Below are positions 1-64,000 of a DNA stretch of 64,000 nucleotides, piece after piece. The translations under genes and the position numbers were made by a program. Positions within the stretch are counted from its first letter, which is position 1. The number at the start of each line of letters is the position of its first letter. Under the pieces are notes generated by a model that did not search any database, was not told where the DNA came from, and was given only the letters and a program-made list of their open reading frames with translations. The DNA lies in contig MU400607.1 of assembly GCA_022578965.1 (NCBI GenBank), positions 87,161-151,160 on the forward strand, in the 5' to 3' direction. This DNA comes from Xylaria sp. FL1777. Its lineage: Eukaryota; Ascomycota; Sordariomycetes; Xylariales; Xylariaceae.

Positions 1-467
1 CATGTCATAATTAATTTTGATGCTTGGATGCGTAGGCTATGGCTTATCTCCTTGTATCTGGAGTACGGATGGGTTCAATATGGTTTCATTGCTCCATTTC
101 AGTACATGTCCCGCGTGATAATATTCTACTCTAGTCGCCTTTAGCGTGGTTCAGCTGCCTATTCTACGGTCACTCGGCGGACTAGTATAAGCCACCTGTA
201 TAAGCATCACATGTTAAGTAAAGCCGCCGCGGCCAGTCATACTTTGGAAGTTCTTTCAGCTGAGCTGCATGTTAAGAAGACATTCTGCTCTAGACTTATA
301 CTCCCTATTCCGGCCATATAACTAAGCCGGACCCATCCACTTAGGGGCTAATTAGGCCCATTCACCTACTCTACTCTGGGTTGGCTTATTTTCATGGAGC
401 TAGGATATGTCATAGTGGTATGTCGACATTACTCCCGAAGCGATATGAATATCAACGTGTAAAACAT
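1..467. other. Intergenic, no gene seen
   Basis: No reading frame with coding character and no repeat stands out. This is the 3' flank of the leftward DUF3433 gene, whose stop codon is at the right edge of this stretch, so its terminator should lie here, but no specific polyadenylation signal can be assigned. Confidence 0.5.
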
Positions 468-3400
468 TTACCAAGAGTCAAACCATTTTCTCCTAGAAGT
501 AGCAGGACTCCTTTCCACTGCCGACGAGACGGATTTATCGACATCCTCCACATCAATACCAAACCTTCTTCCTGATGATGGTAGGACTTGAGAAACGGAA
601 TCGCTTTCATGATATCTATTTTCACCTGCGCTTTGGCCTTCCCACCATCCCAGACGGAACCTTTTCCCCTTCACCACCACAAGTGGCTTTCTCTTAATCA
701 CCATTTGCTGCCCTTGACCTGATGCCCCGATGAGACGTGATCCCTCAAAGAAGGCCATGCTACTCGCGAGGGGATACGGATTCCTGGGAAGCACCCGCAA
801 ATCTACGCACCACCAAGCAAGTCCCCCGAGCACCACCATAGTGCTCAGGAATGCCTGGAGTACTATCTTGGACATCTTGCTAAGCTTGAGTCGCGAGACA
901 GCCACTGTCATCGTCCCCTTAGCAACTCCATCATTAGGAATAGATCGAGCGGTGTTTCCACTGCCTATACTGGAGCGCCAGTCCAGGTCAATGACCCGCA
1001 CCATGAATCTCTGGTAAAGATTGTTCATTGCAGATATTATTGTATCGGTATTTTTCCTTCCGAGGAGTTTCTCGCGACTAGTGCCGCCGGGTCCATTAAC
1101 TAGAAGTTGGAAAAATATACCAAAATCCGGGTCATCAGTTGATCCCGTCAACTCGAGAGACGCAAAAGCATTCCCAACTTTTGCTGAGAGGGAGGAGCCA
1201 CCGGATTGGGGGTCGATGATATTTCTAGGTGGTGGCGAATTTAGGCGTACGTCGGTAGTGAGATTGGGCGTAAATAATGAGGAAAAGTCACCAGGGTAGG
1301 TGACATTCGCTTCAACTGATTGGAGATGTTGAGTGCAAGAGAGGGCGGTGAGATTAAAGATGTGTTGTCTAGTTTGCGGGTCTAAGCTCTCATACGTGCC
1401 GAACATGGCACTAAGAGAAGGGCAACCTTCTAGGGGGGCTTTACTAGAACGCAAGATAACCGATAGATCGTATAGTTGACCGATCCACCCACTACTTGTA
1501 TAGTTAGATACATCATACCAGATGCTAGTAGTTGTTGATTGGTTAGCCGGTGCATATACATCAAAACAGCCGGCTGGGAGTATAGTCGTCGCCGTGAATC
1601 TTCTTGCTCCGGGCGGACCAACAACCGGCTCTTCACTGACGGTAATAGCCGATAGGGGTAAGACGGAGCATTCTAGAAATGGCCGAACAGCAGGCACAGC
1701 AATGTTGTACTGCGGAGTACCGCCATTGAGGGTTTCTCTGAGTTGTGAAGTGATCGATAGTTGAAGGTTACCTATCCTCGGTAGCACCACATTGTCCCAA
1801 ACAAGTGTCGATTCGTCAGGTAAACCATGATCAAGGTCACTAAAGAGGTTTATCGCATCCTCACTGATATACTGATCGAATGTGGAATCAACACTATCCC
1901 CTGTGAAATTAAAATTCCAGCCTGATTGGACCTCAGCGGTGATATCTCGCGAGATCTCAATAACTGTATTAAACCATAAACCAGAAATTGCAATTGTTAG
2001 CAAGCTACCAACTGTCGATGCTACCAGTGATAAAGCGGCCCCGAAATGCATATGGTATACTGCTTTATATAATGCCACTGGAGGAAGATCGCCGACAATG
2101 CTGAAGAACATGGTACGTTCTGGTGTGGCATCCCCGGCGGCTAAAGCACTGAATGGTGTCATGGTGGCGATGGTAAAGTCTAACGAGTTGAAGAGGGTGG
2201 AGATTATGAGTACGGTGGCAGTAGAACTATACCGAATAGCATAAGCAGCTATACTGGAGTCCGATGTAATAGTCACAAAATGCTCGTTGTTTTCGGATAA
2301 ATACCAGAGGACCTCAAGAACTGCAATTGCAGTCGTGGGTAGTATTATAGTCAACGCTATTGCGTGGGTATAACCAGAATACGGCATCCAAGGCCTTTTA
2401 TTTTTCAGTTTGGAATCCGGTGGTTGTTGTGTGTTCTTCCGTCTCATTGCTTTCCACTTTCTCGAAAGCCAGTTAGGCGGCTTCGGTAATATTGTTTGAC
2501 GCGTTACTGCGACTGCTTCAACGCGAGGCATCCCAGAGCGATCCCGAGCTGTTACGAAATCATAGTTACTTAGGATTTTGCGTATCTCGCTTAGACGCAT
2601 CGCGCTAGATTCTGCAAGCAGCTTAACCATACCCGGACTTCTGGATATAGTGAAAGCGATAGTAGCAAGTGTTGCTGGAGATTGTGGTGCCACTCTCTGC
2701 TTGACGTAGGCGGCAACGACCACCGAGAGGCAGGATGTAATGGCTAATATTCCCACCATAGTCCATAAAGCAGCCTCTCTAGTATAAAGTTTTTGTTCCA
2801 TGTAGTGGACAAAGCCCGAAGTTGTAGTATTATCTGGTAACAAGAAATATCGGCGCATAAGTTGGTGGCTTAAACCAGCCAAAGTTTCTTCAGTTCTATT
2901 CCGAAGTAATGATACATCGAGCAATGGACCGAATGTATTCGGATCGATTGTTCTTGAACCTGCTAATAACCCGAGAAGATCCAGACCACTGTTATACATC
3001 AGAGTGATAGAGAAAGAGTCAGTAGTTGTGTTTTCATTAGATGCGCTAATGAACACGCCGGCTAGAACTTCTGGGTTGGTGAGGTTGTTAATCTTGCCCT
3101 GTACTCCGTCTGTGATTTGCAAAGAGTCGATCTTGTTGGTATCAAATGCTGGCCCCTGCGCAAAGCCCTGGTTTATCGAGTATTCTAGACTGCAAGAAAC
3201 AGCAGCGATGCGACTAACGTTGACACCATACATAGCTGGCCAGGTATCTGGGTCTGAAGCAAGTGATACGTTGCTTTCAATCGCAATAATTGCTAATTGG
3301 TAATAGTTATTGGCAGCGTTGCGTATGTCATCGAGATCAACAGGGGTATAACCTCGACCTGTACAATTAACCAAGCCCGACTCGAAATATTTAGAAATCG

Positions 3401-4244
3401 GACTACAAAAAGCAGCGTTCTTGGGGCTACATGCAGCCACTTCAATTGTACCAATATCGCAAGAGGGTGTTCTCAAGGTCAAGTTGAATGATTTCGCGGG
3501 TCTATCTTGAGACCATTCAACAGTAGGAACCTCACAAGTGATGTTGACTTGGAAGACATCAACCTGTGTAGAGGCTGTACCTGCGCCTCCAGGAAGTTCT
3601 GAGCTGATTGAATAATTCGTAAAGGCGGTGGAAAGCTCCAATGGGGGGGCTTCATTTTGATACTGCTCCCGAAGATTCAAATAGTCCCAGACCGGATCGC
3701 TTGTAACGATGTAATGGTTTCCGGGCCTCGTAGAGTTCAGATAATTTACCGCATCAAACTTCGTCAGTAGCTGTGCGTGTGTATCCTGAGATAAAGGACT
3801 GTATCCGAGTACAAATAGTGTAGTGGATACGACCATGACTAGTTTGAGAAGAGCAAAAATGAGGATGGTAATTGCCACCATGTGCCTATTCTTGAGGGCC
3901 ACGATGAAGCTCGTGATTTGAAGAGGCCATATATAGTCGAGAAGGACGGTCCTTGCGGCATCTCGAGGACCATGGTGTAGCTCGTGCCATGGTTGGTTTA
4001 CCATGGTGCAATAATTGACTTGTCTCCATAAGCTCACTACCACGGTGAATATCGCAGTCGGTCCATATGTCCAAGCATAGTGGTTTGTAGTTAGGGTCAG
4101 TGGTATACCATCATAACGCTTTACAAGATACCACATAATGACAAGTCCCGCCGAAAGGAGTATAAAAAGCGCTGTGAATGTAAATAGTACTGGTTTTCGA
4201 AGCCATGGTGGGTGCCAGTATATTGATGTTGCCTGGTCAGTCAT
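468..4244 (-). CDS. DUF3433-type multi-pass membrane protein
   Basis: A single uninterrupted frame of 1,258 codons. The N-terminus has a hydrophobic segment at about residues 17-41, another at about 60-72 and a third at about 115-150, then a large Ser/Thr/Asn-rich region with many N-glycosylation sequons (probably extracytoplasmic), then a membrane segment near 510-535. The same plan recurs in the second half: a membrane segment near 650-675, more at 695-790, a second glycosylation-rich ectodomain and a membrane segment near 1150-1170, followed by a polar cytosolic tail. This twofold membrane/ectodomain architecture and size match the fungal DUF3433 family, whose function is unknown to me. 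The start is the first ATG, followed directly by the first hydrophobic segment. It is divergently transcribed from the Zn2Cys6 regulator to the right. The family assignment is by pattern recognition; membrane positions are estimates. Confidence 0.85.
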   Translation of the reverse strand: MTDQATSIYWHPPWLRKPVLFTFTALFILLSAGLVIMWYLVKRYDGIPLTLTTNHYAWTYGPTAIFTVVVSLWRQVNYCTMVNQPWHELHHGPRDAARTVLLDYIWPLQITSFIVALKNRHMVAITILIFALLKLVMVVSTTLFVLGYSPLSQDTHAQLLTKFDAVNYLNSTRPGNHYIVTSDPVWDYLNLREQYQNEAPPLELSTAFTNYSISSELPGGAGTASTQVDVFQVNITCEVPTVEWSQDRPAKSFNLTLRTPSCDIGTIEVAACSPKNAAFCSPISKYFESGLVNCTGRGYTPVDLDDIRNAANNYYQLAIIAIESNVSLASDPDTWPAMYGVNVSRIAAVSCSLEYSINQGFAQGPAFDTNKIDSLQITDGVQGKINNLTNPEVLAGVFISASNENTTTDSFSITLMYNSGLDLLGLLAGSRTIDPNTFGPLLDVSLLRNRTEETLAGLSHQLMRRYFLLPDNTTTSGFVHYMEQKLYTREAALWTMVGILAITSCLSVVVAAYVKQRVAPQSPATLATIAFTISRSPGMVKLLAESSAMRLSEIRKILSNYDFVTARDRSGMPRVEAVAVTRQTILPKPPNWLSRKWKAMRRKNTQQPPDSKLKNKRPWMPYSGYTHAIALTIILPTTAIAVLEVLWYLSENNEHFVTITSDSSIAAYAIRYSSTATVLIISTLFNSLDFTIATMTPFSALAAGDATPERTMFFSIVGDLPPVALYKAVYHMHFGAALSLVASTVGSLLTIAISGLWFNTVIEISRDITAEVQSGWNFNFTGDSVDSTFDQYISEDAINLFSDLDHGLPDESTLVWDNVVLPRIGNLQLSITSQLRETLNGGTPQYNIAVPAVRPFLECSVLPLSAITVSEEPVVGPPGARRFTATTILPAGCFDVYAPANQSTTTSIWYDVSNYTSSGWIGQLYDLSVILRSSKAPLEGCPSLSAMFGTYESLDPQTRQHIFNLTALSCTQHLQSVEANVTYPGDFSSLFTPNLTTDVRLNSPPPRNIIDPQSGGSSLSAKVGNAFASLELTGSTDDPDFGIFFQLLVNGPGGTSREKLLGRKNTDTIISAMNNLYQRFMVRVIDLDWRSSIGSGNTARSIPNDGVAKGTMTVAVSRLKLSKMSKIVLQAFLSTMVVLGGLAWWCVDLRVLPRNPYPLASSMAFFEGSRLIGASGQGQQMVIKRKPLVVVKGKRFRLGWWEGQSAGENRYHESDSVSQVLPSSGRRFGIDVEDVDKSVSSAVERSPATSRRKWFDSW

Positions 4245-4769
4245 TGTGCAAGAAGCTTGGCCTTCTAAGCCAGGTAGAAAGGGACAATTGCTCGATCAAA
4301 GACTCTAGATAACTTAGTTGGATAGCTGATCCAATCAACACTTGTCTTTAAACGTGAATACTAATAAAAAAATGGAAAGCAATAGAAATTCTTTCGGAAA
4401 CATTGGCGGTAAGAATATTGAACTCTTGTTGTGAATTAGCATTGCTGTTAATGCCCGAAGAGTCATAAACACCTCTATTGACTCTGACTGTCGAGTTATC
4501 TATATATTGAGTTTATTTTTATTCTTCTTCTTTAGTGGTATGGTGTTACAACATTTAGGAGGATACAGGGGAGTGTTTTGTTAAATATAAGTCTAAGGGA
4601 AAGGCAGCAACAACACTGGCTGGGCTATTTTCAGCCCAGCACCTTTTTCAGGTGATATTGGGGCCGCTAGGCATTGTGTCGTGTGTCAGCATCTCACTGT
4701 AGAATCAAAGGTAAATTGGGCGTATCATGGTTCTTGAGCTTAGAGTAAAATGCCTGTATAGACCTAATA

Positions 4770-5250
4770 CCGACGGTGGGCCATTACCACATAACACCGA
4801 CAAACGAAAATGAAATTCAGAAAGCCCAAAAAGCAGCATTTATTACAATTATACCACAATTACACCACAATTACACCATAATTACAGCCTTTTATTTTAT
4901 TCTAATTAGATAAAAGGGTAATTATAGCATTAGTAATTATAATACTACTTTTTTTTTTTAATTAAATCTTGAACTTCTGATTGTTAGTAGTATGTAATAG
5001 TGGCTTACTTATCTGTGGGCTATTACTATATGCCACCAACAAACCAAAAAGCTACAAGCTACTAAACATTCTAACAAAGCCAAAACTAAATAAATAAAAA
5101 AATAAACAGATTAATTCAATTAAATATAAATTCGTACAATGAATTAATTTAATTAAATGTAAGTGTATATATAAAAAAAGCCATTAGTTTGGTCTTTTTC
5201 TGAATTTCATTTTTGATTGTCGGTGTTATGTGGTAATGGCCCTCCGCAAA
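4770..5250. mobile_element. Tandem pair of MITE-like inverted-repeat elements
   Basis: The outer ends form a long inverted repeat: about 50 bp at 4770-4823 (core GGGCCATTACCACATAACAC) matches the reverse complement of 5197-5250 almost perfectly. Each end abuts the dinucleotide TA (4768-4769 and 5251-5252), which fits a Tc1/mariner/pogo-type TA target duplication. Inside, a right-end-like copy (4971-5004) is followed at once by a left-end-like copy (about 5016-5050); each matches the outer ends at about 75%, mostly with transition differences. The simplest reading is two elements of about 240 bp in tandem, sharing a short junction. The interior is A+T-rich without coding capacity, so the element is non-autonomous. 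It sits in the shared promoter of two divergent genes. Confidence 0.7.
4845..4887. repeat. 11-bp tandem repeat inside the MITE
   Basis: Roughly three and a half copies of an 11-bp unit close to ACAATTACACC occur in a row, with single-base variation between copies. It lies within the left half of the inverted-repeat element. Confidence 0.7.
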
Positions 5251-5634
5251 TACCGCGTTGGGGGCGGTAGCGGTGGTAAGGCGCTTAAGTGCTCAACTTA
5301 AACTCCATACCTAATAATAAACCCCTGTTCCCCCTTGCCTATGGCTTGGCCCGTGGCTATCTCTCAGTAAAAAGTCCTTATTTCTAGCCAATCAGAAGAC
5401 ATATTTAACCCCTTTCAGAGAAACTAACCCTTTGAGGAAGGCTATTTTTCCTTTTGTTTTTTGTCCCTGATTTTCTATTCTATCGTTCTAGTATACTTCG
5501 TTCTCCCCAACACTTGTATGCGATATCTGCTTCCCAGATCTGGCAACGCTCACGTCTAGATAGTACTTATTTTCCATCAATTCGCTCTCCCATTAAGATC
5601 TGACTTTTACAGTTCTCCATATGATCGAAACTGA

Positions 5635-7005
5635 ATGGCCAAATCCAGCCAGAGTGTTAGGACTGCGTGCGACCGGTGCTACGAGCTCAAAGCACGATGT
5701 GAGCGTGCCTCTACTACGTCTTCGTGTGCTCGGTGCGAAAGACTTAGCTTGGTGTGTTCGACTGTCCGCCCAGTACGTCCAGCGGGTCGAAGGTTGCAGA
5801 ATCGCACTCTCTCGGCTTTCGCAAAGCCATCAAAAGAATCCGAGATAGATGCCTGGTTGGGGAATGTCCCTGGCCTACTTCCAGAGGAGCGAGAACTCTT
5901 GATATTTCTCCTCGGCCGACCTGAAAACGTAGACTGCTATGTCGTGTGCCCACGCTTTCAAGTCGCAGTTCAGAAATCCTTGGCGGCTCAACTACTATTA
6001 GCTTTGCCAATACTCAAGGATGCATATCTTGCGTGTGCCACTGCTCTAAAGCAGCTTGACCCTAACATATCGATAGATACTGATAACAGCGTTCGACATG
6101 CGTCATCCGCTATGAAAACATTGCGTTCGCTCCCAATATCAAACTTACAAGACGCTGTAGTATGCCTGACCCTGGGAGCTGCGCTGGCATTATCCGTGTA
6201 CTCAACTATTGGCGTGGGCGTAGCCGATATCTGTCATTACTGCCTTACCGCAACAAACCCGTTTGTGGAGGAGGTGGTATTTAATAAGCACATAGATCCA
6301 TGGCAAGGGGTTTTGGTGTTATTGGAGACTATGGATTGTCTGGTCTACCGCCGAAAACCAACGCTGAGACTTCAGCCCCGGAACTCAGAAGGCGTGGACC
6401 GCCACCTGGGTCTCTGTTTACCCTTATTACCATACTATTACGACCTCTGTGTTATCAGTCACTTGATAGCCACCACGACCGACGCAAGCCTTTTGACCTA
6501 CCTACCAAAACAGTTGGATGCGATCTGCACTTCTGTCGAAGCATGGATACCATCTCTTGCGAGTCACCTTGTCGATCAGTTCGAAGCGGCAGAAATTGTT
6601 GCTCTGCTTGCACAAGCCAAGGTGTACCGACTCGGCGCGCTCCTCGTGAGCCACCGTCTGCGACATGCCTTTGGTGAACATGACGAGCAAGCTGATATCT
6701 GGTCGAAAGAGATCATTATGGAACTTGAGATGGCACAAAGAGTTACAGAACGGCATATACGATATGTGACACTACCATTTATTGTTGCGGCGGTCGAAAT
6801 TCGAGATCCTAGCGCACGAAACAAGGCGCTTCAAAGTACCGTCGACTACGTGGATAGCTTCTCCCCGGTCGTGCAAAAAGCAACTAGGTCGTTTTTGTGC
6901 AGGATTTGGCATGATCGAGACTTAAAAATCACATCTTGCTGGTTTGATTCAATACACAAACCATGTCCTGTACTTCAATCCCTAGATGTAGCTTCCGTTG
7001 CCTGA
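5635..7005 (+). CDS. Zn2Cys6 fungal-type transcription factor
   Basis: A 456-aa protein with an N-terminal zinc binuclear cluster: Cys12, 15, 22, 31, 34 and 41 in the spacing C-x2-C-x6-C-x8-C-x2-C-x6-C, preceded by a basic stretch. This is the DNA-binding domain of Gal4-class fungal regulators. The rest (about residues 80-450) is mostly helical and hydrophobic, as in the poorly conserved middle/activation region; no standard fungal_trans motif is obvious by eye. The short length and the cluster at the extreme N-terminus resemble pathway-specific regulators of the AflR type, but the target genes cannot be inferred. The start is the ATG 11 codons before the first cysteine. It is divergent from the DUF3433 gene and convergent with the amidase gene. 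The reading frame is complete and unbroken. Confidence 0.9.
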   Translation: MAKSSQSVRTACDRCYELKARCERASTTSSCARCERLSLVCSTVRPVRPAGRRLQNRTLSAFAKPSKESEIDAWLGNVPGLLPEERELLIFLLGRPENVDCYVVCPRFQVAVQKSLAAQLLLALPILKDAYLACATALKQLDPNISIDTDNSVRHASSAMKTLRSLPISNLQDAVVCLTLGAALALSVYSTIGVGVADICHYCLTATNPFVEEVVFNKHIDPWQGVLVLLETMDCLVYRRKPTLRLQPRNSEGVDRHLGLCLPLLPYYYDLCVISHLIATTTDASLLTYLPKQLDAICTSVEAWIPSLASHLVDQFEAAEIVALLAQAKVYRLGALLVSHRLRHAFGEHDEQADIWSKEIIMELEMAQRVTERHIRYVTLPFIVAAVEIRDPSARNKALQSTVDYVDSFSPVVQKATRSFLCRIWHDRDLKITSCWFDSIHKPCPVLQSLDVASVA

Positions 7006-7165
7006 CTTGGGCTCTTCCGCCTCGCAACAGCTCATATCTTGAACTCAATGAATCCTATGCCTCACAACATGCTCTTCAGCCTAATTATGCTACAGCAATA
7101 GCAGTCAACAGTCGTTCAATACAGAAAGCAATGGGAAACTCCTAATATTACGATTCGGGAATCTA

Positions 7166-7181
7166 TCGTACATTTGTACGA
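7166..7181. terminator. Perfect palindrome between convergent genes
   Basis: A 7-bp perfect inverted repeat (TCGTACA, two bases, TGTACGA) lies in the 217-bp gap between the convergent regulator and amidase genes, with a looser related copy 15-20 bp further right. Position suggests a role in 3'-end formation, but fungal polyadenylation does not require hairpins, so this is only suggestive. Confidence 0.3.
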
Positions 7182-7222
7182 AGTTCTATCGGTACGAAAA
7201 TTCGTAATGTACAAGTTGAGCT

Positions 7223-9017
7223 TCAATGACAGTTTATAATCCGATCAAGCACCGCAGCAGAATTTGCCAATGCCTCATCTGCGTGTCTATAACCAACTAG
7301 CTGAACACAAACCGGCATGTCTTTATACATCTTAGGGCCCGTATCTAAACATCCAATGTTAGTTGTGCCTCTTGACCTGAGGGTAAAACGAAGAGATGGA
7401 ATTTTGCGTACAGAGGTTATAAAGCTTCGCATCTCCCTCTCCAAACTTGGCGTTTGAAACATCATCTACAGAGTCTTCTTCTCGCACCCGATCCACGGGA
7501 ATCACAACAGCAGGATAGTCAAGATAGTTCCACAACCCTGTATAGGTTGCTGTTGACCACGTATCCAGGGGTACTGCTGTGTGAGGTGCCGGAGGCATTA
7601 GAATTGCATCCAAGTCATTGTCACGGAATAATTCGAGGTACGACTTCGCAGCTTCGGCTCGGCGGACATTGAGATCAAAGAATCCCTGAAGCGACTTCCC
7701 CGGGTTCAATAGGAGGCCAGTGGCTTTGAGAGATGGTACAAGCGGCTCTCCAGTGCGGCCAAATTGCTCTAAATAATACTTGAAATAGATCATGTTAGTG
7801 CGCGGTAACTACGAGCAGGTTTTCTTGACTTACCTCGCTTCCAGAGAGCGTCCAATAATCAAAGAGGTCTTGGAAGTGTTCTCTGACATTTGGGAGGGTA
7901 ATGGGGATAATTTCGATATCACCCCTTTCCCGGATAAGATCTGCTGCCATCCTCAAACCTCGTCGAACTGGGGGCGTGGGGGTATATATGCCGTCATCTT
8001 CAGCAAGACCTATTCGGAGCCGCTCTTTGGCCTTAAGATCGGCCCATGGCAACGAAATGACAGTGCTGTCATACCTCCAGGTTCCCGCCTGCATGATGGA
8101 TTTGAGAAAGAGTGAGCAGTCCCGGAGGGAGGTTGCCAGAGGACCAGCCGAAGACATAACCCCCGCTGTTCCTGGGACCGTGAGATCTCGTACGCCACCA
8201 TGCGGTATCACACCCACACTCGGCCTGAATCCATAAATCCCGTTGCACACAGACGGGACGCGGATGCTACCACCAATATCAGTCCCAGCCCCAAGGATGC
8301 TCCCTCGGAGTGCGAGCAGGGCGCCCTCGCCGCCAGTACTGCCCCCTGCGGTCAAGTGGATGTTGCGAGGATTCAGCGTCCTTCCGAAAACGTTGTTGTC
8401 GCTATCGCCGGTCATGATAGACTGGGGCAGGTTGGTCTTGCAGTAGAGAACCGCCCCCAAGTCAAGCAGCATGGCAGCAAGAGCGCTATTTTCCTCTGCG
8501 GGTTCGTTTACATAGCAACCCAGTCCGGCAGACGTGTCTTCGCCTAAGACTTGGAAGCTATCTTTTAGGGAGATAGGAAGCCCAAAAAGAGGAGGGAGGG
8601 CTTCGCTGGGAGTTTCCCGGCGTTTAGCATCAAGCATGCGAGCACGCTCAATCGCCTTGTCGAAGAATATCTCGGTTAGACAATTAACCTACTCCAGTTA
8701 GATTGTCGACTGTCGGGAGGGAATGATCGGCCTACGAGCTGGTGAGCGATGGCGGCTCTCTTGCAAAAAGCCACTGTGACTTGTTCAACTGAGAAAATGC
8801 CAGCTTTAAGCTTCGGCAGGAGAGCAGTGGCGTCGTAATTTGACGTGATATCGCGTTCGACATGGCTCAAGATTCCACAGGTGGTTGGGATCTCCATGTA
8901 ATTGGTAGCATTTTTGGTAATGTCCGAAGATATCTGCCAGGCTCGTGGGATCTTGCATCTCTGTTGAGAGACCTTGCTGGCAGCAATGATCCTGTAGTCT
9001 TTCGGTGTTGATGACAT
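7223..9017 (-). CDS. Amidase signature family hydrolase (acetamidase-like), 4 exons
   Basis: The spliced gene is complement(join(7223..7344, 7412..7778, 7834..8688, 8736..9017)), giving 541 aa, the usual length of fungal amidases. Introns are 67, 55 and 47 bp, all GT-AG, with CTAAC branch sites visible in two. The amidase signature Ser-cisSer-Lys triad is complete: Lys136 (context ISLKDS), Ser211 (context GGSTGGEGAL) and Ser235 (context GTDIGGSIRVPS). The C-terminal segment ends with the family's DMPVCVQLVG motif. The enzyme should hydrolyse a carboxamide to an acid and ammonia; the substrate is not predictable. The chosen start (9017) is the only ATG near the conserved N-terminal helix; a non-ATG frame extends slightly upstream. 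No signal peptide is seen, so it is probably cytosolic. The intron junctions are inferred from frame continuity and family resemblance. Confidence 0.93.
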
Positions 9018-10341
9018 TTTGATATCGCTACAAGTCCAACGAATTTCGTAGGTCAAATCATATTAGAGACATCGCAGTATATGAAGGCCTATTTATGCCT
9101 TTCGAGCCCCTGCTCAACCCCGTTGCCTTGATTATTTTGATAGCGTAGTTGGCAAGAGATGCATATTAGTCGATGCCAATCTATCGAAACTCTCCGGCTC
9201 CGGTCCCGTGCTGTTAGGGCCAGAGGGTGGTCCTCTGATCATAGATAACTACGGGCTAGGCGTTGTTTGGCCGTCGCAGCGAAGCCATAACATGACGCTA
9301 GTAGATACCATAGGATTTTACCTTGATTTTCTCATCCTTGAACGGTGAGGTTGTGATTAGGCACAGTCATAAAGAGACCTCCGGGTCGATCAACCCTCCG
9401 GTCAACCCTCCGTTCGGCTAGGACCAATCAGCGCACGGCTAACTACTGCGTAGGTAATTAAAAGATAGTACGTGGCTATGTACCTAGGTAGGTAGGTATC
9501 CTTTAACATTCATTTAAGCGGTACATATAACGATTTCGATTGGTTGTACGAAGTACTTCGTAGAATAGTTGCATAAATATCCCGCTATTCCACTTTTAAA
9601 TGTCGCAGAGGTAGGTACCTATGTAGGTACCTAAGTCATTCGTCGAAGGGATAGATGCAACCCTCCCATTCACAGCCTAGATCTCCTCACACCTTCACTG
9701 GACAGTGCAGATCTCCTGTACACACGTACACAGCAAGTCCAATGCCACCTCAGCGCTCGAGCATTACAGTGGCTGAGACATCAACCTCTCACCACCTAGG
9801 TAAATAAGTAATGTAGGCAGTACTGCGTATATGTAAGACTGACTGTATCCCTTGCTTCTCCCCATTTAGACCTTCCGGCTTGTTCACGACAAACTGATGA
9901 CGGCTGTGTCTAGGAAAGAGACCTCAAGGCCAATAAAAATAGCCCATATAATGATAATGAGTTGATGATGAACGGAAACTCTGGCCAATGCGATCGAGAA
10001 TGTAGAGAAAAATAAGAACAATAACGGTCACAGTGTCAATGACTGAAACAGAAACCACTGGTCCCCCGTCGTTGTTTGCTTCGCTGTATAGAGACATAGG
10101 GTACAGTACCTGGGATGTCGGCGCCTCTCGTGGGCGAATCAATCACATCTAAACCAGCTAGTCAGCCCTGAAGAACATAGTATAAATAGCACGATTGATT
10201 CACATGCTGTCTCTTGCGCGACGCGTCCCCTCTGCCCCCCTTTCCCCTAACTGCTATTCTGCTGCTCGTGCGAGATTTACAATCTAGTTGATCAACACTG
10301 GCGGCAGCAGTAGAAGCAGTGAATGCGACCGAGTCTTGATA
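9018..10341. promoter_or_regulatory. Divergent promoter region with TACCTAGGTA-type repeats
   Basis: This 1.3-kb gap lies between the divergently transcribed amidase and F-box/ankyrin genes and should hold both promoters. At 9480-9640 it carries clustered copies of the palindromic motif TACCTAGGTA/GTAGGTACCTA. The stretch 10170-10280 is pyrimidine-rich like a 5' leader. No convincing gene is present; reading frames here are short and without recognisable features. Confidence 0.5.
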
Positions 10342-10657
10342 ATGCCTCCCGCTCTCCAACTGCCTATAGAGCTTTTCCACCATATATCCCAATACTTCGA
10401 GCGCCTCGCCGACCTTTCATCCTGGAGCCGTTCCTGTCGTGCCCTTTATATCATCCTTACTCCCCTCTTGCTCCACAAGGGCAAAGATGACCCTGCTGTT
10501 CTATGCTGGGCTTGTGACAAAGGCCATCTCAATACCATCAATAGCCTGCTAGACGCTGGAGCCAATGTCAATGTTGCGGAGGTGCGAAAGGTGCCAAGAT
10601 GGTGGTCTCTGGCAGACTTGAAGAATCAAGCAGGAGCACCACGAGAAGTAACCCTCC

Positions 10658-10689
<32 letters not shown>

Positions 10690-13443
10690 GCGGAAGAGCG
10701 TAACGAAGTTATCCAGGAAATGAGTGAATGGCTACTGGGGCGAGCTGCTATCGATCCTTACGAGACGATCAAGCACTTCGAGGAGGACTACTACATCATG
10801 GGTGATGAGGCGGCCCGCGCGGAACTGCAGCGGCAACGAGGCGTAGTCTTCAGCACGCACGCGCCCCTACGAGGATGTTATTGGACTCCTCTTCATGTTG
10901 CCGCCGCCCAGGGCAACGACAAACTCGTCAACCTGCTATTAGACCATGGCGCTGACGTCAATGCCATTTCGCGGCTCTTCTGCCCATGTGCTACACTTCC
11001 CGATGTCAATGCCGCGCCTCTCTGGACGCCTCTGCATAGTTCCATGTGCCACGGACATGAGTCCACTACGAGACTCCTTCTATCACGTGGCGCCTCCATA
11101 AACATAACGACGCGCCATCTAGGAAGTGACCAACGTCGATTTACCGCCCTTCATTCGGCTTGTATGGAGGGTTCTCTCGGCGCAGTACGGGCCCTGGTTG
11201 ATGGAGGCTACCAAACTGATGTTACGGTTCATGATCATAAAAATATGACGCCATTCGCCTACGCCTTTGTTTGTGGTAGCTGGGCTGTGGTTGATTATCT
11301 TCTGGAACACGGTGCAGATATAAACTCTAGAATAGGGCCCATTAATGCCTTGGGCCATGCTTGCTTAATGGGTTATTACGCCGAGGCTCTTCGGCTTCTC
11401 GATCTCGGCGCTGAGCCCCAATCCGACTTTGGCGTCCATGGTGAAGATCCTGTCTTATTCCATCTCATTGCTGTTGCCGGAGCTCTCGACATCCCATCAT
11501 CTCGCTCATTCAAACAGAGAGAATTCCGACTTGAGCTTATGAATAGACTAATCAAATATGGGATAGATGTAAATCATCGGGGGCATGATGGTAGCACAGC
11601 ACTCACAGAAGCTGCTTATTTTCTCCGAACTGACGTGGTGAAGGCCCTCTTGCATTCAGGTGCCGATGTACACGCTAACGACTCGGGCCTGATTGCCCTC
11701 GTGAATGCCGTATCGCTATGTGGAGAGAAGTGGCAAAAGGCCCCCAGAGGGACCATGCTTAATACCGTTCGACTTCTGCTTGAAGCAATGATGGAAACTC
11801 CTGCTCCCGCACCTTCTTTTATGAACTGGGAAAACGCTAAAGAGTCCGACACAACTGGCGATGTTGATATAGCGAAGGCTTTGCTAATGGCCTGTAAATC
11901 ACCATATAAACACGAAGACAAACTGGAAGTAGTAGCTCTTTTGCTCGGATATAAAAGGGCTGTAGAGGTGGCAAAAGAGGACTCAGGTCTTGTGTATGCA
12001 AGTCTCGAGGCGTCAAACTTCGATATCTCTGACCTATTGCTCGAGAGCGGATTCACTAGACCTTCTAGAGCGCAACTTAATACTCTTGCATATCAATTCC
12101 TCCAGGAGGATTCGGCGGAGGAACTGGACCAATTCCTAAATCGTTTCTCTGACCAGGTTCCTCGGATCAGAAGCGGCCAGATTCTCTGCGATGCTGTCGA
12201 CGACGAAAGAGGGAAATGTGTTGAATTACTACTTAACAAAGGGGCTTCGATCGACATTCGGAACGACGAGGGAAACAGCCTGTTGTTCACTGCTTGTTTG
12301 ATGGAAGACAGCTATATTGCCGAGATATTACTGAGACATGGAGCAGATCCAGATGAATGTAGCCGACAGGGTCATTCAATGATGACAGTAGCTGCTCTTT
12401 ATGAGAAAAGGAATATAATCAAGGTCCTATTGGACTATGGCGCCTCTATACATAGTCTACCACCCAAAAAACCAGCGCTAAAGCCATACTTGGGGGCCCT
12501 TGACGTCGCCCTCGAGGGCGGACTAATCAGTGCAGTGGAAGAGATGGTGGCACACCAAAACTTCGGCTCTCCAACAGATGAAGAAATATCAACACACTGG
12601 CACACCATTATCAATTCCCCTGCTCACATAATGAATATGGTTACTATTGTCGAAATTCTCCTCAAGTCCAAGAAATTTGACAAAGACCAGATTATCACAA
12701 CCACAGATGTCGACACGGGCAGCGTTGCATTAACAACTCCATTGCACCTGTTTGCTTCAAATAGCCGTCTCGGTAAGACCAAGATCATCAATAAATTGTT
12801 GAAATATGGGGCGGATATTCACAAGTATCTTCCTGTGATACGAAATAACCAGATTTATACGATACGGCTCGACTCCCAAGTCGGCGGCCTTGGTTTAGAA
12901 TTTGAGGGTACGACTCCTCTTGGGTGGGCGATCGAGTTCTCCCCTTTCCGTGTAGTTCAAACATTTCTTGACCATAACCGACGCGTGACCCCTAAAATAG
13001 AAGATACGGAGGAGATAAGTACGGCGAATTTAATGCTCTGCTACGCCAAGGCTGCGTGTCGCCGCCAATATCCCAAGACAATGTCCCTTTTATTCGAGAA
13101 GGGTTTGGACAACGCTATCTGTGACGAAGATGGTAACACGATTATACACATGATATGCGACAACGTCGAAACCTTCTGGCCTAACGACGATCCCGATTGG
13201 ACGATGGAGATTATCGCTATGCATTCGGCTTCATGTCTTGTCGTGTGTCTTGAATGGGCCGTCAAGTACCAGCTGAGGAACAAAAGGGGCGTGTCTGGGA
13301 TGGACCGTGTACTCGAAATACTGAATTACTCTGGTAATTGCGAGTTCCACCAGACGCTTTCTAGAAAGTGGCGTGATGTAATCGATTACGTGGAGGATCC
13401 CAGCCCGACATTAACGCCTAAACGTGGTACGCCTGATAACTGA
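10342..13443 (+). CDS. F-box-like / ankyrin-repeat protein
   Basis: A single-exon gene for about 1,033 aa. The N-terminus (residues 1-45, containing LPIELFHHISQYF) has the pattern of a short F-box-like helix pair. It is followed by ankyrin repeats that recognisably begin at about residue 50 (the LLDAGANVNVA unit), are strong at 185-340, 410-470, 610-720 and 830-890, and are degenerate elsewhere. Typical units end in LLxHGADVN or LLxYGADIH. An 11-residue glutamine run near residue 106 interrupts the first repeats. Proteins of this plan are abundant and lineage-variable in filamentous fungi; the F-box could link ankyrin-bound substrates to an SCF ubiquitin ligase, which is inference. The start is the first ATG of the frame and directly precedes the F-box-like helix. 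The frame is intact to a TGA stop. Confidence 0.88.
10657..10689 (+). repeat. (CAA)11 coding microsatellite
   Basis: Eleven uninterrupted CAA codons give a pure polyglutamine run in the F-box/ankyrin protein. A pure codon repeat, unlike a mixed CAA/CAG one, is prone to length change, so alleles may differ between strains. Confidence 0.95.
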
Positions 13444-14293
13444 GGACAAGAACCAGACGCCGAAGAGGCTAATGGGAGGCTAGATCCAGGCGGCAGGGTG
13501 TTGGACGACGAAACAGATCCTATTGAGATACCTTTTTTGATCTTGAATTGTGTATAAACAGGTAGAATATGGACGGATCACAGGTTATGGTGTTTAGACT
13601 ATGTGTGTTAGGCAGATACGGCAATTTGTATGTACTATGACTTAGCAGTAGAACCCTCTCTAACAGAGAAACGACATCGTTACTGTTAGTTTGACAGTAG
13701 GGCTACTGTCGCGTAGAATTGGATATACACCATTGTTGCACTGGTCGCAACAACGGCGTCGTTTTGCGTGACAGCTACCTTATCCAGTATCAGCAAGTCC
13801 TTGGATTCTTAAGGTGGAGGCCGGGCCAAAATTAGTATCAGCGATGGCGGATAGTGGTGCTACACCGCTATAGCCTTCGCGACTAATACTCCTGCCGTCT
13901 CGCCTAGATAATAGGGGCTCATTAGGAGTGGCAACCCACTCATAGACTCAACAGAGCCTTTTTGAACGAAGTTAAGATAACATTTACATGTGTAGTCCAA
14001 ACTCAGTTAACGCTGCTAATTGGAATATGAGGGCCGGGATTGCTATGAGCCTTTGTAAACAGGTGCCGCGCGGCAGAACGGTACTACTTACCGTTTCGGA
14101 CTGACTCATCGTCAACCAGTGATGTGTGAATATATTAAGGTAGTTATTCATCGAATGCATCAGGCTAGTCGTTGAGCGTCGTCATGACCTTGGGGTACCA
14201 TGCATCAAGTTATCCTTAGCGGATGTCAGATGCTTGATCAGAGCCTATGATTTCTTGTTGAACATAATCTCGACGGCTATCTACATGAGAGGT

Positions 14294-14317
14294 GTCACCT
14301 TGGCATCCTCAGGTGAC
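14294..14317. repeat. Inverted repeat GTCACCT...AGGTGAC
   Basis: Seven-base perfect arms are separated by 10 bases. On its own this is unremarkable; it is listed because two further perfect palindromes follow closely. Confidence 0.6.
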
Positions 14318-14332
14318 CACGTAAGAGGCTCC

Positions 14333-14360
14333 GCAAGTGCTCTTTTTGAAGAGCACCTGC
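14333..14360. repeat. Hairpin with 12-position stem and 4-base loop
   Basis: The arms GTGCTCTT and AAGAGCAC pair perfectly around a 4-base loop, and after one mismatch three further pairs (GCA with TGC) extend the stem. An RNA made from either strand would form a stable hairpin. No transcript evidence is available. Confidence 0.65.
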
Positions 14361-14512
14361 TGGATATAGCGGGGACGGGAGGTCTGTGTAAGTTATTGTA
14401 ATCAATACAATCGATGTTTGCTCTCCGCGTTGGAAAGCCCTTGCTGCTTTCGAGCTCTTTTGTTAGCTCCCGGAAGGCGTATCAAAAGTGTAATACAGAG
14501 AGTACCAGCTGA

Positions 14513-14526
14513 CCTGGCCGGCCAGG
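14513..14526. repeat. 14-bp perfect palindrome
   Basis: CCTGGCCGGCCAGG is fully self-complementary and G+C-rich in an otherwise A+T-leaning intergenic region. It could be a dimeric protein binding site; nothing further can be said. Confidence 0.7.
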
Positions 14527-15008
14527 CATCGTATCAGGAGGGCTCGTCAGTCGCTCCCTTGACTGGTATTACTATCACTTTAATTTAATAAGGATACAAG
14601 GCAGTAGCATGTTGTTTGTTGGTTAATAGATTCATGCGCTTAGATGTAAACATAAATAAGCACGTAGTCTTGTTGTGATAGAAGAAGAAGACATAAAGAA
14701 GATGATGAAAAATATAAATTGTTACTTGAAATAGTTAAGATAAGATCTAACGATTAGTACATATTAAACCGCAGGGTATTTTGAGAATAAAAAGAAATCC
14801 TTGGTTACGAAAGAGGTTCCCGGGCTATCTAAGGTATAAACTTTAAGCTATAGTAAGTACTTAAGTGAGTAGTTTCCTCTCGCTTTTTAGGTGAGTGCAA
14901 TGTAGTTAGCTACACCGCCATTACTTATCTATCACCCTTTGGATATCCCTTGTATAACTAAGATACCAAGCAGTCATATATGTGATACCTAGCACCACAA
15001 GAAATGGA

Positions 15009-15016
15009 TATAAAAG
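15009..15016 (+). promoter_or_regulatory. TATA box upstream of small ORF
   Basis: TATAAAAG lies 162 bp upstream of the ATG at 15171 and is followed by a leader without in-frame obstacles, which supports transcription of the small ORF. Confidence 0.45.
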
Positions 15017-15170
15017 CCCTGCAGCCTCGTTATGGCCGTTTTCGTTTTGTTCCTTCGTAGTGAACCAACATCTCATTTACATTACAGCATTTAACAACCT
15101 TATTTAATCATTTAAGGGCAAGACTACCTCACCACTATACGCGGCTATTACTCCACTCATAAGACTCAAT

Positions 15171-15335
15171 ATGCCGAAGGAGAAAAAGCAAAAAGAGAAA
15201 GACGACAAGGGATTCTTTCAGTTCAAGAAGAAGAAACCGACTCCAAAGCCAAACGACGACGAGAATAACGCAAGTAGTTCGTCCCCCAATAAAATCAAGA
15301 AGAAGGAGAAACCAAATATTGCGACAAACTTTTAA
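15171..15335 (+). CDS. Small lysine-rich ORF (54 aa)
   Basis: ATG to TAA encodes 54 residues: a highly charged N-terminal part with many Lys/Glu/Asp, an aromatic patch GFFQF at residues 14-18, Lys-rich runs at 19-22 and 43-45, and a serine run at 35-38. No homologue is recognised, and there is no signal peptide or membrane segment. Support comes from the TATA box at 15009, the AT-rich but uninterrupted leader with an A-rich context at the ATG, and the strongly biased composition that is unlike the surrounding stop-rich DNA. It could also be the first exon of a longer, decayed gene, because no downstream exon can be identified. It has the character of an intrinsically disordered, possibly nucleic-acid-binding peptide, but that is inference. 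Confidence 0.4.
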   Translation: MPKEKKQKEKDDKGFFQFKKKKPTPKPNDDENNASSSSPNKIKKKEKPNIATNF

Positions 15336-18300
15336 GCAAATCGTCGAGTTTGAGATAAATCTCTCGATTTGAGTACTACAAAGAAACTCATGAACGTATT
15401 ACATACCAGGGAGAAGACAGCTAGGAATGAAGAAGGATAAGTGGCTACAATGAAAACAATACAACGGGAGACACGAGGGAGAACAGACAAGTTTTGGTAT
15501 AGTACTAGTACTTTGCTTTGTCGAAAGACTTGAAGATATAGTTGTGCTAATACCGAAGTCAGGTTTTTTGGATACTGCTATAGGAGGTTGAGATATGAAG
15601 GATAGATTGTCTTCATATCATAAAGCCATTTTTAGGATACACCATATTCCTAGATACATGGCATAGCCCCTAATAGAATTATTAGCATCTGATACTCTGA
15701 TAGACTGTGGAAAGATAACGGAGTGGTACACTGACTCCATGTCTTTGTGAAGCGTTACTCCTACATGTGTTATCATTGTTCCTTTTAGGTATCAAAGTTA
15801 GGTCACATTTTCTCGTGAACTGGTGATATACTGTTGGTTATAGAAAGTTGAGTACGCTACAAAGTGAAGGGACTGCATCTTAGATTTTCATATACGGTGC
15901 TCATCAACCTCGTTCAGGCATAGTCTAGGTAATGGGATGCCCCTACTTTATTGTTTATATTCCTATTTAAACTAAGGGTCTGTAATTTCGTAATGTTTAA
16001 CCGAATGTTTGTTAGGTGGTGTGAAGAGACTTAGGGTTAATAACAAGACCACATAAAGGCTATATACCGCTGAACCAACTCACTATAGTTTCTTAAACTG
16101 GTCATGCTGCGTTAATAAAGCAAAAATTTACAATATACTAAAGTTAATTATATGAGGACGCTAGAATTAAGAGTATTCACTTTGTTTGCGCACTATTAAG
16201 TAAGCTAAACTTACACTTCATAGTTTATATAAATAAATAATTAAACTTCATGATTAAATATAATGCAGTATAAATCTAATAATTAAAATAATCCCGCAAT
16301 ATGCTTTGCTAAGTACTTATATAATTTAACTAACCTTAGGGGCTAAGGCGGCACCGCATAGCTATATAGTGGCTAAGTAACCCATTTTAGCCCCACGAAA
16401 TATTACCCCTTTTATGCCTCACTAGTTATAGCATTATTAGGAGTTTTTGCTTCGTTTTTTTATGCTGGAAACAGAGGGTTAAGTCAAGGGGTTAAACTTC
16501 CTATTAAACATAGCGAGAGAAATTATTTGTTTAAATAGCCAATTGTAAGTTAGTGGAATTAAGAGGTCTGGTTGTTGCATTCGGTGGTGCTCGTGGTAAA
16601 AGTAGTTTGGCCGAATGCCGATTTTACCCCTCACAGTTGGTTCAGTTTCAATTACTCCCAAATGCCCCTACATCAATATCCTACTCAAATACTCTTGATA
16701 GGTAGGTGGTTAGCTGTGTAGCACGTCAGTTACACCTTTGCCACCGTCTTGAATGGTGTTACCCACGGAAATGACTTCTTCGTATTCGTTCCCAAGAATC
16801 AATCTCCCATCCTAATGTAGAGATATTTGTCAAGTGACGAACTACTACCTAGCATTTAGAGCTGGGTAGGATATCCTTAGAGCATGGACACTGCTTGCTC
16901 AATAACTACATCCAGAATCGATCGATCAATCAAATAAGTGTAGTGTAGAGAATCACGTCGGTGACATGTCCAAGTAAACACCGATGTTGTGTACCGTGGT
17001 AGATGTTTCAGTGTTCCATGAACTCAAGGTAGGTCGGCAAAACCCGGTCGGAAAGAATATCACGCTCAGTGTTATCCACTTGACAGAAATCGAGGCATTG
17101 GGCAAAGAGCGAGCGTGGAGAATTTCCATATCTTGACTGGCCATACCTACTGCAAATATCACGCCAATGGTAATTTGAACCGACCCCCGCAATCCTGAAT
17201 AAAGAGCAAAACATTCAGGTCGGCTTGAAATCCACGACCGTGAAGGCGTCTGACTGACAGAATTGACGAAATCTCTCCGATGTGAACATCTTTAAATGGC
17301 AGGACACCGTATGACATTATGACATCAATGTACAGATTATCAGATGTTTTTTATTACATTTACCATGTTCGCCTAGAAGCCCGGTCCACGTGGTTGCAAG
17401 GGCTGAATCCATCCCTGTTTGGTCATGGGTGCATACTGCGTATGTTCTGCAGGCCTATAATAGACATGTGCTACTGTACCTGTACCATCTACAGTATACC
17501 TAGAGAGAGTAAACCAAAATAAACAATAATAATTAGAGAGAGGATTAGTTTTTAAAAATGAATATAGATATGGTTGCCCTGTATACTACCTCATTTTAAT
17601 ACCTCCGTGTAGTGTGTACTGTAGTATGTACTGTTGTAACTTGGCTTACTGCGTATATACATAAATATTTTAGGGACGTACCCCTATAGATCCCTTTTGG
17701 AATTTACTAGGCTAGGGTTGTACTGGCTACATTTTACTTATTCGTAAGGGTCCAAGTTCTCTAACTACTTATCATCTATTATTGATGTCTTTCAGGGAAC
17801 TTTCTAGCTAAAATATAGACATGATAGTTAAACTAAGTCGATTATATCGCATATATCATTCAGAGGAAGTGCGCTATGAAATTCTATCCTGAAAATTGAG
17901 ATGCAAACACTGAGCATTCCAATCTACCGAACAGGGGATTGAAACAAGGGAGAGAAGGGCCTTTTCCCTCATGATACCTGGTACAGTTCCTCAGAGAAGT
18001 CTATTCTCAGGCCGGACATCCCGAACCTGCTGTTAGGTCCCAATGCACGATTTATAATCTCATTGCTAATGATATATTGAAGATTAAGTCTCGTTCGTAC
18101 GCGGAATATAGCATCCCGTTCTCACAATGTGAAGCAAGCGTAGTTAGAGTATAAGTCAACCCTTGTCATACCTGTCCGGTTATCCGAACGGCTTATGCAG
18201 GTGTACCGGTATCCCTGCGCTGCGCTGAATCTTGCAGATTGAACTCATGTATGAAGATCAGGCCCATATGCGCTGCTATTAGAGAGGACGTATAGGTTAG

Positions 18301-18593
18301 CGGGACTCAAGTTATTGGACCAAGAACGAAGACGTATCAAACCGCCGATGTTGTAGGCAAACGAAAAGCCACAAAAGATCGAAAGGTGCGCAAAGTCTTG
18401 GTAACTACACTGAACCGGGACCGAAAATTCTGATCTCATTACGATTTTGGGGGGTTACCCCTTACTTCGTCTACTAGGTAGTTGGTATAAATAGGACGCG
18501 TGGAAACGGCTTTCGACACCACAGAATGCAATCAGTCCACAGTATTCTAGTCACCCACATGAGAGATAATAATTCGTTCTTACATCAATCTCA
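15336..18593. other. Long gene-poor, A+T-leaning intergenic region
   Basis: There is no supported gene in 3.3 kb. The part from 16100 to 16550 is A+T-rich with short inverted repeats (GGGGCTAA near 16337 against TTTTAGCCCC near 16395; GCATTCGG at 16577 against CCGAATGC at 16611). Two overlapping leftward frames at 16953-17214 have a hydrophobic stretch that may be the last trace of a membrane-protein gene, but no family can be named. The right end holds the promoter of the next gene. Confidence 0.45.
18486..18493 (+). promoter_or_regulatory. TATA box of the 18594 gene
   Basis: TATAAATA lies 108 bp upstream of the ATG at 18594, a common spacing for regulated fungal genes. Confidence 0.55.
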
Positions 18594-19673
18594 ATGCAGC
18601 TGAAGACTATCGCATCAGCGTCGGCCATCATTGCCGTTACTGTCGGGATTGAGACTCACGGTGGTTATCAATACGAGGCTCGCTTCTCCTCTGATGTTGC
18701 TCCAGAGACCATCAACATCAAGGACCCATACGAGACCGCCGCTGCTAAGCAGGCGTATGCTCGGCTCCGAGAGCAGATCGATGCCACAGGTATTACCCGC
18801 CAATGTCTAATACAGCCTACAGGCACAGAACCAGGCGATCTCTATGCCCTTAAAGACTGCATCGCCGCAGATAACGCGCGCAATTTCTTCACTCTCCTTG
18901 CGGATGATATTGAGGAGTCCAACACCTTCTGGGCTCAAGTGGTTCAAGAATCAACTACCGATCGAACTCAATGGGTACCTGCTAGAGCTGTGAGTGGTAG
19001 TCCTTAGTTCTTCTTGTTGTGCCTCATGGGCTTGACGACCTTGTGATCCTCGAGCTAGCCCCTGACTGTTTGAATATAGTATACTAAGGGTTACTTCAAC
19101 GGTAGCCTCACGGCGACCCAGTTTGCTGCATGGACACTATCTCAAAGTGCCGATATGGCTAACCTCAATGCAAACCCGGAGCACTACTACAAGGAGACGG
19201 TATTAGACTCTAAAGGTGCCCAGCAGTCAGAAATCTTTGAAGGTTGGGGAGGCGTGTTATCGAAGTTTGGGACCAAGCGTACGAACTTTACCGTTCCCGC
19301 ATTCGCAACCCCAGAGTATGGAACGGTCGACACCCCGGAGGAGTGGGATATCGGGCCCAGCTTTCCTCTGCCGCTCCAACGTGTCGGGTCGAAGGTTTTG
19401 ACATCTGGAGGTCGCCAGACATTTGGCGCACTTCATATCGCCGTGCGGGATTTCGTGGCTAGTGAGGGTAGTACTGGCGAGTCGGGAATCGAGATCTACT
19501 CGGCTGTGTGGTACCCGCCATGGGATCAGTCTAGCGAAGCTAATCGATCAGAGTTCGTGGACAACTACCTTGCGGATGAGGCGCACCATATGGTTGTAGA
19601 GGTTATCAACCTTACACTGCAGGCACATGAAGATTGCAAGTCAGGATTGTGTGTAATTCCATCCAGCGTCTAG
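18594..19673 (+). CDS. Conserved fungal protein of unknown function, 2 exons
   Basis: The frames 18594-18989 and 19080-19673 join across a 90-bp GT-AG intron (donor GTGAGT at 18990, acceptor ATATAG at 19079) to give about 330 aa. A second acceptor 9 bp downstream (ACTAAG, ending 19088) also keeps frame and would drop three residues (YTK). The N-terminal 20 residues are moderately hydrophobic (a weak secretion or anchor signal), and several NxT/S sequons (NGS, NFT, NRS, NLT) fit a secretory-pathway protein. The C-terminal half contains aromatic-rich segments such as SAVWYPPWDQ and ends soon after two cysteines. I do not recognise a catalytic motif or a named family. The gene has its own TATA box and stands alone, in the same orientation as the hydrolase gene 0.6 kb downstream. 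Confidence 0.75.
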
Positions 19674-20281
19674 ATAAGTAAGCTACTGCGGGGGAATTTT
19701 AATTGGCATATCCTTTTTTGGATACCTTAGAACACACCAACTATGCTTCCTATCATATTACTGTGTGTCTCTCCTTTCTCCTTCTTGCTTCTCCCCTCTA
19801 TGCGAGAAGTCCTCTTTGGAGATAGAAACGAAGACATAAGAGTGAATCCCAATTATGCACGAGTGGTAACTTGCAGCTCTCAGAGACCCCGAGTAGGGAA
19901 CTCGCCCAACCGTCTTCGTAGTTCTCTAACCTACACATTAGGTAAAATCGAGGAAGTATCTTATCGATAACTGTCATGATAGTATAATGCTGCTCAATAA
20001 GGAGGGCGTTAAGAAGAGTATACAAGTTCGTAAGTACGAGATACGAAGCAAGACCGAGCCAAGGCTAGCTGAAAAGCTCAATCCCAAGTAGGAAGGTCTG
20101 AAGTTACAGCATATTAGACTACAGTCGGCCTATGGCCCCTCAGCTACACGAGAGTACACATACAAGAGAACATCATTTTTAGTTAGTTTGAAGATGCGCA
20201 AATATCAAAAGCTCAATACTCGACCTTTTCTCGAGATCGGTTTCATGATTCATTCTTTAACTTCGTCTGTCTTCTAAGGTT
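19674..20281. other. Intergenic, promoter of the hydrolase gene
   Basis: Nothing coding is supported. The final 100 bp should be the 5' leader of the alpha/beta hydrolase; no clear TATA box was found. Confidence 0.45.
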
Positions 20282-21385
20282 ATGGTATATACCGTGTTGC
20301 TGGCTGCACTGGCAGCGACAGCTGCATTCGCTCAAGTCTTCCCAGCTCTAGGAGGGCCCTATAGAGTCCAGTGGGAAAACAAAGAGCTCGTCGATGCAGA
20401 CCGCGTTGACCCATTCAATTCGTCTCACTTTCGCCGGATGGTGATCTCGCACTTCACCCCAGTAGCGGAGAGACACTGTACACAAACTTGTCGCGTGCCG
20501 TACATGGCTGAACAGGTCGCTGCAATAGAAGATGACATCTTGGCTTTCGCTTTCGCGGATTACGGCTGGCCACAGGGGCTGCTCGGGGGGCTTGAGGTGG
20601 ACGTATGCTGTGGAGCATCGACGCGAGCCAAGGCCGCTAAGTTTCCCACTTTGCTGTTCGGCACCGGGCTGAACACGACCAGATTGTGGTATACCGATTT
20701 TGCAATGGAAATCGCAAGCCTTGGTTACCGAGTTATTGTGATGGATCATCCGTACGAGACGGATGTGGTGCTATTCCCGGATGGAGAGATCATCTTCGGC
20801 GGTAGTATTCCGGCTGACCCCAACAACCTCACTGCTATCGAGTTTGGGCTAGAGGTCCGCAACAGCGATGTGAAATTCGTTCTTAATACTTTGAAAGTGC
20901 ACAAGACGGTTTACTTTGGACATTCCTATGGCGGCGCCTCGGCTCTGGCCGCCACCGCAGTAGAGCCTCGTATAGTAGCCGGTCTTAACCTCGACGGCGG
21001 CCTTTGGGGACGAGTTGTCGATACTGGTATTTCCAAGCCGTTTATTAACTTCTCAGGTGGCGAGAACTCGACGAATGACGAGAGCTGGGCAAGCTTCACT
21101 AAGGCTCATGATGAGAAGCACCCCGATGTATGGTACAAAGAATTGCATTTGGATGACTCCTCACACGGCAGCTTTTGGGACCTTTCCATCATCGGAGACT
21201 TTACCGGATTGAGGGACAACGAGGCCCTGGTCGAAAACGTGCTTGGAGTGTTGAGGGGTGAGAGGGCGGTAGAGGTTTTGCGGGCGTACCTAGGAGACTA
21301 TGTCAAGTTCACCTTGCTAGGGGGTGAAGAAGGTCTCCTCGCTGGTGAGAGCGAAGAATTTCCTGACGTAAAATTCGTGAGATAG
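20282..21385 (+). CDS. Secreted alpha/beta hydrolase, PAF-acetylhydrolase-like
   Basis: A single-exon gene for 367 aa. Residues 1-18 form a clear signal peptide (hydrophobic, with AFAQ at the cleavage region). The mature protein has the alpha/beta-hydrolase triad in the order and spacing of plasma-type platelet-activating-factor acetylhydrolases: nucleophile Ser215 in GHSYGG, Asp238 in LNLDGGLW, and His295 in DSSHGSFWDL. An oxyanion-region motif, LLFGTGLN, precedes it at about residue 120. Several N-glycosylation sequons and paired cysteines (near residues 62, 66, 105 and 106) fit secretion. The predicted reaction is hydrolysis of a short-chain or oxidised ester; related fungal sequences are annotated PAF-AH, but the true substrate is unknown. 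The family call is by motif recognition, and other lipase/esterase subfamilies are possible. Confidence 0.85.
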   Translation: MVYTVLLAALAATAAFAQVFPALGGPYRVQWENKELVDADRVDPFNSSHFRRMVISHFTPVAERHCTQTCRVPYMAEQVAAIEDDILAFAFADYGWPQGLLGGLEVDVCCGASTRAKAAKFPTLLFGTGLNTTRLWYTDFAMEIASLGYRVIVMDHPYETDVVLFPDGEIIFGGSIPADPNNLTAIEFGLEVRNSDVKFVLNTLKVHKTVYFGHSYGGASALAATAVEPRIVAGLNLDGGLWGRVVDTGISKPFINFSGGENSTNDESWASFTKAHDEKHPDVWYKELHLDDSSHGSFWDLSIIGDFTGLRDNEALVENVLGVLRGERAVEVLRAYLGDYVKFTLLGGEEGLLAGESEEFPDVKFVR

Positions 21386-21958
21386 CCATTGCTATTGTAT
21401 AGTTATACTGCGCATTTAATCAAAATGCGGCAGACAATTCGAATCTGTCGAGTTTAAAGGGAGAAAAGAATGAGAATGCATGAGAATGCTTGCTAGTTTA
21501 GGGGCTCTATAGCAGATCCACATAACCACAAGGTGGCTATGTTATGAGGGCCATGAGCGCCACTCCATCTAAGCCACACTAAATCTATTCGCGCTATTTC
21601 ATTAATAGCCGGGGTTAGAATGTTGTTTCCAAGAACAAGATAAAAACACCTTATGGAAATGCTATCTGTGTATATCATTACCGGATAGATATGGTTAGCG
21701 GTCCCAATAGACTCTCCAAGCTAATGCACAGTGGCCTGCAGGTCACGAAGCGATCTACCTATGTCAACAGACAACGTGAAGAGTCAGCTGAAAGCTGAAA
21801 AGATCAATGCGAGGGGATTCGGAGACCATATAGTCCCATCGCCCGTTAATAGTGACCCAGATCCATCATGGGGGGCTACTTGAGCATCCTCTTCTCTTCT
21901 CCCTCGCCTCTGTTAGCGCACAAAATCGAATCTCCAAACAAGAAATAGTCGTCCCACA
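21386..21958. other. Intergenic
   Basis: No gene is supported. The last 60 bp before 21959 are pyrimidine-rich, consistent with a leader for the next gene. Confidence 0.45.
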
Positions 21959-23863
21959 ATGAGTCTCATTGCGGTGCCAGACGAGGCCGTCGAGGTCGGC
22001 ACCTTCTACAACCCCAATGAGACTTCGTACGAGACACCTTTCCTCTTGTCCTGGGATGAAGTTAAGTGCTCGAAAACACTATAAATCATCTATGAGGAGG
22101 ATGGCTACCTTTCGTGTATAAGACTCACTTGCGATGGTCGAGTTTGTCAATTCGGAAGTCCGCCTCCAGAAGCCGAGATTTCGCGCACGCATCTCATCCA
22201 TATCAATCCGGACCAGTGGATCGAAGGCTTCGAGATCATTATAGGTGATCCGATTGAGAGCCGCGAAGCAGGCCCAGTCGGCGTCGTTAATGTTGATGTT
22301 TGGGTGTACGGGGCGGATATCGAGTATGGAAGCTACCGCCCGAAGGATCGCTTTCATCGCCTTTTCACGCCAGCGGACGGCAAAGCTTTGGCCGGCGTAT
22401 GTGGCTCGTCTAAGGGTAATCGGGTCAGCTCTTTCGCGCTCATGCAGTGTGAGGACGACCAGGGATTTCGCAGGAGGATGGTTAACGATGAACTGACGCG
22501 CAGTCTGTCATGGCTTAATGGATTGCCGCCGCCGCAGGTCCGCGTTCTACCTCACAGCTTGAGAGCCCTCAGCGACGCTCAGCTGAAAGGTTTGCGCATG
22601 GAAGCTTTGCTATTCGGTACTGACGAACAGCACCAAGACCCCTCTACTGCTGCCAACCGACTGGTACGGATATCGGCTTCGGGAGACGCGAGCCGTATAG
22701 AGCTTACCTTCGCTGGCGATTCTAAACGAACAATACGGGCAGTCGGACAGGACCAAAAGAGTCCCCTCAAAAACATGGATATAGACGGACCCGGCGGCGA
22801 AACTATTGTCTCCGTGCTCATGCCTCCGATGCCTAGTGAAAATGCCGATTTCGGGTGGCATGTTCCTCGGTGGTTCGGTGTGGTGACGGATCGTGGCACG
22901 CAGGGAATTTTCGGACAGCAAGCTAGCATTGAACAGGCATGCTCCATCGAACCGCCTTCTGGCTTCGATGTTGTTGGTCTTTTTCTCAGCCCAGCATTCA
23001 TGCAATATTGGACCTTAGGTGCTTTAATCGCACCAACCACTTCACGTTCCACATCAACATCTACAGAGAAGGTTTTACGAGATGAATACGGTCGCATCTG
23101 GGATCCAAATCCGCCGCCGCCAGGCTGGTCTCTTTGCGAGCCGTGTGTGGGCAGTGAAGACAGAGGCATAAGCAATTTCGATCTTGATCCCACGCGGCAA
23201 GGGAGTGAGAGCAAGAGCAAGAGCAATGAATCGGCAACCTACTTAGATCTGATGGAACCCGTTGTCTGTTTTCGGAGTCTTTTAGCGGCGCCTGAATGGT
23301 GTCACCTCGACCAGATAGGTGGGTTTGAAGTGCAATTCGCGAATGGCTCTAGCCGCTTCATTGGAATACCGCTTGGGGACGACCAGGTTCCATTGAACGA
23401 AGAGGTCAGCTATGAAGACTTCCGCGCAGGAGTTACTACTGTAGTAGTAGACGGCCCTCGGATCAGTGGGTCAAAGGTGCATGTAAAAACAAAGAGTGAG
23501 TTGCAGAAGCAGAATAGTGGCCCAGGCAAGGAATGGCATCCCGCCGAAAACGAAGGCACCAAAATCACTGCTATTCACGTATGGGGTAAAGGCTATTTGC
23601 ACGGTATCCAATTCGAAATGGAAAATGGTACAAACTCCCCAAAATGGGGTAGGGCAGGAGGAGAACCTAGTATTTCTTTCAGAGCCAACACTACAAACGG
23701 GGTTAAGCCTCCTTCAATACACGATTCTGCACGGAAGCTGGTGCATGGCGAAGAGAAGGCAGAGTCTATCCAGGGCATCGTGGGCTTGAAGTTTGTTATA
23801 CGTAAGGGCAGTGGTTTTAGGGGGGACATACCAGGACCGGTCATGGTACAAGGATTCCGCTAG
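21959..23863 (+). CDS. Unknown fungal protein with repeated beta-rich modules; stop or tiny intron near the 5' end
   Basis: The frame opens with ATG at 21959, meets an in-frame TAA at 22082-22084, and then stays open in the same frame to 23863. There is no usable ATG until about 22443, yet the segment between reads as good coding sequence, so the upstream ATG is probably the real start. A donor-like GTTAAGT at 22061 with acceptors ending at 22096 or 22099 would remove the stop and keep frame, but would be an intron of only 36 or 39 bp; otherwise this is a nonsense allele. The encoded protein is about 620 aa. It contains three loosely similar beta-rich modules (about residues 60-160, 225-320 and 435-570); the last contains IHVWGKGYLHGIQFEMENG, which recalls jacalin-type beta-prism folds. 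No enzyme motif is seen. Function is unknown. Confidence 0.6.
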
Positions 23864-24539
23864 TAGTATATGGCCAAGTTGCGACTCAAATAGTACACAG
23901 CAGCCGACAGGAAGATGAGAATATGCAGAAAGATGCTCACAAAAAGGCAAGACATCATCTGCCCTCCTCATGTCTCAAGCGTATGGCATACAATTACGTA
24001 CATACGAGCTCGTTTGGACGTTAAAACATAAGACTTAATTTTCCACTGCGGTCTACCAAATACGAACTAATTGACCTGTAACTAACGAGATGAGAGGCTA
24101 TCTTCGCACTGGCCCTTTTTAGAACATGGGCAACAATCCATATAACCCTCTCTCGTCATGACAAGGTGCGGCTAGGGTAAAATGAACCTTTAATAATTCC
24201 AGAAGAAATCGTGCTGATACTATTGAGAATCATATTAGTCTTCAAGTGTTGCCGTTGAAAGATTCGTTTCCAGTTTAATGTCCATGTTTTCATTTCCATT
24301 TTGTAAGGTCACTTTTAGTACTCATGCTAGTCTATAAAATAGTGTATAAATGTAACCAATATTAAATGATATAATTATAATTTAGTATTAAAATAATACT
24401 TGAAGCTTCCATATAGAGTCTTCATCTTCATATGCGAACTGTCCGTTTTCATAGGTAGGTGCAAGGGGGGGAAATAATGAAGAAAGAGAATGAAAAACAT
24501 GTCAGTATATAATTTTCCTTACAGTATACCCGAGACTTC
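23864..24539. other. Intergenic between convergent genes
   Basis: No coding frame is supported. The part 24180-24420 is A+T-rich, as expected for the 3' flanks of the two genes that converge here. Confidence 0.45.
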
Positions 24540-27500
24540 TCACTTGCCCAAAATTCTCTCGCCCCTGAATCTGCTTGCTGGCCAACCCTGCATTGTCTCG
24601 CCCTGCTCGACGACGTCTCCTGCCATGACTAGAGTATTTTCCAAGAGACAGCTATCTTTCTCCATTTTCGCACCACTTAGCAGTCGACTATTAGTTCTGA
24701 GCACACATCTATCGCCCACATGAAGCCGATTCAGATCGAACTTGCCACGGGTATTAATGTGTCCAACTAGACTTGCGTCATCCACAACCACTCTATCACC
24801 CATATCCAGGAGATCTGGCTCCGTGAATAACAAGCTTGGGCGTCCGCTCACAAACAAGGCGCAATCTCGCCCAATCTTTGCGCCCAATGCTCGGAAGTAC
24901 CAGGTCATATATGCTGTGCCCGTAAGCAGCCCAAGAATGCCGTGACCACCAAAGCAGTGTCGCCGGATTCGCTCAATAGCCATAAAGAGTTGCCATCGTT
25001 GGCAATAGCTGCTCTTGTCCCAGTCAAAGTTTCCAGGCTGTCGGCGACCCAGTAGTATCCACTTAGCCGCTATGACAAACCCGATAGCAATGACACTCTG
25101 CACCGCCATGAGAACAGATAGGAGAGCGGAACACAATGAAAACAGAATAAAAGAGTCGTACCAATTACCATTTCCGAGCCACGGCGTATTCTCAAACACT
25201 AGAGCTACAACTTGTATGGAGGAGATCGACGCAGCGGTCCAGTAGGCGTGGGTAACGATGATACTTATAGACGAGTATAAAACGACCATCCACTGGCGCC
25301 AAACGAAGTATGGTGCCTTATGCTGATAAAATGCTCTGCCGAATGGTGATATGGTATCATAAGCTAATTCAGAGCCCAGGATACTAGCCACCACACCATT
25401 ACTAGAGCTATCAGTTGCGACGGCTTCGTTGTCATACTCCTTTTCGGGGCTCCTATCGTGACATATAGATATGGTGACTATGGCATTAGACTTCTGAGTC
25501 TCCCCTGGGAAGAGGAGCTGGTTTGACTTTCCGAAATCTGGGAACTCGGTCACAGTGCTTTTTTCTTCACGTGGGCGAACCCCGAGGAAGACAGAATCGC
25601 CGCCTTTGGAGCCCACGTAGATGCCGCCGGGTTCATATGCCTTGTCTCGTTTAGTAAGACACCCACTACCCAGTGTCGCCTCTGCTCCAACGACGATCCC
25701 GGGAAACGCGACGACACGATCTGCTATCATAGCGCCGTCCTTGATCGTAATGAAATCGGAACCGATACCGTCGACAGTGATAAGATGGCTTCGTGACCCA
25801 AAGACGACGTCGTTTCCGATATCAATCAGTTCATAATCGCCGATACTCGGACCTGTCCCAGGCCAATATACATAACGACCGACCTTGCCACCAAGCAGCC
25901 TAATCGCCATGCTGGTCGCCTCGTAATGCTGACCAAAAAGCTCCGTAAGCTCAGATAGGCTCGAATTCGGCATCAGAGACTTCATAAGTGCCATCCTCCA
26001 CCGGTCAACGTTACCTCTCTCTTGTATTGCAGTCGGGCGCAGTGGGCCAAATATGACAGCAAGAAGATTCCTAACAATGACCACGAAAATAAAAACGAAA
26101 ATCGGACCGAAAAACATGCGTAGAGATCGAGCAAGGTAATACCATCCCACTCTTTCTCCTTCGGTGAACCAGTGAATGACTCTGATTAACATGCTGCGCA
26201 TATGCTGGGCTTCGCTTTGGACAAGCCCGATGAGGCCCAGCAGCCAAGGGATGTTGTAGAGAAATATAAGAGCGATACGAAGAGGGAAAGTTAAGAACAG
26301 CAAGAGGGCCCAATGTGACTTTGGGGCTTTCGTAGCAGACAGGTCACGGTTTGCTTCGCTAGTATCTTGGAGCTCCCAGGAAGATGACCTGGCGCCAACG
26401 CATGCAGAAGCTGGGACAATCGCCCCAGGAGCGATGACGGAGCCCACTCCTACTGATGCGTCCTTTCCGATAGTGATCTTCCCAAGATACATGGTAGTGT
26501 TTCTCTCGCCAGTCATTGGGCGTACAGTGCACTCATCAAGAGTCTATTGATACTATGGTTTAGTGGTTACCCTGCAAGAATAATAGGAGGTCTCAGGGGT
26601 TCGGTGTATTAATAAGCAACAGAAAAATACGGAATATTGCTATGAAAGGAGAGCCCAATAAAAAAGAATGTATTTGGAAAGTTACTTACAACATTATCAC
26701 CAATTTCGAGAAGATCCCACTCACCTAGCCGCGCATTTTTGATCGTAACACCAGACCCGATCTTAGCGCCCAGGAGTCGGTAATACCATATAGTCGACAT
26801 TTCCGTCCAGCCAAATATCCCCTTCCCAGAGATCATGACGATCTTCTGAGTCATCCACCATCGAGTATGGTATGGCCCCCACATAGGATATAATCCCTCC
26901 TTGAAGCGGCCGATGATGAGCCATTTTGCTATAATTCCGACCCAGGGAATGACAACGCTGGAGGCTAGCCGAGCGAAGATGGTACTCACTGCCACATTAA
27001 CAAGCCTACCTATGATGGTCTCGCTAGTGCGGAAACCCAGTAAGTAGATCAAGGAGTATATGAAGAGCGTCCATGAGAGGGCTCGTCGAAGCGGGTAGAT
27101 GAGCATTATAGGAGTAAGTTGAAGCAGGAGGAGGTAAGGGTTCGTAGAACTATACATCTTCTGAGCCTCAAACTGAGGTTTGTCTTCATCTCGAGGGCCG
27201 CTTGCTTCTCGATTCGAAAGCTCCTCGTCGATGTACTCACACAGTTGGCGAACTGATCCATGCTTAAAAATAAATTCGATCGGAACTCTGACTCCAAATT
27301 CAACGCGAATGGCAGATAAGAGTTTCCCAGCTTTTAGAGAATCACCACCGAGTTCGAAGAAATCCTTGTGAGGAAATACATCCTTGATACGAAGTTGAAG
27401 TAGTTCCGCGAACACGCGGGTGAGCTTCAAAGCTGTCGTATCGGCAAGAGTTGTTGTTTCCGAGAGTTGTGTCTCCTTAACCATTTTAGCGAGGGAAGCT

Positions 27501-29605
27501 TGGTCGAGATCCCCCTGGGTATTGCGTGGGAAAGGCTTCGGAATAGTAATGATTGAGTGGGGAACTAAATACCCATCTATCATTTCGAATAGTTTGCTGA
27601 TTAGGGATTCTCCATCCTCCTCATCGGGTATCTCGCCGCTGTTGGCCTTAGGCGCCAAACAGGCTGTCAGAAGTCCTGTTTCCAATAGCACTTCAATATT
27701 TATCTCAAAGTCTAGTGGAAGAAGATGTCGGATTTGACTATGGGCCGTATGCGGCGCTATGAGACATGGTGTCGATGGAATAGGAACAGATATGTCGGTC
27801 TCCGCCGGAGGACATTGTGCTAAAAGATGTCTTTTGGAGAATGGCGTATAGTCGTCTATACATGGTATATCCAGTCGCTCATCAAGCTTTATTCGGAGGA
27901 CCTTGTTGTTTCGCTTCGGCACGTCGTCCATGTAAACGATCACCACCGGCCATTTGGCCTGCTGCAGTGATGACCTCAAGGATTTATGCAGGCACCGAAG
28001 ATCAACCCTTGGCTTCCCAGGTGGTGTTACGAGGACGACCCCAACCGCCTCTTGGAGTGTTTCATGACGGACGGAGAAGGCTAATGCTTGGGAAATTCTT
28101 TGAAATGTTGGCGAGTCTTGTTGTGCCGCTGCCGTAATAATCGCGTTCTCCACTTCAAACGGTGAGATTATCTCACCGCCTCGATTGATGACTTCCTTAT
28201 TTCGCCCAGTGATGTAGAGATATCCGTCTTTATCCAGGTATCCCGTGTCACCAGTGTCGAACCATCCTTCAGAATTGAATGATGACTTATCAAGTGAACC
28301 ATCAGCTCGAAGATAACCTTGAAATAGGGGGCCACCACGAAGACAAATCCGACCGGGTTCGAAAGAGGGTACTTCATTATCCGTGGTATCCATTATTAAT
28401 AGTTCAGGGCCTGTGACTATCCCGGAAGTTCCTGGGCGGTCTAAAGAATATGATAGAGACGGAGTACTAATTGGCATACACTCCGTCATACCATAGCTTG
28501 GGAGCACAACACATTGAAAGGTGTCTCTTATCTGTTCCGCCAGAGCCGGAAGAAGACCTCCTGCTGCGTTACAAACGAGACGGATTTGACTGCGGAATTA
28601 GAGGTTAGGAAACTTTCTTATTGGTTATATGTAAGGAAATAGGTGGAGTATAAAAAGCTCCTTGGTGTCGCTCTAAACCGGAGCCCTGCAAAGGATCAGA
28701 GTAAAGAGAAATTGCCACAATACTCACGATTTTTCCAAAGCATCGACTCTGTTACTTCTTTCACCCAGTATCATCGAGTGCATGGTAGGTGATGCATAGT
28801 ACCAGGTAGGTTGAACATCTTCAAGCTGGTCCCAAAACAGGTTTGGGTCAAAGTTTGGGCAGCAAATAGTTGAGCCTCCTGAAAACAAAGGGGCGAAAAG
28901 ATTTCGAATTATGCCGCCACTGACACTTCATCAGTTCTCAGGTTCAACTAGTCGAGGGTACACTTACACATGATATAACGGCATCATGTTTAGACAGATG
29001 TCGTTCTTTGTCAAACCCCATGAATCGATGACAATTCTAACACCATTGAGGATTGTCCCAACGGTGATCGGAACCAACTTTCTATTACCACTTGTTCCAC
29101 TGGTGAAAAGAATCATTGCAATGTCTTCTGGTCGATTAGGGGTTGGACATTCTGAGATTGGGGTAGGTTTAGAATTTTTGACTTCAACCCGGATTTCCGG
29201 CTCATTGGTCTCATCGACAAGAAAGATATCAAGACCGTTGCGGTCAAGTTGTAGCGTAGATACGTCCGGGACACAACTTATGATGGCACTAGCCCTAGAC
29301 AGCTCAATATCAGCTTTCACTTGATCTGGGCCTGCGCCTGGGTTGATAGGCGCAGCAATATATGAATTGGATACAGCAACGATGGTAGCCGCGAGGAGTG
29401 GTCCGTTAGGGAGGATGATTGCAATAACTGGTTTTCTAAGAAACCCATTATTTGCTGTAGACACATCGAAGCGTCTTACGAAGTTGTGAAGCTCTCGGTG
29501 AGTGATTGGATGCTTGAGACTGGAATATCTGAGAGCTGGTTTGGAGTTCAACTGGAGACAGTCCAGTAGACACGCCGGTTGCAGACTGCTGAATCGTCCT
29601 GACAT
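24540..29605 (-). CDS. NRPS-like synthetase: adenylation, carrier, then three membrane/beta-helix blocks (poly-lysine-synthetase type)
   Basis: Spliced as complement(join(24540..26543, 26690..28589, 28728..28919, 28968..29605)), 1,577 aa; introns of 146, 138 and 48 bp are GT-AG and frame-consistent. Residues 1-515 are an AMP-binding adenylation domain: core A3 motif FTSGTSGNRK near 167-176, YGMTE, GWFDTGDTGY, and the catalytic-lysine tail RNNKVLRIKL. A second AMP-ligase-tail-like segment (IPKPFPRNTQGDLDQ, near 625) precedes the carrier domain, whose phosphopantetheine serine lies in FFELGGDSLKAG (Ser693). The rest holds three blocks, each a pair of membrane helices followed by a left-handed beta-helix (hexapeptide) domain, e.g. 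YYRLLGAKIG and WYFRALGAKIG. This A-T-(TM2-C)x3 plan is that of epsilon-poly-L-lysine synthetase (Pls) and the NRPS-terminal-domain family. The amino-acid substrate is not predictable here. The start is the first ATG; upstream in-frame codons lack one. Confidence 0.9.
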
Positions 29606-30094
29606 TTTCAAAGATGATACCAACGAGGCAATGATTGACTTGCAGAGTTGGTGTTTTCGTATAATTGTTGCTTTTATATATGTGATACCCTGTTCAGTTA
29701 TGGAATATTAGACTAATTCGTCCGGTACACGAGCTTGAACCCAAAATTTCCCCTTTCTCATATTCCTAAAACTCCCAATTGATCGTCACCTGAGTTACAC
29801 CTGAAGTATCAATGATAGCCTAGGTTCTTGTAGTGACGCGCAATCGATGACTATGCCGTCTTGTACACAGGTATAGCTATTTCTGGATGATTGTCCTGTC
29901 CTGTGTACTGAGTTGAACGTAAGGAACTGTGGTTAGAGCATCTGAGCTGTAGATTAGATGCTTAGAATAGGATTTAGAAACCTCTTGGCCAGGTCATATA
30001 AGTAGTACTATCTCTCCACCTCTAATCATACCTCCGATGTTCCTGTACCATCCCCGGGAAAATGCCGCAAGTTCGTCAACACTTATCTCTATCA

Positions 30095-30298
30095 TTACGC
30101 ATCTAAACACGTTGACAGGGCTTTATGCTTGTTAGCGGCATCGTAAACTACGACGCCAGCTCCGTCCGCACCAAAATAGAAGGTGCCGATATCTTTGACC
30201 ATCCATGAGTGGAAGCACCCCTCTCCAGTCGGTCGACGGCCAACACCTTTCCACCAATCCATGAGATAGAGCTGTCCGAATTTGGAGTACAGGGGCAT
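30095..30298 (-). pseudogene. Possible isolated coding remnant, unrecognised
   Basis: A 67-codon leftward frame begins with ATG and has natural-looking composition (segments such as LYLMDWWKGVG and VKDIGTFYFGADGAG). Adjacent frames upstream hit stops within a few codons and no partner exon is obvious. It may be a surviving exon of a lost gene. No family is recognised, and chance cannot be excluded. Confidence 0.25.
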
Positions 30299-31904
30299 TT
30301 ACACAGACGTCAAACTCACCGCCGAATCACGTCAGATACTTTGATTCTTCGGGTTTTGGTCCTCTATGACACTCATCAGCAAGACTCTCGCTACTATGGC
30401 TACCCTTGACAGCTTCCAAATTCGTGGCATGGCCTACATGGAGGTTTATTCTGGGTAGTTTTAATGCTATTTCTTTTCCTTTTTTTTAACTATTCATCCA
30501 TACAGAGCAAGATTATCATTTCAAGAGTTACCTATCAAGCTTACGTTCGAACTTTAGCTTTTCCCTCAAATACTCGCAATTTCGCCCTGCACTATAGATA
30601 TTTAACGATTAATAAATAGCCATATTCTTTCACAACGAGCTATATGCTTGTAAAGCATTGTCAAAGGCGCAGAGACCATCAGAGTAGAAGTGCAAATTAA
30701 GATACAGTAGTTCGTGCCAAGAAAACCACCTAACAACCAAGCTATTGCCAAGTGTCTTAGCAGAACAGGGGTTGGTTGCGCCGCATATCTATAAACTTGC
30801 TGCAAATACAGATACGGAACTGTCTCTCTGTTACAGTGCAGGATTTTTAGAGTAGCTTCCCTTCGTGAGTGGTTTATTTTCTATAGTAAAGGGTTCGCGT
30901 TGAAGCAAGTACCAATATTGCGACCATCTCAGATATGTACAAATTAAGCTCAATTGTAGGAAATGAAGTACACGTAATAGTCATTATAATTGTAACACGG
31001 TAGCTAATGTCAAAGCTTACCAAGATTACTTAATACGTAGATAATTGGCTATTTTCTTAATTTTTGTGACCAGGATCGAGATCTGTTCTTATCCTATAAT
31101 GCGAGAAATTATTGTAGTGTTACATATGTCACCCACCCCATTCATCTCCACCTTACTGCGTAGGACTGCATAGGCACTCAAATACACTAGACCTGCATAT
31201 ATCAACACACCTAGCGGCTCTTTTCGGCAATCGAAAGTACTTCCCTACAGCCCGATCTTTCCGATCTTTCCCCGTTGCCCTTGGTATATACGAGACGCGC
31301 GGCAGTATATCTTATCTTCTGAGAATCAAAGTGTTCGGCGATCGGAAAATGAAAGTAAACTTAGCCCAGGGTTAAACTACCAGGGCCCTAATAAACTCTC
31401 AGTTAACGTGGCCGGAACAATGAAGAGTACGTATATAATGGCCTATTACACACTGCCAAGTCACTTCATTACGTCTACAGGGCGCATTTAATTTAAGACT
31501 TCAGACTTGGAGTAAACGTGCTAGAGTAGTACTAATGAAGATTATCTGTAAATTTGTTTTGAAGACGTGTTCATTTGGAGGTCATGAGAACTCCTCGAGT
31601 GCCTAGATAATTATAGTCTCAGGTTTGGCATGTTGGGGAAATCCGCATTCAATATCAAAGGGGGAAAAGGCAAATAAGATGCTTAGTATCGCGTAAGTCA
31701 TCATACCAAGAATCCTCATGGCTTAAGCTAGTCCACGATCATCGTCGGTCTGGCAGATGCTACTTTCTGAAGAGCATGAGATGTTTCCGAGGCGTTTAGC
31801 CTGAGAAAGAAAACAGTTTCTCGACTATGGGCAGCAGGAATTGTCTGATTCGAGTCCAGTACGTTTAGGCTATTCAGGGTTTAAATGTGAACTTATTGCT
31901 AACT

Positions 31905-32330
31905 CTAGACAGTCAAGTGGTCGACTAGATAGCGTTCTGCTTTTGGCAGTGTAACGGTATATTACTGCAGTTGCATTTCGTGACACGGCCTCTGAGGCCT
32001 TGTCCATAATCCGAGCATCATTACCCTAGTTCTCCTCGAGGTGCATACCCAATTCTCTGAAGGCTACGACCCCAGAGACGTAATCCTCGCCCTAAAACCG
32101 AATAATGGACGCTAGCTCCGTCCGTATCATGGTTGCTGGGTTGATGTCGTCCTTCTCCGCAAGACCACCGGGAAGGGCCTTGAGATAGGCGCCACTGGGG
32201 ATTAGGGACGAGATCCCAGCATGCCTATTCCAAACTCCCACATGAGTTAGGTTGTGCTACGAATGAGTCTCTTAGGAATTTCCTACTCGTCGTGGGAGTT
32301 GGTCGTTGAGATAAGTATGAGCGCCGCTCC
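31905..32330 (-). pseudogene. Decayed gene fragment with several in-frame stops
   Basis: On the minus strand one frame reads continuously as protein-like sequence for about 140 codons, interrupted by stops. Recognisable stretches include SGAYLKALPGGLAEKDDINP, ATMIRTELASIIRF, GEDYVSGVVAFRELGMHLEE and DARIMDKASEAVSRNATAVI. Two of the breaks are TAG codons, each directly followed by a glycine codon, and more stops lie at the upstream end. No intron borders explain them. The family is not recognised. The even amino-acid usage argues that this was once coding; the stops argue that it is now dead. Confidence 0.5.
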
Positions 32331-33936
32331 TTTCGAGGCGCTACATATGAAGCTAGAAGCTTACAAACGGAAATTTAAAATCTACTGGTTAGGCAACTAG
32401 GAAGACATTATGCGCCTTGACTAAATTGACTATCCAACGTATGATAAATTATTCCAAATTCCCTCTCCTCACATCAGAACTGTGAAAAGTGAACTTCGAC
32501 AAGCCCATCCGGATTTTCACCCGTATTACTCGGTCCCGCCGCCTTCAGCTCTATTCAGACAAAGGATATATGCCACCCATAGATCCAAGCAAGCGAATGA
32601 GGATATATGAGCTCAGCACGGGGACAAAGCTTTCAGATTGTCAATTTAGTCTGCAAACACAGCTGCAGGCTTGTTCGGACTGGGTTTCGGCGAATTCTCG
32701 GTGTGCTTCCTCCGTGTAAGGGGTGTCCCGGGTCATGCTTCTCGTTGTTTTTGGAAATGGTACATACACCCTCGACCTCTGGAGAATGCGGATGGCTTCT
32801 ATGTATCCTGAGATCCGGTGTTGCAGTTCGCGCTTATAGCTACCAAAACTGCAACGTCATGAGGACCATGGGTCACAAGCCTGGCCTTGAGCCGGTAGCA
32901 TACAATGATGACGTATGGGCAATAGATATCATTGGAAGATTAATCAGTGTCTAAATAGAGTTCTATCATCGATCCAAGTGTCTATCAAATGCCTCTTAAA
33001 TGTCGTTGGTGAAGGCGAGCGCATGTCCACCCGAGGAATACAACTTAACCGTCTTCGCTAAACGTAATCCAGGGGCTTTTAATGATTATAGAGCCCATGT
33101 TAGGCAAAGAAAAGGTAGCTTGCATAGAATAAAACAGTTATTTAAGCTAACTCTAAGTTTCTACTCATTGATGAAACCCTTTCCAAGCTGATCGTGCGCT
33201 ACAGCTTTCGCATTTGTGCGGATGATGACTAGCTACAAAGTCTATAGCTGCTTCGCAGTCTAGAAACGCCGTGAGCGATCTTGTCGTGTCCCCTTGAACA
33301 AGGCTGGCATTCGAGAAGATTTTCCATCTTTACCAGATTAAACTTCTCTCCGTTTCAAGGAACGACTTTGTCTATTACATGAAGACTAATTAGTCATAAG
33401 AGACCGCTTCAATAACCATTTTCTCATTACCCACAGTATAATAATTAGAGGTCTTTCTGAAAGTAACCAACTTGTAGGTCTAATGAAAGACAGCTAGGAA
33501 TTACACTAGCCAGAAATATCGAGTATGGCTTAAACAGAGCCTTTACGGCTAGTTCCTAGTCATATGAAGTGCACGTTCCCGTCGTACGGTAACGTGGGAT
33601 CATCACTAGGACCATCTGCATACAAACTAAATCTCGCGCACAGATACTACATGAACGTCACCGTCGCCATGCGGGAATCGAATCTACCTAACGTGAGACT
33701 ATACCTTAACATCAGCTAAAGAAATTCTCTAGCCTTAGAACACCACCACAACGAGACCGCGGATGCCTCCCGCGGAGATCTACGACGTGGCAAGAAAGCC
33801 AGCGCGACTGAGGCAGTTCGGGACGAGATCACGATTTCGAATGCATAAAACGCTCTTCCTACCTGCTTCTGAAACTGGGGTTACCTCCTCCTCCTCCTTC
33901 CTCTTCGTTTCGTTCTGATTTGACTTGTTCCCAGCT

Positions 33937-34118
33937 GAGCTAGCCACTGGAGGGGACCTCTCGCCGTGATAATTCGTCCAAGAAGACGATACGCGGGACA
34001 TACGGCCGAGCACGAGAGGAACTTCGTGCAGATCCTGTCTGCGGCGCTGCGGGTGTATGGTATGCCGACACACGCGGTTCTCGATATGCGCAGGAATGCT
34101 ATGAATACGTTGGGGTAG
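33937..34118 (+). other. Candidate coding exon without its own start
   Basis: A rightward open frame of about 60 codons ends in TAG at 34116-34118. Its last 40 residues have the look of an amphipathic helical protein (HERNFVQILSAALRVYG is part of it). It lacks an ATG, so it would need an upstream exon; a short frame starting at 33762 is nearby, but no junction joins the two in phase. Treat it as a lead only. Confidence 0.2.
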
Positions 34119-34499
34119 TCTTGGGACGGGTGGTGTAATGTTAGCGATGCCGGTTTATCATTGCGTCTGTCTGAGTGAAACGTCCTGGAGATTGGGATGG
34201 TTTAAGTAGTGGGACGGGGGAGATGCGGTGGGATACGCGATGAAAAGTGCGTTTAGGCTGCGGAGAGGGATGCTTGGTTTCAGTGAGTCTTCGGGATGTC
34301 GGCTAGGAAGGAAGCTGAGGGTGTTCGGTGGTTTCTTTTTTACAGTAGGTGAATACAGGGGTGGCGACAATTGTAAGAAATAAGATGAAAACGGATATAC
34401 GTGATGTAGAAAGAGCAAAACTTCAATATATATATGTGTACGAAGAATACAAACGTAGTCCAAATCGCATTGTTGTATTCAGGAGATCGTGCTCCCTCT

Positions 34500-34560
34500 C
34501 TATCGTCTATCATCTATAGTTTAGCATCTATCGTCTAGTATCTATCATCTAGCATCTATG
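34500..34560. repeat. Short minisatellite of ATCTATCGTCT-like units
   Basis: About five imperfect copies of a 10-12 bp unit (CTATCGTCTAT, CATCTATAGT and similar) lie in tandem just beyond the 3' end of the methyltransferase gene. Confidence 0.7.
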
Positions 34561-34706
34561 TTCTTTCTAAGGCATGCGCATAATGCTCTGGGAACGTGCA
34601 AGATGCTCTGTCCGTTGCTCTAAGGTATCGCAAGCGCAACACGGCAGATCGTGATGCCGCCCGCATATAGCTCTATCTCCACATATTCATCGATGCCGTT
34701 CCAATC

Positions 34707-35930
34707 CTAAGAAGCCCACCCAATTCGAAAAAGCCGATACTCGCTCTCATCACCGCGTCCGATCCCGCTCGGCCGCGCAAAACGTTCCTCGTCGAGTATT
34801 GTAAGTACGCAGCCCCCGGGGTTTCGGATTCCATCACGACCGTTGAATGACGCGTGTACCGTCCCGCTAATGCCCTCAAATTTGCCCGTCGTCCGTACCG
34901 TCAGCATTAACCAGAAGACGCCATTTGGCTTCAACATGCGCGCAGCGCAGTCTCGCAGCCAGACTGCATGTTCCGGACTGTAGATCACATCCGTCGCAAC
35001 GAGGACGTCGGCTTGTTCATTCAAAGGCGAAGAGAGGTCGGGAGTCTCCCAGTCAAGAGGTGCAGCCTTAATTGACGGCGACACTGAGTCACTGTCTTGA
35101 CTTATAGGTTGGAAATTCTTGGTGATGTTCGCTTCTAGATTCTCGAGGACTATTGGATGGAAGTCGGTCGCAATTATTGTTGGCGTCGATACACCTAAGT
35201 GTGGTAAAATCTTGCCTAAGGCAATGCCGACAAGCCCCGTACCAGCCCCTAGCTCGATGATGCGCGGTACAGAACCGAGTGTACGTCTGGAAAATTTAAA
35301 CCGCGCGGGAGATGCACACATCAGCTCTGTGAAAATAAAAGCGGCGCCCCAACTTTGCAGTCCAACATCAGTATGATCAGTGCTGTCCCTGCCAGCTAGA
35401 CCGTCCGTGAGTTGCACAGTAATAGTCTCGCTCTCGGTACCATCTTCATGCTCTTCGACTTCGCCAGAACCTAGACTCAATGCGAAGTGATAGTCTCTCG
35501 TGATCTTGGTGTCCTCAATAGCCTCTTCCTCGTCTTGACTAAAGAACGAAGCTAGGACACATGATGCCTTGTCAATAGCATGTCGCTGCGAATCTTCGCT
35601 CTCAAAGCATGTCAGCTCCTCTGCGCGGCCCAAGAAACCTGTTAGCCAACGCTCGGCGAAGGCGCGCTCGTAAGGGTCGTTGCGAATCTGGAAACCTTCT
35701 TCGTCTTTGCTGTCGCCTTCATTATTATCAGATGCGTAACCAGAATCGGCCGCCGCGGGTGGATTCTTATGCGCCGAATCTGTCTGAAAAGCCAATGACG
35801 TTGGTAGCGGGCAGTAGAGAGTGTAGAGGTCGCTTAATACGGATAAAATGGAAGCTTCCGGTTGGTCGTCAAGCGAGCGTATAGCAGGCAAGCTGCTCGA
35901 CGGAGGTAGCAGGCGCCTCGCCGGGCTCAT
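34707..35930 (-). CDS. Putative protein-lysine/N-methyltransferase (METTL21/EFM-like, class I SAM-dependent)
   Basis: A single-exon gene for 407 aa. The Rossmann methyltransferase fold is evident: motif I IIELGAGTGLVGIALG at 224-239, the acidic end of strand beta-2 at Asp256 (IIATDF), and a post-II segment with VLVATDVIYSPEH around 295-310. A TrpGly-Ala pattern before motif I (LQSWGAAFIFTELM) is typical of the METTL21/nicotinamide-methyltransferase-like group that methylates lysines on translation factors and chaperones; the substrate here is inference. The N-terminal 180 residues are acidic and poorly structured. The start is the first ATG; in the sequence as it was before the retroelement arrived (35936 joined to 42821), an in-frame TGA precedes it with no other ATG between. 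A retrotransposon begins only 12 bp upstream, so the gene has lost its native promoter proximity, though the frame is intact. Confidence 0.85.
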   Translation of the reverse strand: MSPARRLLPPSSSLPAIRSLDDQPEASILSVLSDLYTLYCPLPTSLAFQTDSAHKNPPAAADSGYASDNNEGDSKDEEGFQIRNDPYERAFAERWLTGFLGRAEELTCFESEDSQRHAIDKASCVLASFFSQDEEEAIEDTKITRDYHFALSLGSGEVEEHEDGTESETITVQLTDGLAGRDSTDHTDVGLQSWGAAFIFTELMCASPARFKFSRRTLGSVPRIIELGAGTGLVGIALGKILPHLGVSTPTIIATDFHPIVLENLEANITKNFQPISQDSDSVSPSIKAAPLDWETPDLSSPLNEQADVLVATDVIYSPEHAVWLRDCAARMLKPNGVFWLMLTVRTTGKFEGISGTVHASFNGRDGIRNPGGCVLTILDEERFARPSGIGRGDESEYRLFRIGWAS

Positions 35931-35936
35931 TTGAAA

Positions 35937-35941
35937 CTGTC
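35937..35941. repeat. Target-site duplication, left copy (CTGTC)
   Basis: CTGTC precedes the left LTR and is repeated exactly after the right LTR (42816-42820). The 5-bp length is normal for LTR retrotransposon integration. Confidence 0.95.
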
Positions 35942-36231
35942 TGTCAGACGGACATTGACCTACAACCGGTCTCGGGCCAGCACCACCCGAACTAGCGCGT
36001 ATGAAGTCAGACTATTGGTTAATGATAGTTACTTGTGATATAGTTGCATATGCAGCAACCTAACAGCTAAGGAAGTCCTAGATTATATAGCGGCCCAATG
36101 AGCATAAATAGGCTAGAATATTCTTACGTACGAAAAACAAAAAAAACTATAGCTTTAAAACCCCTAGAAAATTATTAATTAAATAGTAAATATAACTAAG
36201 TTTTAAGCTTTTTACTAAAGCTCTTGTTATA
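35942..36231 (+). repeat. Left (5') LTR, 290 bp
   Basis: Aligns without gaps to 42526-42815. Its outer two thirds are close to the original sequence; its inner third (after about 36130) is heavily C-to-T/G-to-A mutated. Confidence 0.95.
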
Positions 36232-39200
36232 AATAATTTTTTACTTTTTAAAAATACTACTTATTTATAATAAACTTAAGCTATATATTTATTTTTATAC
36301 TTAGCTATATATGCATTTTTTTTTATTTATTAGCTATATAATTAGCTTAAGTTAATAAGCTTGCTTAGCTTTTAGTAGGAATTCTTACTATTTAGCTTTA
36401 AAACAAGGACTTAAAAAAGGAAAACTTTAATAAAGAAAATTTAAAAAAGTTAAGCAACAAAAAAAAAAGCAAACTTAGTACTTTATAAAAAAAACTAAAA
36501 AACGCTAATTATAATTTTAAGCTTACTGCAGAAAAACCTAATAAGCTATACTTCTTTGCATAATTATACGATTTTCTAGCTACTTTAAAACTTACGCATA
36601 ACAAACAATCGCTTAGTTTTTTTAAAGATTTTTCTTTTATTAAACAAATATTTAACTTTATTAATTTTTTTGCATAAAAAGCAAAAAGAGCTAAAAAAAA
36701 AACATAAAATAATATAACTAAGTTAACTATTTAAAAAAAAAAAGTAAACCTTAATAATATTTTTATATTTTATAACCTTTTTATGTTTAATAACATAAAT
36801 AATAAAGACTTTATAATGTTAAACATTATAATTGCAAACTTACTTAAATAGCTAATAAAAATCTATAAGCAAATATAACTTGCTTATAATAATATATAAG
36901 CTTTTATAAAATATATAAAATCTATAAACTAAGCATAATATTATAAGCTATTTATAATATATAAAGCAATTTAAACTATATATAATTTTGTTGTAAGACT
37001 TTTTTAAACTTAAACTAAAATAATATAAAACTAAATTAAGAAGTTTTAGCAAAAAATAATCTAAAGAAATATTACTTTCTTTAAAAAAGTATAAAGAACT
37101 ATTGCTTAACTAGCTACTAATGCTTAAGCAAAAAAACAAGCTATTATTTAATTAGAAAAAATAGCTAACTATTATTATTATATTTTTAGTGTTTTCTAAA
37201 AAAAAATAGCTAAACAAAAACAAGCTTGCTAAAAAAACTAAAGAATAATTAATAGCTAAGCAGCTATAAAAAACAAACAAATTAATTAATTATTTAACTA
37301 TTTTTATGCTAACTTATTTTAACTAAAAAAGCTTTGTATATATATATAAGCTGCTTTTATTAAATTTTATAACTAGCTAAACAACTATTAATAGCTAAAC
37401 GTAAATTTAATTATAAAAAAGCTTTAATTATAAAGTATTATTACTAGCTTTATAAGCTAACCTTTTATAAAACAATTAACTTTTAAAAAAAAGCTTTAAA
37501 AATAAATTATAAACAAAGCATTATAAGCTACTTAAGCTTGCTTTATTATTAAAGCTTTAAAAGCTTAATACATAGCTACTTATATTACACTTAAAGTTAT
37601 TACAGAACTAGCTTTTAATAAAAATCCTAGGTTTATTGCAAGGTTTGCTTTAAAAAAAAACCTTAATAATTCTAATAAAAATAATAACCCTTTTGCAAAA
37701 GAACTACTTTGCAGTTTTTTTAAAAAACTGCTTAAAGGCCTACAAAAGCTAACTAAAAAAAATAGCAATTCAAACAACAGATTACCTTTTAAAACACATA
37801 ATTGCTTTACAAAAGCTATTTTAAAAGCAATTAATAATTTTACGCTTAGCATAACTACTTTTAATTCTATTTAACTAAACAAGCTATAAACTTATAATAG
37901 CAAAAACCCTGCTAAATTTTTACTGTAGTAGCAAAAAGTACAAAACTATATAAAAACATACATAAAAAGCTTTTTTTTAAATAAGCACTAAATTAATTAA
38001 ATTAGTTTTTTTTTAACAAATAAAGCTTTGCTATAACACTAGTTATACTAAAAGCAAGTTTATTAAATTAGCATTACTAATAATTAAACAGCTTATTAAA
38101 TAACTATAAAAGCCTGCTTTAAAAACTTATTAGCTATTTTTTAATTAACAAATAAACTAATAAAAGTAACATATAAAAGCAATATAGCTTAGTTTTTTAC
38201 TAAAGTTTTTAACCTTAATAACTTTATAAAATAATTTAAACTTATATTTTAAACCTTTATTATAAAATGCTTACTAAAAGAATTAACTAAAATAATATAT
38301 TATATATATAAAATAATATTATAAAACAATAGTAACTTTTTAAATGCTATTTAAAAAGCTAGCATAACTTATAAAAATATGTTAGCATACTTAAGTTTTT
38401 TTTTAAAAAGCAAGCCTAGTTTAAAAAAAAAGCTTTTAAAACTAAGCTAAACTAACTATAGCAAAAAAAATTACTTTTGCTTAAGCTAAAATTTATTCTT
38501 AAAAAGCAAGTTAAGCAATAATAAAAAATCTAACAAATTTACTAAAGTAACATTAAATCTAAAAAACAAAAAGTAAGCTAATACTATTATAGCTTTTAAA
38601 AAAATAAACTAAGCTATAATTAACTAACAAAAAAAAAATAAAGTTAACTATTAATAATACAATTAAAACAATTATTATATTTTAGCTTACTATGTAAAAA
38701 AAAATATTGCTAAAAAGGAACTATTTTTAGCTTTTAAAAGAACTTTTGCTACTAAACAAAAAACTACTAAAAAAAAGCCTGCTTTAAGCATAACTAAAAA
38801 AGCTAAAATTAATACAATTATAATAAACGCGCTTATATTTTAGTTTGTAAAACTAAGTAATTCTAATTTAAATTTTTAATAAGCTTTTATAAAGCACTAC
38901 ATAAAAATAATTAGCTTATAAAAGGTAATTCTGCTTATGTATGCAATTTAAAACATAGCAAAAACTAGCTAAATAATTTAGCTAAACAAAAAAATCAAAA
39001 GCTTTAATTAAGTTATTAATTTATTATTTTTATAACTTTTATATATAATAATTAAAAATATTCTATACAAGTATTTTTAAATATAAAAAGTATAATTTTA
39101 GTAATATTAATTAACAAAGCAAAACAATAAAAGCTACTTTTTATTAAGTAGTTATAGCTTTAACTTATAATTACATTTAATATATTATATATACAAAAAG

Positions 39201-39979
39201 CAAAAAAATATTATATAAAAAAAATAGTTCTTTATTACTAAAAAAACTACTTTATTTGCTTTAGCTTTAAACTTAGCAAACTTAATAGCAATTATAATAT
39301 ATTATTTTTTTAGTAGTAACTAAAACAACACTTTTTTGCTTGCTTTTTTAAAAAAACAAACAAAATTACTTTCTTTTTTAAGTGCTACTAAAAATATTAT
39401 ACAAATTAAGCTTTGCTTAACTTAAAAACAGCTAAAATTATAGCAATTTTATTAAATAAAGCAGTAAAAAATGCATTAAACTAAGTTCTAAAAAAATTCA
39501 AGAAATTCTTATTAATTATAGCAAAAGCAGCAATACAAAAGCTACTAAACTACTAATTATAAAATTATGCAATTAATATAATTAAAAGTAAAACAGCCTT
39601 TTAAAAACTTTTTTATGCTATAAGCAATTAAAAGCTTAATATTTTAAAACTATAGCTAAAAAACATACTAAAAATATAACGTATTAAAAAATCTACTTTA
39701 TTATATAGCGCTTTTTTTATGTTTATAAAAAAAAAAGACTTCAATAATCTTTTTAAACTAGTTATAAATTATTAAAAACTTAACGCAGTTATAATACTTA
39801 TTTAATACTTTATTTTTTTAATTTTAAAATTGTAAGCTTGTTTTAAAACAGCTAAATAGTTCTTAAAAATAAACTTTAAGTTAAAATTCTATTTTATAAA
39901 AATTAAAAAAAAACACAAATAAAAAACAGCTTTTTGCTATAAATATAAACTATTTAAATATATAGTTATACTAATAAAA

Positions 39980-41510
39980 CTAATTAATGTTTTTGCAACT
40001 TTTTAATTAATAATAAACTATATTTTCTATAATTTTATTAATGCTAAATTACTAATATACCTTAATGATTTTTTTATATACGTTAATACTTAAAAAAAAC
40101 ACAACTAATTAGTTAAAAAAATATTATAACAATTTACTAAGCATAACTTAGCTATTATACTACAAAAATATAAATAGCAAGTATAAAAAGTTAAGTTTTT
40201 AAGCTATGTTATAAGCTTAAAAAATATTTTTATAACATAAAACAAAGTAAACTGCATTATTTAATAAAAACTTTTAAACACTTTAAAAAAATCGCAGTAG
40301 TTTATTAGCTTTACTAATTTTTACCGGAAATTTATTTGAAAGTTTTTTTTAATTATAAAACTACTAATAAATACTAATAAAATAAACTAAAAGCAATAAA
40401 AATAAACAAACGTTATAAATAAAGCTTTTTTTAAACTAAAATATAAATTTATTACTATTTTTATTTTAGTTTATTTTAATTTATTTTAAGTAGCTTACGT
40501 AAAAACTAATGCCTTTAACTTTGCTTTTAGTATAGTATTATTTTAAAAAAACAATAATAAAAAACTATACCTTATAGCCTTTTATTTCTAAAAGCTTATG
40601 CTTACAAAAATAAACTACAAAATATATAATAAAGAACTACTTGCTATAATAAACTTACTTAATTAATAGTAATAATACTTTAAAAGCGCTAAACATTAAA
40701 TTAAAATTTACTTAAACTATTAAAACTTATTATACTTTATAACTGCTAAAATGCTAAATCAATAATAAGCTAAGTAAGCATAACAACTAGCAATATATTA
40801 GTTTATTATTAACTATAAGCTAAAGCAGCTTAATAAAAAAGCAAACATTATGTTATGCCTTTTTTAATACTGCTTTAAGAAAAAAAGAAGTAAAAACCAG
40901 CTTATTAAGTTAGTTTTATAAAATAAGCATTTTTTATATAACAAAAAAACTATATTTAATATAGCAGTATTAGTACTATTTACTTTAAAACAACTTTATA
41001 GCTTCTTTATACTAAACTAGCTGCTAGAATTTGTTAAAAAAATTAAAAAAGCAGCTAAAAATAACCCAAAATATATAATTTAAAAAAAAAAACCCTTTAA
41101 AAACATAAAACTCCAAAACAATCTTTTATATAAAAAAAAACGCCTATAAGTACTTATTACTATTTAACAAAATATAATAAAATCTAAACATAATACAAAG
41201 ATTACAAAATATATAAGCATAAATAAAACATTAAAACTTATTACTTAGAACTTTTAATAGCTAAACATTAAAAAAACTATATGAAAATTTATTTATAAAT
41301 GCTTTAGTTATTAATAAAACAAAGCACTACGCTATATACTTTATAAACTTCTATAACTTATAGAACTACACTATGTTTTATAGCAATTAATTATAATAAA
41401 TTTTATTATAGATTTATTTCTTTTTAATAGCTACAACTTTATATAAATAATAGTAAATCCTTTTATAAAAATAAAACACTTTATCCTGTTAAAAGTTAAT
41501 AAAAAAAAAA
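39980..41510 (+). pseudogene. Remnant of Ty3/Gypsy pol (RT, RNase H, integrase)
   Basis: Reading through stops on the + strand, reverse transcriptase is recognisable by YLNDFFIYV at 40058 (the catalytic YLDD with Asp changed to Asn by a G-to-A mutation), an upstream ATF trace of the ATFQ motif, and a downstream FLSYVIS trace. RNase H is recognisable about 500 bp later by PFISKSL and a TIKT trace of TDHKNL. The shift of frame between the two indicates at least one indel. The integrase trace is weak. The element is non-functional. Confidence 0.75.
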
Positions 41511-42509
41511 CCAAAAATTTAATTAAAATATTTGCAAAATCTTATTAAAAATTATATAATATACCTTTTAATATTATTTTTAATAAAAATTCTAGGTTTA
41601 TAAGCTACTTTTAAAAAGATTTCTTAAAGCTTATTAAAATTAAACTTTAAATAAATATTACATTTTACCTTTAAACTAACAGTTAAACAAAACAACTTAA
41701 CTAAATTTTTAAAATATACTTAAGAACATTTATAAATTATAAAATAACTAATTAAAAAGATCTTTTACTTACTATAAAGTTTATATATAATAACGCTTTA
41801 TTTGCTTTAACTTATGTATTTTTGTTTTATACTAACTATAGTTTTTACTTAGTAGTATATAACTTACCTTTAAGTGCGCTATATAACCTAGCTAGCAATT
41901 TATATGCTTACTAAATAACTAAAGTCTATAAAAAAACTAAGCTATAGCTAAATAAGTCTAAATAACAAATAAAAAAATAAGCAGATAAAAAACAACAAAA
42001 AATACTACTTTATAAACTTAACTAGCTAGTTATATTAAATGCTTATTATATTAAAACTAAAAAACTTGCTAAAAAATTAAACAAAAAAATATTAGAACTT
42101 TTTAAGATTTAAAAAGTAATCTTTTTTACTGCTGTTAAGTTATTATTACTTAAAGGTTAAAAAATTTATAATTTATTTTATGTTTTACTTATTAAGCTTT
42201 ATTGCGCTAGCAATTAAATATTGCTTAACTTTAACTAGGTTTTATAAAAAGCGCTTTTAATTAAAGCAAAAAATTACTAAGTAAAAAAAATTAAAAACTT
42301 TATAAAAACTTAAAAAAATGTTAAATACTTAGTTAAATAAAAAGGTTAACTAGCTAAATAGCACTAGACTTAAAAACTTTTTGATTATATGTTTACTAAT
42401 AGCGCTAAAGCTTTTATATAAAACTTTTATTAATATAACTTTAATAAACTAGCGGATCTTTAAAGTCTAACTAATTAAAAACTTTAATACTGCTTAAAGT
42501 TAAGCTTAC

Positions 42510-42525
42510 AAAAAAAAAAAAATAG
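42510..42525 (+). other. Polypurine tract of the LTR element
   Basis: A run of A ending in TAG directly abuts the right LTR, the expected position of the plus-strand primer. This confirms the rightward orientation. The original tract was probably richer in G. Confidence 0.65.
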
Positions 42526-42815
42526 TATTAAACAAACATTAACTTACAACTAGTTTTAGGCTAGCACTACCCGAACTAGCGCATATAAAGTCAAACTATT
42601 AGTTAATAATAGTTACTTGTAATATAGTTGCATATGCGGCAACCTAACAGCTAAAGAAGTTCTAGATTATATAGCAGCCCAATAAGCATAAATAAGCCAG
42701 AATATTCCTACGTACAAAGGACGGGAAAAACCATGGCCTTAAGACCCCTAGAGAATTATTAGTTGAATAGCAAATATGACTAAGTCCCAAGCCCTCTACT
42801 AGAGCCCTTGTCACA
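42526..42815 (+). repeat. Right (3') LTR, 290 bp
   Basis: Gap-free match to the left LTR. Here the inner part (42526 to about 42715) carries most of the mutations, while the outer 100 bp are nearly intact, the mirror image of the left copy. Confidence 0.95.
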
Positions 42816-42820
42816 CTGTC
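42816..42820. repeat. Target-site duplication, right copy (CTGTC)
   Basis: Exact copy of 35937-35941, directly after the right LTR. Confidence 0.95.
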
Positions 42821-43186
42821 TGCCCTTATTCTTGATCGACTCTGGACTTTGATAACGATGAGAGATCCTGGGTTTGAAAGGGGAAATTCAAAAGACAAAT
42901 TTAGCCGTGATTGGCGCTGGTTGATTTGGGAAGTCGTGGGAGGTGGGGTTGGGGTTTAATTCTGGACCAGTCGAAATGAAGCTATCGCGAACGTGGCAAA
43001 TGAAAATTTAAGCCCCGGATTTCCTGTTGTGGATTTGTCAAAGCCGCGGCCCCAGACTGACTCACCCACCGTCAGCTTAGCTCAAGTTAGTTACACAGAC
43101 AGCCTTTCACTAAGCCGACGAAAGGGTACGAACATCATTTGCGAAGGTAAAGTAAATCCAATTGAGAAGAACGTAAACTGCATCAT
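42821..43186. other. Intergenic; original upstream region of the methyltransferase gene
   Basis: Before the retroelement inserted, this stretch directly preceded the methyltransferase start codon. Its base composition returns abruptly to normal. It also holds the 3' flank of the oxygenase gene. No separate gene is seen. Confidence 0.6.
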
Positions 43187-43996
43187 TCAGAGTTTTTCAA
43201 AATGTCGCTCAAACATCAAATCCAACCTCACGGTGTACTTTTCGCCATGCTTCACTTCCTGTCCAGAATGCCACAGCATTCTCTGCTGAAAGACCAAAGC
43301 CTTGCCTACCTTTGGCTTGATGTCGAGAAATGCGGCTTCTCTCTTGTCTCCCATTTCGTGTTCGATCTCGAGATCCTTTTGCCGCTTGCCCACTTGGCTT
43401 GGCCAGAACCGCGTTTCTCCTCCGCTTGACTCCCCACTGGGGCCTTCAGGCGCATCATTAAGGTAAATTTGACATGTTAAGAAGCTCCTCTCATCCTTTC
43501 CCGGCCGCGCATACAGTCCGTCACAATGCGGTTTGAAGTGATGACCCGGCTGATAGCGCAAGAAACTGAGTCTTTCATTGGCTTCTTTGATGCGCCAAAC
43601 AGTCTTCCTGGCGCCCATGCTGGCTTTGAGATGCGAAGGACCTGCGATCGTCTCAGCAACTTTGTCGCCCTTCCGAAGAGCTTTCACGTCTTCGGGTAGG
43701 TGAGCAACAATCCGATCATAGAGTGCCGAAGCCCATTGCGGAGAGAAGACAAGAATGTTTTGGCATTCTCGAAAGGCATTTCCCTTGCTCAAGGTTTGCC
43801 AGTCGTCTCCGGCAGCACCTTGTAGCTTAGCACATTCCTCGGGGGTGAGCAAGTTGTCTATGGTCATGGCGAAGAAAGAACTGTAATCCCCTGCCAAGGG
43901 AGAGTTGATAAAATCAATAGGCGTAACGCTGGCAGCTGACCCTTTAGGACCAGTGGGATCAAGTAGGGGCTCATGGCCCGGCGTTGAAGACTCCAT
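43187..43996 (-). CDS. 2-oxoglutarate/Fe(II)-dependent dioxygenase, prolyl 4-hydroxylase-like
   Basis: A single-exon gene for 269 aa. The double-stranded beta-helix iron site is complete: His157 and Asp159 (context HFKPHCDGLY), distal His243 (context LWHSGQEV), and the 2-oxoglutarate-binding Arg257 (context YTVRLDLMF). The motif SGGETRFW at 191-198 is typical of the prolyl 4-hydroxylase alpha-like group (P4Hc). No signal peptide is present, so it is likely cytosolic or nuclear and unlike the ER collagen enzymes. It probably hydroxylates a protein side chain or a small molecule; the substrate is unknown. The start ATG gives the expected N-terminal lead-in to the domain. The coding sequence appears normal although it lies 370 bp from a heavily mutated transposon. 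Confidence 0.88.
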   Translation of the reverse strand: MESSTPGHEPLLDPTGPKGSAASVTPIDFINSPLAGDYSSFFAMTIDNLLTPEECAKLQGAAGDDWQTLSKGNAFRECQNILVFSPQWASALYDRIVAHLPEDVKALRKGDKVAETIAGPSHLKASMGARKTVWRIKEANERLSFLRYQPGHHFKPHCDGLYARPGKDERSFLTCQIYLNDAPEGPSGESSGGETRFWPSQVGKRQKDLEIEHEMGDKREAAFLDIKPKVGKALVFQQRMLWHSGQEVKHGEKYTVRLDLMFERHFEKL

Positions 43997-45324
43997 TGTG
44001 ATCAGATTGAAATATTCAGACTCAGGTAGGCATCAAGAAATGACCAACTGTGAATGGTGTGGTGATGGGACATATTTCAGTGGGCGGGCACCAGTCCTTC
44101 TATATACTGTACGTAAACCGGTAGATCGGTACTAGAATCGTATGTTGGCTTTTGACTCATACGGCTGTGGTGCCGACGCTGTGATCCTTCAGAAGGACCA
44201 TGGTGATGAAGATATCATCATAGAGTGGCACAGCCTCAGGGAAATGCGTGTGAATCATAGAAAAGCGGATATACTAGCACTGGTACCGGTATCTGAATCT
44301 AGGGAGGTAGGTATCTAGTGTAGATGATCTGGTTAATGAACTCCTTCCATCTTCAAAACGGCATCTTACGTATGAAATATAAGAACTGGAAGTGTGTATG
44401 TAGTACCTACCTGACACTTGAAACCCACAGTGTGTTTTACTGTGCGAAATAGCATTGACCTGGGCTGGACCGCGCACTGCTGCGTAATGTACCTGGGTAT
44501 AACCAGGTACCTACTTAAGTACCCAGGTATAGGTACCAGTACATGTATACATCATTACTTACCTACCTACTTAGCTTTAGGTAAGGCACCTAGGTATGCG
44601 TAGGTACCCTGAATTGATTCAGATTCGAGGCAGCCCCACCGCAGAAATCAATTCCGTCCTCTCATCAAAAAAAGGCGAACAGACTCAAAATCTACCTCTG
44701 TTGCGACGAACGCGAAGACGAGGCTGACGATTAACGACTGCATTTCACCACAACCCACCCTTGGACTTTGCCTGGAGTAAAAGTCCAAGTCCCCATCCCC
44801 ATCCCCGTCCCCTTTTCTAATTAGACTTCTGGTGAAAGTCTCGCTTTCGGGCAACCACTACGCATACCCACGCATTAGCCATACCATCTGCGACAAACAT
44901 TCCTCGTCTACAGTCGAAGAAGGCTCTGTTGCCGTGACGATCGATATCTTGCAGCGTCCAGTGCGAACAACACCCACCGTACTCGGATCGTCACCACCGC
45001 TGTTGCCGCCGCTGCTGCTGCTGTTGCGTGTCGCGCCTTTGCATCTGTCTTTACTACATACTTAACCTACCTTCCAATCGAAAAGAGAAAATCTATTCCT
45101 TGCCTCCCCGCCCTACCCAGTAGGCTACGTCAATCCCATCTCGACGAGACCTGCCCCTCCCCCTCCCTGCCGCCTCTCCATCTCGACTGTGGACACCATT
45201 CTTCTTCCCTTTCTCCGTCAACTTGTGATCGATCTTCTGTCGCCCATCTGTGGCCTCTTAAGCTTCTCAACCTCCTTGCCCTCTACGATCCCAACATCTG
45301 CCTTACTTCTACACACCATTCAAG
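43997..45324. promoter_or_regulatory. Divergent promoters of the oxygenase and eIF4E genes, with TACCTAGGTA repeats
   Basis: A 1.3-kb gap between divergent genes. At 44480-44615 it contains a dense cluster of palindromic ACCTAGGTA/GGTACCT motifs. From about 44900 to 45324 the sequence is C/T-rich with CTG-type triplets near 45000, as in a long leader of a highly expressed gene. No coding feature is supported. Confidence 0.5.
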
Positions 45325-46269
45325 ATGGCCGAGCAAGTCGACCTCACTACGATCCCTATCTCGCCCAATGGCGACAAGACTGATGTTGCCTCCTCTGCCG
45401 ACCTCGATGGCAAACTCGTCACCGTCTTTCATGACAAGGACAACTTCAACGTGAAGCATCCTCTGCAGAACAAATGGACGCTCTGGTTTACCAAGCCAGC
45501 AAGTGGCAAGGTGAGTTAGTTGTTCATGTTATTTTCATACCACGTCTCGCCATTGAGAAATCCAATGTGGTTATGCTAGCGCGTATCGACTAACACCTTC
45601 TTTCCACGTCTAGGGCGACAACTGGAATGATCTGCTTAAGGAAGTCATCATCTTTGACACGGTTGAAGAGTTCTGGGGTATTTACGTAAGTACTATGCTA
45701 CGTACCCTACGTAAGGACGGGGCGGAGTTGCCTCTACTTATAAACCGATCAACTAACGGGCATGTCCCTACCCACAATAGAATAACATCGCGCCCGTTTC
45801 CGACCTAGCCATGAAGTCCGACTACCACCTGTTCAAGGAGGGCGTACGGCCCGAGTGGGAGGACCCCCAAAACAAGCACGGTGGCAAGTGGTCCTACCAG
45901 TTCAAGGACAAGCGCAGCATTGACATCAACGAGCTGTGGCTGCAGACTATGATGGCGGCTATCGGCGAGACGCTCGAGGAGGAAGACGATGGCGAGGTCA
46001 TGGGTGTCGTCGTCAACGTCCGAAAGGCTTTCTTCCGTATTGGCGTTTGGACACGTACCATTGGCAAGAGCATCCCTGGCCGCGGCGATGGTGATGTCTC
46101 TGGTGGAAAGGGGCGATCTCCCGAAAAGGGCCAGAAGATCCTTCTTGCTATTGGTAAACGGTTCAAGGAGATCCTCCAGCTCCCTCCTAACGAGAACATC
46201 GAGTTCTCCGGCCACACCGACGCTGCACACTCCGGTAGCACTCGTGCTCGCGCCAAATTCGTTGTTTAG
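45325..46269 (+). CDS. eIF4E: Translation initiation factor eIF4E (mRNA cap-binding), 3 exons
   Basis: Spliced as join(45325..45510, 45614..45685, 45781..46269), 248 aa; introns of 103 and 95 bp are GT-AG, the second with a CTAAC branch site. The fold signature is complete: HPLQNKWTLWF at 45-55, the first cap-stacking tryptophan Trp66 (GDNW), the eIF4G/4E-BP-contact tryptophan Trp83 (EEFWGIY), and the second cap-stacking pair Trp112-Glu113 (VRPEWED), equivalent to human Trp56, Trp73 and Trp102/Glu103. The C-terminal part carries the basic, Gly/Asp-rich loop before the last strands. It binds the m7G cap and recruits eIF4G to start translation. The long pyrimidine-rich leader fits an abundant housekeeping mRNA. 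Family assignment is secure; whether the organism has a second paralogue cannot be seen here. Confidence 0.97.
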
Positions 46270-47555
46270 ACCCAGAACCTAGGCGCAAGATCGCCTCTCG
46301 GTGAGAATATTGGCATATTGTTTGGCACGGGCTTTCGGATTGAGAAATCACGATGGGCTTCGGAACTGCTGAATTTTAATCGCTTGCTGTGTTGAGGAAG
46401 AAAGTAAAACGGTATCTATATCCGGAATGAGATACTCGGCACTTGCGCTGTCTTTTCCACAATATCACTTTGTAAACCTGAAGTTTACGAATGGTTCTGC
46501 CCTGATTCATCGTTACAGGGCGGAAGGATAAGGTGAAGACAATATAGCAGCACTTAATGATAAGAGACCAAAACCAAAAAAAAAGTATTTGTAGAACTTC
46601 GAGGCCTAACTTCGGTTGTTAAATGTGCTATTGACCTCTACCTGTTTTGACAAGTAAAGAATGATAGGACCATGTGCGGTAAGTATTATGCCGTAGAACT
46701 CTTTATTTACGGAAACCTTCGTTCCTGTCTGCAACTGTCATCCAAAATCAATATCCATCTAAGGCTAGTATGAATAAGGCCAGCGAGTGCTCCCGATGGT
46801 ATTTCAATTCTCCCCTCGGGGTATCACTCGACGCTTGTGCAGTTACTTGCATTGTGGAATTGGATCAGTGATTGATTCTCTGGATAGGGAAATGATGCGT
46901 TGTGCAATGGATGATGATGACGATGTCGATTTTCGGCTATGGGTCGGTCGGGTCCCTGTAGATTCGGTAGCAGTATGAATTGAGGAAAGGAATGTGGTAG
47001 GCATGCGGTGTAAGACGACGATAGATGCTGGCTGTGTGGATTAATTCAAGTGAGTTGATCTTGGGGTGTATTGGGGTATATATGGAATGTGTGTGTTATC
47101 AGGGAAGGAATTGCTTGGGGTCTGTCGGGTTCTTTATACATGTAGATGTAAGGTAATAGATGCGGAAATTTGAATTACTAGGGAGGGAAAAGCGCTGGAA
47201 ATTGTACACCGCGAGTATGCCGGCTTAGTATAAGTAAGGTCTTGTGGAATTACTTTGTGCGTTGATGCCGATGGCTATACATACAGACGAGCTCTCCGAT
47301 CTATCAGGTAAGTACCTAGGTATATAATAATAATGCTGGCCCCGTTTCCCAATGCAATTACTCTAAAAGCCTTGCACTCCAGTCGCCCCGTAGGAAATGA
47401 ACACCCCGGTACCAATAACCTCGCCTGGGAAGATGAGTCTATTGGAGAGGAAAGCCTGGAATATCCAAGAAAATACCGGGTTACGAAGTCCACCTTCTTC
47501 TGGTAGGTACCTATTCTTACCTATTCATTCTCTCCTGATGATTATTTCCGGGTCG
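46270..47555. other. Intergenic between convergent genes
   Basis: A 1.3-kb gap containing the 3' flanks of eIF4E and the malonyl-CoA synthetase-like gene. A TACCTAGGTA motif occurs near 47315. Short frames here have no protein character. Confidence 0.5.
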
Positions 47556-50076
47556 TCACATCTCGTCTCCGCTGAAATCATCTAAGAAGACTTGGCGGAG
47601 GAGGTTCTTTTTATTGATCTTGCCCATTGCATTTCTGGGGATATGGTCAACGACCCTTAGAAGCTGGGGGATCTTGTAGTTTGCGAGCCGGCCCTTCAGG
47701 GCTCGGCGCATGTCCATCGGCTTCCAGCCTTCGGGACAGATCGTGCGGTCGAGAATAGCGACGGCGCCGACCTTCTGGCCCCATTTGCCGGATGGCACGG
47801 CCAGCACGGCGGCCTCGAGCACCTCCGGTAACGACAAGAGCTCGCGCTCGACTTCTAGCGCTGATACCTTCTCGCCGCCGGATTTTATGATGTCTGCGCT
47901 TCGCCGTCCTAGGATAAAATACATGGGACCCTTGGCCCAGTCGCCGCTTGTCCCGCTGCCAGCCGGCGCAGGCACATGTTGGCGCACGGCGACGTCTCCT
48001 GTCTTGAACCACGGCCCCTTGCCGTCGTCAGCAGGCACGAATTCTTTAGCGGTGGCTGCGGGGTTGGCCCAGTATTCGCGGAATACGTTTGCGCCCCGTA
48101 GCTGGATCTCTCCCGATCGGTTAACCTCGCCCGGAGGGATGATTTCATTCGTGTCTGTATCGAAAAGGCGAGCCTCAACACCGGGAAGAGGCCATCCTAC
48201 GCTGGCATCTACGCGGTCATTGAATTCTAGACCGCAAGATAAGGCCATGCCAACTTCGGTCATACCATAACGTTCTAGAAGCACATTACCTCGGCTAAGA
48301 TCCTTCCAGGCGCGCTTCACTGGGGTCGGCAGTGCGGCAGAACCCGAAATGGCAACCCGCATATGCTCGGGGCTTATGGCAATGCGGCCGGCCTCGGCAA
48401 TTTCCGGCGGCAGGGCCTTATGTGTAGAAAGGAGACGGGTGTAGACCGTTGGTACGACAGTGAAGAACGTTATTTTCTCCCTGCACATGTTGGCAAGTTT
48501 ATCTTCTAATACTGCATTATTCGTGGTGCCATTTGCATGCGTTGCTCCACTCGGCAGCGGCATCGAGCGAGTAGCTTGTGGACGGACCACCTCATTCAGG
48601 TCTACAGCCAATTGGCTGATTCTTGAGGATTCCTGTGGTGAGAGGGCCACACCAGTCTCAGCGGAGCTATTCGACCGGGACGCTAAACGAACGATACCAT
48701 AGAGCTCCGCGGCAATTTGACTGATTCTACTCGCATCGGCAGGGGATAGTGTAGTGTCTATGCTCACAGGGGTCGTAGCACCGGTGCTGCATGCTTCTGA
48801 GACCGTGCGACTTAGAGTACTGGGCAGAGATATGTAGGGGAGACCTTTTCCGGGGGTGCTCGGAGCACCGTCGGCCACAACATCCGCTTTTGGAGATTCG
48901 AGAAATGGATTTGCAAAGCGCCGCCATACAGTATCCGCATTGAATGGGAAAAGGAACTCAATAACACTTCCCGCAAATAAAGGGGTGATGATGGCATTGA
49001 CCGTGCCGTGAATGTGGTGTAAGGGTAGAATGTGAAGAAGCCTGTCTTGTGGGGTATATTTCCACGCTTCTATCAAGGCGCGGCTTTGTGCTGTGAGGGC
49101 GGTTTCGGGGATCAAAACACCCTTTGGTCGTGCTGTCGTCCCCGAGGTATACAACATCATGCCCGCCCCCCCAGTGTCGGCATCCTCCGTGATGGTTACA
49201 GTATCAAAGATAGTGTTATCTCGACCAAGCCCGGGGTGCTTCGGTAATTCGACCGCCTTGAGGGTCGGCTTGAATTCAGGGTCTGTATTTGGCGAAGGTT
49301 CAGGCCAAGGGGTTTTGAGTACTTCTTTTGCTTTCGAGGCGAACTTGGCCGAGTGAAGTAGCAAGGATGCTTGAGACTGAGTGAGGACGTACTGCAGCTC
49401 GGGTGCAGGAAACGGAGGTGAGAGGGGAAGCGCAATTGCGCGTGAGGCGAGGATAGCGAGAAATGTCACTATTTCGTATAAGTAAGGAATCGAATGTATT
49501 TTATCAGGGTATTCTGGTTTGGATAACTTGCGTACCGACATAGTCGTAGCTATTTTCTATGAGGAAAGCGATACGTTCCCCACGAATATCCGTCCTGCCC
49601 GCCGCAGCGTATATCTGGTCGCGTGCTCGACAGACATCTGGAAGTAGCTCGCCGTATTTGAATGACCGGCCAGAAACACAATGCGCGACAACAGTGGAAT
49701 TGGGATTGTGCCGTGATATGGCATCAAAGATGGGGAAGTTGGGTAAAGTGAGTGCAGAAGCCATTTTGAGGGAGCCGGACGAGGGTGTGGGTTGAGTCGC
49801 AAAAAAGCGGCGAAAGCATGTGGTGATCTCCAAACGTGGTCTGGCTGTATAAGTAGCAAACGCAGCAAACGTAGCAAATGTACAACCCAATGCAGGATCG
49901 ATATTACTACGGCTGATAGTACGACAACAATATGGAATAGCGGCCACGGACGGAGAGTGGAGAAATGAGCATTGGGAGTTGGTTCGGCAGATCGTGGTGT
50001 TTGAGGCAGTCAACAGCGAAGAAGAGCTCGAAATGCAGACAATCGGACGCAATCTTCCCCCGCCAAGCAACCACAT
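47556..50076 (-). CDS. Malonyl-CoA synthetase / ACSF3-like acyl-CoA ligase with a long insertion, 2 exons
   Basis: Spliced as complement(join(47556..49468, 49536..50076)), 817 aa, with a 67-bp GT-AG intron. AMP-ligase motifs are intact: MMLYTSGTTARPKGVL, the ERYGMTEVGMAL motif, WFKTGDVA, GRRSADIIKSGGEKVSALEVE and the catalytic-lysine tail GKINKKNL. The overall pattern matches ACSF3-type malonyl-CoA synthetase, which activates malonate, in mitochondria in several organisms. The N-terminal 104 residues before the internal Met at 49764 are Arg/Ser/Thr-rich and end in CFRRFFATQ, like a mitochondrial presequence; translation from the internal Met would give a form without it. The family is usually about 570-600 aa; the excess is this N-terminus plus an insertion of about 120 residues (48520-48890) containing a duplicated LSP...SRISQ unit. 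Ligase assignment is firm; substrate is inferred. Confidence 0.88.
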
Positions 50077-51113
50077 TCCGGGTGGGCAGCGGATTGGTGT
50101 ACTTTCAGGGGTATCCGGATGCCGCTAACGTGGCAGACATGCGCAACGGTGCAGACGAGTGTGATGGCCAGGGCCTCAAGAGAGAGTTTGTAGCTTTATC
50201 AGGCCGTATGCAGTTGCCGATCGTCACCGAGCACCTGTGTGTTGCTACCTATATATACTAGGTTAATCTCAAGATCAAGGCTGAAGACTCAAGGTGACAG
50301 TAGCAGCAGGGAAGCAGCAGGTACCTGGCCGAGACTAGGTAGGTACATATCTAGGCGAAGATAACAAGTAATGCGACTGCAGCATTGATGATAGCCAAGA
50401 CTGTGATGAGAGAGAGGACGTCTGTACCCATTTCATGCCGCCAAGAGTGTTTAGCCTGGCGTGAATTGGGCGGGAACTGATGGGCTGGCGAATGGGAGTT
50501 AGAGTGGGAAACAATGGTAGCACCAACCTGACGGGAGCGGCGCGGTCGATCTTAAATAACCATATATGTGCTACAGACAGTTGGGAGCTGTCGGGTGTTG
50601 GATCCGTCGCCACGATATTGGACAGATGATGGGTTTCGTTGATGTTACTGTATTTGTTTGTTGGACGAATTATTTACAGGCAATGGAAACATTGCCATGG
50701 TGTATGCTCAGTGGACTTTAGGTACCTTACTGCGTAGGTAGCACCCCTGTAACATTAGGTCCTAGGTACGCATACCGGCGGCTTTCGGGGTTAGGTAGGC
50801 GGCTGGTGTAGTGGCTTGACCCGCCGACGAGGATCATCAGGCGATAAGGTACGTAGGTATTTTCGATGCTAGATATCAATACCTACCTGGACAATCTCAA
50901 ATTGAGTCCTTCAGTCTCGAGCTAAAATGTGATCACAGCTACAGAACTTTCCATTACTGCTACGAGTTTTCCAGAATTTAAGAGACTTGCTTCACTTCAC
51001 TAGTCACACGACACTTGATATTGAGACCGAGCTCATCGAGGGACATCCTCAGTGGTGCGAGATTCTGCTGATCTGACGCCCCCGCCGGACACCGAGATCG
51101 CAAGGCCGTATTG
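50077..51113. promoter_or_regulatory. Divergent promoter region (acyl-CoA ligase / BolA)
   Basis: A 1-kb gap between divergently transcribed genes. It contains several GTAGGTAC/TACCTA motifs (50335-50345, 50720-50770, 50850-50890) and a possible 26-codon membrane micropeptide (50351-50431, listed separately). No larger gene is supported. Confidence 0.45.
50351..50431 (-). CDS. Candidate 26-aa membrane micropeptide
   Basis: ATG to TAG encodes 26 residues: a short polar start (MGTD) followed by an uninterrupted hydrophobic stretch long enough to span a membrane, ending IFA. The same frame is open upstream for about 15 more codons to an acceptor-like CAG, so it might instead be the last exon of a tail-anchored protein. 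No homologue is recognised, and small hydrophobic frames arise by chance, so confidence is low. Confidence 0.25.
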   Translation of the reverse strand: MGTDVLSLITVLAIINAAVALLVIFA

Positions 51114-51811
51114 ATGTTGCGCCGAACCACGGTCGCAGTTTTAGCACCGACTGCGTTGGTCAGGTCATCGTCGCCTGCGCTACTCTTCCCTCGACGTCTG
51201 CTGGCTACGGCGATAATGACGTCCGAAACTCCCATGGAGGACGCTATTCGGACCAAGGTGGGGCTGCTTTCCTGTCTTATCTTACTCATGTTGATTATGA
51301 AATCGATCGATGTTCTTTGATTTGCTGCGTATTCGGAGTCTGATATACTCGAATAATTGAATGCAATTAGCAGGATGTGTGAAGAGAATGACGGACTCAG
51401 TAACTGACCATGACGGTGTATATAGGTCACCGAAGCGCTCAGCCCTTCACGCCTGGAGATTTTTAACGACTCGTATAAGCGTAAGTCTGATTCGTCATCG
51501 TCAACACGTTGTTTAGCTTCTTCACTTTCACCACCTCCCCTGATTTTCTGCCTACACATCACGCTAACACAGTCCCAGACGCGCACCACAAACCCATGCA
51601 AGGTACCACCTCAGGCGAGACACACTTCCGCGTCGTCATCACGTCCGAGGCGTTCCGGAGTAAGATGCAGCCCGCGCGCCACCGTCTAGTCTATGGCCTG
51701 CTGCGCGATGAGATGGCGGCCGAAGGCGGCATCCACGCCTTGCAATTGAGAACAATGACGCCCGAGGAAGAAGAGCGTCAGAAGGCAAAGGAGGAGGCCG
51801 AGAAAGCATAG
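51114..51811 (+). CDS. BolA-family protein, probably mitochondrial, 3 exons
   Basis: Spliced as join(51114..51257, 51426..51480, 51579..51811), 143 aa; introns of 168 and 98 bp are GT-AG. The BolA domain spans about residues 40-120: ALSPSRLEIFNDSYKHAHH, then GETHFRVVITSEAF and RHRLVYGLLRDEM, with the family's invariant His in the RHRLVY segment and the HAHH cluster as probable iron-sulphur ligands with a monothiol glutaredoxin. The first 34 residues are Arg/Ala/Ser/Leu-rich without acids, an excellent mitochondrial presequence, after which a second Met (MTSETPMED) could start a cytosolic form. BolA proteins act in iron-sulphur cluster handling and iron regulation. The C-terminal tail is acidic-basic and helical. 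The gene diverges from the acyl-CoA ligase gene. Confidence 0.9.
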
Positions 51812-52261
51812 TGGTCGGGACGGATCTGTTAGTATATGGAAGAGAGGAGAGCATGTTCTTCAACTCGCTCGGTTGTATGATTAGACGCTGTAAACTATAA
51901 GCTGGTACCGATAGATATTTAATGGGGAGTATGGGTGCTCGGCTTTGTATATGCTCCTTGCTTGTCCGATGCGGCGGCCTTTCGTAATGGCAATGAGGAC
52001 ACTTCGCTAGGAGAGGGGCGAATTCAAAATACCCGTTTTCTCTGATGAGATTTCCATATATAACAAGATACGAAAAGGATTTGAGCCTAGCGAAGCGCCT
52101 TAGTCGAACGACAAAGCCATTCTCGTCTGAACGCATTTATGGTATTTCAGTATGTCTGCTACAGCACTCGAGTCATGGTGGGTATCTAACTTCTTAACTA
52201 ACAAAGAATAGTCTGAAGCCCATAAGAACTCCGCCATACATAAGTACGTTTACCGCAACCC
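51812..52261. other. Short intergenic region between convergent genes
   Basis: Only the 3' flanks of the BolA gene and of the unknown gene to the right; nothing else is seen. Confidence 0.5.
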
Positions 52262-54418
52262 TCAGAATCGTTCTCGTTGCTTTTGCCCCGACGTAGGAGT
52301 GCTGCCTATGGGGGCCGAACTGGCAATACTATCCCTGCCCGCCATTCGCTTTTTAAAGTGTTTTGCAAGTCGGCGTCTACGCCTCTCCTCTGGGTCTTCA
52401 GTAGTTTTCACACTCTCCTTCGTAGTAGGTTCTGCGGCAATAGAGGGTCGAGCCGTGTTCTTGGACCCCTCCGACTGGTTACTGGCCACGCTGCCAGAGT
52501 CAGACCACATCCTACTGTGGGTGCTCGGCGTGACGCCTAACGAAATTCGCTTGGTCCCTTCAGAGCGGAGCTCGCTGGTTGCAGTTCTCTTCTTGCGCAT
52601 GGTCGACTCCGAATGGGATCGCGTTAAGCCCTTGTGCTGCACTGGTCGGGCATCTATTCCACCAAAGGATCTATGGACCGGGATCTGTTGGTTGGTTGTG
52701 AAAGGTGGTAATTTTGGCTTTTGAATCGGTGATAACCTGAATTCTCTGGCCTCGGCCGCAGATGCCTCTGCTGGCTTTCGTATAGGCTCTTTCCCTTTAA
52801 TTGGCTGTGGAGGCATGGAAGATCGCGAGACCTGATTCACTTGGTTATGCGGTACTGATTGGCTATTAGAAAAAGGGCGCTCGTTTGACTCTTGACTGGA
52901 GAAGATCCCTAAAGTCAGTTGCGCCATTTCGAGCTCATCCGGATAGAAATTGAGTATTGATTGTATATTCTGACGTGTGACGACCCGTGAAGTAAATAGA
53001 GGATCATCGTCAATTTCGTTGTACCACTCAATCGCTCTTTGAGCCTTTCGGGGAGGACATGCTGCGTCGCAGTCTTTGACATAAGGAAGATATCCTTCGA
53101 CCCAAGCTCTGATGAAGTCATCGTACAAAGATGTTCGAATTCTGCGACGCTGCAGCTGGATGTAAATACATGCTGTTATAAAGTCTTGGATCGTTCCGTT
53201 GTAGTTCGGATAAGCAACTGTGTAGTGGGCGAATGGGGTTTCCCAGGTCTTTAACGCTACGGCTGGCGGGGCGGCAGAATGAGCGACAGGAGCGGCTGTT
53301 TGGGGAGAGTGAATAGCACGAGGTGCAGGCTTCATTGGTACAGGGAAATATGATGTTGGGGCTGAAGGGCTATGGAGATTGTCGGAGCCAAGATCAGCAC
53401 CATACATCAACCTCTGGCCTGGTTTAACATCCCAAGCTTTTGTGTGCTTCTCGCTCTCAACTTCTTGGTCGTTTGTTGTAGACGGTATGATGGATGATGA
53501 CGTATCGTCAGTAAACAAAGAGCTCGCCGCGTCGGTAGTGTGACCTAGAACAGCCGCAGCTTTACTGGAGCCTACATTTGTGTTTAAGTGTGATGAGACG
53601 GTGCTTTGTTTAGGTCCGCGATACAGCTCGGGTACACGATTATATATGTGATTCTTGGATTTGGGTTTCCGCTGCAGATCTAAGTTCTTCGAAGCATTTG
53701 TGGAATCAGTCTGTATAGACTGTTCAAGCGTGCAGGGAACAACTTGGGCCGAGGGAGGCGTTGCTAGCATTGGTAGAGCTGATTTGTTAATGGGCATAGG
53801 ATTGTAGGTAAGGACAGCTGGGACTTCAACTTCAAGCTCATCTTCATGCCCCTGACTACTCTGTGCAGGCTCGGGCAATTTAGAATGTTCTAGTGGCGAC
53901 GTCATGACAGTAGGCTGCGGCGGCGATTTCTCAGGAAGTTGTGTCAAAAATGGTTGACTTCGTTCCTCACTATCACCCCTCGGCGGTCGGAAATGGGCCT
54001 CAGAACTTGCTTCCCACGAGATCTGCTCACTAGACTCGGAGTCTTTAGAGCCGCCATTATCGCCATCCTCCTGAACATGGGGTGGTAGTAATGACTGGCT
54101 TCGGGACGGCTGAAGAGCATCTACATCATCTTCCGTCTGACTTGTGAACTCAGCAACATGACTTGATTCGGCTATTTTTTTCTGCAGGGTGTATGAGGCT
54201 TTCGTCTGTTCTAACACACAAGGTGGTACATTAATAAAGCCATTGTGCCGTCTGCTTAGGAAACTTGCCCACGACTCATGTCTAGTTAGGAGTTCCTTTT
54301 GAGCGCTGGAAACTTTGGTAAGTGGACGCCGGACTTTTGTGCCGCCACAGATATCGGAGGGAGAAGAATCCGGTGTTGATGAGGCGGTATTAAGAGCTGA
54401 TTCAAAGTTGCTTGCCAT
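52262..54418 (-). CDS. Large mostly disordered protein of unknown function
   Basis: A single-exon frame of 718 codons starting at the first ATG (54418); three upstream codons in frame begin with GTG and are not used. Residues 1-390 are low-complexity, Ser/Pro/Gln/Glu-rich and probably disordered, apart from a short conserved-looking N-terminal helix (HESWASFLSRRHNGF). Residues about 390-500 have the look of a compact helical domain (e.g. TIQDFITACIYIQLQRRRIR, WVEGYLPYVKDCD and AIEWYNEIDDDPLF). The tail is again disordered and ends in a strongly basic segment, RRRRRLAKHFKKRMAGRD, that could be a nuclear localisation signal. I do not recognise the family. A nuclear scaffold or DNA/chromatin-associated role is possible but is inference only. 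It is divergent from the Fab1 gene. Confidence 0.8.
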   Translation of the reverse strand: MASNFESALNTASSTPDSSPSDICGGTKVRRPLTKVSSAQKELLTRHESWASFLSRRHNGFINVPPCVLEQTKASYTLQKKIAESSHVAEFTSQTEDDVDALQPSRSQSLLPPHVQEDGDNGGSKDSESSEQISWEASSEAHFRPPRGDSEERSQPFLTQLPEKSPPQPTVMTSPLEHSKLPEPAQSSQGHEDELEVEVPAVLTYNPMPINKSALPMLATPPSAQVVPCTLEQSIQTDSTNASKNLDLQRKPKSKNHIYNRVPELYRGPKQSTVSSHLNTNVGSSKAAAVLGHTTDAASSLFTDDTSSSIIPSTTNDQEVESEKHTKAWDVKPGQRLMYGADLGSDNLHSPSAPTSYFPVPMKPAPRAIHSPQTAAPVAHSAAPPAVALKTWETPFAHYTVAYPNYNGTIQDFITACIYIQLQRRRIRTSLYDDFIRAWVEGYLPYVKDCDAACPPRKAQRAIEWYNEIDDDPLFTSRVVTRQNIQSILNFYPDELEMAQLTLGIFSSQESNERPFSNSQSVPHNQVNQVSRSSMPPQPIKGKEPIRKPAEASAAEAREFRLSPIQKPKLPPFTTNQQIPVHRSFGGIDARPVQHKGLTRSHSESTMRKKRTATSELRSEGTKRISLGVTPSTHSRMWSDSGSVASNQSEGSKNTARPSIAAEPTTKESVKTTEDPEERRRRRLAKHFKKRMAGRDSIASSAPIGSTPTSGQKQRERF

Positions 54419-55502
54419 GCTTGGCACTGTTCTGTGGCTTATAACATGACACTCTGTTCATTAAGATGCCGCTTATCGCGCACATGTGGTAAATCAGAGA
54501 ACAAACCTTCAAGGTTTTAACTGAACGCTCGGAATTATCCACTAAGACATTTCATATTGCCGAACAAGAAGGTTGCATAATGCGGATACACAGTGGTGTC
54601 GGGTAGCAGGTATAAGGTACCTCGGATAGCGGTCGTATACTTCAATAGTAGATAGACGCGTGTATATGTATAAGAACGCGAAGAAGTGTGATTGCGGGGC
54701 GGGACAGAATGCGAAGTCACGTGGCTCCGCAACTAGAATTAGCTGTGTCCAAGACAGGTACATAGGTGGAATGTGGGGCTTAGCAGCTAGCCTGACTACC
54801 TAGTTCTGTTCGAAGTTCTCAAGCTCCACACTATACTCAAAGACCTAGTCAGCCAAGCTTGACGACCCAGGTACCTATACCTAGATCAGTACCTTGCGAT
54901 GTGGACGACCCAGCATCTTGAGGCAACTGCACCTCCAAGGCTCCAACTGCGTCACCAATGCCTGTCTTGAGCACCACCTTCTCGCAAGACACCTACAGTC
55001 CAGTACCTCTGTACCTACTCTCCTTCGTATCCCTTCACTGTCCTTTGTAGCCATCTACACCACTTGGCCTCATTCCTAGGGATAGGAGTCCTTGCCGACT
55101 CCCGCGTCGTGGATTTTCGCCATGTTCCTTTCCACTCTTCAGTACGCTCCCTCCAGCTGCTAGCTAAATACTGCGTAGACGTCACCGTTGTCTGGTGCTT
55201 CTCCGTTCTGACTGTTCGTCTCCTTAGTCCGGCTCACCCAAACAAGTAATCGCCTCTCGCGTGGCCAAAAAGCATGCTGTAGCCCATTCTCTGAAGCTGT
55301 AGGGACGGATAGATCTGTGTCATCTATACCTTCCTGCACCTTTCTATTATGAAGTACTATGACGTGCCGCCGAATACGACACTGTCGTGCTTATAAATAC
55401 AAAATCTCCGTCCCCGCTGTCCCGGCTTTCGGCTCTCTGCCTGTTTCACGACGACCATTCTTCATTCTCGAGCTAGCTATTGTGATTTAGCTAGCGGCAA
55501 CG
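54419..55502. promoter_or_regulatory. Divergent promoter region of the unknown gene and Fab1
   Basis: This 1.1-kb gap has a TATA-like box at 55392 on the Fab1 side and TACCTA-type motifs near 54870. From 55100 to 55500 it is C/T-rich, consistent with the Fab1 leader. No coding feature is supported. Confidence 0.55.
55392..55399 (+). promoter_or_regulatory. TATA-like box upstream of Fab1
   Basis: TATAAATA lies 111 bp before the Fab1 start codon, followed by a pyrimidine-rich leader. Confidence 0.45.
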
Positions 55503-58500
55503 ATGTCCGCGAAGAAGCCTCTACCCTTACCAATGTCGCCGTCTAGCGGTCTCTCTCCCAGTGTCAGGTCCCGTCGTCCTTCGGCAACATCTTCCATTGC
55601 TGCAGTGCCCCAGGTCGACAAAGAGCACCTTGCCCAAGCACTCGACAAGATCCATACGTCGTCCAAGGAGGAGGGCGTCCTCACCACCTTCAACGACCTA
55701 GCCCCGCCACCCGTGGCCGTTGATAACGTTGAGAACAAGGGGTTCACTGGAGACTTCGTACAGAATGGTTTCAGTGGGTTATACTCGAGATTCAAAGAAG
55801 CTGTGGGGGTCAGCGGGAAGGACAAGGACAAACCTGCGATTATAGCGGCACTAGAACCAGAGACTAACCCTACGGATTCTGCTTCTAGGAAGAATCAAGG
55901 CACGGCCCCAGCGCCATCGAAGAATAGAGCCCCTTCATTGCCAAGGGCGGAGACCAGCGTGATAGACAATACGCTCAACTCATCCACCTTGGAGCCTTTT
56001 GAGTCCACCACTGCAGCCTCGTCGGGAGTTCTGGCGAGCGAGAATCAGACGCAACAGCATCAGTCCACAAAGACACCGTCCATTACTAATCTTCCCAGCG
56101 GGGCATCCTCAAAATCCGCCTCTTCTAGCCGCCAGAGTATTCCCCACATGATCAAGTCCACATTGGCTGTCCCGACTGCGAACATTAGTAACGTCAGTGC
56201 CTTTCGAGATGTGTCACGTCCGGCGTCCTCTCGAACTGAGGAAGGCTCTGCTCGGAGCAGTCACAGGATGAGCATCACGAAGCCTAACGAAGGACAATCG
56301 TGCGTGTCCGCTGCTCATGGTGAGTCTGTGGGCCTATCACAGCTAGATAAGGCTTCAGTTTCCAGCCGCTCTCGTCGCGACGATGCGTACAGCATGGATG
56401 GTAGCCTGGATCTGCCGACCAGTCCTGTCAAGCCTGTCAAGCCGGCCTCAAAAGCTTCTCTTCCACAGGCAGCATCATCCGAGCAGAGCTTCTTGAGTAC
56501 ACAGGCTAGACCAACTGCTAGACCCATGACACGGCGACCAGCAGTAATCGACCGCATCAATCGTTCACATGCATCAGAAAGTAACTCAAGGTCTTCGTCT
56601 TTTTCACGAGGTACAGCCGAGGCTAGTCCGGTGAATACCTCTGCCCATAATAGCATTTATCATGAGTCCTTTAACCAGGCAAATCAGCATGAGCGGATGA
56701 GGTCAGGGGATTTCAGGATTCCGGGAACAACAGTTGATGAAGGTGCACCCGAAATTGTAAGCGCGAAGCTTGAGTCGATGCGCAAACAGGTATTGAGTAA
56801 ACAGTTCTGGATGGCTGATGAAACCTGCAAAGAATGTTTTTTGTGTGGCTCTCCATTCACAGCTTTCCGTCGTAAGCATCATTGTAGGACGTGTGGCTGC
56901 ATTTTTGACAGCAGTTGTACTTCCACCATATCTGGCCAACGATTCGGAGTGCAGGGTACTCTACGTGTCTGCAAAACCTGTTTGAGCATCATTCTACAGA
57001 GACAAGACGGAAACCTCTCTGATGAGTCTGCCGATGATACGTACCTACCAGCGATCTTTCGGCCAAACCAACCCAGAATCGTTGTACCCTCCCCTCCTGT
57101 GAAGCATAGTCGTGACGAGGTGAGCTCGGAGAGAATGGATGACATTAATGACGACAACAGATCGATGACTACACCTATGATGGCTATTCCCGCAACGAAA
57201 CGGATTGGTGAATCATCTAATCGCAATTCTGCGGTTCTGGAAATCGATACTCCACAGCTTAGTCGACCAAGCTCTTCAAGATCTTTACGGTCAATAAACT
57301 CCGGGCGGCCACAATCCTCCGGCCATAGGCGTCAACATTCAAAGCACAACCTGTGGAACCGTCTGAAACCTTCTGTTGATGATAGGGCCCCTTTTCGAAA
57401 GTCTGCAAGTGAAGAGGCGGCAAAAAAGCCCGGCCTCTCGGCTTTTCACGATGACAACGTCATTGACCCTGATCTCGCTCAATACATGTCTGATGAATCA
57501 AGCGAAGATGAGCAGATGGGTATTATGGGAACAATTTCAGGGAGCGAAAATCATTCGATTATAACCGACCATGACAAGTCTAACTTCGGCCCGTATTTAG
57601 GAGTCGGGCGGAAAATTCGCAACAGAGCACTGGCCGAGAAAAGTATTAGCGGTTTTAGTTATACTAGCCGCGGTGTGGATGAATATCATCCGCGGTCTTC
57701 TAGACGAAGAAATTTGAGTACCACCAGTGGGCCGCAAGTCTACCTTATGCGTTCCCCACGGCCAAGAACTGCAACCGTTAAGGGCCCAACTGGATCGAAT
57801 GAAACCTTACCATACTTCGACTCTGTTGGGAGCTCCAATGCTGCTCGTTTAACTCGAAGTTCCTCCATGAAGGGGGATAAAGAGCCCCGTCTAGAACTCA
57901 ATCCTGCGAGCATGATGCATGTTCGCAAGCTCTTACGTCAACTCCTAGTCGACTCGGAAATCCACAACGTTGCTGCTTGGGAGAAAGCATTGATTCCTAT
58001 TCTTCTCAAGTGTACTTCGTGTGTGGACCCCGATATACATCGTGGAGATGATATTGACATTCGACATTACGTGAAGCTGAAAAAAATCCCGGGCGGCCGG
58101 CCGAGCGATACTACTTACGTACCCGGCGTTATCTTCACGAAGAAACTTGCCCTTAAAGCCATGCCTCGCCGGATGTCTAACCCACGAGTTGTCATAATAT
58201 CGTTCCCAATCGAGTACCAACGGCACCAGCATCATTATATGAGCTTGCAACCCGTCATCGAGCAAGAAAGAGAATTTCTTAAGCAATTAGTCAACAGGAT
58301 AATTGCCCTACGACCTCAATTGCTACTTACAGAAAAAAGCGTATCTGGTCTCGCACTGCAATTTCTTTCTGAAGCGAAAATTGCAGTTGCCTATAATGTT
58401 AAACCGTCAGTTCTCTCTGCTGTATCGAGATGTTTAGAAACCGAAATTATCTCATCCGTTGACATGTTGGCACTACCTCCAACCCAATTCCAGACCGGAA

Positions 58501-61500
58501 AAAGTACGGGTTTTGAGGTCAAAACATTTGTCAACGAGGAAATTCCGGGACGCAAAAAGACGTATTTATTTCTGTCAAGTAATCAAGAGGAACTGGGATG
58601 CACAATAGCCCTCAGGGGTGCACAAACGTCAATACTTGGAAAATTGAAGCATATTACTGAATTCATGGTATATGTCGTCTACAACTTGAAACTTGAATCA
58701 TGCCTCATGCGTGACTCACTCATCCAACTCCCCACTACTGAAGACTTGAGTAGAATTTCTACCCAGCAACCTTCGGATGAAAACAGTTTTTTCACTGGAA
58801 CGGCAGAAGGAGGTGTATCTGAACTACAAAAAGAAACATCATTGATGACTTCAGAAGACCACATGACAAGTCAGGCTAGCGACGGGGCAACATGTAACAC
58901 TACCGAGTCAAACGCCGGAGGTGGAACGGAAGACCACTCCTTGCAGTCCAACGTCCCAGAACGTAGACTAGTATCTCTTCACGAAAGACATGCGCGGTCT
59001 TCTCAGGACAGTATGGTTCCCGAAGACGTTCCGATGCCTACGTTCTACAGTGACATGGTTGCGAAATACGAAACCAAAATCCTTTCCGCGTCTCCTTTTG
59101 TTAAATTTGCTCAACCCTACCTATTGATGAATGCTCGAGAACAAGAACGAAGATTGGTGCACCTTAAACGCCTTCGTGATCAAGATATCATTGAAGAACG
59201 TGGCGACGAGGAAAAACCAAAACCTCAAAAGTTCCAATTGATCAAGCCAGAGATGGTGCATCAGACTAGTCAAAAGGCACCTCGTCACATCATGGAAGTA
59301 TTGCATGCTGTTCACGATGCTGAGTATGACAAAGCTCTCTATCATTATCAAACGCAGACGAGATCGTGGGAAAACTATATCCAAGGTAACCTAGACCTTT
59401 TCAACCCCTATGCGCACCAAAATATTGTCGTATTGCACTCTGTGATCTGCACTGAAACCAAAATCCCTTGCGTGGAGCCACAGCTCATTGCTCTGGGCTT
59501 CTACGATGATCATACCGACCATGGGAACAATATGGATCCGGACTGCACACTCGGTCAATATATTGAAGACGTGTGCTACGGCGCCGAGTCGACTTGTACC
59601 GCGAACGGCTGTGATCGCAAAATGTACGAACACCATAGAACCTACGTCCATGGCGAAGCACGTATCACGTTCTTCATTGAGATCGAGGTCAATGGCACGT
59701 CCCGAGGAGACAACATCATGATGTGGAGCTATTGCAAACTATGCAAGCGTGAGACGCATGAGATGGAGATGTCCACGTCCACCTGGAAATATTCATTTGG
59801 CAAATACCTCGAACTGTCGTTCTGGAGCCGGGGTACCCATTTGGTTAGAGATGAAAATTTGGGAGGTTGGAATTGTCCCCATGACCACCATCGAGACCAC
59901 ATTCGTTATTTTGGCCTAGAAGACAAAATCATTCGGGTACACTATGACCCGATTGATCTACTTGAGATCATCGTCCCTCGCGCCAGGATCACCTGGAAAG
60001 TCGAACATGACCTCAATATGAAGAACGAGATCTTCACTCATTGCCAAGATAGGTGGACGCGATTCACTGCTTCTGTAAAAGCTAGACTGAAGGCTATAAG
60101 GTTGGATAACATTGTCACAGAAAAGGCTGAGCCTTGCAAGGCAGAGATCGAGCGATTAACTAAGAAAATCCAAGACGAACACACGTCTCTCATGCGGAAA
60201 TTACAGGAGAAATATATGAACTCGAGATATTACGAGGTAATTCCGTTCAACATTGTTCTCCGCGAGATGTTAGTCAAAGTAACTGAGTGGGATGCCGCCT
60301 TCGCTAAATTTGAAGCCGACTTTCTCCCTTCCGATAAGGATATAAGGAGGCTTACTATGATTCAATTGCGTAAAATGTTTACGGATGAATCGAAGGAATC
60401 TTTATCTACCAGTGACACTGCTACTGAGGCGGCTGAATCGACGAAGAATAGCCAACAAAGCATACAAGACGGTGGTTCGAAGGAGGACACCCAGCCCTCG
60501 GACCCTAGTCCAGATAATTCTCCACCAGAAGGGGTTGATACAAAACTGAGTCGGGTTATCACGCCTCAAGAAGCTACTCTTGCATCTACACCAGGCGCTA
60601 CACTTGAGCGGGTGGAGCCGTTAGATCTAGCCACACCAGCATCACCAGCACAGAATTCACCCTCTCCGGATCACGCTCAAAAAGGGGTTACAACTGCCCC
60701 AGCGTGCATACCTGTTGGTGAGGCACCGGATACACCAATTAGTCCTAGGCCGACCCCATCGAGCCCCATTACCAAGACCTCGCAGATGTCTGTAGCAGAA
60801 CAAGTGGAACAGCTGCGCCGCAGGCAACAAACTGCTTCGCTTGAAAATGCCAGCCTTCCAGTTGCTAGAAATAGTACACAGTCAAGCACCGCCGCAAACC
60901 CCTTAAAAGTTGTTGCCGAACATGGCTCTGCCCGTAGGATGGGATCGAACATGTCGCCGCCTATTGTCCGTGCTATTTCACAGCCAGTGAGTGGCTTACC
61001 AACATTAAACCGTGTTAGTTCTGGTATGGGCAAAAAATCAGTCAGTATATCTAAGGATAAAGATAAGTCGACCCTGACAGATGCCCCTGTTGGGAATGAA
61101 CAACTTCGCAAAGTGTCGACCAATGAATCAATCAGGAGCGAAAAGAAGCTCTTCGGCGCCAAGCAACACCGCAAGGGCAATCAATCTTCCATTCCGCGAT
61201 TTGTAGGGATGAGGGATTCTAGAGTTTCCACCATCCGTAAACATTTTGAACAATTGAGCCGCGAGTTTGAAAAGGAGCGCGAGAAAGACAGAAAGAAACG
61301 GGCTGCAAACATGTCCCATTCTCGACCATTTCTTCAGCATTCTAAGACTAGGGCCACTGTTGAAGTTTATCAGGACGTTGCCGACGCAGTTAATGAACAC
61401 CTCCCCGTGGAAGATGATCAAACGGTTGGAAAGGACTTTGCCGAGCCGAGGACGCCACTCACCACAGTGCCCAGCTCGCCCACTATAAGAGAAGTCGAGT

Positions 61501-63099
61501 TGCCACAAGAACCATCCGCGATGACCGAACCATCTTCTGAACCCCCCAATCGCAACGAAGAGACCACTGAGGCCGAAGTAGATGATCTGACCCATAATAC
61601 CAGCCTCGGCCCAACGGATGACGAGCAAGGTGATAGTGATACTGAGAACTCCATTATCGATGGCAGCACTCTTGAAGAGATTGCTGAATCTCTTGACTCG
61701 AGCACCGAAATTCCACTCGAGCTTCCCAAACATGACAGGATGAACTTCATGAAGGCACTCTCAAATTTCTGGAACGAACGATCAGCAAGTCAATGGCCAC
61801 CGCTAGACTACCCTCTCAATGCCTCGGATCACATCTTCATAGACTCTGATATCATCGTTCGTGAATATGAGCCAAGTTCCGTAATAGCTTTCGCTCTCAG
61901 CTCCGAGGACTATAAAACCAAACTTAACCTGTTCCATTTCCGAAAACGCGGCCAGACAACTCAGTCGTCGGACGCCAAAGAGATAGGGGGCAGTGACTCG
62001 AGTTTTGAGGAAACTGTGACAGAAGAACGTCTAGAAAAAAGCCTAATCCACAACTCTAGTAGCCATTATAAGTATCAATTTGCCGAGGGGACAGCTAAAA
62101 TGCTCGTCAAAATCTTTTATGCGGAGCAATTCGATGCGCTTCGTCGCAAGTGTGGGGTGGCAGATCGAATCGTTGAATCACTATCTCGATGTGTACCATG
62201 GGATTCGAAGGGCGGCAAGACAAAATCGGTATTTCTCAAGACACAAGATGATCGTTTAGTCATGAAGGTTAGTTGCATATGTGTAATGCGCTGTCCACCT
62301 ATCACACTAACTATAGAATAGTCGTTATCGCAAATCGAAACGCAGGCATTCTTAAAATTCGCACCGGCGTATTTCAGCCTAATGGCAGAGGCACTCTTTC
62401 ACGAGTTGCCCTCGGTGATTGCTAAGATGCTTGGTTTCTTCCAAGTTGTCATCAAGAATCCGGTGACCAATACAGAGATCAAACTTGACCTGCTTCTAAT
62501 GGAAAATTTGTTCTACGATCGGGAACCGACACGCATCTTTGACCTCAAGGGGTCTATGAGAAACCGAAAAATCCAATCGACTGGTGAACAGAACGAAGTT
62601 CTCCTCGACGAAAACATGGTTGAGTATATCTACGAATCCCCGCTGTTTGCGCGAGAGCATTCGAAGAAGCTACTTAGAGCGTCAGTCTTCAACGACACGC
62701 TATTCCTAGCACGGCAGGGCGTCATGGATTACTCGCTGATGATCGCTGTTGATGAAGTAAGAAAAGAGCTCGTAGTCGGTATCATCGACTGCATCCGCAC
62801 ATATACCTGGGACAAGAAACTTGAAAGTTGGATCAAGGACCGGGGATTTGCAGGCGGCGGTCGAAATAGGCCGACTGTTACGAGCCCTAAGGAGTATAAA
62901 TCACGTTTTCGAGAGGCCATGGCGAGGTAAGTGATTCTGAGTCGTCGTAGGTGAAGATGCAGTGCTAAACCCTTGCAGATACATTCTACAGGCACCGAAC
63001 TGCTGGCATCAATTCAACGCGCAGCCCGGATCAGGCCGGCAACGCACCGATGCGAATCTTCCCGGCGACGATGGCGCGGTACATGAGGGTGGGCTTTGA
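55503..63099 (+). CDS. FAB1: 1-phosphatidylinositol-3-phosphate 5-kinase (Fab1/PIKfyve), 3 exons
   Basis: Spliced as join(55503..62267, 62322..62926, 62979..63099), 2,496 aa, with GT-AG introns of 54 and 52 bp. Domains in order: a disordered N-terminus; a FYVE zinc finger at about 435-495 with the PI3P-binding RRKHHCRTCG; a Cpn60/TCP1-like chaperonin region at about 900-1080; a Cys/His-rich Fab1/PIKfyve-specific region at about 1290-1490; a long disordered linker with a basic coiled stretch near 1920; and the lipid kinase domain at about 2100-2470, with FDLKGSMRNRK, the catalytic MDYSLMIAVD and IIDCIRTYTWDKKLESW. The enzyme makes PI(3,5)P2 on vacuolar/endosomal membranes and controls vacuole size and traffic. 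The last exon is supplied by splicing the 62926 donor to 62979, restoring ARYILQAPNCW, the usual C-terminal motif. All key residues are present. Confidence 0.96.
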
Positions 63100-63555
63100 G
63101 AATTGGCCATTTTATGATGAGAGCTTTTGATTATCAATACAGCATACAGCTTAGGAGGGTTTTCGGCCATCATGGTCAAAGAGCAAGTCTTGAAGAACCA
63201 GGGGTTAAGGCCGAGCTAACTAAGCATTCATTAATGAGCATGCGCACGATGACTGCATGCTCTCCATAGTACAAGAAAGATACCCACATGAATTAATTTT
63301 GATTTTCTTTTTAAGAGACGCTTCACATGTATTAAGTAGGATTATACATGTTGATATAATCAGTGAAGATGTCACATTACTAGACCTCGGGCGCGTCTCA
63401 AAGTTTGCATTAGACGGCCTTCTTGTCTCCACTTAATACCTAGGTACTTACCTAGGTACCCTTGTGGCTTCTAGGCAGCACAGGCCATGGTATATACCGT
63501 GCAACAGTTGCTATGCAGGAACCTAAGGAGCACAAACTAGCCTTACCTAAATTAG
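63100..63555. other. 3' flank of Fab1, no gene
   Basis: Non-coding, with a TACCTAGGTA pair near 63437-63460. Base composition is normal until about 63540 and then falls sharply. Confidence 0.5.
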
Positions 63556-64000
63556 TAGTATTTGTACATAGTTTTTTAGTACTATATTTAAAAAATGTTT
63601 TTTTTTTAATATTTATTTTTTTAAGTATAAACTTAATTTTATATAATAATTATAAAGTTTTAAGCTAATATTTAAAAAGTATAAATAGTTATTTAAATAA
63701 TTTTATAATATTATATTTTAAATAAACTTTTATATAATATATTAATATTTTATTTACTTTTTATTTTATTTTTTGATTTTATTTTTATTTTATATATTTT
63801 AGTATTAATTTAATAAAATAACTAAAAGTAGTAATAAAACTATAAAACTTAGTTTTAAAAATAATAATTTAATTAAATTAATAATTAATAATATTATTAA
63901 AAATGTTTATAAATATATTAATTAATTTATAGTTAATTTATAATTATAATTTAATAAAATTAAAGCTATATTAATAAAAATATAGCAAAAACTAAATATA
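63556..64000. mobile_element. Edge of a second A+T-rich, hypermutated block
   Basis: From about 63556 to the window end the sequence is almost purely A and T, and the few remaining cytosines follow A or G (AAC, ACT, AGC), the same residual pattern as inside the LTR element at 36-42.5 kb. No open frame or terminal repeat is visible because the block runs out of the window, so calling it a decayed transposon is inference. Confidence 0.5.

Follow-up and report, generated by a model that had tools for sequence, protein, structure and literature searches.

The classical description of RIP rests on the base 3' of the mutated cytosine, and a dominance of the 5' base lies outside it. In the passages cited here, RIPCAL sorts changes by their 3' base (PMC2621366), it was the method used by Amselem et al. 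(PMC4352252), and Microbotryum is given as a case of mutation at TpCpG (cited in PMC2621366 and PMC4352252). The cited parts of work on Neurospora describe homology as being integrated over hundreds of base pairs during RIP (Gladyshev and Kleckner, PMC4858203), so that recognition near an edge of homology would be weak, and describe RIP as leaking outward (PMC7296669). The hypermutation that we analysed in Xylaria sp. FL1777 has in common with Neurospora-type RIP the conversion of C:G to T:A on both strands of repeated DNA, a 3' preference for CpA, positive RIP indices and a RID orthologue, and it differs from that system, as described, by a dominant 5' pyrimidine (Y), a near-immunity of GpCpY, a fade of mutation that lies inside the repeat edge and a second RID-type gene. 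To our knowledge, RID activity has never been demonstrated in vitro.

The window, which is the whole stretch of 64,000 nucleotides that was analysed, carries a single LTR retroelement insertion (35942-42815) within gene-dense DNA of about 48% GC (Table 1). The left LTR starts with TGT and the right one finishes with ACA, while stop-to-stop frames in the interior reach 101 amino acids at most and its observed/expected dinucleotide ratios are 0.21 for TpC, 0.53 for CpC, 1.05 for ApC and 4.91 for GpC. Pfam searches with three frames of the element gave nothing usable and no family for the stretch that we take to resemble a Ty3/Gypsy-type integrase end. The assembly, of 58.7 Mb, contains at least 40 matches to the LTR.

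Table 1. Positions of the parts of the window element and of the methyltransferase genes of the assembly
Feature	Position	Strand	Basis
Target-site copy CTGTC, left	35937..35941	.	sequence comparison
Left LTR, 290 bp	35942..36231	+	gap-free alignment with right LTR
Element interior, 17.7% GC	36232..42525	+	composition
Candidate Ty3/Gypsy-type integrase end remnant	41756..41911	+	possible; resemblance, no Pfam family
Right LTR, 290 bp	42526..42815	+	gap-free alignment with left LTR
Target-site copy CTGTC, right	42816..42820	.	identical to left copy
RIDa	contig C17 (L001)		PF00145 match, RID-type methyltransferase
RIDb	contig C14 (L002)		PF00145 match, RID-type methyltransferase
Gene presumed DIM-2-like	contig C98 (L003/L004)		PF00145 match
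Fourth methyltransferase gene	contig C31 (L006)		weaker PF00145 match, 2e-9

Since the two LTRs of one element are identical at integration, the 53 differences that now separate those of the window element over 290 bp arose after integration, in chromosomal DNA. All 53 are transitions, and when they are read as C>T (31 on the minus strand and 22 on the plus strand) the mutated cytosine is preceded by C in 25 cases, T in 23, A in 4 and G in 1, and is followed by A in 19, T in 15, G in 10 and C in 9. Mutation thus reached 48 of 66 YpC sites versus 5 of 65 sites with a 5' purine (RpC; Fisher p 4e-15). These exact counts confirm what a first-pass annotation had estimated by hand, which was gap-free LTRs with roughly 53 differences, all transitions, about 48 of them after T or C, about four after A and one after G. 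Its description of 38401-38520 was also reproduced upon recounting: 13 of the 15 cytosines there are preceded by A or G, the 11 guanines are followed by C (9) or T (2) only, and CpA (4) and TpG (1) persist.

The same bias was found in other insertions of the family. Fourteen LTR pairs were tried and the eight with clean full-LTR alignments were kept. Each of these is flanked by a target site of its own, duplicated exactly in seven pairs and with a single transition between the copies in the eighth. All 478 differences in these pairs are transitions, and 363 of 496 YpC sites versus 115 of 515 RpC sites are mutated (Fisher 3e-61), with the same direction in 8/8 pairs, a contrast that is conservative since sites mutated in both mates go unseen, which hides YpC changes most. 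Chance as a source of the bias was rejected from the Fisher values of the window pair and of the eight pairs. By trinucleotide, the mutated fractions are TCA 53/59, TCG 18/23, TCT 66/106 and TCC 29/48 after T; CCA 58/65, CCG 43/51, CCT 54/84 and CCC 42/60 after C; ACA 47/77, ACG 11/31, ACT 19/118 and ACC 8/64 after A; and GCA 16/41, GCG 9/31, GCT 4/112 and GCC 1/41 after G. Both strands are mutated, and strand runs are not in excess in the 16 LTR copies. GpC changed at 30 of 225 sites, and these changes fall on a few recurring positions. An earlier all-against-all count, restricted to the plus strand and to 17 of 30 loci and now superseded, had given mutated shares of 0.48 after T, 0.48 after C, 0.15 after A and 0.11 after G.

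Two of the pairs left out, C62 and C108, have non-transition differences (13/62 and 24/69, respectively) and A+T-rich flanks, and they show a context bias in the same direction (mutated after T, C, A and G, respectively: 9/19, 15/31, 14/46 and 10/41 in C62; 10/11, 10/14, 14/44 and 11/48 in C108). The other four (L013, L015, L022 and L036) have no true mate, with alignment scores of 75-90 versus 430-565 in the kept pairs, and in these poor alignments the YpC rule is unclear (for example A 12/15, C 1/2, G 9/13 and T 4/6 in L015). One right-LTR region falls outside its contig.

The 3' base also has an effect, in the order A > G > T~C, which is smaller than that of the 5' base, showing that a YpC rule lies on top of a CpA preference. 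Classed by 3' base alone, the eight pairs are mutated at 174/242 CpA, 81/136 CpG, 80/213 CpC and 143/420 CpT sites, CpA being preferred; among YpC sites the fractions are 111/124 (CpA), 61/74 (CpG), 120/190 (CpT) and 71/108 (CpC), and among RpC sites 63/118, 20/62, 23/230 and 9/105, respectively. In a logistic model of the eight pairs, the log-likelihood gain was 148 for the 5' base, 53 for the 3' base and 209 for both, while in a directed count (962 sites, of which 432 were mutated) the -2 and +2 bases gave only about 4.5 units beyond the -1 and +1 bases. The earlier proposal of a YpC rule "instead of CpA" consequently holds for the dominance of the 5' pyrimidine and fails for the replacement of CpA, which ranks first or close to first in mutated share within each 5' class; the independence from the 3' base that it had also claimed is contradicted by the eight pairs.

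The rule extends to a second repeat family, which has at least 40 copies with 91-92% identity and no BLAST similarity to the window element. In 12 of its copies, the mutated share is 0.86 after T, 0.84 after C, 0.49 after A and 0.26 after G, the 30 columns that keep C in all 12 copies consist of 22 GpC, 8 ApC and no YpC, and pair counts gave 5140 transitions and 95 transversions. Forty pieces, each 2.5 kb long, were also drawn from fixed positions on 40 contigs as a sample of the genome. GC content was bimodal, with 80 of 200 half-kilobase windows below 30% GC and 119 above 38%, and this A+T-rich share of two fifths describes the sampled windows, whose fixed, non-random positions give no estimate for the genome. 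In the low-GC windows, C/(C+T) was 0.034, 0.072, 0.233 and 0.511 after T, C, A and G, respectively. These are ratios of an end state and overstate the safety of GpC because adjacent bases mutate too, which makes the pair counts cleaner. Retained cytosines were ordered Y < A < G in 16/16 A+T-rich blocks (at least three low windows), where the standard RIP indices were positive as well (TpA/ApT 1.50 and (CpA+TpG)/(ApC+GpT) 0.62). Both of the A+T-rich blocks that were searched proved to be multi-copy, and lenient BLAST among the A+T-rich blocks returned matches of about 57-60% identity that were mostly composition-driven. A YpC bias as a general property of gene space was rejected, the sampled gene space being flat (0.503 after T, 0.469 after C, 0.466 after A and 0.515 after G). 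The claim of a repeat-directed C>T mutation with a 5'-pyrimidine rule is therefore upheld by other insertions, the second family and the sampled A+T-rich blocks, and neither of the contrary outcomes that the first-pass annotation had named appeared.

Mutation fades toward the outer edges of the repeat. In the window element, the inner half of the left LTR holds 26 of 27 assigned C>T changes and the inner (5') half of the right LTR holds 22 of 26, and in 8/8 pairs each copy shows 0 or 1 visible YpC change within its outermost 80 bp, although these pair counts (about 1% mutated YpC within the outer 80 bp) are too low because sites mutated in both mates are unseen. Column counts in gene-flanked LTRs (28 copies, of which 18 belong to the 290-bp class and 10 to the 328-bp class; four groups summed) gave, by distance from the outer edge, 51/328 mutated YpC sites at 0-39 bp, 52/264 at 40-79, 65/221 at 80-119, 70/216 at 120-159, 139/237 at 160-199, 196/271 at 200-239, 222/255 at 240-279, 160/177 at 280-319 and 24/25 beyond, that is 16% in the outermost 40 bp, some of which may be differences predating the insertions, 16-20% within 80 bp, about 90% past 240 bp and 96% innermost. 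Left LTRs were found through their similarity to a left LTR, which possibly favours an apparent fade, and the right mates taken by position (6 of the 8 pairs) show a fade in mirror image. The last 100 bp have 36-45% GC in 6/6 right LTRs whose flanks are gene-like (L018, L022, L023, L026, L031 and L036), whereas they have 14-25% GC in four copies bordered on either side by A+T-rich DNA (L027, L028, L032 and L034) and an intermediate 30-33% in three further copies bordered in the same way (L019, L020 and L024), indicating that protection mostly tracks the repeat edge and not the LTR sequence. The GC content of the sampled flanks is preserved, and mutation ends before the repeat edge. Altogether, mutation takes place after integration, in separate insertions, in two families, in repeats only, and fades at their edges.

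Six exon matches to PF00145 correspond to four loci in the assembly (Table 1), the one on contig C31 being possibly DNMT5-like. NCBIfam searches with three methyltransferase pieces returned the dcm superfamily only. One RID-type protein of the assembly matches a protein of Xylaria sp. FL1777 with 100% identity across 98% of the query, which points to that strain or a close relative as the host. The translated frames of RIDa and RIDb both keep the PCQ and EQT motifs, the latter being typical of RID. In a 32-row tree, RIDb falls within a clade of Sordariales RID proteins that includes two Neurospora "RIP defective" entries (85/96, moderate), and RIDa belongs to a clade of seven rows, all Xylariales, that is sister to the RIDb/Sordariales clade (84/77, moderate); an earlier 41-row tree likewise kept the two apart. 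Both genes are present in several Xylariaceae, so that having the two is in itself not distinctive for the fungus studied here.

We consider that this hypermutation is RIP with a changed sequence specificity, with a probability of roughly 0.8. Every hallmark of RIP that we tested was found, namely transitions only, repeats only, both strands, a RID/Masc1-type gene and a preference for CpA. Against it count the 5' dominance, which is foreign to the classical description, the inward fade, where Neurospora RIP is described as leaking outward, and the 30 changed GpC sites. According to this model, the fungus would recognise multi-copy DNA, presumably during the sexual cycle, with C>T on both strands probably resulting from the action of a RID-type cytosine methyltransferase. 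The mutating step favours mainly a 5' pyrimidine and, more weakly, a 3' purine, A above all, in the target order YCA > YCG > YCT~YCC~ACA > ACG~GCA~GCG > ACY > GCY, with almost none of the last. Saturated blocks are accordingly depleted in TpC and CpC while retaining GpC. Recognition or mutation declines over roughly the last 150-200 bp before homology ends, so that the outer LTR parts are far less mutated and the sampled flanks retain their GC. The 5' rule may be set by the target recognition of RID itself. The first-pass suggestion of a RID variant is the best supported of its interpretations, two RID-type genes being present, either of which might act and might set the rule.

Other processes could be proposed, and the same data bear on them. 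Heterochromatic methylation by a DIM-2-like or DNMT5-like enzyme favouring YpC, followed by slow deamination of 5-methylcytosine, would find possible enzymes in the DIM-2-like gene (L003/L004) and in the gene with the weaker DNA_methylase match (L006), but the 478 differences include 0 transversions despite about 90% mutated YpC in the inner LTR, which argues for a fast directed process, and the inward fade at the homology edge is unlike outward-spreading chromatin marks, so that we judge this explanation improbable. We give still less credit to an APOBEC/AID-like cytidine deaminase that would edit the element as in retroviral restriction. The context of APOBEC3, which edits cDNA, is TC/CC, as in Xylaria, and the general deaminase family PF00383 has 12 matches in the genome. 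However, a six-frame genome search on unspliced sequence gave no match to APOBEC_N (PF08210) at E <= 1, changes occur on both strands without runs (in the window pair, 31 minus and 22 plus), the two LTRs of a single insertion differ and the changes hence postdate integration, and a 3' purine is preferred. APOBEC-type cDNA editing was rejected, neither the domain gene (in that search) nor strand-biased pre-integration changes having been found, and with it the corresponding suggestion of the first-pass annotation. UV damage, which causes C>T at dipyrimidines and would impose the same 5'-pyrimidine requirement, is hardly credible: gene space is without bias, mutation declines at repeat edges and the preference for a 3' A (ACA 47/77 and GCA 16/41 mutated) would be unaccounted for, and it was ruled out by the restriction to repeats.

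RIP with a changed specificity can be set beside what is described in other fungi. Our literature search, which covered sources other than the main subscription papers, found no published statement of a 5'-pyrimidine rule for RIP. In Magnaporthe, there is a 5' preference for A or T. Scored by 3' base only, the eight Xylaria pairs (CpA 174, CpT 143, CpG 81 and CpC 80 changes) would look similar to Botrytis, Sclerotinia and Magnaporthe, whose signature is CpA plus CpT (Amselem 2015, PMC4352252) and was scored, in the cited passages, without the 5' base, unlike our analysis. Microbotryum, as presented in the passages cited above, shares with Xylaria that a 5' T counts, but it is tied to CpG, whereas Xylaria accepts any 3' base and a 5' C equally to a 5' T. 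Pestalotiopsis fici belongs to the Xylariales. In the passages cited, it is reported as a case of classical CpA RIP using RIPCAL (PMC4320822), and the RIPCAL-style CpA dominance of the eight Xylaria pairs is 174/304 = 0.57.

A rule set mainly by the preceding base is scored as ordinary RIP by the standard indices, which leave the true enzyme specificity hidden. Part of the 5' rule may be general to RIP. More tentatively, and with the odds somewhat against it, a RID-family mutator that reads the 5' base first, perhaps RIDa as the extra Xylariales paralogue, could be at work, with a hidden 5' rule, invisible to CpN-only tools, partly underlying the "CpA plus CpT" signatures seen elsewhere among fungi; if so, the inward fade would report the one-sided homology that is needed, in nature and at base-pair scale. 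The 5' rule offers a handle on what RID reads, and the edge fade a way to gauge, in a natural setting, how much homology is required, for comparison with the Neurospora constructs.

Several other features were observed. An open frame that matches a lysine methyltransferase (Methyltransf_16), 34707-36011 (-), extends to the left LTR, placing the insertion at the start of that gene or immediately before it. Frames on either side of the element, 24540-28597 (-) and 47556-49556 (-), have matches to an AMP-binding domain with a phosphopantetheine site, a hexapeptide repeat and a second AMP-binding enzyme, and are possibly secondary-metabolism genes. At the end of the window, another and still more A+T-rich block (63601-64000, 3-7% GC) sets in abruptly. 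Lastly, mutated GpC recurs in separate insertions (L025, L029, L030 and L033) at LTR positions of about 53-56, 104-105 and 110-114, around CGCG and TGCATATGC.
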